A DNA stretch of 39,350 nucleotides from a virus. Below the pieces are notes generated by a model. That model was not told the origin of the DNA and ran no database searches. It saw nothing but the letters and a program-made list of their open reading frames with translations. The position numbers and the translations under genes were made by a program. The stretch is from positions 1 to 39,350 of IMG/VR virus record IMGVR_UViG_3300022200_000137, one strand, 5' to 3'. How positions within the stretch are numbered: the first letter of the stretch is position 1; every line of letters begins with the position of its first letter. Positions 1 to 39,350 of the stretch are shown piece after piece.

Positions 1-198
1 CACATTGTAAAACAAGGTGGAACTGCATACTACAATTCAGCTGTACAAGTTGATGGTGGTTCGGTTACTCCAGAATGGCAAGGTGGTTCAGCACCTACAG
101 GTGGAAACACTAACTCTCTTGATGTTTATACATATACAGTTATTAAAACTGCAGATGCAACATTTACAGTTTTAGCATCGCAAACACAGTTTGCATAA
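1..198 (+). CDS. Tail-fibre / structural protein, C-terminal fragment
   Basis: The window opens inside a reading frame; 65 residues and the TAA stop remain and the 5' part lies outside. The fragment is rich in Gly, Thr, Val and Ser, with the stretch VDGGSVTPEWQGG and the ending SQTQFA. From memory this kind of ending is common at the C terminus of marine phage fibre and tail proteins, but I could not check it. The next gene, 18 bases downstream after a strong Shine-Dalgarno (GGAGG), is a glycine-rich fibre/tip candidate, which fits a receptor-binding locus. The family assignment is inference from composition and context. Confidence 0.65.
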   Translation, partial: HIVKQGGTAYYNSAVQVDGGSVTPEWQGGSAPTGGNTNSLDVYTYTVIKTADATFTVLASQTQFA

Positions 199-216
199 TA
201 GGAGGAAGTTAATACT

Positions 217-1113
217 ATGCCAATTATAGGATCATTTGCAGCAGGATCAGCAGGAGGTTTCGGCCAACGTAAAGGAGCTGGCGCAAAAGAATTATCTGAA
301 TTAGGAATTATGATTTTAGCCGGTGGCGGCGGTGGAAATGGTTGGACAGGATCAGCCAACGGTGGTGCTGGTGCAGGAGGAATGAGAGTTTTTACTTGTC
401 AAGCTATTACATATACTGAACCTTTACCTGTAGTAATTGGTGCTGGTGGTGCTGGTGGAGCAGCTCCTCCAAGATCAGGTTGTCAAGGTGGAGATACAAC
501 ATTTAATTGCCTAGCCGCTAGTGGTGGTGGATTTGGTATAAATCCAGGCGGTTCTGGTGGTGGATCAGGTCACCAAGGAACAGGCGGAACAGGAAACATT
601 GGTGGTTACTCTCCACCAGAGGGTGCTAATGGTGGTTCATCTGGCGGTGGCTGTTATGCTGGATCAGGAGGCGGAGGCGGAGGTGCTTGTGGCACAACAG
701 GTTCGTCTGGTGGTTCTGGTGCTAGTCCAGGAGGCGGAGGACCAGGTGGTCCAGGAACTTCTGTAGCTCCTGTATTTGGCCCAACTCAACCTTTTTATGG
801 CACAGATGGTGCAACATTTGCTGGCGGCGGTGCCGGCGGTGGTTATAATGTTAATAGTGGAGGCAGCGGTGGAACTGGCGGAGGCGGTGGTTATAATACA
901 TGTGCGGCTGCTAACAAAGGTGCTGGAGGAGGTGCAACAAATGCTTCATGTAGTGCAGGAGGAAATGGTTCAGATGGTAGAGTATTTATAAAAGTACCAT
1001 CAACTAATGCTTATACAATTTCTGTTACACCTGGTACAAATACAGTAGTTCCTCAACCTGATGGTTCAGTTATTGCAAATTTTAGTGTGAGTGGTTGTTT
1101 TATTGTAGAATAA
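217..1113 (+). CDS. Glycine-rich tail-fibre or tip adhesin
   Basis: This 298-residue protein is dominated by runs of Gly with Ala, Ser, Pro and Asn (GGGGGN, GGSGGGSGH, GGGGPGGPG) between about residues 35 and 255. A normal-composition tail of about 45 residues follows, beginning near GRVFIKVP. Glycine-rich fibre-tip proteins of several phages fold as polyglycine-II sandwiches and bind receptors at the distal fibre end; that role is inferred here from composition and from the fibre fragment just upstream. The ATG follows GGAGGAAG with good spacing. Several Cys are scattered in the Gly-rich part (for example TCQA and GCYAG), which is unusual for such a repeat. Other-frame ORFs inside it are by-products of the GGN codons. 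Confidence 0.75.
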   Translation: MPIIGSFAAGSAGGFGQRKGAGAKELSELGIMILAGGGGGNGWTGSANGGAGAGGMRVFTCQAITYTEPLPVVIGAGGAGGAAPPRSGCQGGDTTFNCLAASGGGFGINPGGSGGGSGHQGTGGTGNIGGYSPPEGANGGSSGGGCYAGSGGGGGGACGTTGSSGGSGASPGGGGPGGPGTSVAPVFGPTQPFYGTDGATFAGGGAGGGYNVNSGGSGGTGGGGGYNTCAAANKGAGGGATNASCSAGGNGSDGRVFIKVPSTNAYTISVTPGTNTVVPQPDGSVIANFSVSGCFIVE

Positions 1114-1139
1114 AAATATTTATATAGAAAGAATAAAAA

Positions 1140-1760
1140 GTGTTTTTGAATAAAAATTCGTTTTGTATTATTCCTAATGCAGTACCAATTCATATTTGTG
1201 ATAAAATAATTAAATATGGAAATGAACACAAACAAAAAATGGCAGTTACAGGAAATCTAAGTAATAGAAAAAAACCTTTAACACAAAAAGAAATAAAACA
1301 ATTAAAAAAACACAGAAATTCAAATATTACATTTTTAAATGATTGGTGGATTCAAAGACATATATTTCCAGCTATAAAAGAAGCAAATATTATATCAAAT
1401 TGGAATTTATCAATTACCGGTCATGAATCTATGCAATTTACTAAATATGATAAAGGACAGTTTTATGATTGGCATTATGATTGTTGGATTGATCCATATA
1501 AAAATAATACTATAAGAAAATTATCTGTAACAGTATGTTTAAGTGATGAAAACGATTTTGAAGGAGGAGATTTAGAATTTGCTTTACAAGATAATAATGC
1601 AAAAAAACCTTTAAAAAAAATATATAGAATTTGTAAAGAAGTTAGAAAAAAAGGTTCTTTAGTTGTTTTTCCATCTTTTTTATGGCATAGAGTAACACCT
1701 GTTATAAAAGGAACAAGGTATAGTTTAGTTATTTGGAGTACAGGAGAACCATACAAATGA
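1140..1760 (+). CDS. 2OG-Fe(II) oxygenase (prolyl-4-hydroxylase-like), first of three
   Basis: A 206-residue protein with the jelly-roll iron site of 2-oxoglutarate/Fe(II) dioxygenases: H112-Y-D114 in DWHYD, distal H183 in LWHRV, and R193 ten residues later, placed to bind 2-oxoglutarate. EGGDLEF (141-147) and VVFPSFLWH match the usual order in prolyl-4-hydroxylase/PKHD-type enzymes. It would hydroxylate a protein or small substrate using O2 and 2-oxoglutarate; the substrate cannot be read from sequence. The start is GTG, the first usable codon after an AGAAAGAA stretch. The stop overlaps the next gene's ATG (ATGA), so translation is probably coupled. Such genes are frequent in marine phages. 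Unlike the upstream gene it has no low-complexity sequence. Confidence 0.85.
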   Translation: MFLNKNSFCIIPNAVPIHICDKIIKYGNEHKQKMAVTGNLSNRKKPLTQKEIKQLKKHRNSNITFLNDWWIQRHIFPAIKEANIISNWNLSITGHESMQFTKYDKGQFYDWHYDCWIDPYKNNTIRKLSVTVCLSDENDFEGGDLEFALQDNNAKKPLKKIYRICKEVRKKGSLVVFPSFLWHRVTPVIKGTRYSLVIWSTGEPYK

Positions 1761-2425
1761 AGAAAGAATATCCTAAAACATTAAAAAGAAATGATTTATT
1801 TCCTACACCCATATGGCATGAAGATTGCCCAGAATTTGTTGATGAATTAAATAAAGCATCTGACCCACATATTAAAGATGCTAAAAAAAGAATGAAAAAA
1901 GAAATTGATAATAGAAATAAAAAATTTGGTAATAAAAAAGATATGGGTTTTGTATATCATTCTAATTCTTTAATAAGTGATAAAAAGTTTGAAAAATTAT
2001 TTAATTATATAGGTGCAACGTCTAATAATTTATTATTAGAAATGGGATTTGATTTAACAAATTATCAAGTATTTATAACAGAAGCTTGGGTTCAAGAATT
2101 TGCTGAAAGCGGAGGTGGTCATCATATGTTACATACACATTGGAATGGACATATATCAGGTTTTTATTTTTTAAAAGGTAGTGAAAAAACTTCTAGACCT
2201 TATTTTGATGATCCAAGATCAGGAAACATGATGAATTTATTGCCAGAGAAAGATAAAACTTTAGTTACATATTCTACAAGTCAAATTAATTATGAACCAA
2301 GACCAGGAAGAATTATGTTTTTTCCATCTCATCTACCACATTTATTTAGTGTAGATAATGGTTATGAACCTTTTAGATTTATACATTTTAATTGCCAAGC
2401 TATACCAAAAAGTGTTTTGAAATAA
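1757..2425 (+). CDS. 2OG-Fe(II) oxygenase family protein, second of three
   Basis: A 222-residue protein; I chose the ATG at 1757 because it overlaps the previous stop as ATGA and follows CAGGAGA, rather than a longer open frame from 1733. Visible marks of the family are LHTHWNGHISGFYFLKG (H126, H128), FFPSHLPH (H195) and a late Arg (R207) in FRFIHFN. This arrangement resembles the group of putative 2OG-Fe(II) oxygenases with an H-T-H-x-N then S-G-x-Y/F-Y-L-K core. The acidic iron ligand is less clear than in the neighbouring proteins, so exact ligands are uncertain. It may act with the adjacent oxygenases on one substrate, but that is inference from gene order only. Confidence 0.78.
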   Translation: MKKEYPKTLKRNDLFPTPIWHEDCPEFVDELNKASDPHIKDAKKRMKKEIDNRNKKFGNKKDMGFVYHSNSLISDKKFEKLFNYIGATSNNLLLEMGFDLTNYQVFITEAWVQEFAESGGGHHMLHTHWNGHISGFYFLKGSEKTSRPYFDDPRSGNMMNLLPEKDKTLVTYSTSQINYEPRPGRIMFFPSHLPHLFSVDNGYEPFRFIHFNCQAIPKSVLK

Positions 2426-3066
2426 TGTCTTTTAAAAAAAACAATTATAAAATAGTTAGAAATGCAATCTCACAAGAATTATGTTATTTTTTATACACAT
2501 ATGTCAATCTTAAGAAAAAAGTTTTTGATATATTAAGTCAAACAAATTACATATCTAAATATAACGATGATTATGGGTTACACCATGATCCACAAGTACC
2601 TGACGCTTATTATACTCATTATGCAGATATAGCTATGGAAAATCTTTTAAATTTATTAAGACCCATAATGGAAAAACATACTAAATTAAAATTAGTAGAG
2701 ACATATTCTTATTTAAGAATTTATAAAAAAGGTAATGAATTAAAAAGACATAAAGATAGAGAAGCTTGTCAAATCTCTTGTACTTTAAATTTAGGAGGCG
2801 ATATTTGGCCTATATTTGTAGAACCATCTGGAAAAATTAATAAAAAAGGTAAAAAAATAATTCTTTATCCAGGAGATTTAATGATATATAAAGGATTTAA
2901 AATTGAACATTGGAGAGAACCATTTGAAGGCAACATTTGTTCGCAAGTATTTTTACATTATAATGATGTTAATAGTAATTATAAAGAAAAATACAAATTC
3001 GATCAAAGACCTTTTATTGGATTGCCAAATGATTTCAAAAATGTTAAAATAAACTTTAACAGGTAA
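2425..3066 (+). CDS. 2OG-Fe(II) oxygenase family protein, third of three
   Basis: A 213-residue protein whose ATG at 2425 shares its A with the previous gene's TAA stop, so it is likely translationally coupled; a longer open frame from 2392 is less plausible. The iron site is H109-K-D111 in KRHKDRE and distal H162 in IEHWREPF, with the pair separated by a segment containing CTLNLGG and LYPGDLMIY, as in prolyl-hydroxylase-like enzymes. The candidate 2-oxoglutarate-binding basic residue is less obvious; R164 is close to the distal His. It is the third consecutive member of the superfamily and is not closely similar to the other two by eye, which suggests separate recruitment rather than tandem duplication. 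Confidence 0.8.
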   Translation: MSFKKNNYKIVRNAISQELCYFLYTYVNLKKKVFDILSQTNYISKYNDDYGLHHDPQVPDAYYTHYADIAMENLLNLLRPIMEKHTKLKLVETYSYLRIYKKGNELKRHKDREACQISCTLNLGGDIWPIFVEPSGKINKKGKKIILYPGDLMIYKGFKIEHWREPFEGNICSQVFLHYNDVNSNYKEKYKFDQRPFIGLPNDFKNVKINFNR

Positions 3067-3072
3067 ATTAAT

Positions 3073-3612
3073 ATGGCTAAATTTGCAGAAATAAAACAAG
3101 TTCCCGATGAATTTGATCCATCTAAAAATGTTTGGAGAGTTCAAAGAGTAGTTACAGTTTGTAATTCTATTGTCTCACATAATGGAGACGTTGCTGGTGA
3201 AGAATGGTGTAAAATTTTTTTTAAAGGTGGAACTTGGAAACAAACATCATATAATACTAGAAATGGAATTTATTATACACCAAATGAAAATTCACATATA
3301 AAAATTCAAGATTCAGATCAAACTAAAGCATTTAGACATAATTACGCTGGAAAAAATTATGTATATGATTTTGAACATGATGTTTTTTATTATAAGCAGC
3401 CTTATGCAAGTTGGACTTTAAATACTACAAATTATCAATGGGAAGCACCTATACCAACACCAACAATTAAAAAATATATTAATTCAGAAAATAATGAAAT
3501 ACAACATAGTATAACTTGGGACGAAACTAATCAAAAATGGTTATCAACTTGTATGGAAAATAGAAATTGGGAATGGAATACAAGTACATCTCAATGGGAC
3601 GAAATTCTTTAG
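3073..3612 (+). CDS. Tryptophan-rich protein of unknown function
   Basis: A 179-residue protein with repeated Trp-centred short segments in the C-terminal half: SWTLNTTNYQWEAP, ITWDETNQKWLS and WEWNTSTSQWDE. These look like small repeated beta units of the form W-x-x-x-T-x-x-W. Similar Trp-repeat proteins occur, as I recall, as hypothetical genes near tail genes of cyanophages. The start ATG lies seven bases after the previous stop, with AACAGG upstream. Function is not known; a structural or carbohydrate-contacting role is a guess from Trp repeats and location. The end overlaps the start of the next gene in another frame. Confidence 0.7.
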   Translation: MAKFAEIKQVPDEFDPSKNVWRVQRVVTVCNSIVSHNGDVAGEEWCKIFFKGGTWKQTSYNTRNGIYYTPNENSHIKIQDSDQTKAFRHNYAGKNYVYDFEHDVFYYKQPYASWTLNTTNYQWEAPIPTPTIKKYINSENNEIQHSITWDETNQKWLSTCMENRNWEWNTSTSQWDEIL

Positions 3613-3920
3613 AAAACTTTAAAAGTTATTTAGAAAACATAGAGTATCCTAAATTTAAAACTTCTTGGGGTATATCTGGAAGTATAAAAGGACACAATGC
3701 TTTTTATAAATTTGATATTAGTCCAATTTGTAAATTTAAAAAAGGAATAGGAAAGTTACTTTCTCCTACTTCAAGAGCAGATAAAATAGTTTTTGAAAAT
3801 GATAAAAATTGGTTAATATTAGATATAGAAGAAATTAGAAATTATTGTGGTAAAAAAAACGTTGTTTCAATTGATGATTTGATATCTAATCTAGAATGGA
3901 ATATAGTACTACCAAAATAA
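3594..3920 (+). CDS. Hypothetical protein
   Basis: A basic, Lys-rich protein of about 108 residues that I do not recognise. The start is uncertain: ATG 3594 overlaps the end of the previous gene by 19 bases, ATG 3573 and TTG 3567 are also in frame, and none has a clear ribosome binding site. Visible features are an aromatic/Lys-rich N half (SWGISGSIKGHNAFYKF), a Cys in SPICKFKKG, and an acidic C-terminal half (WLILDIEEIRNYCGKK). It could be a small globular protein; nothing indicates a catalytic site. It lies between the oxygenase cluster and the structural genes. Confidence 0.55.
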   Translation: MGRNSLENFKSYLENIEYPKFKTSWGISGSIKGHNAFYKFDISPICKFKKGIGKLLSPTSRADKIVFENDKNWLILDIEEIRNYCGKKNVVSIDDLISNLEWNIVLPK

Positions 3921-3945
3921 TAAAAAGCATATATAATGAGGTGCT

Positions 3946-5883
3946 ATGCTTCAGAAAATACAATTTAAGCCAGGGTTTAACAAACAAGCTACAGAGACCG
4001 GAGCTGAAGGTCAATGGGTAGATGGGGATAATGTACGTTTTAGATATGGTCAACCTGAAAAAATAGGTGGTTGGCAACAATTAGTAGACAATACAATAGC
4101 AGGTCCAGTAAGAGCTCAACACACTTGGACAGATTTAACAGGTAAAAAGTATGCAGCTTTGGGAACAGCTAAAGTTTTAGTTGTTTATTATGAAGGCGCT
4201 TTTTATGATATTACACCTATTAATGCAGATCAAACAGGTATTACATTTGATTCAACTACAGGTTCCGCAACAGTTACAGTTAACCTAACTGGACATGGTT
4301 TATTAGAAGGAGATTATTTTAAATTTAAATCTGTAACATTACCTGGTGGAGGAGTTACAGATTACACAACAGGTGATTTTACAACCAATGCATTTGAAGT
4401 TATCAGTGTTCCAACAGGAAATACTTTTACAATTACCATGCCATCAAATGAAACTGGCACAGGAATGTCGGCTCAAGGTTCAGCAACATTAAATTCATAT
4501 ATTACAGTTGGTCCAGTATTTCAAACTCCTGCTTATGGTTGGGGTACAGATACTTGGTCATCAGGTGCATGGGGGGAAGAATCTTCTACAACAAATGTAA
4601 CACTAGACCCTGGTTCATGGTCCTTAGATAATTATGGTCAGTTACTTGTTGCAACAGTTAGAAATGGTGCAACATATACATGGAATCCAGGAACAGCTGG
4701 AGCTTTAGAAACTAGAGCTGCTGTTGTATCAGGAGCTCCTACAAAATCATTAATGAGTCTAGTATCTGATAGAGATAGACATTTGTTTTTAATGGGAACA
4801 CAAACAGATTTAGCAGATTCAACATCACAAAATAAAATGTTTATTAGATTTTCAAATCAAGAGGATATCAATACATGGCAACCTACAGCAACTAATACTG
4901 CAGGTACATTTTTAATTGACCAAGGTAATGAAATTATAACAGCGGTTCAAGGTAAGGATTATGTATTAGTACTCACGGATCAAGCAGCTTATGTATTACA
5001 ATTCGTTGGTCCACCTTTTACATTTAGTATTAGACAAGTAGGAAGTAACTGTGGATGTTTAGGTCAACATGCAGCAGTCTTTGCACAAGGGGCTGTCTTT
5101 TGGATGGGGTTTGGTGGAGGCTTCTTTATGTATGATGGTACTGTAAAACAATTACCATCATTAGTTGAAGACTTTGTATTCACGACTCAAGGAAACAATT
5201 TAGGATATAATGCAGATGCAAATCAAATAGCATATGCTTATCATAATTCATTATATAATGAAGTGGGCTGGTATTATGCAGCCAGTGGTTCAACGCAAAT
5301 AAATAGAAATGTTGTATTTAATTTTTTAGAACAGACTTGGACAACTGGATCATTAGCTAGAACCGCATACTCAGATAATCATACTTATGCTTTACCTTAT
5401 GCTTCACAATTTACTACAAATGGTACTCCAAGTTTTCCAACAATAAATGGTGTAACAAATACATTTGGATCTTCTAAATTTTGGGCTCATGAGGTAGGAG
5501 TAAATGAAGTAGACGCTAATGGTGTTTCAACAGCAATTACTTCTTACATACAATCAGGAGACTATGATTTAGATGCACAACAAGGAATGGCGGGAGATGG
5601 TGAAAATATAATGAGAGTATCGAGATTTATACCTGACTTTAAAAACTTATCCGGTAATGCAAAAGTTACTATGTTTTTTAGAAACTATCCTAATCAAGCC
5701 GAACAATCCGATTCCAATGGTCCATTGATTACTGGTCCATTCACTTGCAATAGCACTACAACTTATGTTAGTACTAGGGTAAGAGGACGACAAGTAAGTT
5801 TAAAAATAGAGAATGATGCAGTAGGTGAATCTTGGAGATATGGAACTTTAAGATTAGATATAGCTGCAGGAGGTAGAAGATAA
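3946..5883 (+). CDS. Large tail/structural protein
   Basis: A 645-residue protein starting MLQKIQFKPGFNKQATETGA, with the phrase VRFRYGQPEKIGGWQQL soon after. I recognise this opening as that of a widespread podovirus structural protein found near tail genes, comparable in place to stabilisation or nozzle proteins, though the exact equivalence is unverified. The rest is beta-rich, full of Gly, Thr, Ser and aromatic residues, with no signal peptide and no membrane helix. Fragments such as DRHLFLMGT, DYVLVLTDQAAYVLQFVGPPFTF and FWMGFGGGFFMYDG look like successive beta-propeller-like blades. The ATG follows GAGGTG. It overlaps the start of the next small gene (TAATG). Confidence 0.75.
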   Translation: MLQKIQFKPGFNKQATETGAEGQWVDGDNVRFRYGQPEKIGGWQQLVDNTIAGPVRAQHTWTDLTGKKYAALGTAKVLVVYYEGAFYDITPINADQTGITFDSTTGSATVTVNLTGHGLLEGDYFKFKSVTLPGGGVTDYTTGDFTTNAFEVISVPTGNTFTITMPSNETGTGMSAQGSATLNSYITVGPVFQTPAYGWGTDTWSSGAWGEESSTTNVTLDPGSWSLDNYGQLLVATVRNGATYTWNPGTAGALETRAAVVSGAPTKSLMSLVSDRDRHLFLMGTQTDLADSTSQNKMFIRFSNQEDINTWQPTATNTAGTFLIDQGNEIITAVQGKDYVLVLTDQAAYVLQFVGPPFTFSIRQVGSNCGCLGQHAAVFAQGAVFWMGFGGGFFMYDGTVKQLPSLVEDFVFTTQGNNLGYNADANQIAYAYHNSLYNEVGWYYAASGSTQINRNVVFNFLEQTWTTGSLARTAYSDNHTYALPYASQFTTNGTPSFPTINGVTNTFGSSKFWAHEVGVNEVDANGVSTAITSYIQSGDYDLDAQQGMAGDGENIMRVSRFIPDFKNLSGNAKVTMFFRNYPNQAEQSDSNGPLITGPFTCNSTTTYVSTRVRGRQVSLKIENDAVGESWRYGTLRLDIAAGGRR

Positions 5884-6059
5884 TGGCAAAGATTACAGCA
5901 GTAATACCGGAACCTACTCAAGAATATGATGAGTCTAATCAAAGACAATTAAGAGAAGGTTTAGATACATTAAAGAATGAATTGAACTTTGGTTATCAAG
6001 AAGATTTAAAACAAGAGCTACAAAGATTTACATGGTTTAATATGAGGTTTGGTTGCTAA
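5883..6059 (+). CDS. Small structural-operon protein (58 aa)
   Basis: A 58-residue frame not preceded by any gap: its ATG shares the last A of the previous stop (TAATG) and its own TAA shares an A with the next ATG. The peptide is charged and helical (MAKITAVIPEPTQEYDESNQ, then RQLREGLDTLKNELN and EDLKQELQRFTWFNMRF). It is tightly packed between two structural genes, which supports a real gene. Function unknown; an assembly or scaffold helper is possible. It resembles short helical proteins in phage tail operons, but I do not recognise a family. Confidence 0.7.
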   Translation: MAKITAVIPEPTQEYDESNQRQLREGLDTLKNELNFGYQEDLKQELQRFTWFNMRFGC

Positions 6060-6832
6060 TGAGTTGTAACAATGTAAATACAACAGGATCTACAACTCCA
6101 TCATCTGCAGAGATAGATTTTTATCTTGCAGTTGCTAAAGGAGATTTTACTGGTTATTCAAATGTAAGTAAATTTGGAATTAACCCTACAGTTGGATCTG
6201 GTGGTTTTGAATCTATGTGGGAAGGAAGTAACTTATATCCTTGGCCAACTGCCAATGCAACTTTAAGTGTTGTTAGTGCTTCTGCAAATGATGCATCGGG
6301 TGGAACAGGTGCAAGAACTGTAGAAATACAAGGATTAGATTCCAGTTGGAATTTATTAACTGAAACGGTAACCATGAATGGTACAACACCTGTTGTAACA
6401 ACAGGATCTTTTTTAAGAGTATTTAGAGCAAGAGTGGTCACAGCAGGTTCTCTAAAATCTAACGCTGCTCAAATTACAATGTCTTCTGGTGGTACTGCAT
6501 TAGCTTATATAAGCTATGACACGATTGGTATGGGTCAAACTTTAATGGCGGTATATACTATACCCGCTGGAAAAACAGGTTATATTATAAATTTAAATGT
6601 ATCTTCTTCTAAAGATAGTGAACATAGATTTAGATTTATGACAAGAGATAATGCAGTTACTGATGCCGCTTGGAATGTAAAAGAATATATGTCTGCAAGA
6701 GGAGGTTTTAGTAGCTGGAGAAAATATGCAATAAACAAAGTAACAGAAAAAACAGATATAGATTTACAAGTTATTTCTAATTCTACGTCTGCAGCATCAG
6801 GAGGTTTTGAGTTAATACTCATTGATAATTAA
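6059..6832 (+). CDS. Phage structural protein, beta-rich
   Basis: A 257-residue protein from the ATG at 6059, which overlaps the previous stop; an open frame extends upstream to a TTG at 6053 but the coupled ATG is preferred. The sequence is rich in Thr, Ser, Gly and Ala, with segments such as GTGARTVEIQGLDSSW and TIPAGKTGYIINLNVS. These look like beta-sandwich repeats of virion or head-decoration/tail proteins. No transmembrane segment or catalytic motif is visible. It is followed without a gap by another small beta-rich protein, suggesting a structural cassette. Family name not recognised with certainty. Confidence 0.7.
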   Translation: MSCNNVNTTGSTTPSSAEIDFYLAVAKGDFTGYSNVSKFGINPTVGSGGFESMWEGSNLYPWPTANATLSVVSASANDASGGTGARTVEIQGLDSSWNLLTETVTMNGTTPVVTTGSFLRVFRARVVTAGSLKSNAAQITMSSGGTALAYISYDTIGMGQTLMAVYTIPAGKTGYIINLNVSSSKDSEHRFRFMTRDNAVTDAAWNVKEYMSARGGFSSWRKYAINKVTEKTDIDLQVISNSTSAASGGFELILIDN

Positions 6833-7170
6833 TGGCAAACTTTTATAAAAATTCTTTTTATGATCCGAGCACAACAGATGCTGTAACTTTATATACAGCT
6901 CCTACTAATGCTAATGCGATTGTACAAAATATACAAATAACTAATCAATCTGGATCTAAAAATGTAACTGCTAGAGTTACAGATTTTTCTGCATCTACTT
7001 CTTATATTGTGGCATATGCTGCAGTAACTGGACCTACTATATGTAATATAGCTAAAGGACCAATTATTTTAGAAGAAAGTGATTCTATATCTCTTGAATC
7101 TACTGATACATCTGCTATAAGTGCTACCATAGCACTGTTAGAAATTAGCAGAGATGATCAGAATGGATAA
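6832..7170 (+). CDS. Small phage structural protein
   Basis: A 112-residue protein starting MANFYKNSFYDPSTTDAVTL. It is beta-rich (VTARVTDFSASTSYIVAYAAV), with Thr, Ser and Ala throughout and no charged clusters, like small virion decoration or tail-associated proteins. Its ATG overlaps the preceding stop as TAATG, so it is translated with the gene before it. The C terminus (EISRDDQNG) overlaps the next gene. Function beyond a structural role is inferred from neighbours only. Confidence 0.65.
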   Translation: MANFYKNSFYDPSTTDAVTLYTAPTNANAIVQNIQITNQSGSKNVTARVTDFSASTSYIVAYAAVTGPTICNIAKGPIILEESDSISLESTDTSAISATIALLEISRDDQNG

Positions 7171-7351
7171 AGTAATTAAAATAGAAACAGAAACAAAACA
7201 AACTTTTAGAAGTAAGTCTACTAACAAAACTTATGACACTAAAGAAGAGTTTTTAAAGTTTCACCAAGAAGATGATTTAGCAGTGGATACTGCTGTTACA
7301 GTAACTAATAAAGGATTAGACTTATTACAAAAAGTGATGGGAAGAAAGTAA
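7154..7351 (+). CDS. Small hypothetical protein in structural operon
   Basis: A 65-residue charged protein (MIRMDKVIKIETETKQTFRS, then KSTNKTYDTKEEFLKFHQED). Two starts are possible: ATG 7154, and ATG 7163, which has AGAG upstream at a slightly better spacing. It overlaps the previous gene by 17 bases or fewer. The first half looks beta-hairpin-like with a basic patch and the second is helical. It contains no cysteine and no membrane segment. I do not recognise a family. It sits between virion genes and the glycosyltransferases. Confidence 0.6.
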   Translation: MIRMDKVIKIETETKQTFRSKSTNKTYDTKEEFLKFHQEDDLAVDTAVTVTNKGLDLLQKVMGRK

Positions 7352-7353
7352 TT

Positions 7354-8289
7354 ATGCAAGCACCACGAGGTGGTACCGAGTTACAGTTTGAGTATTTAAG
7401 AAAATATGTTGATTCAAAGTTATTGGATCAAGTACAAATATGTACATCCGTACCTGAAAAAATTTCACTACATCCAACAAAGATGAATATACTTTGGCAA
7501 AAGAATTCATATGATCAACCGAATCTTGCGCCATGGTTCAAGGATAAATTGAATCATTCTAAATATGATTGGTATGTATTTAATTCACATTGGAACTTTG
7601 AAAAATTTAGAATGTTATTTGATATACCAACAGAGAAATGTTTAGTAATAAAAAATGGTATTGATAATATTAAACCTAGAGATTTAAATCAAAAGAAAGA
7701 TAAGATAAAACTTATATTTCATCCAACCCCTTGGAGAGGATTAAATGTTATGTTAGCAGCAATGCAATATATTAAAAATCCTAAAATTGAATTAGATGTT
7801 TATTCATCTTGTGAAGTATATGGTCAATCTTTTAAAGATGCTAATGATAAGCAATGGCAAGGTCTTTATGATCAAGCAAAACAATTACCTAATGTAAATT
7901 ATATTGGTTATAAGCCTAATGAATATATCAAAGAACATTTACATGAATATGATATATTTGCTTATCCAAATATATGGGAAGAGACTTTTTGTATATCTGC
8001 TTTAGAAGCAATGGCAGCCGGTCTATATACTATTACAACTAACTTTGGTGCATTATATGAAACTTGTGCTGAATTTAGTTCTTACATTCCTTATCAAAAA
8101 AACTATTTAAACTTAGCTCAAAACTTTGCTTTTGCAATTGAGTCTGTTGCAAATAGATTAGATGCTGAAGGTGTTAAAAAACATTTACAAATGCAAATTG
8201 ATTATGTGAATCAATATTACAGTTGGAATAAACAAGGCTCAGCCTGGACAAGATTTTTGAAAGGAGCACTAGATGCAAGATCCAAGTAA
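7354..8289 (+). CDS. Glycosyltransferase, GT4-like (GT-B fold)
   Basis: A 311-residue protein with the C-terminal signature of GT4 retaining glycosyltransferases: the E-x7-E pair E210/E218 in EETFCISALEAMAAG, which contacts the nucleotide sugar. Also visible are VIKNGID (98-104), FHPTPWRGL (122-130) near the linker between the two Rossmann domains, and YDIFAYPN just before the E-x7-E. It is slightly short for the family, with a reduced N-terminal domain. Expected reaction: transfer of a sugar from a nucleotide donor; the acceptor is unknown. Position among virion genes suggests glycosylation of a virion protein or host surface during infection, as inference. ATG is two bases after the previous stop. 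Confidence 0.85.
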   Translation: MQAPRGGTELQFEYLRKYVDSKLLDQVQICTSVPEKISLHPTKMNILWQKNSYDQPNLAPWFKDKLNHSKYDWYVFNSHWNFEKFRMLFDIPTEKCLVIKNGIDNIKPRDLNQKKDKIKLIFHPTPWRGLNVMLAAMQYIKNPKIELDVYSSCEVYGQSFKDANDKQWQGLYDQAKQLPNVNYIGYKPNEYIKEHLHEYDIFAYPNIWEETFCISALEAMAAGLYTITTNFGALYETCAEFSSYIPYQKNYLNLAQNFAFAIESVANRLDAEGVKKHLQMQIDYVNQYYSWNKQGSAWTRFLKGALDARSK

Positions 8290-9100
8290 ACCAATATGGG
8301 TAAATAAACCACAAACAAAAAGTACTAATGCACCTGTTATATTTGTAGCAACTCCAGTTCATAGTGAAGTTTCTATTCATTACACTCAATCACTATTAAA
8401 GTTTCAACAAGACTGTTTAAATTCAGGAATATTAGTTTCTTTTTCGTTATTAAAATCATCATTAGTTACTCAAGGAAGAAATCTATGTGTTTCTAATTTT
8501 TTAGAAGAATGTAAAAAAACACCTTATACTCATTTTTTATTTATTGATTCCGACATTGAATTTACATTTCAAACTATTATGAAAATGGTTGCTGCAGATA
8601 AAGATATTATAGCTGCACCTTATCCATTAAAACATGTAGATTGGGATAAAATTGCTAATCGAATAAAGACTCGAAATATTGAAGATGGAGATACTATGTC
8701 AAAACATGGTTTTACATGGCCTATTAAAATGGAGAATAGAGAACAGATTAATGTTATTAATGGTGTAGCAGAAGTATCTCACGCCCCAACTGGATGTATG
8801 TTAATCAAAAGAGACATATTTTATAAAATGATAGAGGCTTTTCCAGATAAAAAAATCAATCAACCTACTATTATTAATGGTAAGCAAGTTGAAAAAGAAT
8901 TTATGTATAATTTCTTTGATTGTTATCATGAGCCCGAAACTAAACGATACTATGGTGAAGACTTTGGCTTCTGTAAAAGATGGACTGAAATAGGAGGTAA
9001 ATGTCACATTTTAGTTGATGAATATATCACGCATGTAGGTGAATATAAGTATACTGGTCGTTTGTTAGATGATTTGAGCTTTACTAAAAAGATTGACTAG
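8273..9100 (+). CDS. Glycosyltransferase, GT-A (GT2-like)
   Basis: A 275-residue protein with a DxD metal/donor site, D92-S-D94 in FLFIDSDIEF, preceded by a conserved R-N (R69, N70) and followed by IIAAPYP. A second region, YGEDFGFCKRWTEIGG, matches the conserved E-D acidic cluster near the acceptor side of GT-A enzymes, and HVGEYKYTGRL follows. It overlaps the GT4 gene by 17 bases, and its ATG follows AAAGGAGC, so the pair is co-translated. The GT-A fold would use a nucleotide sugar with a divalent metal; the substrate is unknown. Together with the previous gene it makes a small sugar-modification cassette inside the structural block. Confidence 0.85.
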   Translation: MQDPSKPIWVNKPQTKSTNAPVIFVATPVHSEVSIHYTQSLLKFQQDCLNSGILVSFSLLKSSLVTQGRNLCVSNFLEECKKTPYTHFLFIDSDIEFTFQTIMKMVAADKDIIAAPYPLKHVDWDKIANRIKTRNIEDGDTMSKHGFTWPIKMENREQINVINGVAEVSHAPTGCMLIKRDIFYKMIEAFPDKKINQPTIINGKQVEKEFMYNFFDCYHEPETKRYYGEDFGFCKRWTEIGGKCHILVDEYITHVGEYKYTGRLLDDLSFTKKID

Positions 9101-9111
9101 TCTATAAAAAC

Positions 9112-9126
9112 CTAGTAAATTACTAG
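9112..9126. repeat. Palindrome in short intergenic gap
   Basis: In the 73-base gap between the glycosyltransferase and the next gene lies CTAGTAA-A-TTACTAG, a perfect 15-base palindrome with one central base. About 20 bases downstream is an AT-rich stretch with TATATT and TATAAA. It could be an operator, or part of a promoter for the following virion gene. Alternatively it is chance in AT-rich sequence. No Shine-Dalgarno precedes the next ATG. Confidence 0.35.
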
Positions 9127-9173
9127 CTTTCAGGTATCATTCCCTGCTTATTTATATTATAAACTATTAAACT

Positions 9174-11531
9174 ATGGCAATATCTAGAATGCAGATGAAC
9201 AGACAATTATACGCAGGAGGTGGTATCATGGATGTCACTCCTAGAGAAAAATTTGGTTTAGGAAGCTCACTTAAAAAATTTGTAAGAAAAATTATACCTA
9301 ATGAAGTAGCTGATATTGCTACTAAGGCAGCTCCTTTTGTAGCTCCATTCAATCCATTACTTGCAGCAGGTATGGCTGGTATAGGTGGGTTTGATCAAAC
9401 AGGTAGTATTAGTAAATCACTAAGATCCGGTGCCTTGACTTATGGTTTAGGAAATTTAGCTAGAGTAGTAGGTGGTGCAGGACCACAATTTGGATTAAAG
9501 GCTCAAGGAGCAGGGACCGGGTTTGGTAGTTACTTTACTTCACCTATGTCTGGTCAACAATTGTTTGGTGCTCAAGCACCTGTTGTAGATTCAGGAGCTA
9601 CAGTTCAATCTTTAGACGAGATAGTTGGACCAGGTGGAGGTATTGAAGAATATTTATATAAAACAGATCCAAGTAAATTAACTTTAGGTCAACAGGCAGA
9701 TATAATTGCACAACAAGTTAGTGGCGGTACACCTAAGACAGGCTATTCAGATATTCTTGGAAGAATAGTTGGTAAAGATGCAACCTTAGGTCAAAGAACA
9801 CAAGCTATAAAAGAACTAGGTGGTAAGGCTTTAAAAGATATTTATACAACTGATAAAGGTAAAGTAGATAAAATGGCATTAGCTGGAACTATTGCTGGAG
9901 TAGGTAGTTATTTAGAAGCTAAAAAATTAGCTGAAGATGCAGGTTTAGTAGATGAAGGTGAAGAATATACAGAAGAAATGTATAATGCAGACAAAGCTAA
10001 GTATGCAGAAAAATATGGTGAATATTTAACACCAGAAGCTTTTGGATTAAAAGATGGTGGTAGAATTGGTTATGCTAATGGTTCTGGTATTTCAAGTATT
10101 AAACTTGAAGATAAAGATTATAACTTTATGGATTTAATAGATAAAGAAGGCGAAGAAGATTACTACATAAAAAAAGCAGAAGAGTTAGATAGAAAATATA
10201 ACCCACAAAATTACACTCAAATCTTACCTAAAGAAAAACCTATGGATCAATACATGTTAAATGAAATTATGAGTGAGAGAGGTATGAATACTTTATCTGA
10301 AGAAACTAGAGATGAAGCAATGAAAATGTATGCAGAAAGAGCTTTTAAAAAAGGACAGATATCTGAAGCAGAATACAATGAAATTATGGGTTATAAAAAA
10401 GGTGGTAGAGTTGGTTATAAAGATGCGGGATTTACTACTGTAAAAGATTTAGGTATTGAAAAAGAAGAAATTGAACCAAAATTTCAATATGATCTAAAAG
10501 ATTTAGATATTGAAAGAGACAAGTCAAAAGTTTTAGTAATGGATAAAGATGGTAGTACAAAAATTATGGATAAAGAAATAGCTGAAACTTTAGGTTTAAA
10601 AATAATTGCAGATAGTTTTGATACAGAGCTAATGAAAAAAGCTAAAGGTGGTAGAGTTGGTTATAAAGATGCCGGACTTAGTAGTTTAGCTGACTATGAA
10701 AGACAAGAAAGATTAGCTGAACTAGAATCTTTAATTGATAAACTTATGACAGAAGAAGGAATTCAAGATAAAGGTTATGCTGCTCGATTGGCAGGTGATT
10801 TAATCAATATGAAAAATAAAGGTATAGACTCCGATAGATTAAAATTCCTTAATGAAAAAAGTGCTTTATATGCTTTACCTACAAATATGAGACCTGAACC
10901 TGAATATTATGATGCTTTAAATGCTTTAGAGAAAAGAACTAACAGAAAACTAGGTTCACCAGAAAAAGGCGAGGAAGGTATTGTATCTTTAGATATAGAT
11001 ATGGGTGATGATGAAGATAATATGATGATGGCTGATGCACCTGGTATTACTTTTACTACATCAGAAAAAAGTTACTTATTTAAAACTTTAGCTGGACAAG
11101 GTGGATCTGATAGATCTTTTACAATGCCACAATTATATGGAATATTAAACAATCCAAATACTCCTACAAATATAGGAGATGCAAAAGCTCTAAAAGCTTT
11201 CTTAAAAATGAAAGGTTTTAAAACAGGTGGTAGAGTACAATATGCTATGGGTAGCCCAGAACAAAATGCAATGGCGGCCTCTGAAGTATCAGGAATACCT
11301 TTAAATATAAACCCTGCAGGAGCTACAGAATTGGACATGAGAGATACTGGTGGATTTGTTCCTCCAGTTGGTGTAAAAGAAAAGGCAGATGATATTCCCG
11401 CAATGTTGTCAAATAATGAATTTGTATTTACAGCTAAGTCTGTAAAAGAAATGGGTGACGGTGACGTCAATAAAGGTGCACAAAGAATGTACGCTATGAT
11501 GAAAAAATTAGAAAACGGAGGAAGAGTATAA
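9174..11531 (+). CDS. Large virion-associated protein with GGR(V/I) repeats
   Basis: A 785-residue protein; the first ATG follows no clear Shine-Dalgarno. The N-terminal 130 residues are Gly/Ala-rich with a short hydrophobic patch (AAPFVAPFNPLLAAGMAGIGG); the middle is charged and helical. GGR(V/I) occurs five times, at residues 295, 410, 492, 685 and the extreme C terminus (782-785). Copies two and three share GGRVGYKDAG and are a 29-base perfect DNA repeat. The C-terminal domain contains DDIPAMLSNNEFVFTAKSVK and GAQRMYAMMKKLENGGRV; I recognise this ending from conserved proteins of marine podoviruses, without a known function. It probably belongs to the virion (ejection or scaffold-type) because of its neighbours. 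This is inference. Confidence 0.7.
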   Translation: MAISRMQMNRQLYAGGGIMDVTPREKFGLGSSLKKFVRKIIPNEVADIATKAAPFVAPFNPLLAAGMAGIGGFDQTGSISKSLRSGALTYGLGNLARVVGGAGPQFGLKAQGAGTGFGSYFTSPMSGQQLFGAQAPVVDSGATVQSLDEIVGPGGGIEEYLYKTDPSKLTLGQQADIIAQQVSGGTPKTGYSDILGRIVGKDATLGQRTQAIKELGGKALKDIYTTDKGKVDKMALAGTIAGVGSYLEAKKLAEDAGLVDEGEEYTEEMYNADKAKYAEKYGEYLTPEAFGLKDGGRIGYANGSGISSIKLEDKDYNFMDLIDKEGEEDYYIKKAEELDRKYNPQNYTQILPKEKPMDQYMLNEIMSERGMNTLSEETRDEAMKMYAERAFKKGQISEAEYNEIMGYKKGGRVGYKDAGFTTVKDLGIEKEEIEPKFQYDLKDLDIERDKSKVLVMDKDGSTKIMDKEIAETLGLKIIADSFDTELMKKAKGGRVGYKDAGLSSLADYERQERLAELESLIDKLMTEEGIQDKGYAARLAGDLINMKNKGIDSDRLKFLNEKSALYALPTNMRPEPEYYDALNALEKRTNRKLGSPEKGEEGIVSLDIDMGDDEDNMMMADAPGITFTTSEKSYLFKTLAGQGGSDRSFTMPQLYGILNNPNTPTNIGDAKALKAFLKMKGFKTGGRVQYAMGSPEQNAMAASEVSGIPLNINPAGATELDMRDTGGFVPPVGVKEKADDIPAMLSNNEFVFTAKSVKEMGDGDVNKGAQRMYAMMKKLENGGRV
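10398..10426. repeat. 29-base direct repeat, copy 1 (codes GGRVGYKDA)
   Basis: A 29-base stretch is identical to bases 10644-10672, 246 bases downstream in the same frame. It encodes K-G-G-R-V-G-Y-K-D-A. It belongs to the GGR motif series of the virion-associated protein. Identity at every synonymous position over 29 bases suggests a recent duplication or selection on the DNA sequence itself. Confidence 0.85.
10644..10672. repeat. 29-base direct repeat, copy 2
   Basis: Second copy of the 29-base sequence of 10398-10426. The two copies diverge just outside the repeat (GCG GGA versus GCC GGA at the following codon), so the conserved block is sharply bounded. Confidence 0.85.
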
Positions 11532-12406
11532 TGGCAGAACAAACAACAATATCAAGACCAGCACCGTATTTAGAAGCGGCAGGTGAAAAATTTATAGATC
11601 TAGCATCACAACTAGCCGGTCAACCAGTTGATACAAGTAAATTTGCACCCACGATTGCAGGACAAAATGTTTTAACACAAGCAGCACAACAACAAGCCGC
11701 AACTCAAGCGGGCCTTGGTGCTTTAACCTTTGATCCAACAACTGGAGCAGTTACTGGTGCTGGTGCAGGAACAGGTGTTGCAGGCTATCAACCATTTTTA
11801 CAACAAGCTGCAGCTTACTCTGGACCAACCGCTTATCAACAGTTTATGTCTCCTTATCAACAAGAAGTTATTGATACATCTTTATCAGAGTTTGATAAAC
11901 AAAGACAAATTGCAAGACAACAATTATTGGGTTCACAAGTTGCACAAGGTGCTTTTGGTCAAGGTAGAGGACAAATTGGTGAAGCAGAATTTGCTGCACA
12001 ATCTTTACAAGACAGAGCATTATTAGAAGCACAATTAAGACAGCAAGGATTTAGTCAAGCACAACAAGCCGCGGCTCAAGCACAAGCTCAACAGGCAGGT
12101 CTTGCTTCATTACAACCTTCATTAGCACAATCACAAATACAACAATTAGGTGCTGCAGGTACAGGAAACTTAGCTTACCAACAAGCAATACTAGATGCGG
12201 CAGCTCAAGGAGCTCAAATGTCTGCATACGAACCTAGAGAAAGATTAGGATTCTTAGGTTCAGCAATTGGTGGAATGTTATCTGGTCAGCCTCAAGCTTA
12301 CTCAACTCAAACAACTGCACCAGCTGCAGGTTCAGTGGGTCCACTAGGTCAAGCTTTATCTACGGGTTTAAGTGTTTATGGTTTAGGTAGTTTATTTGGG
12401 AGATAA
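11531..12406 (+). CDS. Gln/Ala-rich internal virion-type protein
   Basis: A 291-residue protein with very high Ala and Gln content and long helical stretches (QAQQAAAQAQAQQAGLASLQ near residue 175). The N-terminal segment SRPAPYLEAAGEKFIDLASQLAG is followed by a Gly/Thr-rich linker. The C terminus is Gly-rich (GPLGQALSTGLSVYGLGSLFGR). Such Ala/Gln-rich helical proteins, located between large internal proteins, are typical of podovirus virion-internal or head-tail proteins. The ATG overlaps the previous stop and follows GGAGGAAG. Exact role is inferred from composition and position; no enzyme motif is visible. The other-frame ORF inside it is a by-product of CAA/GCA codons. Confidence 0.7.
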   Translation: MAEQTTISRPAPYLEAAGEKFIDLASQLAGQPVDTSKFAPTIAGQNVLTQAAQQQAATQAGLGALTFDPTTGAVTGAGAGTGVAGYQPFLQQAAAYSGPTAYQQFMSPYQQEVIDTSLSEFDKQRQIARQQLLGSQVAQGAFGQGRGQIGEAEFAAQSLQDRALLEAQLRQQGFSQAQQAAAQAQAQQAGLASLQPSLAQSQIQQLGAAGTGNLAYQQAILDAAAQGAQMSAYEPRERLGFLGSAIGGMLSGQPQAYSTQTTAPAAGSVGPLGQALSTGLSVYGLGSLFGR

Positions 12407-12408
12407 TA

Positions 12409-13959
12409 ATGGCATATAATGTTTTTAAAAGACCTATGTTTAAACGAGGTGGCTCGACTACCGGAACAGGGATCATGTCTCATGTTGAGTCTAAAACAAT
12501 AGGTGGTGGAGCTATTAGTGGAAATAATATGTCCAATAATAGAACAGGATTTCAAGCGCCTATTCTAACTATTGGTGAAGGTATGGCTAGTGAATTAGCT
12601 AGAGGTAAACCTGGATTTACTTCTACACCTTTTGCTCAATATTCAAGTCCAATAGGACCAACTAGAACAGGATTTCAAGCAGCTTTAACTAGATTTCCAA
12701 GAGCTCTTCCATTAGGTTTATATGGAGCAGGTGCAGGACTAGGTATAGGCCTTGGTTCTTTAGTTGATTTTTATGCTCAATCTACCAAAACACCAGAACA
12801 AATGAGAAGAATTAAAGAAATGAGTGAATTTGGAATAATGGATGAAACAAATTTAGATGTAGGCGATGCTTTATCTTATATAAAAGCAGGTGGTGAAATA
12901 GGTGAAGCACCAGGATTCTTTCCAAGAGGTGGTAAAGAGAAATTTTTTAGAGATAGAGGTTTAGATTCAAACACAGGATTACCTATTGAAAAGAAAATAG
13001 AAGAAACTATTGTAGAGGAAAAAGAAAAACCAATAGTAGATCAAATAGAAATACCAGAACTAAAAGAAAAACCTACAGAAGAACAACCAAAAACTTTTGA
13101 AGATGTTTATGAAACTGAAAAGAAAAGAATAGAAAAGTTAATAGGTGATGATGACAATAAAGGTATGGTTGCAATTGCATTATCAAAAGCAATTGGAACA
13201 CCTGGAACAATAGCAGATAAAGCTGCAGCTCTTAATGATCAATTATTAGGAATAATGAAAGGTAAAAAAGCAGAGAAAAGAGATATTGCTAAATTAGCTT
13301 ACACTGCAACTAAAGAAATTGAAAAAGCTAAAATTGCTGCAGGTAAAGAATCTTATAGTGAGAAAATGGCTAACGAAATTAGACAATATCAAACTACACT
13401 AAGAGATCCTAAATCTAGTAAAGAAGCTAAAGACTATGCACAAGAACAACTATCTATATTAAAAAGTACAATAGATATTATAAATCCAAAAGCTAGAGAA
13501 GGTTTAACATCTACAGATACGGCATTACTAGCTGGATTAGAAAAAGCAGCAGATAAAGTTAAAAGACTTTCAAAAGACCCCACTTCAACAGCTTACAAAA
13601 ACGCTTTAGATGAATATAATTTAGCTAGAGTAGCTGTTTCTAAAAATCCTAGTTTACTTGATTTTATAGAGTTAGCTGATGCTCAAATAAAAGCAACTCA
13701 AGGACTTAAAGATGGTGGGAGAGTAAATAGAGCTATGGGTACTCCTGAATCAGGTGAAACACCAACAGCTCCAGTACAAAAATTATCATTTGCAGAATTA
13801 AGAAATAGATTACCAAAAGAAATTACAGATGATGTGATTAGATTAATTTCAAGTAGTGAAGAAGCATTACAGGATTTTGCATACATCAGAACTCAAGGTG
13901 ATGTAAATAAATTTAATATGAAATATGGGGTGAATGCAGTTCTGCCTGCCCAAGCGTAG
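12409..13959 (+). CDS. Virion-associated protein, GGR family
   Basis: A 516-residue protein starting MAYNVFKRPMFKRGGSTTGT, a Gly/Arg-rich N terminus I associate with marine podovirus virion proteins. It has a hydrophobic Gly-rich stretch near residues 100-120 (ALPLGLYGAGAGLGIGLG), an acidic Lys/Glu helical region (KIEETIVEEKEKPIVD) and a GGRVNRAMG motif at 436-444. That last element matches the GGRVQYAMG of the preceding large protein, so the two share a module. The final 80 residues contain LSFAELRNRLPKEITDDVI. A role inside the capsid or in DNA ejection is inferred from gene order. The ATG follows GGGAG. Confidence 0.68.
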   Translation: MAYNVFKRPMFKRGGSTTGTGIMSHVESKTIGGGAISGNNMSNNRTGFQAPILTIGEGMASELARGKPGFTSTPFAQYSSPIGPTRTGFQAALTRFPRALPLGLYGAGAGLGIGLGSLVDFYAQSTKTPEQMRRIKEMSEFGIMDETNLDVGDALSYIKAGGEIGEAPGFFPRGGKEKFFRDRGLDSNTGLPIEKKIEETIVEEKEKPIVDQIEIPELKEKPTEEQPKTFEDVYETEKKRIEKLIGDDDNKGMVAIALSKAIGTPGTIADKAAALNDQLLGIMKGKKAEKRDIAKLAYTATKEIEKAKIAAGKESYSEKMANEIRQYQTTLRDPKSSKEAKDYAQEQLSILKSTIDIINPKAREGLTSTDTALLAGLEKAADKVKRLSKDPTSTAYKNALDEYNLARVAVSKNPSLLDFIELADAQIKATQGLKDGGRVNRAMGTPESGETPTAPVQKLSFAELRNRLPKEITDDVIRLISSSEEALQDFAYIRTQGDVNKFNMKYGVNAVLPAQA

Positions 13960-13967
13960 GAGGTTAA

Positions 13968-16900
13968 ATGGCTGAAGAAGATAAAGGTATATTCGGTGGT
14001 CTTTTTTCCGAACCTCAAGAAGAAATTAAACCAGAAACAGTTGGTGCATTAGATTATATTACTGATATTCCTGTAGGTTTTGTAAAAGGGGTTAGTCAAG
14101 CTGTTCAAGGGTTACTTCAAATGGGTGCAATGCCTATTGACTATTTAGCGGATACAAATTTAATTACTGCAATTGATAATATTTTTGAAAAGATAACTCC
14201 TGAAACAGATACCTCTGTTGGAGATATTAGTGCTGTCATAGGACAGTTTGCAATACCTGCAGGTGCTATGGTTAAGATAGCGAATGGTATTTTAAAATTA
14301 AGTAAAGCAAGTCAAATAGTAAAATTAAATAGTTTACCAACAATAGGTGCTAAAGGAGCTGAGCTTGCAAAAAGAGCAGGTTACTATGGTTCTATTGGTG
14401 GTATTACAGACTTTGCAGTATCAACGCCTGGAGATCTTACCACATTATCTGAAACACTTGGTTTTGGTGAAGCTTATAAAGGTGATGAATTAGAAGGCTC
14501 TGCAAAAGCTGCAGAATTTTTTAAAGAAAAAATTAGATTTGGTGCTGAAGGTGCTGTGTTAGGTGGTGGTATCACTGCTGCATTACCAGTTGCAGGAACA
14601 GTAGGTATGAAATATGGATTGATCCCAGCAGGTAAAGCTACGGCTTATGTAGGTGGTAAAGCATTGAGAGCTATAGACTATACAGTATTTAATCCATTAA
14701 GTAAAGTTATTGGTAGCGAAACGGTTGGAGCTGGTGCAAAAACCACAGCAGAATTTTTAGGTAATCAAACAACAGCTTTAAGAAAAAAATTAAATATACC
14801 AGATCCAAAAGAATGGAAATTTTATGACTCTAGTCCTAATGCACCTTTACAAGAAAGATTGTTAAAAAGATTAGACAATATTAAAAATGCATTTAAATCA
14901 GATGGACCCTTATCAATTAGTCAGGCAGAAGATTTAAGAAAATATGAAAACTTAGTACAAAAAGATGAGAAGACTTTAGTTAAGTTAATGAATGGTATTG
15001 ATAAACAATTTAAAGAAATAGCTAAAGGTGCTGATATATTAGAACTTCCCAAATACTTACAAACAGCTAAACTAAAATATCCTAAACCAATTACAGCTGT
15101 TGACGATGCTATTTATTTAAAAAATAATGATGCACTATATGATTACATACAAGCTCAAAGAGTTGGTCAAAGAATTGATGGTAGAACTGTATATAAAGAT
15201 TCAGAAGAAGCTTTAAAGTTTTTAGATAAATTACCTAAGAATGTACAGAACAATGCAAAAGAATTAAAAAGAAGAATTAATGATTTAGGATTACAGTATG
15301 GAAGATTGTTATCTGAAAATACTGATCAAGCTCTTAAAGATTTAGGTGCAACTATTGTTAGTAATGGTGGTGCATATCTAAAACAGGTGTTTAGTGTGAT
15401 GAAAAATAAAGCTTATGAATTTGATCCAACTAAAGTAGCAAAAGCTAGAGATTTTTTTATTAAAACAACTATACCTAAAATAGAAAACCAAACTCCAGAA
15501 ATCATAACTGATTTAATGAAGAGTAAAAATATTACTAGACAAGAAGCAATAGAATTATCAGCAGATAATACTATGGCACAATTAAAAAAATCTTTAATTG
15601 AAAGTAATAGAAGTCCTGAGACTTTATTTAAATTAATAGCTGACACATTTAAAATAGATAAAAAAGGTGTGTTATTAGATGTAGCACAAAAAACTATTAA
15701 AGAAGGTAAAGATGTTGGTGTGTTTACTTCTGAAGGTAAATTAATAAAAGCTGGTGGTGATCTACCTACTATCATGAAAAGAGTTATGGATGATGAAGGA
15801 TTAGAAAAAGTTACTGGTGCATTCTTAGAACCATTAAAAGATTACAGAGCTGCTGTAACTGATACTTTTTTACAAACAGCTAAACAAGTACATAAGAAAA
15901 ACTTTTTCGACAAGTTTGCAGATAATGCATTAGCAAATGGTTATGCATTTAGATCGGTACAAGATGCAATTAATAAAGGTGTGCCTAATGCTAACAATTT
16001 AACATCTGTTACTGCAGATTTAGCTCCTGGTAGTAAAACATTTGATTTATTTGAAAGTAAATTATTTAAAGAAGGTATCTCAAGAGATGGTACTAAACAA
16101 ACTGGATTATACACGACTCCAGAAATAGCAAACGCGGTCAAAGGAACTGAAGAGTATTTAACAAGGATGTATGACATACCTTTATACAGTGCTTTGATGT
16201 CAGTTAAAGCTGCAGGTCAAATTGGTAAAACAGTATTCTCACCTATGACACAATTAAGAAACGTATCGACTGCATCATTCTTTGCATTAGCGAGTGGATT
16301 AATTGGTGGTAGAGTTAGTTTAACAGATGCATTTAAATTAATGGCTGATGATATTTTTCCAGGTAAATTTGTAAGTGCTGCAGATGTAGCTAAGAAAATG
16401 GAAGATAGAATAGCTAGAGGTGTTGTAGATCAAAACATTGAGGTTAATGAAATTAAAACAGTTTTAGAAAAAGCTAAGAACGGTAAATTTACTTTATCTG
16501 CTTTAATGGAATCACCTATTGTTAAAAAAGCTTTTGATTTGTATCAAGGTGGTGATAACGTTTGGAAAATATATGCTGATGATTTTTATCAAGATGCATT
16601 AACAACAGCATTTAAACACACTACTAAAAAAGATATACAAGGTGATGCTGTTATTAGAGATAATATTATCGATTGGTATAGAACCGTTGGTAAACAAGAT
16701 GATGTTGTAGCAGATTTAGTTAAAGCCAATGATGAAATAGCTAAAATAGATGATGCATTAAAAACTGCAGATAATGCAAACAAACAATCTTTATTAAATC
16801 AAAAAGAAAATTTAGTACAAAACTTTAAAGATATAAAAGATATATCAGCTTATCTAGTAACCAATACTATACCTACATATAGTAAAGTACCTGCTATTAT

Positions 16901-18362
16901 TAAAAATATTAGAAACTTACCTCTTGGTAATTTCGTAGCGTTTCCGGCTGAAATTTTAAGAACAAGTGCACATTTAATTGAAATAGGTGCAAGAGAATTA
17001 ACTAGTAATAATCCATATATTAGACAAATGGGAGCTAGAAGATTAGTTGGTGCAGCTTCAGTATTTGGTGGAACAGGTACAATTATTGCAGAAGCAGCAG
17101 AAAAAATTACAGGTGTATCACCAGAAAAAATGGAAGCATTTCAAAGATCAGTTGCACCGGATTATCAAAAGAACTCTACACTAATTCCTTTAACAGAATC
17201 TGATGAGAATGGTAACTTTAAATATTTTAACTTTTCTTACACTAATCCATATGACTCAATGGTTAGACCTATTAATGCAGTATTGAATGCATACGGTAAT
17301 GGTACATTAACAAATCAAAGTGCAAGTAGAATTGTCTACAATGCTTTAATCTATGATACATTAAATGACACACCTGGAGCAATTACAGAATTCATAGCTC
17401 CATTTATTTCAGAATCAATTGGTGCTGGAGCTGTGGCAGACTTAACTGTTAGAGGTGGTAAAACAAAAGATGGTAGAACTATTTACTACCCACAAGATTC
17501 AGCTATGGAAGTAATAGATGCTTCACTAGGACATTTATTATCTCAATTAGAACCAGGTGCATCAAGAAGTTCAAGAAGAGTTTGGAAAGGTGTGACTCAA
17601 GACTTTACTGATTTTGGAACAACTTACGATGGTGCAACAGAAATGATTGCATTAATGTCTGGTCTTCGTATTGAACAATCAAAACCTATGGACAGTTTAC
17701 CTTTTATAGTAACTTCATATTCAAAAGATTTAGAAAATATTCAGAAAAAATTCTCAGCAAATATTTACATTCCTAATTTAGATTTAAATGGAAGAATTGG
17801 ATACATGACAGAATACTTGGTAGATAACTACGATACTCAAAGTAGAATGTATAGAGTTATTCAAGATATGCAAACAATGGGTGCTGACATTGGTGAAATA
17901 GAAGAAAAATTAGATATTAGATTAAAAAACAAGAGTAGATTAAATGCATTATTAAATGGAGAATTTATAGCCCCTAATATAAGTGAATCAAGAGTTGAAG
18001 GTCTAATTGAACAATTGTATGAAGAAAACCCTATAAAAGCATCTGAAATAGAAGATCAATTTGATACAGCAATTGATTTGTTTGAAGATATTAGATCTGA
18101 TTTAGAAGCAATTGAATTAGGTGAAGGACCTGAAACTGTTAGAGAATTTATTAATTTTACATTAAATCCACCACCAGGACCAACACAGTCAGTTGATGTA
18201 GCTCTTAATTTACCACCACTTTCAGGAGCTAATCTAGGACCTGGAAATATTGTTGGAACTCCAGTTAATACTAGTTTATTATCTCAACAACCTTTAGGAC
18301 AAAGATTTAATCTAACAACACAATTAAGTCCTAAAGAAAAAGAGGAATTTTTATTTGGTTAA
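13968..18362 (+). CDS. Large internal virion (ejection-type) protein
   Basis: This 1464-residue protein is the longest gene here. It begins MAEEDKGIFGGLFSEPQEEI; AGGAGG lies five bases upstream. Hydrophobic and amphipathic stretches lie near residues 85-115 and 190-225 (GGGITAALPVAG). The central part is Lys/Asp-rich helical and the C terminus is Pro/Leu-rich (PPLSGANLGPGN). Very long proteins in this location in podoviruses form the internal core and are ejected into the host with the DNA; some carry a lytic transglycosylase domain, but I see no clear catalytic Glu motif. The function is inferred from size, composition and order after the other virion genes. Confidence 0.72.
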   Translation: MAEEDKGIFGGLFSEPQEEIKPETVGALDYITDIPVGFVKGVSQAVQGLLQMGAMPIDYLADTNLITAIDNIFEKITPETDTSVGDISAVIGQFAIPAGAMVKIANGILKLSKASQIVKLNSLPTIGAKGAELAKRAGYYGSIGGITDFAVSTPGDLTTLSETLGFGEAYKGDELEGSAKAAEFFKEKIRFGAEGAVLGGGITAALPVAGTVGMKYGLIPAGKATAYVGGKALRAIDYTVFNPLSKVIGSETVGAGAKTTAEFLGNQTTALRKKLNIPDPKEWKFYDSSPNAPLQERLLKRLDNIKNAFKSDGPLSISQAEDLRKYENLVQKDEKTLVKLMNGIDKQFKEIAKGADILELPKYLQTAKLKYPKPITAVDDAIYLKNNDALYDYIQAQRVGQRIDGRTVYKDSEEALKFLDKLPKNVQNNAKELKRRINDLGLQYGRLLSENTDQALKDLGATIVSNGGAYLKQVFSVMKNKAYEFDPTKVAKARDFFIKTTIPKIENQTPEIITDLMKSKNITRQEAIELSADNTMAQLKKSLIESNRSPETLFKLIADTFKIDKKGVLLDVAQKTIKEGKDVGVFTSEGKLIKAGGDLPTIMKRVMDDEGLEKVTGAFLEPLKDYRAAVTDTFLQTAKQVHKKNFFDKFADNALANGYAFRSVQDAINKGVPNANNLTSVTADLAPGSKTFDLFESKLFKEGISRDGTKQTGLYTTPEIANAVKGTEEYLTRMYDIPLYSALMSVKAAGQIGKTVFSPMTQLRNVSTASFFALASGLIGGRVSLTDAFKLMADDIFPGKFVSAADVAKKMEDRIARGVVDQNIEVNEIKTVLEKAKNGKFTLSALMESPIVKKAFDLYQGGDNVWKIYADDFYQDALTTAFKHTTKKDIQGDAVIRDNIIDWYRTVGKQDDVVADLVKANDEIAKIDDALKTADNANKQSLLNQKENLVQNFKDIKDISAYLVTNTIPTYSKVPAIIKNIRNLPLGNFVAFPAEILRTSAHLIEIGARELTSNNPYIRQMGARRLVGAASVFGGTGTIIAEAAEKITGVSPEKMEAFQRSVAPDYQKNSTLIPLTESDENGNFKYFNFSYTNPYDSMVRPINAVLNAYGNGTLTNQSASRIVYNALIYDTLNDTPGAITEFIAPFISESIGAGAVADLTVRGGKTKDGRTIYYPQDSAMEVIDASLGHLLSQLEPGASRSSRRVWKGVTQDFTDFGTTYDGATEMIALMSGLRIEQSKPMDSLPFIVTSYSKDLENIQKKFSANIYIPNLDLNGRIGYMTEYLVDNYDTQSRMYRVIQDMQTMGADIGEIEEKLDIRLKNKSRLNALLNGEFIAPNISESRVEGLIEQLYEENPIKASEIEDQFDTAIDLFEDIRSDLEAIELGEGPETVREFINFTLNPPPGPTQSVDVALNLPPLSGANLGPGNIVGTPVNTSLLSQQPLGQRFNLTTQLSPKEKEEFLFG

Positions 18363-18364
18363 TT

Positions 18365-19111
18365 ATGATTGACAAAGAAGCATATAGAAAAAATTTTCAA
18401 GGTGGTGGCGCTGATATGGGTGCTCCAGATAAAGCACAAGACAGAGCTGATAAAGGTTATGGAAATACGAGTGGACCACAAGATAAAGGTAGTCCAGAAC
18501 AAAATAGAAATCAAAGAGACATAGTTGCAAATCAAGGACCTGACTATGAAAAAATAGATTATGTAGGTGACACTATATTTGGTCCTACACAAAAATACTC
18601 AGGTGATGGTTTCTTTTCTGGATATAGAAATTTAGATGCACAAGGTCAACCTTTAATGGGACTGGCTTATGTTGGTGATAGACTACAAAGTATGCTTACT
18701 CCAAGTAATATAATGGGTGGTATATTAGGATTAATTAATCCATTAGCTGGATTAGCTTTTAGAGGGGCAAATTATTTAAGACAAGAAATTCCTGAAACAT
18801 TTAATCAATTTAAAAGCTCTAATACATTAGAAGAATTTAGAGATAAAGTTAGAGGCTATGGTAGAACTATGCCGGTAGTATCACCTACACCAATGTATGG
18901 TGGTATTGAAAGTTTAGGTGTTTCTCCAATTCAAGGTGTCATGCAGGTAGCTGATTTAACTGAAAAACAGAAAAAATTGTTAGATCAAAGAAGAGGTATG
19001 TATCCTGATATTTTAGGAGATCAAGAAATGTTAGATAATATTTCATCAGAAAATGATCCAAATAGTCCAGCAACCATAGATGATATACGAAGGTATTACG
19101 GGATAGTATAA
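18365..19111 (+). CDS. Virion-associated protein, unknown
   Basis: A 248-residue protein with a low-complexity, hydrophilic N-terminal region (Gln, Asp, Gly, Asn; residues 1-60) and a central hydrophobic stretch (SNIMGGILGLINPLAGLAFRGA, near 118). The C-terminal half contains PVVSPTPMYGGIESLGVSP and DQRRGMYPDILG. It starts three bases after the large ejection protein and ends in a TAATG overlap with the next gene. It could be a small virion or assembly factor; no catalytic or DNA-binding motif is apparent and I do not recognise a family. Confidence 0.6.
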   Translation: MIDKEAYRKNFQGGGADMGAPDKAQDRADKGYGNTSGPQDKGSPEQNRNQRDIVANQGPDYEKIDYVGDTIFGPTQKYSGDGFFSGYRNLDAQGQPLMGLAYVGDRLQSMLTPSNIMGGILGLINPLAGLAFRGANYLRQEIPETFNQFKSSNTLEEFRDKVRGYGRTMPVVSPTPMYGGIESLGVSPIQGVMQVADLTEKQKKLLDQRRGMYPDILGDQEMLDNISSENDPNSPATIDDIRRYYGIV

Positions 19112-19362
19112 TGGCAAAACGTAAACCTGAAACATTGGATGGAATAATACAAGACTTATATGGTCATGTAACAGGTTTACAAAAAGACATTATAATAATC
19201 CGGGACAATCATCTCAAGCATATGCATGATGATATTGACAAACTCGATAAGAAAGTAGATAAGATCGAAACTAAAACAGATCAATTATTATATTGGATAA
19301 TTGGTGGAGCTTTTACAACTATATTAGCTTTAACAGGTCTGTTTAATTTATTCTTAAAATAA
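19111..19362 (+). CDS. Small C-terminal-anchored membrane protein, holin-like
   Basis: An 83-residue protein: a charged, helical N-terminal part (residues 1-58; DDIDKLDKKVDKIETKTDQ reads as a coiled coil) and one strong membrane helix at about 60-81 (WIIGGAFTTILALTGLFNLF). That architecture, soluble coiled coil then one C-terminal transmembrane segment, resembles XhlA-type phage proteins that help holin action. The M15 lysin at 31012 has no signal peptide, so a holin is needed somewhere, and this and 30417 are the two best candidates. Position at the end of the virion block fits late expression. Function is inference. Confidence 0.6.
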   Translation: MAKRKPETLDGIIQDLYGHVTGLQKDIIIIRDNHLKHMHDDIDKLDKKVDKIETKTDQLLYWIIGGAFTTILALTGLFNLFLK

Positions 19363-19375
19363 GAAAGGTTTATAT

Positions 19376-19756
19376 ATGGAAAATAGTTTGTTGGTACATA
19401 AACACCTTATTGTTAGAGCAGAAATAAATAATCCACCAGTAGAAGAAAATTATTTAAAGAGCTGGTTAAATAATTTTATCATGGATATAAATATGAAAAT
19501 ATTTATGGGTCCATATGTAAAGTATTGTACTATGCCAGGTAACAGAGGTATTACCGCTGTTGCAATTATTGAAACCTCACATATTGCAATGCATATATGG
19601 GATGAAGTTAAACCTGCATTAATGCAGTTTGATGTATATTCTTGTGGTGAATTTGATCCAGAAAAAATATGTAAGAAAATACAGGAAGATTTTAAAACCA
19701 GTAAAATAGAATATAAGTTCTTGAATCGCGAAACAGGACTTGTAGATTTAAAATAA
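19376..19756 (+). CDS. speD: S-adenosylmethionine decarboxylase-like (SpeD) protein
   Basis: A 126-residue protein matching the short bacterial/archaeal AdoMet decarboxylase fold. The processing and catalytic region reads IIETSHIAMHIW then FDVYSCGE: S68 would become the pyruvoyl group, H73 and C90 match the catalytic His and Cys. The residue before the processing Ser is Thr67, where many family members have Glu. SpeD makes decarboxylated AdoMet for spermidine synthesis, but several phage SpeD homologues are known to act as ornithine or arginine decarboxylases instead, so the substrate is open. No SpeE-like synthase is nearby. The ATG at 19376 is preceded by GAAAGG. Next to hsp20, it forms a small host-takeover cassette. 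Confidence 0.85.
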   Translation: MENSLLVHKHLIVRAEINNPPVEENYLKSWLNNFIMDINMKIFMGPYVKYCTMPGNRGITAVAIIETSHIAMHIWDEVKPALMQFDVYSCGEFDPEKICKKIQEDFKTSKIEYKFLNRETGLVDLK

Positions 19757-19761
19757 ATAAT

Positions 19762-19826
19762 TATATTAACCTTAGGTCGCTTTAGGAGGGCCTATACAAT
19801 AACTGTCTAACAAGGAGGTTAATATG
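19762..19826 (+). promoter_or_regulatory. Candidate RNA thermometer in the hsp20 leader
   Basis: Bases 19762-19771 (TATATTAACC) are complementary over ten consecutive positions, with one G-U pair, to 19817-19826 (GGTTAATATG). The second arm is the last GG of the Shine-Dalgarno AAGGAGG plus the start codon of hsp20. Between them sits an inner hairpin TAGGTC (19773-19778) with GGCCTA (19889 is not part; right arm is 19789-19794), whose loop carries another AGGAG. An AU-rich stem that buries the start codon of a heat-shock gene is how thermosensing leaders work. Not tested; the energy must be computed. Confidence 0.4.
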
Positions 19827-20222
19827 ACAAATATAAGTACATTCCTAAATAACGCAATCGGTTTTGAAGACATGTTTGATAGATTTGACTATCTTACATC
19901 AATCAATTCTGGTTTTCCACACTACAATATAAGAAAGGCTTCCGAAGGTAAGTATATTATCGAACTTGCTTTAGCAGGATATAAAAAAGATGAAGTATCT
20001 GTTGAAGTAAAAGATGGTGTACTAATCATAGAAGGTAAATCAAAAGAAGATCTTTCTAATTATGTTCATCAAGGTATTGCTAAAAGATCTTTTAAAAGAC
20101 AATTTCAATTAGCAGATTATGTTGAATGTAAAGGTGGTAAACTACAAGATGGTATGCTCAATGTTGAGTTAGAGTATAATCCACCAGAATCTAAAAAACC
20201 TAAAAAAATATCGATTGATTAA
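19824..20222 (+). CDS. hsp20: Small heat-shock protein, Hsp20/alpha-crystallin
   Basis: A 132-residue protein with the alpha-crystallin domain across about residues 33-120: YNIRKASEGKYIIELALAGY, KKDEVSVEVKDGVLIIEGKS and the G-x-L core DGMLNVELE. The short N-terminal arm (FEDMFDRFDYLTSINSG) matches IbpA/Hsp20-type proteins. It is a holdase chaperone that keeps unfolded proteins soluble; in marine phages hsp20 genes are thought to help fold or protect phage proteins. The ATG is preceded by AAGGAGG; the leader can pair over the start (see the candidate thermometer). The stop overlaps the 3' end of the minus-strand helicase by four bases. Confidence 0.92.
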   Translation: MTNISTFLNNAIGFEDMFDRFDYLTSINSGFPHYNIRKASEGKYIIELALAGYKKDEVSVEVKDGVLIIEGKSKEDLSNYVHQGIAKRSFKRQFQLADYVECKGGKLQDGMLNVELEYNPPESKKPKKISID

Positions 20223-21655
20223 ATCCAATCTTTAAGTTCATCGCCAGTTATTTTACTGGCGATGTTCATTTTATTTTTCAAAGCTTTTACAATTTTTTCA
20301 TCAACAGTATCTTCTGCAATAATATCTATGTAAGTCATTTTTCTAGTTTGACCTGCACGATTTATTCTAGCCTCTGATTGTATTCTTTTTTCATAATCAT
20401 AACCGTTAGCATAATAAATCATTGTGTTAGCACCTGTTAAGGTAATACCATAACCACCCGTTTGTGGTGTACCAATAATAAATCTAACAGGACTATTTGG
20501 ATCTTGAATTTCTTTAATGGCTTTTTGTCTATCTTCATTTGAAGTATCACCATAATAAGTTACATAAGAATCTGCACCAAAGTTTTTTTCTACTGCATTG
20601 ATAATAGCAGAAATGTCATGTCTATAGTGGGCCCATATAACTGCTTTGTTTTCTATTTCAGAAAGTATATCTACTAATGCATCTAGTCTTTCATTTTTAA
20701 TTTCTTTAATAGTACCATCATCAGAAGTAAAATGACCACAAGTAATTTGATGGAGTCTCATTAACTGAACCATTGCAGATTGAGTTGTCATTTGTTTTCC
20801 ATCTAACTCAGCCAATGCTAATATCTTCATTTGCTGATATAATTTCTTTTGTTCAGGACTTAATTGAATTACTCGTTTGGTGTAAACATAGTCAGGTAAA
20901 TCTAAACAATCTTCTTTTAAACAACGATATGAAAATGGTTCTAACTTTTGGGATAACTCTCCAAGATTTCTGTAACCTACAACTACCTGTACGGATCTAC
21001 CACCAAAATTAGCTGATCTCATTATTGCATATCTAGTTCTAAATGCATAATAAGAACCATAGTCTAATAAGTATTCATCTAAAAATTCACATTGTTTATA
21101 TAAATCTAATGGTGATTTAGTTACAGGTGATCCAGTTAATATTCGTCTATATTTAGCATACTTACCAAGTGCTACAATATTTTTAGTTCTTTTAGCCTCA
21201 GGATTTTTAATAGTAGTAGATTCATCAATCGCCATTAATGTGTTATGGCAACTCATAAATTTAGCTGCGAAATCTAATCCTTTTTTAGTAGAGAATGCTT
21301 CAACATTCATAACTAGAATATGAAGTTTTTCACTAGACTTAAATAATTTATTAAGTTCAGTTTGTTGTTTTTGATTAATCATGGCTTTCCATAACACTAC
21401 ATCTTTTTCAATATGGTCTGCCATGTGTACAGGTATTTCTGTATCATACCAGTTTTGGTAAACACCTTTAGGTGCTATAATTAATGCACCATTAATTTTA
21501 CCTTTGTCATACAACATAGAAATGTTATCGATAAGAACTTTAGATTTACCAGTTCCCATTTCCATAAAGTATGCAAATACTTCTTTATTCCAAGATTTTT
21601 CTAACGCAGTTATTTGATGCGCATACGGTTTAGTTTTAAATTTATAATTTATCAT
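20219..21655 (-). CDS. SNF2/DEAD-like superfamily II helicase
   Basis: A 478-residue SF2 helicase on the minus strand. Motif I is MGTGKS (33-38), motif II is DEST (144-147) in AIDESTTIKNPEA, motif III is LTGSPVTK (173-180), and motif VI lies in QSEARINRAGQTRKM near the C terminus. This order is that of SNF2/UvsW-like ATPases. It could drive branch migration, fork reversal or strand displacement in phage DNA replication or recombination. It is the only long minus-strand gene in the left three quarters of the window and is transcribed away from the replication block from a divergent promoter. Its 3' end overlaps hsp20 by four bases. No strong Shine-Dalgarno is visible. Confidence 0.9.
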   Translation of the reverse strand: MINYKFKTKPYAHQITALEKSWNKEVFAYFMEMGTGKSKVLIDNISMLYDKGKINGALIIAPKGVYQNWYDTEIPVHMADHIEKDVVLWKAMINQKQQTELNKLFKSSEKLHILVMNVEAFSTKKGLDFAAKFMSCHNTLMAIDESTTIKNPEAKRTKNIVALGKYAKYRRILTGSPVTKSPLDLYKQCEFLDEYLLDYGSYYAFRTRYAIMRSANFGGRSVQVVVGYRNLGELSQKLEPFSYRCLKEDCLDLPDYVYTKRVIQLSPEQKKLYQQMKILALAELDGKQMTTQSAMVQLMRLHQITCGHFTSDDGTIKEIKNERLDALVDILSEIENKAVIWAHYRHDISAIINAVEKNFGADSYVTYYGDTSNEDRQKAIKEIQDPNSPVRFIIGTPQTGGYGITLTGANTMIYYANGYDYEKRIQSEARINRAGQTRKMTYIDIIAEDTVDEKIVKALKNKMNIASKITGDELKDWI

Positions 21656-21665
21656 AATTTATTTA

Positions 21666-21693
21666 TTGTCTTTCTATTGACAATCTATATAAT
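21666..21693 (+). promoter_or_regulatory. Candidate rightward sigma-70-type promoter of the replication block
   Basis: TTGTCT (21666-21671), 16-base spacer, then TATAAT (21688-21693), in the 78-base gap between divergent genes. The -10 is a perfect consensus match and the -35 agrees at four of six positions. It would drive the replication genes from 21734. The match is sequence-only. Confidence 0.6.
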
Positions 21694-21713
21694 AAAAGCT
21701 ATTTACTTGTCAA
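21686..21713 (-). promoter_or_regulatory. Candidate leftward promoter of the SF2 helicase
   Basis: On the minus strand, TTGACA (perfect, at 21713-21708) is followed by a 16-base spacer and TATATA (21691-21686), overlapping the rightward -10 in the same 48 bases. It faces the helicase gene starting at 21655. The two promoters share DNA, so one polymerase would hinder the other. Confidence 0.6.
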
Positions 21714-21733
21714 CCTCGAAAGTAAAAATAATT

Positions 21734-22093
21734 ATGAGTGAATCTACAGTTTATATTATTCAAGAATTACCTGGGACTAGATCTGGTAATCCTAAATTTA
21801 ATATTATGGGTGCGCAAAAATATGGCAAGCTTGTCACATTGTTGCCTGAATTTAGCCAAATTATTCTGTCACCTGGTCCTTTAATTTTTAAGTTAAGAAA
21901 ACTTTTAAAAAATTATACTGATAAAGATTACTTGTTATTAACAGGTGATCCAGCTATAATAGGTGTAGCGTGTTCTATTGCCGCAGATATTACTGGAGGT
22001 AAATATAACCTCTTGAAATGGGATCGACAAGAACATACATACTACCCAGTAGAAATAAATTTATACGAAAAAGGAAACATAGATGACGGATAA
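21734..22093 (+). CDS. Conserved hypothetical protein, first gene of replication block
   Basis: A 119-residue protein; I chose ATG 21734 (MSESTVYIIQELPGTRSGNP), because the longer open frame from 21614 would run through the divergent promoter. The sequence has two beta-rich halves with LLTGDPAIIGVACSIAADI as a hydrophobic/Gly core, then ITGGKYNLLKWDRQ. From memory, the opening matches a common hypothetical protein of marine podoviruses placed just ahead of replication genes. Function unknown; no motif known to me. It overlaps the next gene by 11 bases. Confidence 0.7.
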   Translation: MSESTVYIIQELPGTRSGNPKFNIMGAQKYGKLVTLLPEFSQIILSPGPLIFKLRKLLKNYTDKDYLLLTGDPAIIGVACSIAADITGGKYNLLKWDRQEHTYYPVEINLYEKGNIDDG

Positions 22094-22397
22094 AGAACGA
22101 TGGGAGATACAGAACAGACTGTATCGTATGAAAGCAAGAAAGTTAGAATTAGAAAATTATATAAAAGTAACTAAGAAAGATATACAATTCATAAAAAATT
22201 TTAATTTGTTTGAAAGAGACAAAGACATTAAATTTTTAAGTTATATTTTAGGAGTTGTATTTATTTTTATTTTACATCTTGACAAAGTTTTTGATTTTTA
22301 CTATATAAAATACAGAGCTTTTAAAATAATTAAAAGCACTAAGAAAGAAATAATAACTTTAACTAAGGAGATACAATACTATGAGTATAAACTTTGA
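22083..22397 (+). CDS. Small membrane protein, hypothetical
   Basis: A 104-residue protein: a charged helical N-terminal region (residues 1-48, Lys/Glu-rich), one hydrophobic segment of about 18 residues (FLSYILGVVFIFILHL, near 50-66), then a second Lys-rich helix. This predicts a single-pass inner-membrane protein with cytoplasmic coiled-coil ends. ATG is preceded by AAAGGAAAC. It overlaps both neighbours, so it is part of the replication operon. Function unknown. Confidence 0.6.
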   Translation: MTDKERWEIQNRLYRMKARKLELENYIKVTKKDIQFIKNFNLFERDKDIKFLSYILGVVFIFILHLDKVFDFYYIKYRAFKIIKSTKKEIITLTKEIQYYEYKL

Positions 22398-22929
22398 GGC
22401 AGATCAAACTGAATCAATAACTCAAACTAATGATGCTAAAACTTTAGCTGATCAGATAATTAAGTTAAGAGATTTAGAAGATAAAATAAAAGTTGCTGAA
22501 GATAATTTAAAAAATTTAAAGCAACAAGCTGATGCTCTTTCAGGTGAAGTCATTCCTACAATGATGACTGAAATGAATATTAGTACAATGAAATTAGCAG
22601 ACGGATCAGCAGTAGAAGTAAAACCCGTCTACGGTGCTTCCATTTCTATAGCAAAGAAAGAAGAAGCATATCAATGGCTTCGTGATAACGGCCTGGGTGA
22701 TCTTATTAAAAATGAGGTTACTGTTTCCTTTGGTCGTAACGAGGATAACAAGGCAATTGCTTATGCAAACCTTGCACAAGGTCAAGGATTTCAACCTACC
22801 CAGAAATTAAAGGTTGAACCTATGACACTTAAAGCCCTAGTCAGAGAGCGTCTCGAATCTGGGCAAGAGATGCCCTCTGAACTATTTAATGTGTTTGCAG
22901 GAAACAAAACCAAAATAACCCGTGCATAA
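22381..22929 (+). CDS. Conserved phage protein of the replication operon
   Basis: A 182-residue protein; start ATG preceded by AAGGAG. Residues 20-60 form a coiled coil (LADQIIKLRDLEDKIKVAED) and a globular C-terminal part follows, with EVKPVYGASISIAKKEEAY and LIKNEVTVSFGRNEDNKA. The tail contains MTLKALVRERLESGQEMPSE, which looks like a short helix-turn-helix. Homologues, as I recall, sit directly ahead of ssDNA-binding or recombination proteins in podoviruses, as here; the biochemical role is unknown to me. Its stop is just 13 bases before the next gene's ATG. Confidence 0.68.
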   Translation: MSINFEADQTESITQTNDAKTLADQIIKLRDLEDKIKVAEDNLKNLKQQADALSGEVIPTMMTEMNISTMKLADGSAVEVKPVYGASISIAKKEEAYQWLRDNGLGDLIKNEVTVSFGRNEDNKAIAYANLAQGQGFQPTQKLKVEPMTLKALVRERLESGQEMPSELFNVFAGNKTKITRA

Positions 22930-22942
22930 AGGAGTAATAAAT

Positions 22943-23749
22943 ATGCCACAAGAACAACTAAACAAGAAACAAGAACCAAACACAGCTATAACTGAAAAAG
23001 TTGCTGCTGGTGCATTATCTGTCAATATGTTTGAAGCTGATGCAAACCAAGGAGTAGGTAATCTAACTCAAGAAGATTTAGCATTACCCTTCTTAAAAAT
23101 ACTCGGACAATTGTCTCCAGAAGTAAATAAAAGAGATGGTAAATATGTTCAAGGTGCAGAACCTGGAATGATTTACAACTCTGTTACAGGAGAATTGTTT
23201 GATGGTGTTGAAGGAGTAGAAGTCATTCCTTGTCATTACAAATTAGAATATATTGAATGGCAAGATAGAGGCGAAGGCTCTGGAGCTCCAGTCGCTATAC
23301 ATCCATCTTCTAGTGATATTATGTCTAAAACAACTAGAGATGCTTCGTATAAAGATAGATTACCAAATGGTAATTATATCGAAAAGACTGCTTCTCATTT
23401 TGTAATAGTCAATTCTAAATCACCATCTACTGCTTTGATTGCCATGAAATCAACACAGTTAAAGATTAGTAGAAAGTGGAATAGTATGATGGCTAGTGTG
23501 AAAATGAAAGGTAAGAACGGTATGTTTACACCGGCTTCTTTCAGTCATACTTACAAACTAAGAACTACTCAAATGTCTAATGACAAAGGAACTTGGTTTG
23601 GTTGGGAAGTTAGTAAGATTGGTCCAGTGCAGGATGCTGCATTATATCAACAAGCTAAAAACTTCTCTGAAAATATTTCAAAAGGTGATGTGAAAGTTAA
23701 ACATGGCGAATCTAATGGATCCGCTCAAAAAGAAGAATCTAACTTTTAA
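22943..23749 (+). CDS. Putative ssDNA-binding protein
   Basis: A 268-residue protein from ATG 22943 (preceded by AAAGGAG); the longer open frame from 22922 is rejected. It carries LTQEDLALPFLKILGQLSPEV, then GMIYNSVTGELFDGVEGVEV and an OB-fold-like beta-rich core, and ends AQKEESNF. The location ahead of a primase and a helicase, and the short polar-then-Phe C terminus, suggest single-strand DNA binding with a protein-recruiting tail, as in SSB. It may instead be an annealing or other accessory protein; the family name is not certain. Notably the next gene also ends in ESNF. Confidence 0.55.
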   Translation: MPQEQLNKKQEPNTAITEKVAAGALSVNMFEADANQGVGNLTQEDLALPFLKILGQLSPEVNKRDGKYVQGAEPGMIYNSVTGELFDGVEGVEVIPCHYKLEYIEWQDRGEGSGAPVAIHPSSSDIMSKTTRDASYKDRLPNGNYIEKTASHFVIVNSKSPSTALIAMKSTQLKISRKWNSMMASVKMKGKNGMFTPASFSHTYKLRTTQMSNDKGTWFGWEVSKIGPVQDAALYQQAKNFSENISKGDVKVKHGESNGSAQKEESNF

Positions 23750-23757
23750 TTACTTTA

Positions 23758-23783
23758 TGTGTGGGCGAGCAATCGCCCACACA
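23758..23783. terminator. Strong hairpin between the SSB-like and primase genes
   Basis: GTGTGGGCGA (23759-23768), loop GCAA, TCGCCCACAC (23773-23782) pair perfectly over 10 bases, and flanking T23758/A23783 extend it to 11. The tetraloop is GNRA type. No run of T follows on either strand, so a classical intrinsic terminator is unlikely; it could instead protect an RNA 3' end or mark processing. The core GGGCGAGNAATCGCCC occurs again at 38699-38714. Confidence 0.6.
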
Positions 23784-23798
23784 AACTAGAGACAGTTT

Positions 23799-25442
23799 AT
23801 GAATAAAGAAAAAAGATTTATTGAAGCATTTGCAGGATTACAAAGAAACTTTGGTGTAGCTAATTTAAAAAATTTATCCATAGACCCAAGTACGGGTAAA
23901 GCTAGACCTATTTATGGTTGGGCACATAGAGAAATTAAAGATCAAGATTATTTAGATCATTTAAATGGTAGACAATCAATTGGTATTCAACCATGTGATG
24001 ATAAAGGTATGGCACAATTTGGTGCTATAGATATTGATGATAAACAACACAGTTATTCTAATTTTCCATATAAAAAATATTTAGATATTATTGCAGAACA
24101 TAAATTACCAATTGTTCCAGTTAAATCTAAAAGTGGTGGACTTCATTTATATTTATTTGTTAAAGAAAAAATAAGAGCAGTTACTATTAGAAATTTTTTA
24201 GAAGGATTACTGCTTACATTAAAACTTCCAACTAATATTGAAATATATCCAAAACAAACTGAGTTAGGTAAAGATGCAGAAGGTAATTGGAATATGGGTC
24301 AATATATTAATTTACCTTATTATAATAAAACAGAAAGAGTTGCATTTAATTTAGATGGTACAACATTTACCTTTGATCAATTTATAGAAGTTGTAGAAGC
24401 TAATACTTACACTGCAGATGAGTTAGAAGAGTTTACATTAGAACACACCAGGTCTTTATTAAATGGTGGTGGAGAAGAGTTTAATGATGGCCCACCTTGT
24501 CTTGCAATACTAACTAAAAATAAATTAAGAGATGGTAGAGATAGATTTTTATATAACTACATGGTGTTTGCTAAAAAGAAACATCCAGATGACTGGGAAA
24601 AAATGGTTATTGCAGCACCAGGAAAATATTTTGAACCCGGGGCAAATGGTGTAATTGATTGGACAGAAACTAAAACAAAACAAAAATTAAAATCTTGGGC
24701 GAGAGAAACTAAAGGACATACTTGTAATGAGGATCCAATACAACCAGTATGTATGAAAGCAGAATGTAGAAAAAGAACTTACGGGTATTTATCAGATAAA
24801 AAAAGAGTCTTTCCAGCATTATCAGGATTACAAAAAATAACTTATGCTGAACCACAATATACATTCAATGTAACATTAGCTGATGGACAAACTACAAAAG
24901 AAGTTAGAGCAAAAAATATAAAACAAATAATTGAATTAGATAATATTAGAGCAATCATTGGTGCAGCAGCTGATACAATACCACCAAAAATAAAACAAAA
25001 TGAATTTCAAGATATATTAGATAATTTATTTCCACCTAAACTAACAACACCTCCACCAAAAGGTACTACTCCAGATGAATTATTAGAAGAGTATTTGTCT
25101 ACATATTTACATGGACCAAAAGCAAAAACACATGCATCATTTAAAACTGGTGCAGTATTGATTGAAGATAATAATGCATACTTTGTGTATTCAAGTTTTT
25201 TTAATAGTTTAAAAAATAAAGAATGGAAAGAGAATAGAGGATTAACTGCAGAAAGAATGAAAAGATTATTTCAAGCAGAAACTGGTATAGGTAAAAGATT
25301 TCCAAAAGTATCAGGACAAACAGATTCTAATCCACCAGTTGATGTCATAAAAGTATCATTGGATAAATTTCCTGAACTTTTATCAGATGAAAAGAAACCT
25401 ACTGAAAAAGTAATTGAGAACAAAAGAGAAAGTAATTTTTAA
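23799..25442 (+). CDS. Primase of the archaeo-eukaryotic (AEP) superfamily
   Basis: A 547-residue protein with the AEP catalytic motifs: motif I FGAIDIDD (D78, D80), motif II SKSGGLHLYLF (S112, H116), and a third EIYPKQ (148-153). Four Cys (C234, C309, C318, C323; ...GPPCLAI then CNEDPIQPVCMKAECRKRTYG) form the metal or Fe-S-like site typical of primases of this kind. The C-terminal 200 residues are Lys-rich and end KRESNF. It would synthesise primers on ssDNA, with the adjacent SSB-like protein and SF1 helicase. It is related to primases of mobile elements rather than to DnaG; no TOPRIM or helicase domain is present. The Shine-Dalgarno is weak (GAGAC). Confidence 0.85.
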   Translation: MNKEKRFIEAFAGLQRNFGVANLKNLSIDPSTGKARPIYGWAHREIKDQDYLDHLNGRQSIGIQPCDDKGMAQFGAIDIDDKQHSYSNFPYKKYLDIIAEHKLPIVPVKSKSGGLHLYLFVKEKIRAVTIRNFLEGLLLTLKLPTNIEIYPKQTELGKDAEGNWNMGQYINLPYYNKTERVAFNLDGTTFTFDQFIEVVEANTYTADELEEFTLEHTRSLLNGGGEEFNDGPPCLAILTKNKLRDGRDRFLYNYMVFAKKKHPDDWEKMVIAAPGKYFEPGANGVIDWTETKTKQKLKSWARETKGHTCNEDPIQPVCMKAECRKRTYGYLSDKKRVFPALSGLQKITYAEPQYTFNVTLADGQTTKEVRAKNIKQIIELDNIRAIIGAAADTIPPKIKQNEFQDILDNLFPPKLTTPPPKGTTPDELLEEYLSTYLHGPKAKTHASFKTGAVLIEDNNAYFVYSSFFNSLKNKEWKENRGLTAERMKRLFQAETGIGKRFPKVSGQTDSNPPVDVIKVSLDKFPELLSDEKKPTEKVIENKRESNF

Positions 25443-26911
25443 TGATTAAAAAAATATTTGGTCCTCCAGGTACAGGTAAGACAACTACATTATTAAATTA
25501 TGTAGATAAGTATATTAAAGAAGGAACCGATTTAAATAGAATAGGATACTTTGCTTTTACTAGGAAAGCAGCTAATGAAGCTAGAGATAGAATGTTAGAA
25601 AGAAATCCTCAATTAGATAAAAAGGATTTAAGATATTTTCAAACCTTACATTCATTTGCTTTTCATACATTAGGTATGAGTGAAGAAAATGTAATGCAAC
25701 CAGTTCATTATGAACAGATAGGTAAAGAATTAAATTTAAGAGTTACAGATGCCGGTGATGAATCTGGTTATTTAAATTTTAATAGTGAATATTTTAAATT
25801 GATTAATAAGGCTAGAGTAAAAAATATATCCGTAGAAGATGAATTCAATACAAATGAATGGAGCGAAGATGTTGATTATGAAACTTTAGGTCATATTTAT
25901 TTAAATTATAATTATTTTAAAGGTGAAACTTTATATGACTTTAATGATATGATTACAAAATTTGTAGATGAGAAAGAAAAATGTAAAGAGTTTGATGTCA
26001 TATTTATAGATGAAGCTCAAGATTTATCTCCAATACAGTGGAAAATGTTTGATGTATTAAAAGAAAAATCAAAAGATATTTATTTAGCTGGAGATGATGA
26101 CCAGGCTATCTTCGCTTGGGCTGGAGCGGATGTTAATAGATTTTTAAATGAACCAGCTGAAGAAGAGATATTAAGTTACTCAAATCGTATACCACCAGCA
26201 GTACAAGATTTAACGGATGTTATATTAGAAAGAATAACTACTAGAAAACAAAAAGATTATGAACCTAAAAAAGGTATTGAAGGATCTGTACAACACATTT
26301 ATAATATGGACCATTTAGATTTAACTAAAGGTGAATGGCTAATATTAACTAGAACTACATATCGTTCAGATGAAATTTCAAAACAATTAAGACAAAATAA
26401 TTTATATTTCAAAAATAGATTTGGTAAAAGTTTTAACACTAGATTATACAAATCAGTATTAAACTTTAGTCAATTATGTAAAGGTGCTGCGCTATCTACA
26501 GCAGATGCAAAAGAATTAACAGAATACTTATCTCGTTCTCCAAATTTTTCAGATAAACAGGCATTATATAAATTATCGGATTTTAATTATCAATCGGAAG
26601 ACCTCTGGTACAATGTATTTACAAAAGCAGATCAAGAGGATTGTTTATATATTAGAACAATGTTGTCTAATGGAGAAAAACTATCACAAGAACCTAGAAT
26701 AGAAGTATCAACAATACATGCTGCAAAAGGTGGTGAATGTGAAAATGTAATTGTTGTTTTAGATAATGCTAAAAAGATAAGAGATTCAATAGAAAATAAT
26801 ATTACAAAATCAGATGAAGAGCATAGAGTCTGGTATGTAGGTGTGACTCGTACAAAAGAAAATTTATACTTATTGAAACCAAAGAAGGAGCGTTATGGCT
26901 ATTCTTTGTAA
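25442..26911 (+). CDS. UvrD-like superfamily I helicase
   Basis: A 489-residue SF1A helicase. Motif I GPPGTGKTT lies at residues 7-15, motif II IDEAQD in DVIFIDEAQDLSP around residue 190, and motif III is LAGDDDQAIFAWAGAD. Motif V is STIHAAKGGE and motif VI VGVTRTKENLYLL. All helicase motifs are present in order, so it is likely active as a 3'-5' helicase. The first codons are preceded by the primase stop (TAATG overlap), so the two are translated together. It is shorter than UvrD/Rep (about 700 residues), as expected for phage versions. It is the replication or recombination helicase of this phage. Confidence 0.92.
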   Translation: MIKKIFGPPGTGKTTTLLNYVDKYIKEGTDLNRIGYFAFTRKAANEARDRMLERNPQLDKKDLRYFQTLHSFAFHTLGMSEENVMQPVHYEQIGKELNLRVTDAGDESGYLNFNSEYFKLINKARVKNISVEDEFNTNEWSEDVDYETLGHIYLNYNYFKGETLYDFNDMITKFVDEKEKCKEFDVIFIDEAQDLSPIQWKMFDVLKEKSKDIYLAGDDDQAIFAWAGADVNRFLNEPAEEEILSYSNRIPPAVQDLTDVILERITTRKQKDYEPKKGIEGSVQHIYNMDHLDLTKGEWLILTRTTYRSDEISKQLRQNNLYFKNRFGKSFNTRLYKSVLNFSQLCKGAALSTADAKELTEYLSRSPNFSDKQALYKLSDFNYQSEDLWYNVFTKADQEDCLYIRTMLSNGEKLSQEPRIEVSTIHAAKGGECENVIVVLDNAKKIRDSIENNITKSDEEHRVWYVGVTRTKENLYLLKPKKERYGYSL

Positions 26912-27050
26912 CTTTCAACCGATCGGGATAGAAGAAAGTCTCAGTGGAGAGTGGCAGCTTCACGTCTTAACAGGCGACGTTGGTTCGGGTTCTTCGACTC
27001 CCAGAATTTTTATCATACCCGTTAAACCAATTACTGCCACATTAACTTAA
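26895..27050 (+). CDS. Small ORF, 51 aa
   Basis: ATG at 26895 follows AAGGAGCGTT with good spacing, inside the end of the helicase gene, and runs to TAA at 27050, ten bases before the next gene. The product starts MAILCNFQPIGIEESL and ends PVKPITATLT. Its GC content is visibly higher than surrounding genes. I do not recognise it. It has no membrane segment and one Cys. The clean Shine-Dalgarno and the filling of an otherwise 148-base gap support a real gene, although it may also be an untranslated structured spacer. Confidence 0.5.
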   Translation: MAILCNFQPIGIEESLSGEWQLHVLTGDVGSGSSTPRIFIIPVKPITATLT

Positions 27051-27059
27051 AGGAGAAAT

Positions 27060-27314
27060 ATGACACACAAAGATGACATGGAAAAATTATTTCCACAAGA
27101 TAGACAGATAGGCGGGAATCACTATAAGTCTTTTCACATTCAACCCTATGAATTCATTTCTAAGAACGACTTGAGTTTTTTTCAAGGAAATGTTATTAAA
27201 TATGTTTGTCGTTATATGAATAAAAACGGCATAGAAGATTTAAAGAAAGTAATTCATTATTGTGAATTAGAAATTAAAAAGATAGAGGATACAAATGGCA
27301 AAAGAAAAAGGTAG
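27060..27314 (+). CDS. DUF3310 protein
   Basis: An 84-residue protein of the DUF3310 family, recognised by the pattern IGGNHYKSFHIQPYEFI (residues 17-33) and FFQGNVIKYVCRYMNKNG (40-57). The family is frequent in phages and mobile elements near DNA metabolism genes and is thought to act in nucleotide metabolism or DNA modification, but its reaction is not established. Start is the ATG after AAAGGAG. The C terminus is basic (GKRKR) and overlaps the next small gene by 20 bases. Confidence 0.88.
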   Translation: MTHKDDMEKLFPQDRQIGGNHYKSFHIQPYEFISKNDLSFFQGNVIKYVCRYMNKNGIEDLKKVIHYCELEIKKIEDTNGKRKR

Positions 27315-27426
27315 ACAATGGGATGGTCGATCAAGGCCTTCTAGTGATTTGTATAAAAAACGTTGGGAAGAAATATTTAAAAAGAAAAAGGAAGAAAAAC
27401 CAAAAGAAGAAAAAAAGGATAAATAA
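27295..27426 (+). CDS. Small basic protein upstream of PolA (43 aa)
   Basis: ATG 27295 overlaps the previous gene and the stop overlaps the PolA start (TAATG), so it is very tightly packed and probably coupled. The peptide is MAKEKGRQWDGRSRPSSDLY, followed by a Trp and a strongly Lys/Glu-rich helix ending in EKKDK. I recognise the pattern W-D-G-R-S-R-P from short conserved phage ORFs at this position. Function is not known; a basic helix could contact DNA or the polymerase. This is inference. Confidence 0.7.
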   Translation: MAKEKGRQWDGRSRPSSDLYKKRWEEIFKKKKEEKPKEEKKDK

Positions 27427-29279
27427 TGAAGATACCTATGTTTACAGCACAAACCGAATGGATTGAACCTGAAGAATTTCCTGACTTAAGATCCTATGAT
27501 GAGATTGCAATTGACTTAGAGACAAGAGATCCTGATTTAAAAACAAAAGGATCTGGATCTGTTATTGGTAATGGTGAAGTTGTAGGTATAGCTGTAGCTG
27601 TTGCAGGTAGAAAATTTTATTTTCCCATTGCTCACGGATCAGGGAGCAACATGGATCGAAAAAAAGTATTAACATGGTTTGCAGATACTATGGCTTGTCC
27701 AGCTATAAAAATATTTCACAATGCAATGTATGACGTATGTTGGATTAGAAATTTAGGTATAAAAATCAATGGTTTAATAGTAGATACTATGATTGCAGCA
27801 AGTTTGATTGATGAAAATAAATTTGCGTATAGTTTGAATGCATTGTCATGGGAATATTTAGGTCATGGTAAAAATGAAGCAGCATTAAATGAAGAAGCAA
27901 AGTCTAGAGGATTAGATCCAAAGGCGGATATGTGGAAGTTACCACCGATGTATGTAGGTGCTTATGCAGAAAAAGATGCTGAGCTAACTTTAGAGTTATG
28001 GCAAAAATTTAAATCAGAAATTCTTTTACAAGATATAGAATCTATATTTAATTTAGAAACAGATTTATTTCCATGTTTAGTTGATATGAGATTTAAAGGT
28101 GTAAGAGTTGATGCAGATAGAGCTGCACAACTGAAAATTCAATTACAAACACAAGAAGAAGCTTTGTTGTTAGATGTAAAAAAAGAAACCGGTATTGAAC
28201 CACAAATCTGGGCAGCAAGAAGTATTGCAAAAGTATTTGATAAACTTGGTTTAGAATATTCTGTAACAGAAAAATCACAAGCGCCTTCTTTTACTAAAAA
28301 TTTTTTACAAGAACATAGTCATCCTCTGGTACAAAAAATTGCACAAGCAAGAGAGATTAATAAAGCTCACACAACTTTTATAGATACAATTATTAGATAT
28401 GAACATAAAGGTAGAATTCATGCTGACATCAATCAAATTAGATCTGATCAAGGTGGTACTGTTACAGGAAGATTTAGTTATTCTAATCCTAATTTACAGC
28501 AGCTTCCAGCAAGGAACAAGGACCTAGGACCAATGATAAGATCTTTATTCTTACCAGAACAAAATCATACGTGGGGTTGTTTTGATTACTCGCAACAAGA
28601 ACCAAGATTAGTTGTACACTATGCTGCATTAGAAAAATTTCCATCTGTCTATGATGTTGTTGATGAATACATTGATAATATGGATACTGACTTTCATAAA
28701 ACAGTTGCTGATATGGCAGAAATACCTAGAAGTCAAGCTAAAACAATTAACTTAGGGTTGTTTTATGGTATGGGTAAAACTAAACTACAAGCAGAGTTAG
28801 GTGTTACTAAAGAAAAAGCAGACGAACTATTTAATATCTATCATAATAGAGTTCCTTTTGTTAAACAATTGATGAACTCAGTATCTAATAGAGCACAGAG
28901 TCATGGTCAGATAAGAACTTTACTTGGAAGATTATGTAGGTTTCATCTTTGGGAACCGAATATGTTTGGTATGCATAAAGCGTTGCCTCAAGAAGAAGCA
29001 CTCAAGGAACACGGACCAGGGATTAAAAGAGCTTATACATACAAAGCTTTAAATAAATTAATTCAAGGTAGTGCAGCAGATATGACTAAAAAAGCTATGG
29101 TTGATTTATATAAAGAAGGTATTGTAGCTCATATACAAATTCATGATGAGTTAGATTTATCTGTAGAGTCTCAAGAACACGCTGATAAAATTATTGAGAT
29201 TATGGAAAATGCTGTTAAACTAGAAGTCCCAAATAAAGTTGATTATGAATCAGGTGAAAATTGGGGTAAAATAAATTAA
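27426..29279 (+). CDS. polA: DNA polymerase I, family A, with 3'-5' exonuclease
   Basis: A 617-residue family A polymerase. The 3'-5' exonuclease domain has D30/E32 (AIDLETRD), D103 (AMYDV) and D184 (AEKDAEL). The polymerase domain has motif A FDYSQQEPR (D387), motif B KTINLGLFYG (K439, L443, Y447) and motif C HDE (573-575). The residue equivalent to E. coli Phe762 is Leu443, the Leu762 type; this position is linked to speed/fidelity and has been correlated in viruses with lifestyle. Unlike bacterial Pol I there is no 5'-3' exonuclease domain. It is the replicative polymerase of this phage. The start overlaps the preceding small gene (TAATG). Confidence 0.95.
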   Translation: MKIPMFTAQTEWIEPEEFPDLRSYDEIAIDLETRDPDLKTKGSGSVIGNGEVVGIAVAVAGRKFYFPIAHGSGSNMDRKKVLTWFADTMACPAIKIFHNAMYDVCWIRNLGIKINGLIVDTMIAASLIDENKFAYSLNALSWEYLGHGKNEAALNEEAKSRGLDPKADMWKLPPMYVGAYAEKDAELTLELWQKFKSEILLQDIESIFNLETDLFPCLVDMRFKGVRVDADRAAQLKIQLQTQEEALLLDVKKETGIEPQIWAARSIAKVFDKLGLEYSVTEKSQAPSFTKNFLQEHSHPLVQKIAQAREINKAHTTFIDTIIRYEHKGRIHADINQIRSDQGGTVTGRFSYSNPNLQQLPARNKDLGPMIRSLFLPEQNHTWGCFDYSQQEPRLVVHYAALEKFPSVYDVVDEYIDNMDTDFHKTVADMAEIPRSQAKTINLGLFYGMGKTKLQAELGVTKEKADELFNIYHNRVPFVKQLMNSVSNRAQSHGQIRTLLGRLCRFHLWEPNMFGMHKALPQEEALKEHGPGIKRAYTYKALNKLIQGSAADMTKKAMVDLYKEGIVAHIQIHDELDLSVESQEHADKIIEIMENAVKLEVPNKVDYESGENWGKIN

Positions 29280-29917
29280 TGGCAATATTAAACGCAGACA
29301 TACCACCTATTTATTGCCAAGTAAGGAAGGAGTATCTTTATGATTTTAAAGAACATCATGGAGAAAGTGAAGAATGTGTTGTCTTCGGACTCACATCTAT
29401 GGCAGGAGCTGCAACATTATTTAATATTATGTTGCCAAACGGCGCGATCTTTTTTAGATTGCCTATCTCCGCGTTTTTCCAAAAATCGTATGACAGAACC
29501 GAAGTGCCCGATATGCCGGTTGACACGCTTCAATTGTGGAATAGTTTTAGTTACTATCCTAGTGTTCATCATTTTGGTTATTTAATATCACAACGTTGTA
29601 AATATTTTGGAAAAGATAAAAAAGAATATTATGGAGAATATTTATTTACCATTGATTGGTGTCATCCAGAAAGTAATATTTTGGATACAGAACACAGTGA
29701 AATTCCTCATGAACATAAGTGTGGACATGTACTGGCTCTTGATAACGGTAATTTTGCAATTCAGCCTAATAATCGCATTCTGTGGAATATTAGTAATTTC
29801 ACTACTCAGTCAACCGTACCTGATTATAAAGTTCAAACTACAGAATGGAATGTCGAAAATAAAGGTTGGGTTACAGAAGATTCTGATAAAATGTTCTACC
29901 AAATAGAAGATAAATAA
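29279..29917 (+). CDS. Conserved hypothetical protein after PolA
   Basis: A 212-residue protein overlapping the PolA stop (TAATG). It has many aromatic and His residues (HHFGYLISQRCKYFGK, TIDWCHPESN, IPHEHKCGHVLALDNG). Cys/His-rich segments could bind a metal, but no canonical zinc-ribbon spacing is present. From memory it is common after DNA polymerase in marine podoviruses as a hypothetical protein. Function unknown. Bases 29400-29540 in its 5' half are less AT-rich than neighbours. Its location implies co-expression with the polymerase. Confidence 0.68.
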   Translation: MAILNADIPPIYCQVRKEYLYDFKEHHGESEECVVFGLTSMAGAATLFNIMLPNGAIFFRLPISAFFQKSYDRTEVPDMPVDTLQLWNSFSYYPSVHHFGYLISQRCKYFGKDKKEYYGEYLFTIDWCHPESNILDTEHSEIPHEHKCGHVLALDNGNFAIQPNNRILWNISNFTTQSTVPDYKVQTTEWNVENKGWVTEDSDKMFYQIEDK

Positions 29918-29955
29918 CATATAATACTTGGCTATGAAAATAGAGGTAGCCAGGA

Positions 29956-30201
29956 ATGAACTATATGTTTACAGCCATATTAATAATATTAATGTGTTTA
30001 ATGGCCCTATTTTTAGAACCTGGTTATAAAACCAAAGGAGGACAAATGAATTTTAAATGGGATTTAAAAAAACAAATTGATGAGAAAAGAAAATCTCAAT
30101 CTGCTACTGCTCAACTTCGTAAAAGAAGTATGGATTCTATTGCTAGACCAAAAGCAGAAAAAAATATTACATCTAAAGATCCAAGGCTACAAGGCATATA
30201 A
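29956..30201 (+). CDS. Small membrane protein, with a second strong internal start
   Basis: An 81-residue frame: an N-terminal hydrophobic helix (MFTAILIILMCLMALFLE, about residues 4-21) followed by a basic helical tail. An in-frame ATG at 30046 (residue 31) is preceded by AAAGGAGG with ideal spacing, a better ribosome site than that of 29956 (CCAGGA). Either a 51-residue soluble protein or both forms may be made. The soluble part is Lys/Arg/Gln-rich (KWDLKKQIDEKRKSQ). Function unknown. Confidence 0.55.
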   Translation: MNYMFTAILIILMCLMALFLEPGYKTKGGQMNFKWDLKKQIDEKRKSQSATAQLRKRSMDSIARPKAEKNITSKDPRLQGI

Positions 30202-30305
30202 TGTTTGACAGATTTATGTATAAATTTTTAGGTGGAATTGATAATTTGTTTTTAAAAATAGAAAATTTATTTACAAAAAAGAGGAGAAAAAATGAAAAAA
30301 TGTAA
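30201..30305 (+). CDS. Very small ORF, 34 aa
   Basis: ATG at 30201 shares the A of the previous stop (TAATG) and ends at 30305, overlapping the next gene. The peptide is amphipathic and basic (MFDRFMYKFLGGIDNLFLKI, then a Lys/Arg tail). It resembles short amphipathic helices but is too short for a family call. The coupled start supports expression; confidence is limited. Confidence 0.4.
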   Translation: MFDRFMYKFLGGIDNLFLKIENLFTKKRRKNEKM

Positions 30306-30426
30306 TCAATGTAAAAAAGATTTCGAACCAAAAGATGAATTGGATTTATTCTGTAGTCAAGATTGTAAAGAAGAGGCGTTAGCAGAACTAGATTCAGGTT
30401 CTGATGAGTGCCTATCATGTCAATAA
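30292..30426 (+). CDS. Small zinc-binding protein (44 aa)
   Basis: A 44-residue peptide with C4-x2-C7, C21-x3-C25 and C40-x2-C43. The first two pairs read as a treble-clef zinc finger (KKCNQCKKDFEP then LFCSQDCKEEA). It follows GAGGAG in the right place. The Cys spacing resembles short zinc-ribbon or FCS-like fingers found in phage transcription-linked proteins. It may bind protein or nucleic acid. The tail is acidic. The gene overlaps its neighbours on both sides by a few bases. Confidence 0.65.
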   Translation: MKKCNQCKKDFEPKDELDLFCSQDCKEEALAELDSGSDECLSCQ

Positions 30427-30797
30427 AAATAAATGAAAACACAAGTATCGGTCTTCCGTTACGGAATTTAATTGGTTTGATCGCAGCCATAATTGTAGGC
30501 GCATGGTTTGCATTTGGTGTGATCGAAAGACTTAATAGATTAGAAACTAAAAATCAACTCTTTGAAAAAGATTTACTAGAAGCTAGTAAGCAAACTCCAA
30601 TTGACCAGGAACAATTCATGCTTCTCGAACATATAGCAGAAGGACTAGAAAAATTAACTGAACGTGTTGATGGTATGATGAACAATAGAGTTAATATTGA
30701 AAGATTACAAACAGATGTAGAACGATTAAGAATTGATACAGAAAAATTAAAAGATAGCGTTAGAGCTAATATTGGAAAATTAAATGGGGATCATTAA
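30417..30797 (+). CDS. Membrane-anchored coiled-coil protein, possible lysis protein
   Basis: A 126-residue protein from ATG 30417; the longer open frame begins at a GTG. It has one transmembrane helix at about 17-35 (NLIGLIAAIIVGAWFAFGV) near the N terminus and then a long charged coiled coil (RLNRLETKNQLFEKDLLEAS; RLQTDVERLRIDTEKLKDSV). No signal peptide cleavage site is clear. It ends in a TAATG overlap with the next gene and precedes the M15 lysin by two genes. A holin, antiholin or spanin-like role is possible; a virion component is another option. Confidence 0.6.
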   Translation: MSIKINENTSIGLPLRNLIGLIAAIIVGAWFAFGVIERLNRLETKNQLFEKDLLEASKQTPIDQEQFMLLEHIAEGLEKLTERVDGMMNNRVNIERLQTDVERLRIDTEKLKDSVRANIGKLNGDH

Positions 30798-31015
30798 TGA
30801 TTGGTATTGTTTTTGCGTTGTGTTTGTTTATTAATGGAGAGTTGATTGAACATCGAATACAAGATAGTCTATCTACTTGTTTAAAGATGAAAAGAGAAGC
30901 AACACGTAATATGGATATGACTAATAAACAATTTATGTGTGGTGAAGTCGAAGCCGAGCTTGAAAAAAATGTTGATGGTAGTATAAGCATAGGTAAAATT
31001 ATTAAAGCAAAATGA
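30797..31015 (+). CDS. Small exported Cys-containing protein
   Basis: A 72-residue protein whose first 13 residues are hydrophobic (MIGIVFALCLFIN), like a signal or anchor segment, followed by a charged helix with C28 (TCLKMKREA) and C48 (FMCGEVEAEL), which could form a periplasmic disulfide. The ATG shares an A with the previous stop and lies after a GGGG stretch. It is directly upstream of the lysin gene, overlapping it by four bases, so a role in lysis or in the periplasm is plausible. Unknown family. Confidence 0.58.
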   Translation: MIGIVFALCLFINGELIEHRIQDSLSTCLKMKREATRNMDMTNKQFMCGEVEAELEKNVDGSISIGKIIKAK

Positions 31016-31488
31016 ACCTTTCCCGAAATTTTACTCTGCAAGAGTTAATCAAATCGGATACCGCTATCCGTAAAGGCATTGATAATAATCCTAATGCGGA
31101 TCAAATAGAAAAATTAAAATTAATTTGTGAAAGAGTACTTCAGCCAGTACGCGATCAATTCGGTAGAGTGAAGGTGACCTCAGGCTACAGGTCTCCAGAA
31201 CTATGTTTAGCAATAGGCAGCTCATTAGAATCACAACATACAAAAGCTGAAGCAGTTGATTTTGAAGTAAATGGAGTAGACAATGCTGAAGTAGCAGATT
31301 GGGTTTATAGAAACTGTGAGACAGATCAATTAATTTTGGAGTTCTATACTCCTGGTGAGCCAAACTCTGGATGGATCCATGCGAGTTATGTAGAGTTTAA
31401 CCCAAGAAGACAATATATGCGAGCATATAGAGAAGATAAGAAAGTAAAATATAAACCTATAATAGGAAAGGCAGTAGATTTAGTATGA
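31012..31488 (+). CDS. Endolysin, peptidase M15 family
   Basis: A 158-residue protein of the M15 zinc peptidase family (D-Ala-D-Ala carboxypeptidase / L-Ala-D-Glu endopeptidase type). The zinc ligands are H76 and D83 in SQHTKAEAVDFE and H123 in SGWIHASY, with E110 before the last His as the general base. VTSGYRSPEL lies at about residues 55-64. It cuts peptide bridges of peptidoglycan to release progeny. No signal peptide is visible, so it needs a holin for export. The gene sits between a small exported protein and a zinc-ribbon protein, all overlapping by 4 bases, as a lysis cassette. Confidence 0.9.
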   Translation: MNLSRNFTLQELIKSDTAIRKGIDNNPNADQIEKLKLICERVLQPVRDQFGRVKVTSGYRSPELCLAIGSSLESQHTKAEAVDFEVNGVDNAEVADWVYRNCETDQLILEFYTPGEPNSGWIHASYVEFNPRRQYMRAYREDKKVKYKPIIGKAVDLV

Positions 31489-31703
31489 AGTCAATAAAAT
31501 TTTTTAATAAAATAGATACAGTACATGGGTTTTGTGAAGAGTGTGAAGAAGAATCTATTTTAGTTGCAATTGTTTCAGATTATTATAGGTGTACTAATTG
31601 TGGACATGATACAAAACAACACATCAATGGTAGAATAAGATACTTACAACTTGATGAAAATGATAAACAATGGATTAAAGATAATATAAATAAAAATGGC
31701 TAA
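31485..31703 (+). CDS. Zinc-ribbon protein
   Basis: A 72-residue protein with C17-x2-C20 (FCEEC) and C36-x2-C39 (YRCTNCGHD), a standard zinc-ribbon with a 15-residue spacing. The rest is basic-acidic mixed with an aromatic beta strand (ILVAIVSDYYRC). Start ATG overlaps the lysin stop as ATGA. A nucleic-acid or protein-binding role is inferred from the fold; no target can be read. Confidence 0.75.
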   Translation: MKSIKFFNKIDTVHGFCEECEEESILVAIVSDYYRCTNCGHDTKQHINGRIRYLQLDENDKQWIKDNINKNG

Positions 31704-31830
31704 ACAAAAATTTACACACTTTGTCCCAAGACCAAAACCTAAAAAACGGCCAGGCGTTCACAAAAAATCAAGAAATAAAAAAGAAAAATTACAACAAAAA
31801 AATACTAGATATAAAGGTCAAGGTCGTTAA
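31696..31830 (+). CDS. Small very basic protein (44 aa)
   Basis: A 44-residue protein (MAKQKFTHFVPRPKPKKRPG) with about half Lys/Arg residues. It overlaps the zinc-ribbon gene by eight bases and converges with the next minus-strand gene, with which it overlaps by four bases. I recognise the pattern KFTHFVPRP-x(2)-KKRPG-x-HKKS as a conserved short ORF of marine podoviruses. It probably binds nucleic acid by charge. No further function is known to me. Confidence 0.68.
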   Translation: MAKQKFTHFVPRPKPKKRPGVHKKSRNKKEKLQQKNTRYKGQGR

Positions 31831-32060
31831 ATACTAGAACCGGTTTTTTCGCAAGTAAATTTAGGATATAATCCATATTCATTAATCATTTCTTCCTTAA
31901 TATTCCAGCCATATAAAATATCAAAAGACTCACCTAGTCCATATTTTACACATTCAGCATGAGTATCGTACATTTTAGGGTAGATATAAGGCTCCTCCAT
32001 AGGAGTAATACAAGTACTATCCAAGGTTGAACAAATTGCTATAATTAATAAATATTTCAT
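31827..32060 (-). CDS. Small exported protein on the minus strand
   Basis: A 77-residue protein starting with a short signal-like segment (MKYLLIIAICS) followed by a Cys-containing mature part (C17, C37, C70). It is one of only four minus-strand genes in the window and overlaps the plus-strand basic protein at its 3' end. I recall similar short exported proteins with the same opening in marine phages, so I take it as real rather than an antisense shadow. Two or three Cys suggest a periplasmic disulfide. No Shine-Dalgarno of note. It is divergent from the promoter at 32062. Confidence 0.65.
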   Translation of the reverse strand: MKYLLIIAICSTLDSTCITPMEEPYIYPKMYDTHAECVKYGLGESFDILYGWNIKEEMINEYGLYPKFTCEKTGSSI

Positions 32061-32061
32061 A

Positions 32062-32090
32062 TTGACATCTTGAGTAAATTACCATAACAT
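32062..32090 (+). promoter_or_regulatory. Candidate promoter for the small-gene block
   Basis: TTGACA (32062-32067, perfect) is followed by a 17-base spacer and TAACAT (32085-32090, four of six matches). It starts next to the minus-strand gene and faces rightward to the gene at 32130. A close relative with TTGACATC and CCATAACA is at 39098-39125, suggesting a shared promoter form. Confidence 0.55.
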
Positions 32091-32129
32091 CCCAGAAGAA
32101 ATGTTATTATTAATGAAAGGTTTATACTA

Positions 32130-32327
32130 ATGACTGATATAAGTAAATACAAAAATGTTTCTTTACCAAAAGAGACTTACAATAAAATTGATTCAATTCG
32201 AAAAGTTATTGTACCTGAGATGGTAGTAAGCCGTTCTCAGACAATTACCTTACTAGTTAATGAAAAAGCAAAATCATTAAATGGTAAATTAACATCAACC
32301 CTAAGAAAGAAAAAGCGAGGTAAATAA
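32130..32327 (+). CDS. Ribbon-helix-helix-like DNA-binding protein
   Basis: A 65-residue protein beginning MTDISKYKNVSLPKETYNKI. After a short beta strand (KNVSLPK) come a helix (ETYNKIDSIRKVI), a turn (VVSRSQ) and a second helix (TITLLVNEKAKSL). This order suits a ribbon-helix-helix dimer, with an extra basic tail (RKKKRGK). Such proteins usually repress their own promoter; the TTGACA/TAACAT promoter lies 40 bases upstream. Start follows GAAAGG. The family call is by pattern only. Confidence 0.62.
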   Translation: MTDISKYKNVSLPKETYNKIDSIRKVIVPEMVVSRSQTITLLVNEKAKSLNGKLTSTLRKKKRGK

Positions 32328-32671
32328 TGGCTAAAAGTCCAACTGAAGTAACTTTTTTCAGAGCCGATCCTGTTTATAAATCTATGTTTGAGGAAGAAAA
32401 AAAACCTGAAACTAAATTATGGCAAGCAGTATTAGGTCAAGTATTAAATGATGCATTTGGTCCTGATAGATGGAACATAGCTCCAAAAGATAGAGCAGAA
32501 GCTTTAGAATTTTTGAAAGATTTTGAAAGTGAAACCTTTATTGAGTTATGTGAAAATGCAGGATTTAATCCTGAATATATAAAACGAAAAGTTAGAAAAA
32601 AGTTTGCAGAACAATTTGTTTCTGCTATAAATAACATAAGTATGAAAGTGAGGAATATAAATGAACAATAA
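32327..32671 (+). CDS. Conserved hypothetical protein
   Basis: A 114-residue helical protein (MAKSPTEVTFFRADPVYKSM). Middle segment KLWQAVLGQVLNDAFGPDRW is followed by an acidic helix and KVRKKFAEQFVSAINNISM. The Trp and Asp pattern is one I recall from marine podovirus hypotheticals. It overlaps both neighbours (TAATG at its start, 11 bases at its end), so it belongs to the coupled block. No motif indicates an enzyme. Function unknown. Confidence 0.65.
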   Translation: MAKSPTEVTFFRADPVYKSMFEEEKKPETKLWQAVLGQVLNDAFGPDRWNIAPKDRAEALEFLKDFESETFIELCENAGFNPEYIKRKVRKKFAEQFVSAINNISMKVRNINEQ

Positions 32672-32918
32672 AAAACTAAAACTTACTCCAAGTAAGAAAA
32701 AAGAATTAAGAAATTATTTTTTTAAATCTGATAACATTGATTTCGGTGAATTAACCCCGGCTCAAGTGGCTGTTAAAGCTGTTATGTTTATTGAAGGATT
32801 GTTAGATGCAGAAAATCAAAACACATTCTTTATAGAACAAATAACTGGTATTAAATTAACACCACCAGCTGATATTACACCAGAAACATTGTTTGGCAAA
32901 ACTTACGATAAACTTTAA
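32661..32918 (+). CDS. Hypothetical protein, 85 aa
   Basis: An 85-residue protein: a basic start (NKKLKLTPSKKKELRNYFFK), then a helical region (VAVKAVMFIEGLLDAENQN) and an acidic Thr/Pro-rich end. ATG follows GTGAGG. It overlaps both neighbours. Without recognisable motifs, the function is unknown. Confidence 0.6.
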   Translation: MNNKKLKLTPSKKKELRNYFFKSDNIDFGELTPAQVAVKAVMFIEGLLDAENQNTFFIEQITGIKLTPPADITPETLFGKTYDKL

Positions 32919-33091
32919 TGAGTGGTAAGATGATTTGCCCAGAATGTAATGGGAACGGTTATATTGGTTCTGCAAAAGAACCAGACCTTGTTAGAAATTG
33001 TAATAAGTGTGACAATCAAGGTGAGATAGAAATTACTGAGGAGTCTATCAATGCTTTATTGGATAAAGTTGAATCTGCGAGGATGCAATGA
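32918..33091 (+). CDS. DnaJ-type zinc-finger protein (57 aa)
   Basis: A 57-residue protein with C7-P-E-C10-N-G-N-G (ICPECNGNGYI) and C28-N-K-C31-D-N-Q-G (NCNKCDNQGEI), two halves of the DnaJ Cys-rich finger repeat CxxCxGxG. The tail is acidic and helical. It could pull host chaperones or bind RNA; no J domain is present. The start overlaps the previous stop (TAATG) and the end overlaps the next gene as ATGA. Confidence 0.72.
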   Translation: MSGKMICPECNGNGYIGSAKEPDLVRNCNKCDNQGEIEITEESINALLDKVESARMQ

Positions 33092-33240
33092 ATATTCAAG
33101 TCAAAAGAGACATACTCACTGTAACTCATCTTAGAAAGTTAGAAGAAGAAATAGATATGTTACGTAAACAAAAAATATATCTTCAATCTAAACTAAGGGA
33201 AAAGAATGACAAAAAAGAAACCGAAGAAAACAAAAAATAA
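33088..33240 (+). CDS. Small coiled-coil protein (50 aa)
   Basis: A 50-residue protein starting MNIQVKRDILTVTHLRKLEE, followed by a Leu/Ile-spaced charged helix consistent with a coiled coil, and a Lys/Glu tail. The start is coupled to the previous stop (ATGA). Its end overlaps the next gene by 35 bases. Likely a small oligomerising protein; no further evidence. Confidence 0.55.
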   Translation: MNIQVKRDILTVTHLRKLEEEIDMLRKQKIYLQSKLREKNDKKETEENKK

Positions 33241-33343
33241 AACCTGGATAGTGGAAGGCTATTACTATGATGGTAAGAATGCCTACACTTATCTCAGGGA
33301 TCCTAAAACATTTAAAGAAAAACGAATAAAAGGAATAGCATGA
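33206..33343 (+). CDS. Small basic protein (45 aa)
   Basis: A 45-residue protein, starting at the ATG after AAGGGAAAAG, with an N-terminal run of Lys and Pro (MTKKKPKKTKNKTW) and a Tyr-rich middle (EGYYYDGKNAYTYL). It overlaps the coiled-coil gene in another frame. A nucleic-acid-binding role would fit the basic run, but this is a guess. Confidence 0.5.
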   Translation: MTKKKPKKTKNKTWIVEGYYYDGKNAYTYLRDPKTFKEKRIKGIA

Positions 33344-33480
33344 CTCCAAAACAACGACGACTAAAAAATTTTCAAAAATCAAGGACAATAGTGAAAATAA
33401 AAAGAATAGTATTTGGTATAATTTTTATATCAGCAGCTATTTTTTCATTAGCAATATTATTAAGGAGTTTAAATGATTAG
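33340..33480 (+). CDS. Small single-pass membrane protein (46 aa)
   Basis: A 46-residue protein with a basic N-terminal part (MTPKQRRLKNFQKSRTIVKI) and one membrane helix at about 23-41 (IVFGIIFISAAIFSLAILL), so the N-terminus would stay in the cytoplasm by the positive-inside rule. Start overlaps the previous stop as ATGA, and the end overlaps the next gene. Function unknown; small lysis or holin-like protein is possible. Confidence 0.58.
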   Translation: MTPKQRRLKNFQKSRTIVKIKRIVFGIIFISAAIFSLAILLRSLND

Positions 33481-34027
33481 AGGAGATAGTACAGAATATG
33501 AATTATTGGATAAATGGACTAAAGGATTTGATTGCATGGGTTATAAAACTTGTGAAATTGGAGTTCGTGAAGGATTGGGATCAAAGATTATTATGGATAA
33601 CGTTGTTAACAACTACCTCCATGTTGGCGTTGATCCTTATGGTAATTTAGAATACCAACATTACGATGACACAGGTGCCTATACCTGTGATTATACAGAT
33701 GAAATGCGAGATACTATGTTGAGTGATTTTAAACCCTATATTAATCAAGGTAAATTTACTTTGTGTAATATGACTGACACACAATTTATGAATGACACTG
33801 AACATAGACATTCTAAATTTGCATTTGTACATCTTGATGGGCCTCACATGACTAAGGATGTAATCACTGAAGCGGTGTGGTTTGCAAATAGATCTGTTAA
33901 AGGAACACGTTTTGTATTTGATGATTATAAAAAATATAACATGACCCATTTAATGAATATGTTAGATTTTTTTAATTTTGTGCTTATTGAACCCGGGAAA
34001 AATAAAATATGTTTCGAAAAAAAATAA
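33473..34027 (+). CDS. Class I SAM-dependent methyltransferase-like
   Basis: A 184-residue protein with a Rossmann glycine loop CEIGVREGLGSK (27-38), an acidic end of strand two in YLHVGVDPYG, and a conserved FVHLDGPH followed by TKDVITEAVWF. This is the order of class I methyltransferases of the Methyltransf_24-like group, which often methylate sugars or small molecules. ATG follows AAGGAG. Together with the FkbM protein at 34943 it could modify a glycan or nucleotide; the substrate is unknown. Confidence 0.78.
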   Translation: MIRGDSTEYELLDKWTKGFDCMGYKTCEIGVREGLGSKIIMDNVVNNYLHVGVDPYGNLEYQHYDDTGAYTCDYTDEMRDTMLSDFKPYINQGKFTLCNMTDTQFMNDTEHRHSKFAFVHLDGPHMTKDVITEAVWFANRSVKGTRFVFDDYKKYNMTHLMNMLDFFNFVLIEPGKNKICFEKK

Positions 34028-34158
34028 AGGAGAAAATATATGAGCGTAATCCATCTACTGGTGTTATTCGTTGGAGATATACAGATGAGTCACATGATAA
34101 ATTTGGTTGGCCAAACTATGGGAGGATATTAAAAAATGATAAAAGTAAAAGAAAATGA
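34009..34158 (+). CDS. Small hypothetical protein (49 aa)
   Basis: A 49-residue protein overlapping the end of the methyltransferase. The product is MFRKKIKEKIYERNPSTGVI, then RWRYTDESHDKFGWPNYGRI. I recall the ERNP-x-TGVIR-x-RY core as a small conserved phage ORF. A second ATG (34031) in another frame follows AAAGGAG but encodes only about 30 residues without a recognisable pattern; I prefer the 49-residue frame. Confidence 0.55.
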   Translation: MFRKKIKEKIYERNPSTGVIRWRYTDESHDKFGWPNYGRILKNDKSKRK

Positions 34159-34297
34159 ATATCCATTGTACTATGATTGCATAGTAACCGATCAAATAGA
34201 TTCAAAAGGTATAGCAGAACTTTTTGAAGATAAAGGATTTAAAAATTATTGGAATAAAAGAAAGAAAGAACAAGAAAAAATATATGCCAAAGATTAA
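34136..34297 (+). CDS. Small hypothetical protein (53 aa)
   Basis: ATG 34136 follows GGGAGG at a suitable distance and overlaps the previous gene. The 53-residue product is acidic then strongly basic (MIKVKENEYPLYYDCIVTDQ; a C-terminal run of Lys/Glu with Tyr). No motif or membrane segment. Part of the coupled block; function unknown. Confidence 0.55.
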   Translation: MIKVKENEYPLYYDCIVTDQIDSKGIAELFEDKGFKNYWNKRKKEQEKIYAKD

Positions 34298-34460
34298 ACA
34301 CATTGTAATTAATGATTACAAAAAATATTGGATTACTGATACTGCACAAGGTCATTTAATTAAAATCTGTCATGGTGATAAAGATCAAGTTACTGAAATT
34401 GATTTAAGGTGGAGTAATAGAAAAAGAGATAGAAGTAACAGAGTCATTAATGAGCGATAA
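34284..34460 (+). CDS. Small hypothetical protein (58 aa)
   Basis: A 58-residue protein from ATG 34284 (MPKIKHIVINDYKKYWITDT). A longer frame from 34224 is open but would overlap the previous gene by 74 bases, so I prefer the internal ATG. The C terminus is Arg-rich (NRKRDRSNRVINER), likely nucleic-acid binding. It overlaps the HNH-like gene by 11 bases. Unknown family. Confidence 0.55.
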   Translation: MPKIKHIVINDYKKYWITDTAQGHLIKICHGDKDQVTEIDLRWSNRKRDRSNRVINER

Positions 34461-34953
34461 GTCTTTACCTCAATCTACTCAATGGCGAGCAGATAATAAA
34501 CAAAAATTTTCTGACCATTATGTTGCTTATTGGACTAATGAAATTAATTTTGTTAGAGAAATAATTGGTATTCGATACCGACCTAGTCAAAATAAATGGA
34601 AAGTTAGTATGACTAGAGATGAGATATATGCAGAACTTATTTTACATATACAAAAGATGAAGGATAAATTTCCTGATTCAGATGGGAGACTCTGTCGTAT
34701 CTGTTACAACCCTTGGACTTATCAAAGATCCAACCCTACTATGGATCAAATAGGCACTGGAACAAGTGGATCAACAGCGCCTCGTAAAAATTTTGAAAGA
34801 AATTTTTCAATGGATCGTTTTGATACAGCTAGAGGATATGAAAAAGGTAATATTATTTTCTGTTGTCGTAAATGTAATCAAGCTAAAAATTCATCAGAAA
34901 AATGGATGTGGTTACGTTTATTAGAAATAGATAAGGAGTTAAATGAATCTTAA
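34450..34953 (+). CDS. HNH-like endonuclease
   Basis: A 167-residue protein with a C-terminal zinc-containing HNH-type module: CRIC (C82, C85), then NFSMDRFD-x(3)-GY-x(2)-GN (118-134) and FCCRKCNQAK (C139, C142). This arrangement is the DR-type variant of the HNH core. The N-terminal 70 residues look like a DNA-binding or helical adaptor. It may be a free-standing homing-type endonuclease or a nicking enzyme. It sits beside an FkbM methyltransferase and a PD-(D/E)XK nuclease. Activity is inferred from motifs only. Confidence 0.78.
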   Translation: MSDKSLPQSTQWRADNKQKFSDHYVAYWTNEINFVREIIGIRYRPSQNKWKVSMTRDEIYAELILHIQKMKDKFPDSDGRLCRICYNPWTYQRSNPTMDQIGTGTSGSTAPRKNFERNFSMDRFDTARGYEKGNIIFCCRKCNQAKNSSEKWMWLRLLEIDKELNES

Positions 34954-35656
34954 ACAAACTAAATGTAGTAAAGGATCTTTTATTCATTTAGAGAATGATA
35001 AATATATTCCAGAGTCTTTAGTTAAATATGATGGCTGGGAAAATGAAATCTATGATGAATGTAAAAAATTTTTAAAACCAGATTCTAATATTATAGAAGT
35101 AGGTGCACATATTGGCACACATTGTATTCCATTATCTAAATTAATTCCTCAAGGATTTATTTATGCCTTTGAGATACAAAGATTTATACATCAATTACTA
35201 TGTACTAATATTATATTAAACAATTCTGGTAATGTTCATACCTATCAAGAAGCAGTATCTAATTACAATGGTGAAGTTAAAGTAGGTTTAGTTGATCACA
35301 ATCATCATGACAATAGTGGTAATGTAAAATTTTTAGATTTAATATTGGATCAAGGTTATCCTTTACCTGTTACAACTTTAGATCATAAGTTTAAATTTTT
35401 AAAAAAATTAGATTTAATTAAAGTGGATGTTGAATGTCATGAGCTGCAGGTCTTACAAGGTGCCTATGAACTCATTAAAAAACATAAACCTATTATTGTA
35501 ACTGAATACCATACGATTAAAACTAAACACACTAACGGTAACAAAACTGATATTATAAATTTATTTCCTAATTACAATTGGCGAGAAGTCATCGGTGAGT
35601 ATGAATTAAATGATAAGTTAGTTAAAAATTTTAATATGATAGGAGAACCTAAATGA
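34943..35656 (+). CDS. FkbM family methyltransferase
   Basis: A 237-residue protein with the FkbM pattern: motif I EVGAHIGTHC (52-61), acidic end of strand two YAFEIQR (74-80), and the characteristic KVDVECHELQVLQGAYELIK, followed by PIIVTEYH. FkbM enzymes O-methylate sugars and other small molecules with S-adenosylmethionine. It overlaps the HNH gene by 11 bases and the nuclease by 4, so all are translated as a unit. A role in glycan methylation to evade or modify the host surface is plausible inference. Confidence 0.85.
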   Translation: MNLKQTKCSKGSFIHLENDKYIPESLVKYDGWENEIYDECKKFLKPDSNIIEVGAHIGTHCIPLSKLIPQGFIYAFEIQRFIHQLLCTNIILNNSGNVHTYQEAVSNYNGEVKVGLVDHNHHDNSGNVKFLDLILDQGYPLPVTTLDHKFKFLKKLDLIKVDVECHELQVLQGAYELIKKHKPIIVTEYHTIKTKHTNGNKTDIINLFPNYNWREVIGEYELNDKLVKNFNMIGEPK

Positions 35657-36345
35657 AGTTAAATAGTTTATATGAATACCCGACATCAAGCAGAGCATTA
35701 TATAATGGAGAGAGAATGTATGATGTAGCTAGTGAGACTAAATTACCATCGGTTACAACTATATTATCCGCAACACAGCCGCCTGAAAAGAAGGCATCTT
35801 TAGCTGCGTGGGCTGCTAGAGTAGGCGTTGATGCAGCTGATAAGATCAGAGATGATGCTGCAGCTAGAGGGACTATTATGCACAATATACTTGAATCATG
35901 GATCAAGGACCAACCACACGTAGATTTGACAGAAACTGGCCAATTAGCAGAGAAAATGGCTTATCAAATCCTCATAAATGGCCTTAGAGACCGTTTAAAT
36001 GAATATTGGGGTATGGAGGTCACATTGTACTATCCTGGGCTTTATGCGGGCGCTACGGACGTTGTAGGGCTATATGAGGGAGCAGAGAGTATTGTAGACT
36101 TTAAACAATCTAATAAACCTAAAAGGCGTGAATGGATTGAGGATTATAAGTTACAATTAGCGGCATATGCATTAGCTCATAACGAAGTTTATGGAACTAG
36201 TATTAATAAAGGTGTTAATTTAATCTGTACTAAAGATTGTTATTTTCAGAAATTTGAGTTTGATGGTAATGAATTTAGACAGGCTAAGTTTGATTGGCTT
36301 AGAAGAGTGGACCAGTATTATAATGAAAAGGATAAGAATGTCTAG
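35653..36345 (+). CDS. PD-(D/E)XK nuclease, RecB/Cas4-like exonuclease
   Basis: A 230-residue protein with all elements of the RecB-like nuclease core: GTIMH (73-77), a conserved acidic E122, AGATDVV (D136), DFK (149-151) and YKLQLAAY (Q168). It is likely an exonuclease in recombination or host DNA breakdown, as in other phages, working with the AEP primase, helicase and SSB-like protein. The start ATG overlaps the FkbM stop (ATGA). The GC content of the middle of the gene is visibly higher than surrounding small genes. No Cys cluster is evident, so the Cas4-type Fe-S site is missing. Confidence 0.9.
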   Translation: MKLNSLYEYPTSSRALYNGERMYDVASETKLPSVTTILSATQPPEKKASLAAWAARVGVDAADKIRDDAAARGTIMHNILESWIKDQPHVDLTETGQLAEKMAYQILINGLRDRLNEYWGMEVTLYYPGLYAGATDVVGLYEGAESIVDFKQSNKPKRREWIEDYKLQLAAYALAHNEVYGTSINKGVNLICTKDCYFQKFEFDGNEFRQAKFDWLRRVDQYYNEKDKNV

Positions 36346-36502
36346 AAATATAAAAATACAGACGGATGAGTTGGACAATATTAAGGTTGCATACGACAAG
36401 GCCGATGGATCACGGAACAAGGACCAGTTGAAAAAAGAATGGTATGATAAGCTTCAATCAATTGCGGCACAAATAAGGCAGAATAAAGGCAATGCATTGT
36501 AG
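36338..36502 (+). CDS. Small protein after the nuclease (54 aa)
   Basis: A 54-residue protein from ATG 36338 (preceded by AAAGGA); a longer frame from 36254 is inside the nuclease and less likely. The sequence MSRNIKIQTDELDNIKVAYD, then KLQSIAAQIRQNKGNAL, is helical. The last codons (GCA TTG TAG) fall inside the first unit of the TGTAGG array, so the stop codon is part of a repeat. Function unknown. Confidence 0.6.
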   Translation: MSRNIKIQTDELDNIKVAYDKADGSRNKDQLKKEWYDKLQSIAAQIRQNKGNAL

Positions 36503-36834
36503 GAACTTTCCAAATAAAAAAAGTGGCTCCTAGTGCGGATTGTAGGTTTTTTAAAAAAAAGTTCCTACACTAATAAGCCGCAGTATACAACAATTCTAAT
36601 CGATTTTCAGTCCATTGTAGGGATTGTAGGGATTTTTTCGAGGGTAAGTGAAAAAAATTTTTTCAAAAAAAAGTTGGAGAGGCTCAAAACACCTACAATT
36701 TGTCGAAAATCGTCTAGAATTGGCTACTAGTGCGGCTAATCACTGTAGGAACTTTTCAAAAAAAGTTCCTACAGGACCCACAATCATTGGTATAAGCCAC
36801 TTTTTTTTCCTACAATTTTAAAAAAGTTCCTACA
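36498..36834. repeat. Array of ten TGTAGG/CCTACA units in both orientations
   Basis: This is the main part of the 411-base gene-free stretch 36503-36913. TGTAGG starts at 36498, 36541, 36616, 36625 and 36744; its complement CCTACA starts at 36564, 36692, 36768, 36809 and 36829. Five copies are longer (TGTAGGAAC or GTTCCTACA). One pair makes a perfect 14-base-pair hairpin, CTGTAGGAACTTTT at 36743-36756 and its complement at 36761-36774, loop CAAA. Another element, GGCT-C/A-CTAGTGCGG, occurs at 36525 and 36722. A/T runs separate the units. This is typical of iterons or of sites for a cooperative DNA-binding protein (origin, partition or packaging). It is not a CRISPR, because spacing is irregular. 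The rest of the gap (36835-36913) is AT-rich with no gene. Confidence 0.75.
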
Positions 36835-36913
36835 ATCACTCTAATTGTACAGCTCCAGGTTGAATTGGGACATCAAAAGATAGGATACTTAAAAATATAT
36901 GCTATAAAGGGGC

Positions 36914-37207
36914 ATGCCTAAATCCAAAAGAAAAAAGTCAAAATTTAAATCATTGATTATCGATAAGAAGAGATATTACTTCTATCGTATAGTGTGGTTA
37001 GATATCTTAGGGGATAGTGGGCACGCAAACGCTGAAGAATTTAATAACATGAAACCTGCAGAGATGGTTAGTTATGGATATGTTTTTTATAAAGATTCTA
37101 AAGTAGTAAAAACTTTTGCAAGTTATGATTCAAAAGAAGAATGTTTTAGTGATCGTAATGTATTCCCAGCAGGATGTATTGTTAGATTGGAGAAAATTAA
37201 TCTATAA
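36914..37207 (+). CDS. Conserved hypothetical protein
   Basis: A 97-residue protein with a basic N terminus (MPKSKRKKSKFKSLIID), then IVWLDILGDSGHANAEEFNN, MKPAEMVSYGYVFYKD and FSDRNVFPAGCIVRLEKI. The last two blocks are ones I recall from marine phage hypotheticals (YGYVF-x(6)-VKTFASYD and SDRNVFP). ATG follows AAAGGGGC at a short distance. The 3' end overlaps the convergent terminase gene by 11 bases. Function unknown. Confidence 0.7.
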   Translation: MPKSKRKKSKFKSLIIDKKRYYFYRIVWLDILGDSGHANAEEFNNMKPAEMVSYGYVFYKDSKVVKTFASYDSKEECFSDRNVFPAGCIVRLEKINL

Positions 37208-37760
37208 CTTCTGATGAAATCTCTTCTGATTCAATATCTATATGTTTTGGTAGTGTACGCTCTGATGACGACTTTGTATTTTTTACTTTATCTTTAAATT
37301 CTTTATGAGCAACACCTTCTAATATTGGAGAGTATTGATCTAATACATCTGCAATTCTACTATCTAATTCCTCTTCAGATAAATCATCTAACTTACCAGT
37401 TCTAATAATCTTTTGTTCAACATATAATCCAGCAGCTTTACCTCTAGCAACTTCAGCATTGATAGCAGCTGTCCAAGCTTTGGCATCCAATGCATCATTT
37501 CTCATTTTACCTAAATGCATTAAGTGTGATTCAAAATTGATATCATATTTTTTTAAAATTTCTTGTCTAAGCTGACCAATGTATTGTGCTACTAAGGGAT
37601 ATAGTTTTGGGTTCTGTAATTCTGATGCTGTTACATGAGCTCTGTCTTCAGAATAAGCTGCAGCAATAGCACATTGAGTAGCTGTTTTTCTACCTTCATT
37701 GTAAACTAATTCTTGAGCAAATTTAATTTGCTTTGGTGTTAATTGCTTCGATAATCCCAT
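37197..37760 (-). CDS. terS: Terminase small subunit
   Basis: A 187-residue protein on the minus strand with the terminase small-subunit opening LSKQLTPKQIKFAQELVYNE, followed by a helix-turn-helix (TATQCAIAAAYSEDRAHVTA, then SELQNPKLYPLVAQYI). It recognises the packaging site and presents DNA to the large terminase. The large subunit is not in the window. Facing left, opposite to nearly all virion genes, it is set apart from the packaging motor genes. The C-terminal part is acidic and Lys-rich. Its 3' end overlaps the plus-strand gene by 11 bases. Confidence 0.85.
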   Translation of the reverse strand: MGLSKQLTPKQIKFAQELVYNEGRKTATQCAIAAAYSEDRAHVTASELQNPKLYPLVAQYIGQLRQEILKKYDINFESHLMHLGKMRNDALDAKAWTAAINAEVARGKAAGLYVEQKIIRTGKLDDLSEEELDSRIADVLDQYSPILEGVAHKEFKDKVKNTKSSSERTLPKHIDIESEEISSEVID

Positions 37761-37798
37761 GTGTCGTTTTGTCGCATTTGTAAGTATTGACTATTAAC

Positions 37799-37830
37799 GT
37801 AAGATCATGTAAAAGTCAAATACATCTTAC
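37799..37830. repeat. Imperfect hairpin upstream of terS
   Basis: GTAAG (37799-37803) and CTTAC (37826-37830) pair, then ATGTA (37807-37811) with TACAT (37821-37825), leaving a three-base bulge and a nine-base loop. It lies in the 203-base region between terS and the plus-strand ORF at 37964, close to TTGACT-like and TTTGTCGCA sequences. It may be a binding site or leader element. Evidence is modest. Confidence 0.4.
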
Positions 37831-37894
37831 CTCCGTATGATGTGCTGGTCTTTGTTCAATCTGGTTACAAAGGCTAGAACTTTTATATACATTG

Positions 37895-37953
37895 GTGGGG
37901 ATCGGCTTACGATGCCGTGGAAGATATCCATTCGGCTGATACTGGGTCCCCGC
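37895..37953 (+). ncRNA. Compact cloverleaf-like RNA candidate
   Basis: A GC-rich island (35 of 59 bases G or C) in AT-rich DNA. Bases 37895-37901 (GTGGGGA) pair with 37947-37953 (TCCCCGC) over 7 bp with one G-U. Inside, CGGC (37903-37906) pairs with GCCG (37914-37917), loop of seven; TGGA (37918-37921) with TCCA (37927-37930), loop of five; and CGG (37933-37935) with CTG (37942-37944) including one G-U. So four helices meet at one junction, like a shortened tRNA. It is not a tRNA: no T-loop, anticodon loop or CCA, and it is too short. It precedes the ATG at 37964 by ten bases, so it could be a structured leader or a packaging/replication RNA. Confidence 0.45.
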
Positions 37954-37963
37954 TCTAAAAATT

Positions 37964-38188
37964 ATGGTGTCAGGAAAATTATTTAGACAAATCTTAGATA
38001 AGTTTATTGCATCACCCGTTGGTGGTGAAGCAAGAGTCCAAGTAGTATTACCTAATGGAGAATTTTACGATATCACTGGTGCTAAGTTAATGCAGAATAA
38101 ATTAATTGGAGTGAGAGAATCACATAGAATTGTACTTACAGTCACACCTGAAAGAGCTCGAATGGGCAAAGTTTTGAGAAGATTATAA
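37964..38188 (+). CDS. Conserved hypothetical protein (74 aa)
   Basis: A 74-residue protein with a helix (GKLFRQILDKFIASPVGG) followed by beta strands (ARVQVVLPNGEFYDITGAK) and RIVLTVTPERARMGKV. The NGEFYDIT motif reads like a small beta-barrel or adaptor domain. It lies directly after the GC-rich structured segment, and no clear Shine-Dalgarno is seen, as the structured bases occupy that place. Function unknown, with some memory of homologues in marine podoviruses. Confidence 0.65.
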   Translation: MVSGKLFRQILDKFIASPVGGEARVQVVLPNGEFYDITGAKLMQNKLIGVRESHRIVLTVTPERARMGKVLRRL

Positions 38189-38210
38189 CCATCCTACTTA
38201 CGGTAAATTT

Positions 38211-38576
38211 ATGGCCAAAGATGAGTCCAAATTTTGGCAACAAGTTAAGACAAACATCAAGCAAATTTCCTTTACTAGACTTGAAAGTTGGGCCTCTGCA
38301 GGCGTGCCAGATTTGTTATGTTACAATGAAAAAGGGAAGTTCTTTACAGTTGAATTGAAAGTAGAGAAACGTAAAAAATTAACCTTTTCACCACACCAAA
38401 TTGCGTTCCACATGAAACATCCAGGCAATACTTTCATCTTGGCAAAGGCCCTCGATCCTTTAGCCATAAAACTTTATGAAGGAAAAGATATTCTAAAACT
38501 CGTGAGCCGTGAACCATGTACCCCGGTCGCTGAGTCATGGACCAAGGTTCAAGAATTTCTTGTCAATGTGACATAA
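38211..38576 (+). CDS. VRR-NUC-like PD-(D/E)XK nuclease
   Basis: A 121-residue protein with the core of the VRR-NUC type nuclease: GVPDLLCY (D34), VELKVEK (E48, K50) and Q63 in SPHQIAFH. Its small size matches free-standing phage enzymes of this family, which act as Holliday junction or flap nucleases. It could resolve recombination intermediates before packaging. A second PD-(D/E)XK nuclease is encoded at 35653, so the phage carries two of different subfamilies. Start is the ATG at 38211. Confidence 0.8.
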   Translation: MAKDESKFWQQVKTNIKQISFTRLESWASAGVPDLLCYNEKGKFFTVELKVEKRKKLTFSPHQIAFHMKHPGNTFILAKALDPLAIKLYEGKDILKLVSREPCTPVAESWTKVQEFLVNVT

Positions 38577-38688
38577 CGTCGCAGCCAGGCTGATAGTGCT
38601 TGTGGGCGGGACCCACCCTCTCCCTCTCTCTACTTGTGGCTGTGGTAATGCTTGTGGGCTATGAGGACTAATGCCTTTTTCCAGGCAC
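38577..38688. repeat. Non-coding stretch with GCTTGTGGGC repeats
   Basis: No gene is supported here. GCTTGTGGGC occurs at 38598-38607 and 38650-38659. The first lies in a small hairpin GTGGG-CGGGA-CCCAC. A pyrimidine run (CCCTCTCCCTCTCTCT) follows. The same ten bases occur twice more at 39267-39276 and 39321-39330, flanking the right end. Confidence 0.6.
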
Positions 38689-38719
38689 AAAAAAACCCGG
38701 GCGAGAAATCGCCCGGGTT
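38689..38719 (-). terminator. Intrinsic terminator of the minus-strand gene
   Basis: AACCCGGGCGA (38694-38704), loop GAAA, TCGCCCGGGTT (38709-38719) form a perfect 11-bp stem with GNRA loop. Read on the minus strand, the stem is followed directly by seven T, making a textbook rho-independent terminator 11 bases after the stop of the gene at 38731. On the plus strand it lacks the T run. The core equals that of the hairpin at 23759-23782. Confidence 0.85.
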
Positions 38720-38730
38720 GGAGGTAGAAA

Positions 38731-39078
38731 CTATTTTAAATCTATATTCTTTTCTAATTTTTCCTCCAGTAAATCCACTCCAGCTTTTATCCATCTTCGA
38801 ATAAACTTGAAACGTGGTTCCTCTTTGATGTTGGTTTTGTAACCAATCAAGCTTTGAACTCTTTCCTTCACCTCTGAAAGAGGAGTTCGTGTAACCCATG
38901 GTCCAAGACCCAACATTTGAAGAAACATAATCCGGAAAATAATCTCGTCCGCATTCTCCGCTGTAACATCCTTGATGTCTAAATACATCATGGTCCAGCA
39001 AAAGTTTGCAGCTGAGACGTGTTGCTCCTCGGTCCATCCTTCTGTGTCCAAGGCTGTGTAGTCGTATTGTAATGCCAT
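38731..39078 (-). CDS. Hypothetical protein, minus strand, before the right end
   Basis: A 115-residue protein; I chose ATG 39078, which follows ACGGAGG at five bases; a GTG six bases further upstream is in frame but would overlap the Shine-Dalgarno. Opening is MALQYDYTALDTEGWTEEQH, then CWTMMYLDIKDVTAENADEI and PLSEVKERVQSLIGYKTN, with a helical acidic tail. GC content is clearly higher than in the rest of the window. It has its own terminator. A longer other-frame ORF in the same place is a shadow. Function unknown. Confidence 0.7.
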   Translation of the reverse strand: MALQYDYTALDTEGWTEEQHVSAANFCWTMMYLDIKDVTAENADEIIFRIMFLQMLGLGPWVTRTPLSEVKERVQSLIGYKTNIKEEPRFKFIRRWIKAGVDLLEEKLEKNIDLK

Positions 39079-39097
39079 ATTCACCTCCGTTGTTAAA

Positions 39098-39125
39098 TTG
39101 ACATCCTACAATATCCCATAACAAT
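39098..39125 (+). promoter_or_regulatory. Candidate rightward promoter at the right end
   Basis: TTGACA (39098-39103, perfect), 16-base spacer, AACAAT (39120-39125, four of six). It resembles the one at 32062-32090: both share TTGACATC and CCATAACA. It would direct transcription out of the window to the right, towards the missing packaging and head genes. Alternatively, with 15 bases of spacing, TAACAA is the -10. Confidence 0.5.
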
Positions 39126-39161
39126 AAGGCATAAATGTGGCAGCGTGAAAAATATTTTAAG

Positions 39162-39170
39162 TTATCCACA
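39162..39170. promoter_or_regulatory. DnaA-box match and adjoining hairpin
   Basis: TTATCCACA (39162-39170) matches the DnaA-box consensus exactly. It overlaps the start of an inverted repeat CACAGGC (39167-39173), loop TTGT, GCCTGTG (39178-39184). Together these suggest a binding site for a host initiator or an end-region element. One copy alone is weak evidence for an origin. Confidence 0.45.
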
Positions 39171-39229
39171 GGCTTGTGCCTGTGACCTTGTACCACGGCC
39201 CATGCGACAATTTGCCTGTCAAGTGCATG

Positions 39230-39247
39230 ATTGTCACATGTGACAAT
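39230..39247. repeat. 18-base perfect palindrome
   Basis: ATTGTCACATGTGACAAT is perfectly self-complementary. GACAATTTG occurs inside/after it (39242-39250) and again at 39206-39214. A symmetrical site of this kind suggests a dimeric DNA-binding protein, such as a repressor or the terminase small subunit. TTTGTCGCA next to it (39247-39255) also occurs upstream of terS at 37768-37776. Confidence 0.6.
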
Positions 39248-39350
39248 TTGTCGCACCCAGGAGAGAGCTTGTGGGCGAGGCCCACCCAATCGCCTTCGGC
39301 GCTTTCCCGTTGAGGAAAGTGCTTGTGGGCTATCCGGGCTTGTGGCTTTC

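Follow-up and report, generated by a model that had tools for sequence, protein, structure and literature searches.

A conserved array of short sequence words, lying near the terminase small subunit (TerS) gene of a SAR11 phage, occurs at the same place in related phages with a different word, and between lineages the word has been replaced in concert at most sites, in place, with the spacers staying similar. The array is interpreted here as a putative pac-type packaging site which is bound by TerS and whose word co-evolves with its reader. This reading is given a probability of about 0.5, on the basis of the position of TerS, its SPP1/SF6-type fold and two matched pairs in which recognition helix and word differ together.

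The window, comprising the whole analysed stretch of 39,350 nucleotides, belongs to a SAR11 (Pelagibacter) phage of the HTVC023P/HTVC027P/023Pt_psg01 type, as judged from distant DNA and protein matches. Its first part (positions 1-1113) has a GC content of 48 %, as against about 31 %, and codes for a glycine-rich protein. The array is flanked by an exonuclease operon on one side and a small conserved gene on the other, near the TerS gene, with the following features:

35653-36345, plus strand: PD-(D/E)XK exonuclease, upstream neighbour of the array, whose lineage also tracks the word
36496-36836, no strand assigned: whole array, ten TGTAGG in both orientations within a long imperfect inverted repeat and A/T tracts
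36498-36506, plus strand: word 1, TGTAGGAAC, spanning the TAG stop codon (36500-36502) of the ORF before the array
36541-36546, plus strand: word 2, TGTAGG
36561-36569, minus strand: word 3, TGTAGGAAC
36616-36621, plus strand: word 4, TGTAGG, in tandem with word 5 at a step of 9 bp
36625-36630, plus strand: word 5, TGTAGG
36632-36674, no strand assigned: A/T-tract core, resembling the core of relatives with other words
36692-36697, minus strand: word 6, TGTAGG
36743-36774, no strand assigned: words 7 and 8, a hairpin with 14-bp perfect arms
36786-36793, plus strand: ATTGGTAT, one mismatch from the word-independent box GTTGGTAT
36806-36814, minus strand: word 9, TGTAGGAAA
36826-36834, minus strand: word 10, TGTAGGAAC
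36898-36909, plus strand: extended -10-like motif TATGCTATAAAG ahead of the small gene, recognised by eye and missed by the consensus scan
36914-37207, plus strand: small conserved pelagiphage gene, phrog_25889
37197-37760, minus strand: TerS, phrog_51, PF03592 (Terminase_2), with an SF6/SPP1 TerS-like fold, the proposed reader of the array
37611-37652, minus strand: codons of the TerS recognition helix region, residues 37-50 (model helix 41-49)

The ten copies of TGTAGG between 36498 and 36834, five per strand, compare with about 0.2 expected in 337 bp from the density outside the array, in agreement with the count given in the initial annotation. Five of them, as stated there, extend to an exact TGTAGGAAC (36498 and 36744 on the plus strand; 36561, 36765 and 36826 on the minus strand), and a sixth copy, at 36806, carries one mismatch. 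The array likewise does begin inside the stop codon of the preceding gene. In all, the window contains 36 copies of TGTAGG (mean of shuffles 14.3, maximum 26), the other 26 being dispersed, and this genome-wide count shows that the word is not dense outside the array, which answers the concern that it might be equally frequent elsewhere. The description of the locus as the longest gene-free stretch is doubtful: it covers 411 bp (36503-36913), less than the interval 32919-33472, provided that a 66-aa minus-strand ORF in that interval is spurious. Absent from the initial annotation were the inverted repeat (36496-36836), of which the outer 14 bp are perfect and the inner 65-nt arms are 75 % complementary, and the strong single-strand folding of the array, which lies far above that of shuffles (z -10.5 for DNA and -10.3 for RNA). 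A AATAAGGCANAAATGTGGCA-like motif precedes the array (36465-36495) and recurs at 39123-39143, upstream of a minus-strand ORF near 39080; variants of this motif are found upstream of the arrays in relatives.

Using a de novo word score against dinucleotide shuffles and a minimum of at least four copies, arrays were called in 53/76 distinct loci with this TerS, while 23/76 had none at the threshold used. Among the loci having the small gene but no such TerS, arrays were called in 0/13. The array thus appears, from these loci, to follow TerS rather than the small gene, although this link is an association and not proof, as the two groups of loci differ in phylogeny. The phrog_25889 gene is found widely across several pelagiphage types, whether or not this TerS family is present, and its product carries a strongly conserved FSDRNVFP motif. 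It was rejected as reader of the array, since it occurs without arrays in HTVC026P-like phages and shows weak residual covariation in whole genomes. The array is followed in 027-type phages by the small gene and then by TerS on the opposite strand. HTVC023P-type phages have TerS in the reverse orientation and ahead of the small gene, and their CTAGGAAA array, with copies mostly in the same orientation, lies directly upstream of TerS. The exonuclease of the latter phages lies about 13 kb from the array, which is still by TerS.

Each array contains between 4 and 12 copies of one word, in both orientations. These words include TGTAGGA, TGTAGTA, TGTTACA (HTVC027P), TGTGACA, TGTTCCA, TGTGCCA (023Pt_psg01), TGTCGCA, TTGTACC, TCTACCGC and CTAGGAAA, among others. 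The expectation that relatives would carry the same array was thus borne out as to its place, but not as to its word. For example, the aligned arrays of loci L056 and L398 carry TGTCACA and TGTAACA, respectively, at most sites with a spacer identity of 84 %, and one copy in L056 keeps the other letter and is intermediate-like. Spacer identity is 70 % between L079 and L355 (TCTACCGC and TGTGCCA) and 58 % between the window and L007 (TGTAGG and TGTAGT). Same-orientation neighbours are 8-11 bp apart in 231/389 cases, with further peaks at 20, 32, 43 and 53 bp, which indicates that they lie on one face of the helix. Conservation of site geometry across all words was considered and discarded: the mean of 3.11 is a modest excess over that of gap-shuffled nulls (2.82) and about equal to that with reversed order (3.06), and the geometry claim is therefore limited to close pairs. 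A word-independent box, AAGTGTTGGTAT, accompanies the words, and its short form GTTGGTAT occurs in 28/58 non-redundant relative arrays, while IHF-like sites show a weak excess only. In most of 18 genomes, word counts beyond the array come close to those expected, TGTCGCA in G002 being the clear exception. The array by TerS frequently ranks as the strongest two-strand word cluster in a record, in near-complete as well as partial genomes.

Other motifs occur in the same region. Many 027-type genomes (G001, G002, G005, G007, G015, G017, G018, G026 and G027) have TGCGACA-N3-TGTCGCA palindromes in the promoter-like gaps that separate TerS from TerL; these palindromes resemble an operator of a separate regulon, and the window contains only half-sites (39203-39209, 39249-39255 and 37770-37776). 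Dense direct repeats of the GCTTGNNGCTTG type lie 1.4-2.5 kb past the array, on the far side of TerS, in many 027-type phages (L029: 16505-16640 and 17390-17430; L091: 6350-6500), and the form in the window, GCTTGTGGGC with flanking inverted repeats, is found at 38598, 38650, 39267, 39321 and 39338.

The array shares several traits with pac sites. It adjoins the TerS gene in both 027-type and 023-type phages and is made up of repeated boxes with A-tracts, while the neighbouring TerS is a helix-turn-helix small terminase (PF03592, phrog_51). In an AlphaFold2 model built with 74 aligned relatives, TerS has an N-terminal helix-turn-helix with the recognition helix at residues 41-49, and its best PDB matches are the SPP1-like/SF6 small terminases 3zqq, 4zc3 and 2cmp, with Foldseek probabilities of 0.98-1.00, yet none at E <= 0.001. 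The breaks of near-complete contigs are scattered relative to TerS, a pattern that is compatible with circular permutation without proving it, and one of these contigs has a 127-bp end overlap.

Within TerS, the part that word similarity tracks is the recognition helix (partial Mantel 0.47); the C-terminus shows no such relation (-0.15), even though it is encoded closer to the array than the helix is. All 34 of the 34 TGTGCCA arrays accompany a TerS with a one-residue deletion before the recognition helix, compared with 9/81 of the other arrays. In the matched pairs L287/L394 and L286/L041, TerS is nearly the same outside the helix, while helix and array word are both replaced. In matched pairs (L287/L394), residues 37-53 (37602-37652) vary more than the remainder of TerS, which suggests, at the level of sequence, that the recognition helix may be under diversifying selection. 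The proposal that the TerS helix alone explains the word appeared strong at first and was weakened once the exonuclease and a VRR-type nuclease served as controls. Word similarity correlates with the exonuclease (r 0.56-0.67) and the VRR-type nuclease (0.54-0.57) as well as or better than with the TerS helix (0.41-0.49), so that shared descent could account for most of the helix-word association. Among 19 genomes, the correlation with the word is 0.66 for the exonuclease, 0.59 for the AEP primase, 0.57 for PolA and 0.25 for whole TerS, which contributes nothing beyond the backbone. Furthermore, the word switches by one or two bases with the helix unchanged or nearly so in L056/L398, L271/L384 and L079/L090, and TGTGCCA is common to two strongly diverged TerS groups whose helix residues differ. 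Considering that the backbone predicts the word, that such helix-unchanged switches occur and that diverged TerS groups share TGTGCCA, TerS is retained as the best candidate at about one half.

The initial annotation had proposed an iteron-type origin or a cooperative binding region for an initiator, repressor or partition protein. Cooperative protein binding is well supported by the same-strand helical phasing, conserved position and concerted word change. An iteron origin, a repressor operator or a partition site has no specific support: no gene for an initiator, repressor or partition protein adjoins the array, whose conserved neighbour is TerS, the word does not extend beyond the array, and a DnaA box is absent (58 arrays). 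The main rival of the packaging-site reading, though an unlikely one, is nevertheless a phage replication origin, in which the words would be iterons for an initiator encoded in the phage replication module, placed by an A/T-rich unwinding region and co-evolving with that initiator. The A/T core (36632-36674) is suited to unwinding and, with the phased repeats, is origin-like, and in the 19 genomes the word tracks the replication backbone (exonuclease, AEP primase and PolA) better than whole TerS. There is also a precedent in the PLE satellites, where the DNA-binding domain of RepA covaries with the origin (PMC8263062). However, the neighbours of the array are an exonuclease, a small gene and TerS, with no initiator gene among them, and the best-covarying well-sampled family, the exonuclease, is no obvious initiator. 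The DnaA box TTATCCACA occurs in 0/58 non-redundant arrays and the looser TTWTNCACA in only 3/58. The GC-skew switch anticipated in the initial annotation was looked for, but no sign switch was found at the array: the skew falls and then rises again overall, and the cumulative skew maximum lies at or near the end of each record rather than at the array. In HTVC023P, moreover, the array remains with TerS though the exonuclease is elsewhere.

An improbable alternative is that the words are operators through which a phage transcription factor acts on the promoter ahead of the small gene (in HTVC023P-type phages, ahead of TerS), as a late-gene switch. The promoter-like TGCTATAAG motif 3' of the array in relatives and the position of the array upstream of TerS in HTVC023P-type phages agree with this, but the distance from the array to the -10-like motif downstream of it is about 60-400 bp, a consensus scan returned no significant promoter signal, and the word is without enrichment elsewhere in the genome. 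A genome-wide regulon or multi-site repressor was rejected, since most of the 18 genomes show no enrichment of the word beyond the array. The strong RNA fold (z -10.3) would suit an RNA element or terminator ending the exonuclease operon, but this is very improbable given that DNA folds equally well, that searches for an Rfam family or terminator-like site at the array found none, that words change rather than structure alone, and that HTVC023P-type arrays are mostly of one orientation. Least probable of all is a mobile or fold-back (MITE-like) insertion with the inverted repeats as its ends. While the long imperfect inverted repeat with 14-bp perfect ends resembles such an element, no second copy was found in the record, a clear target duplication was not seen, and the arrays of relatives at the same place, with similar spacers and other, swapped words, lead to its rejection.

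Under the packaging-site reading, each helix-turn-helix domain of a TerS ring would contact one word, and the several phased words over about 340 bp would wrap around or align on the ring, with the complex nucleating cutting by TerL at the array. Multiple TerS subunits on phased words would sum weak single contacts, and a shift in TerS specificity would then select for a matching change at every site, so that every lineage would come to have a packaging dialect of its own. A broader proposal, put forward tentatively and below even odds, is that the packaging sites of SAR11 phages form a family in which position is conserved and layout overlaps but the word is interchangeable. The dialect of each lineage would be read by a hypervariable TerS helix and kept changing by conflict, for instance as phages evade site-directed nucleases or satellites that hijack packaging.

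Repeat-containing packaging sites have been described before. In a non-exhaustive literature search, the sections consulted of the comparative paper on HTVC023P-type phages (PMC9599517) make no mention for these phages of a packaging-site family with interchangeable words changing in concert. How a small terminase finds its own genome has been described as not fully understood after decades (PMC7672466), and the array offers a test of how packaging machines recognise their own genome. The dataset comprises some 146 distinct TerS N-termini, each with a linked array word, and the pairs with similar spacers and a swapped word, as well as a swapped helix in two cases, amount to a natural specificity-swap experiment. 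This experiment has taken place in some of the most abundant phages of the ocean, and it opens genome recognition by terminase to direct testing. Should the array be read by a replication initiator instead, these data would reveal a family of origins not recognised so far.

Clusters of short words read by a small terminase around a bend are represented by the pac site of phage P1, with its hexanucleotide elements and PacA, and by the R-sites of lambda cosB. Unlike P1 pac, the word of the array is without Dam sites, and unlike both systems the array has a whole family of alternative words. The stoperators of cluster A mycobacteriophages are asymmetric short sites whose sequence differs between related phages and which are scattered over the genome. 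The word of the array similarly differs between related phages, but nearly all genomes tested have it concentrated in a single array. The statement in the initial annotation that no described element of this form is known has to be qualified in view of the pac site of SPP1/SF6. In SPP1, this site includes three sets of direct repeats that run across the TerS promoter, and, as here, short repeated boxes and bent or A-tract DNA extend over a few hundred bp beside or across this promoter and the TerS (G1P) is of the same fold family (PMC4737164). What sets the array apart from this site is that a single word, different from lineage to lineage, is repeated 4-12 times and in both orientations. Unlike what is proposed here, the isolated DNA-binding domain of SF6 TerS was reported to bind pac with little sequence preference, the boxes barely affecting binding (PMC4737164). 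Finally, the array resembles the origin iterons of the PLE satellites and their RepA (PMC8263062) in that repeat and reader domain covary and switch between related elements, but the PLE element is a satellite origin with an identified initiator, whereas the neighbour of the array is a terminase.
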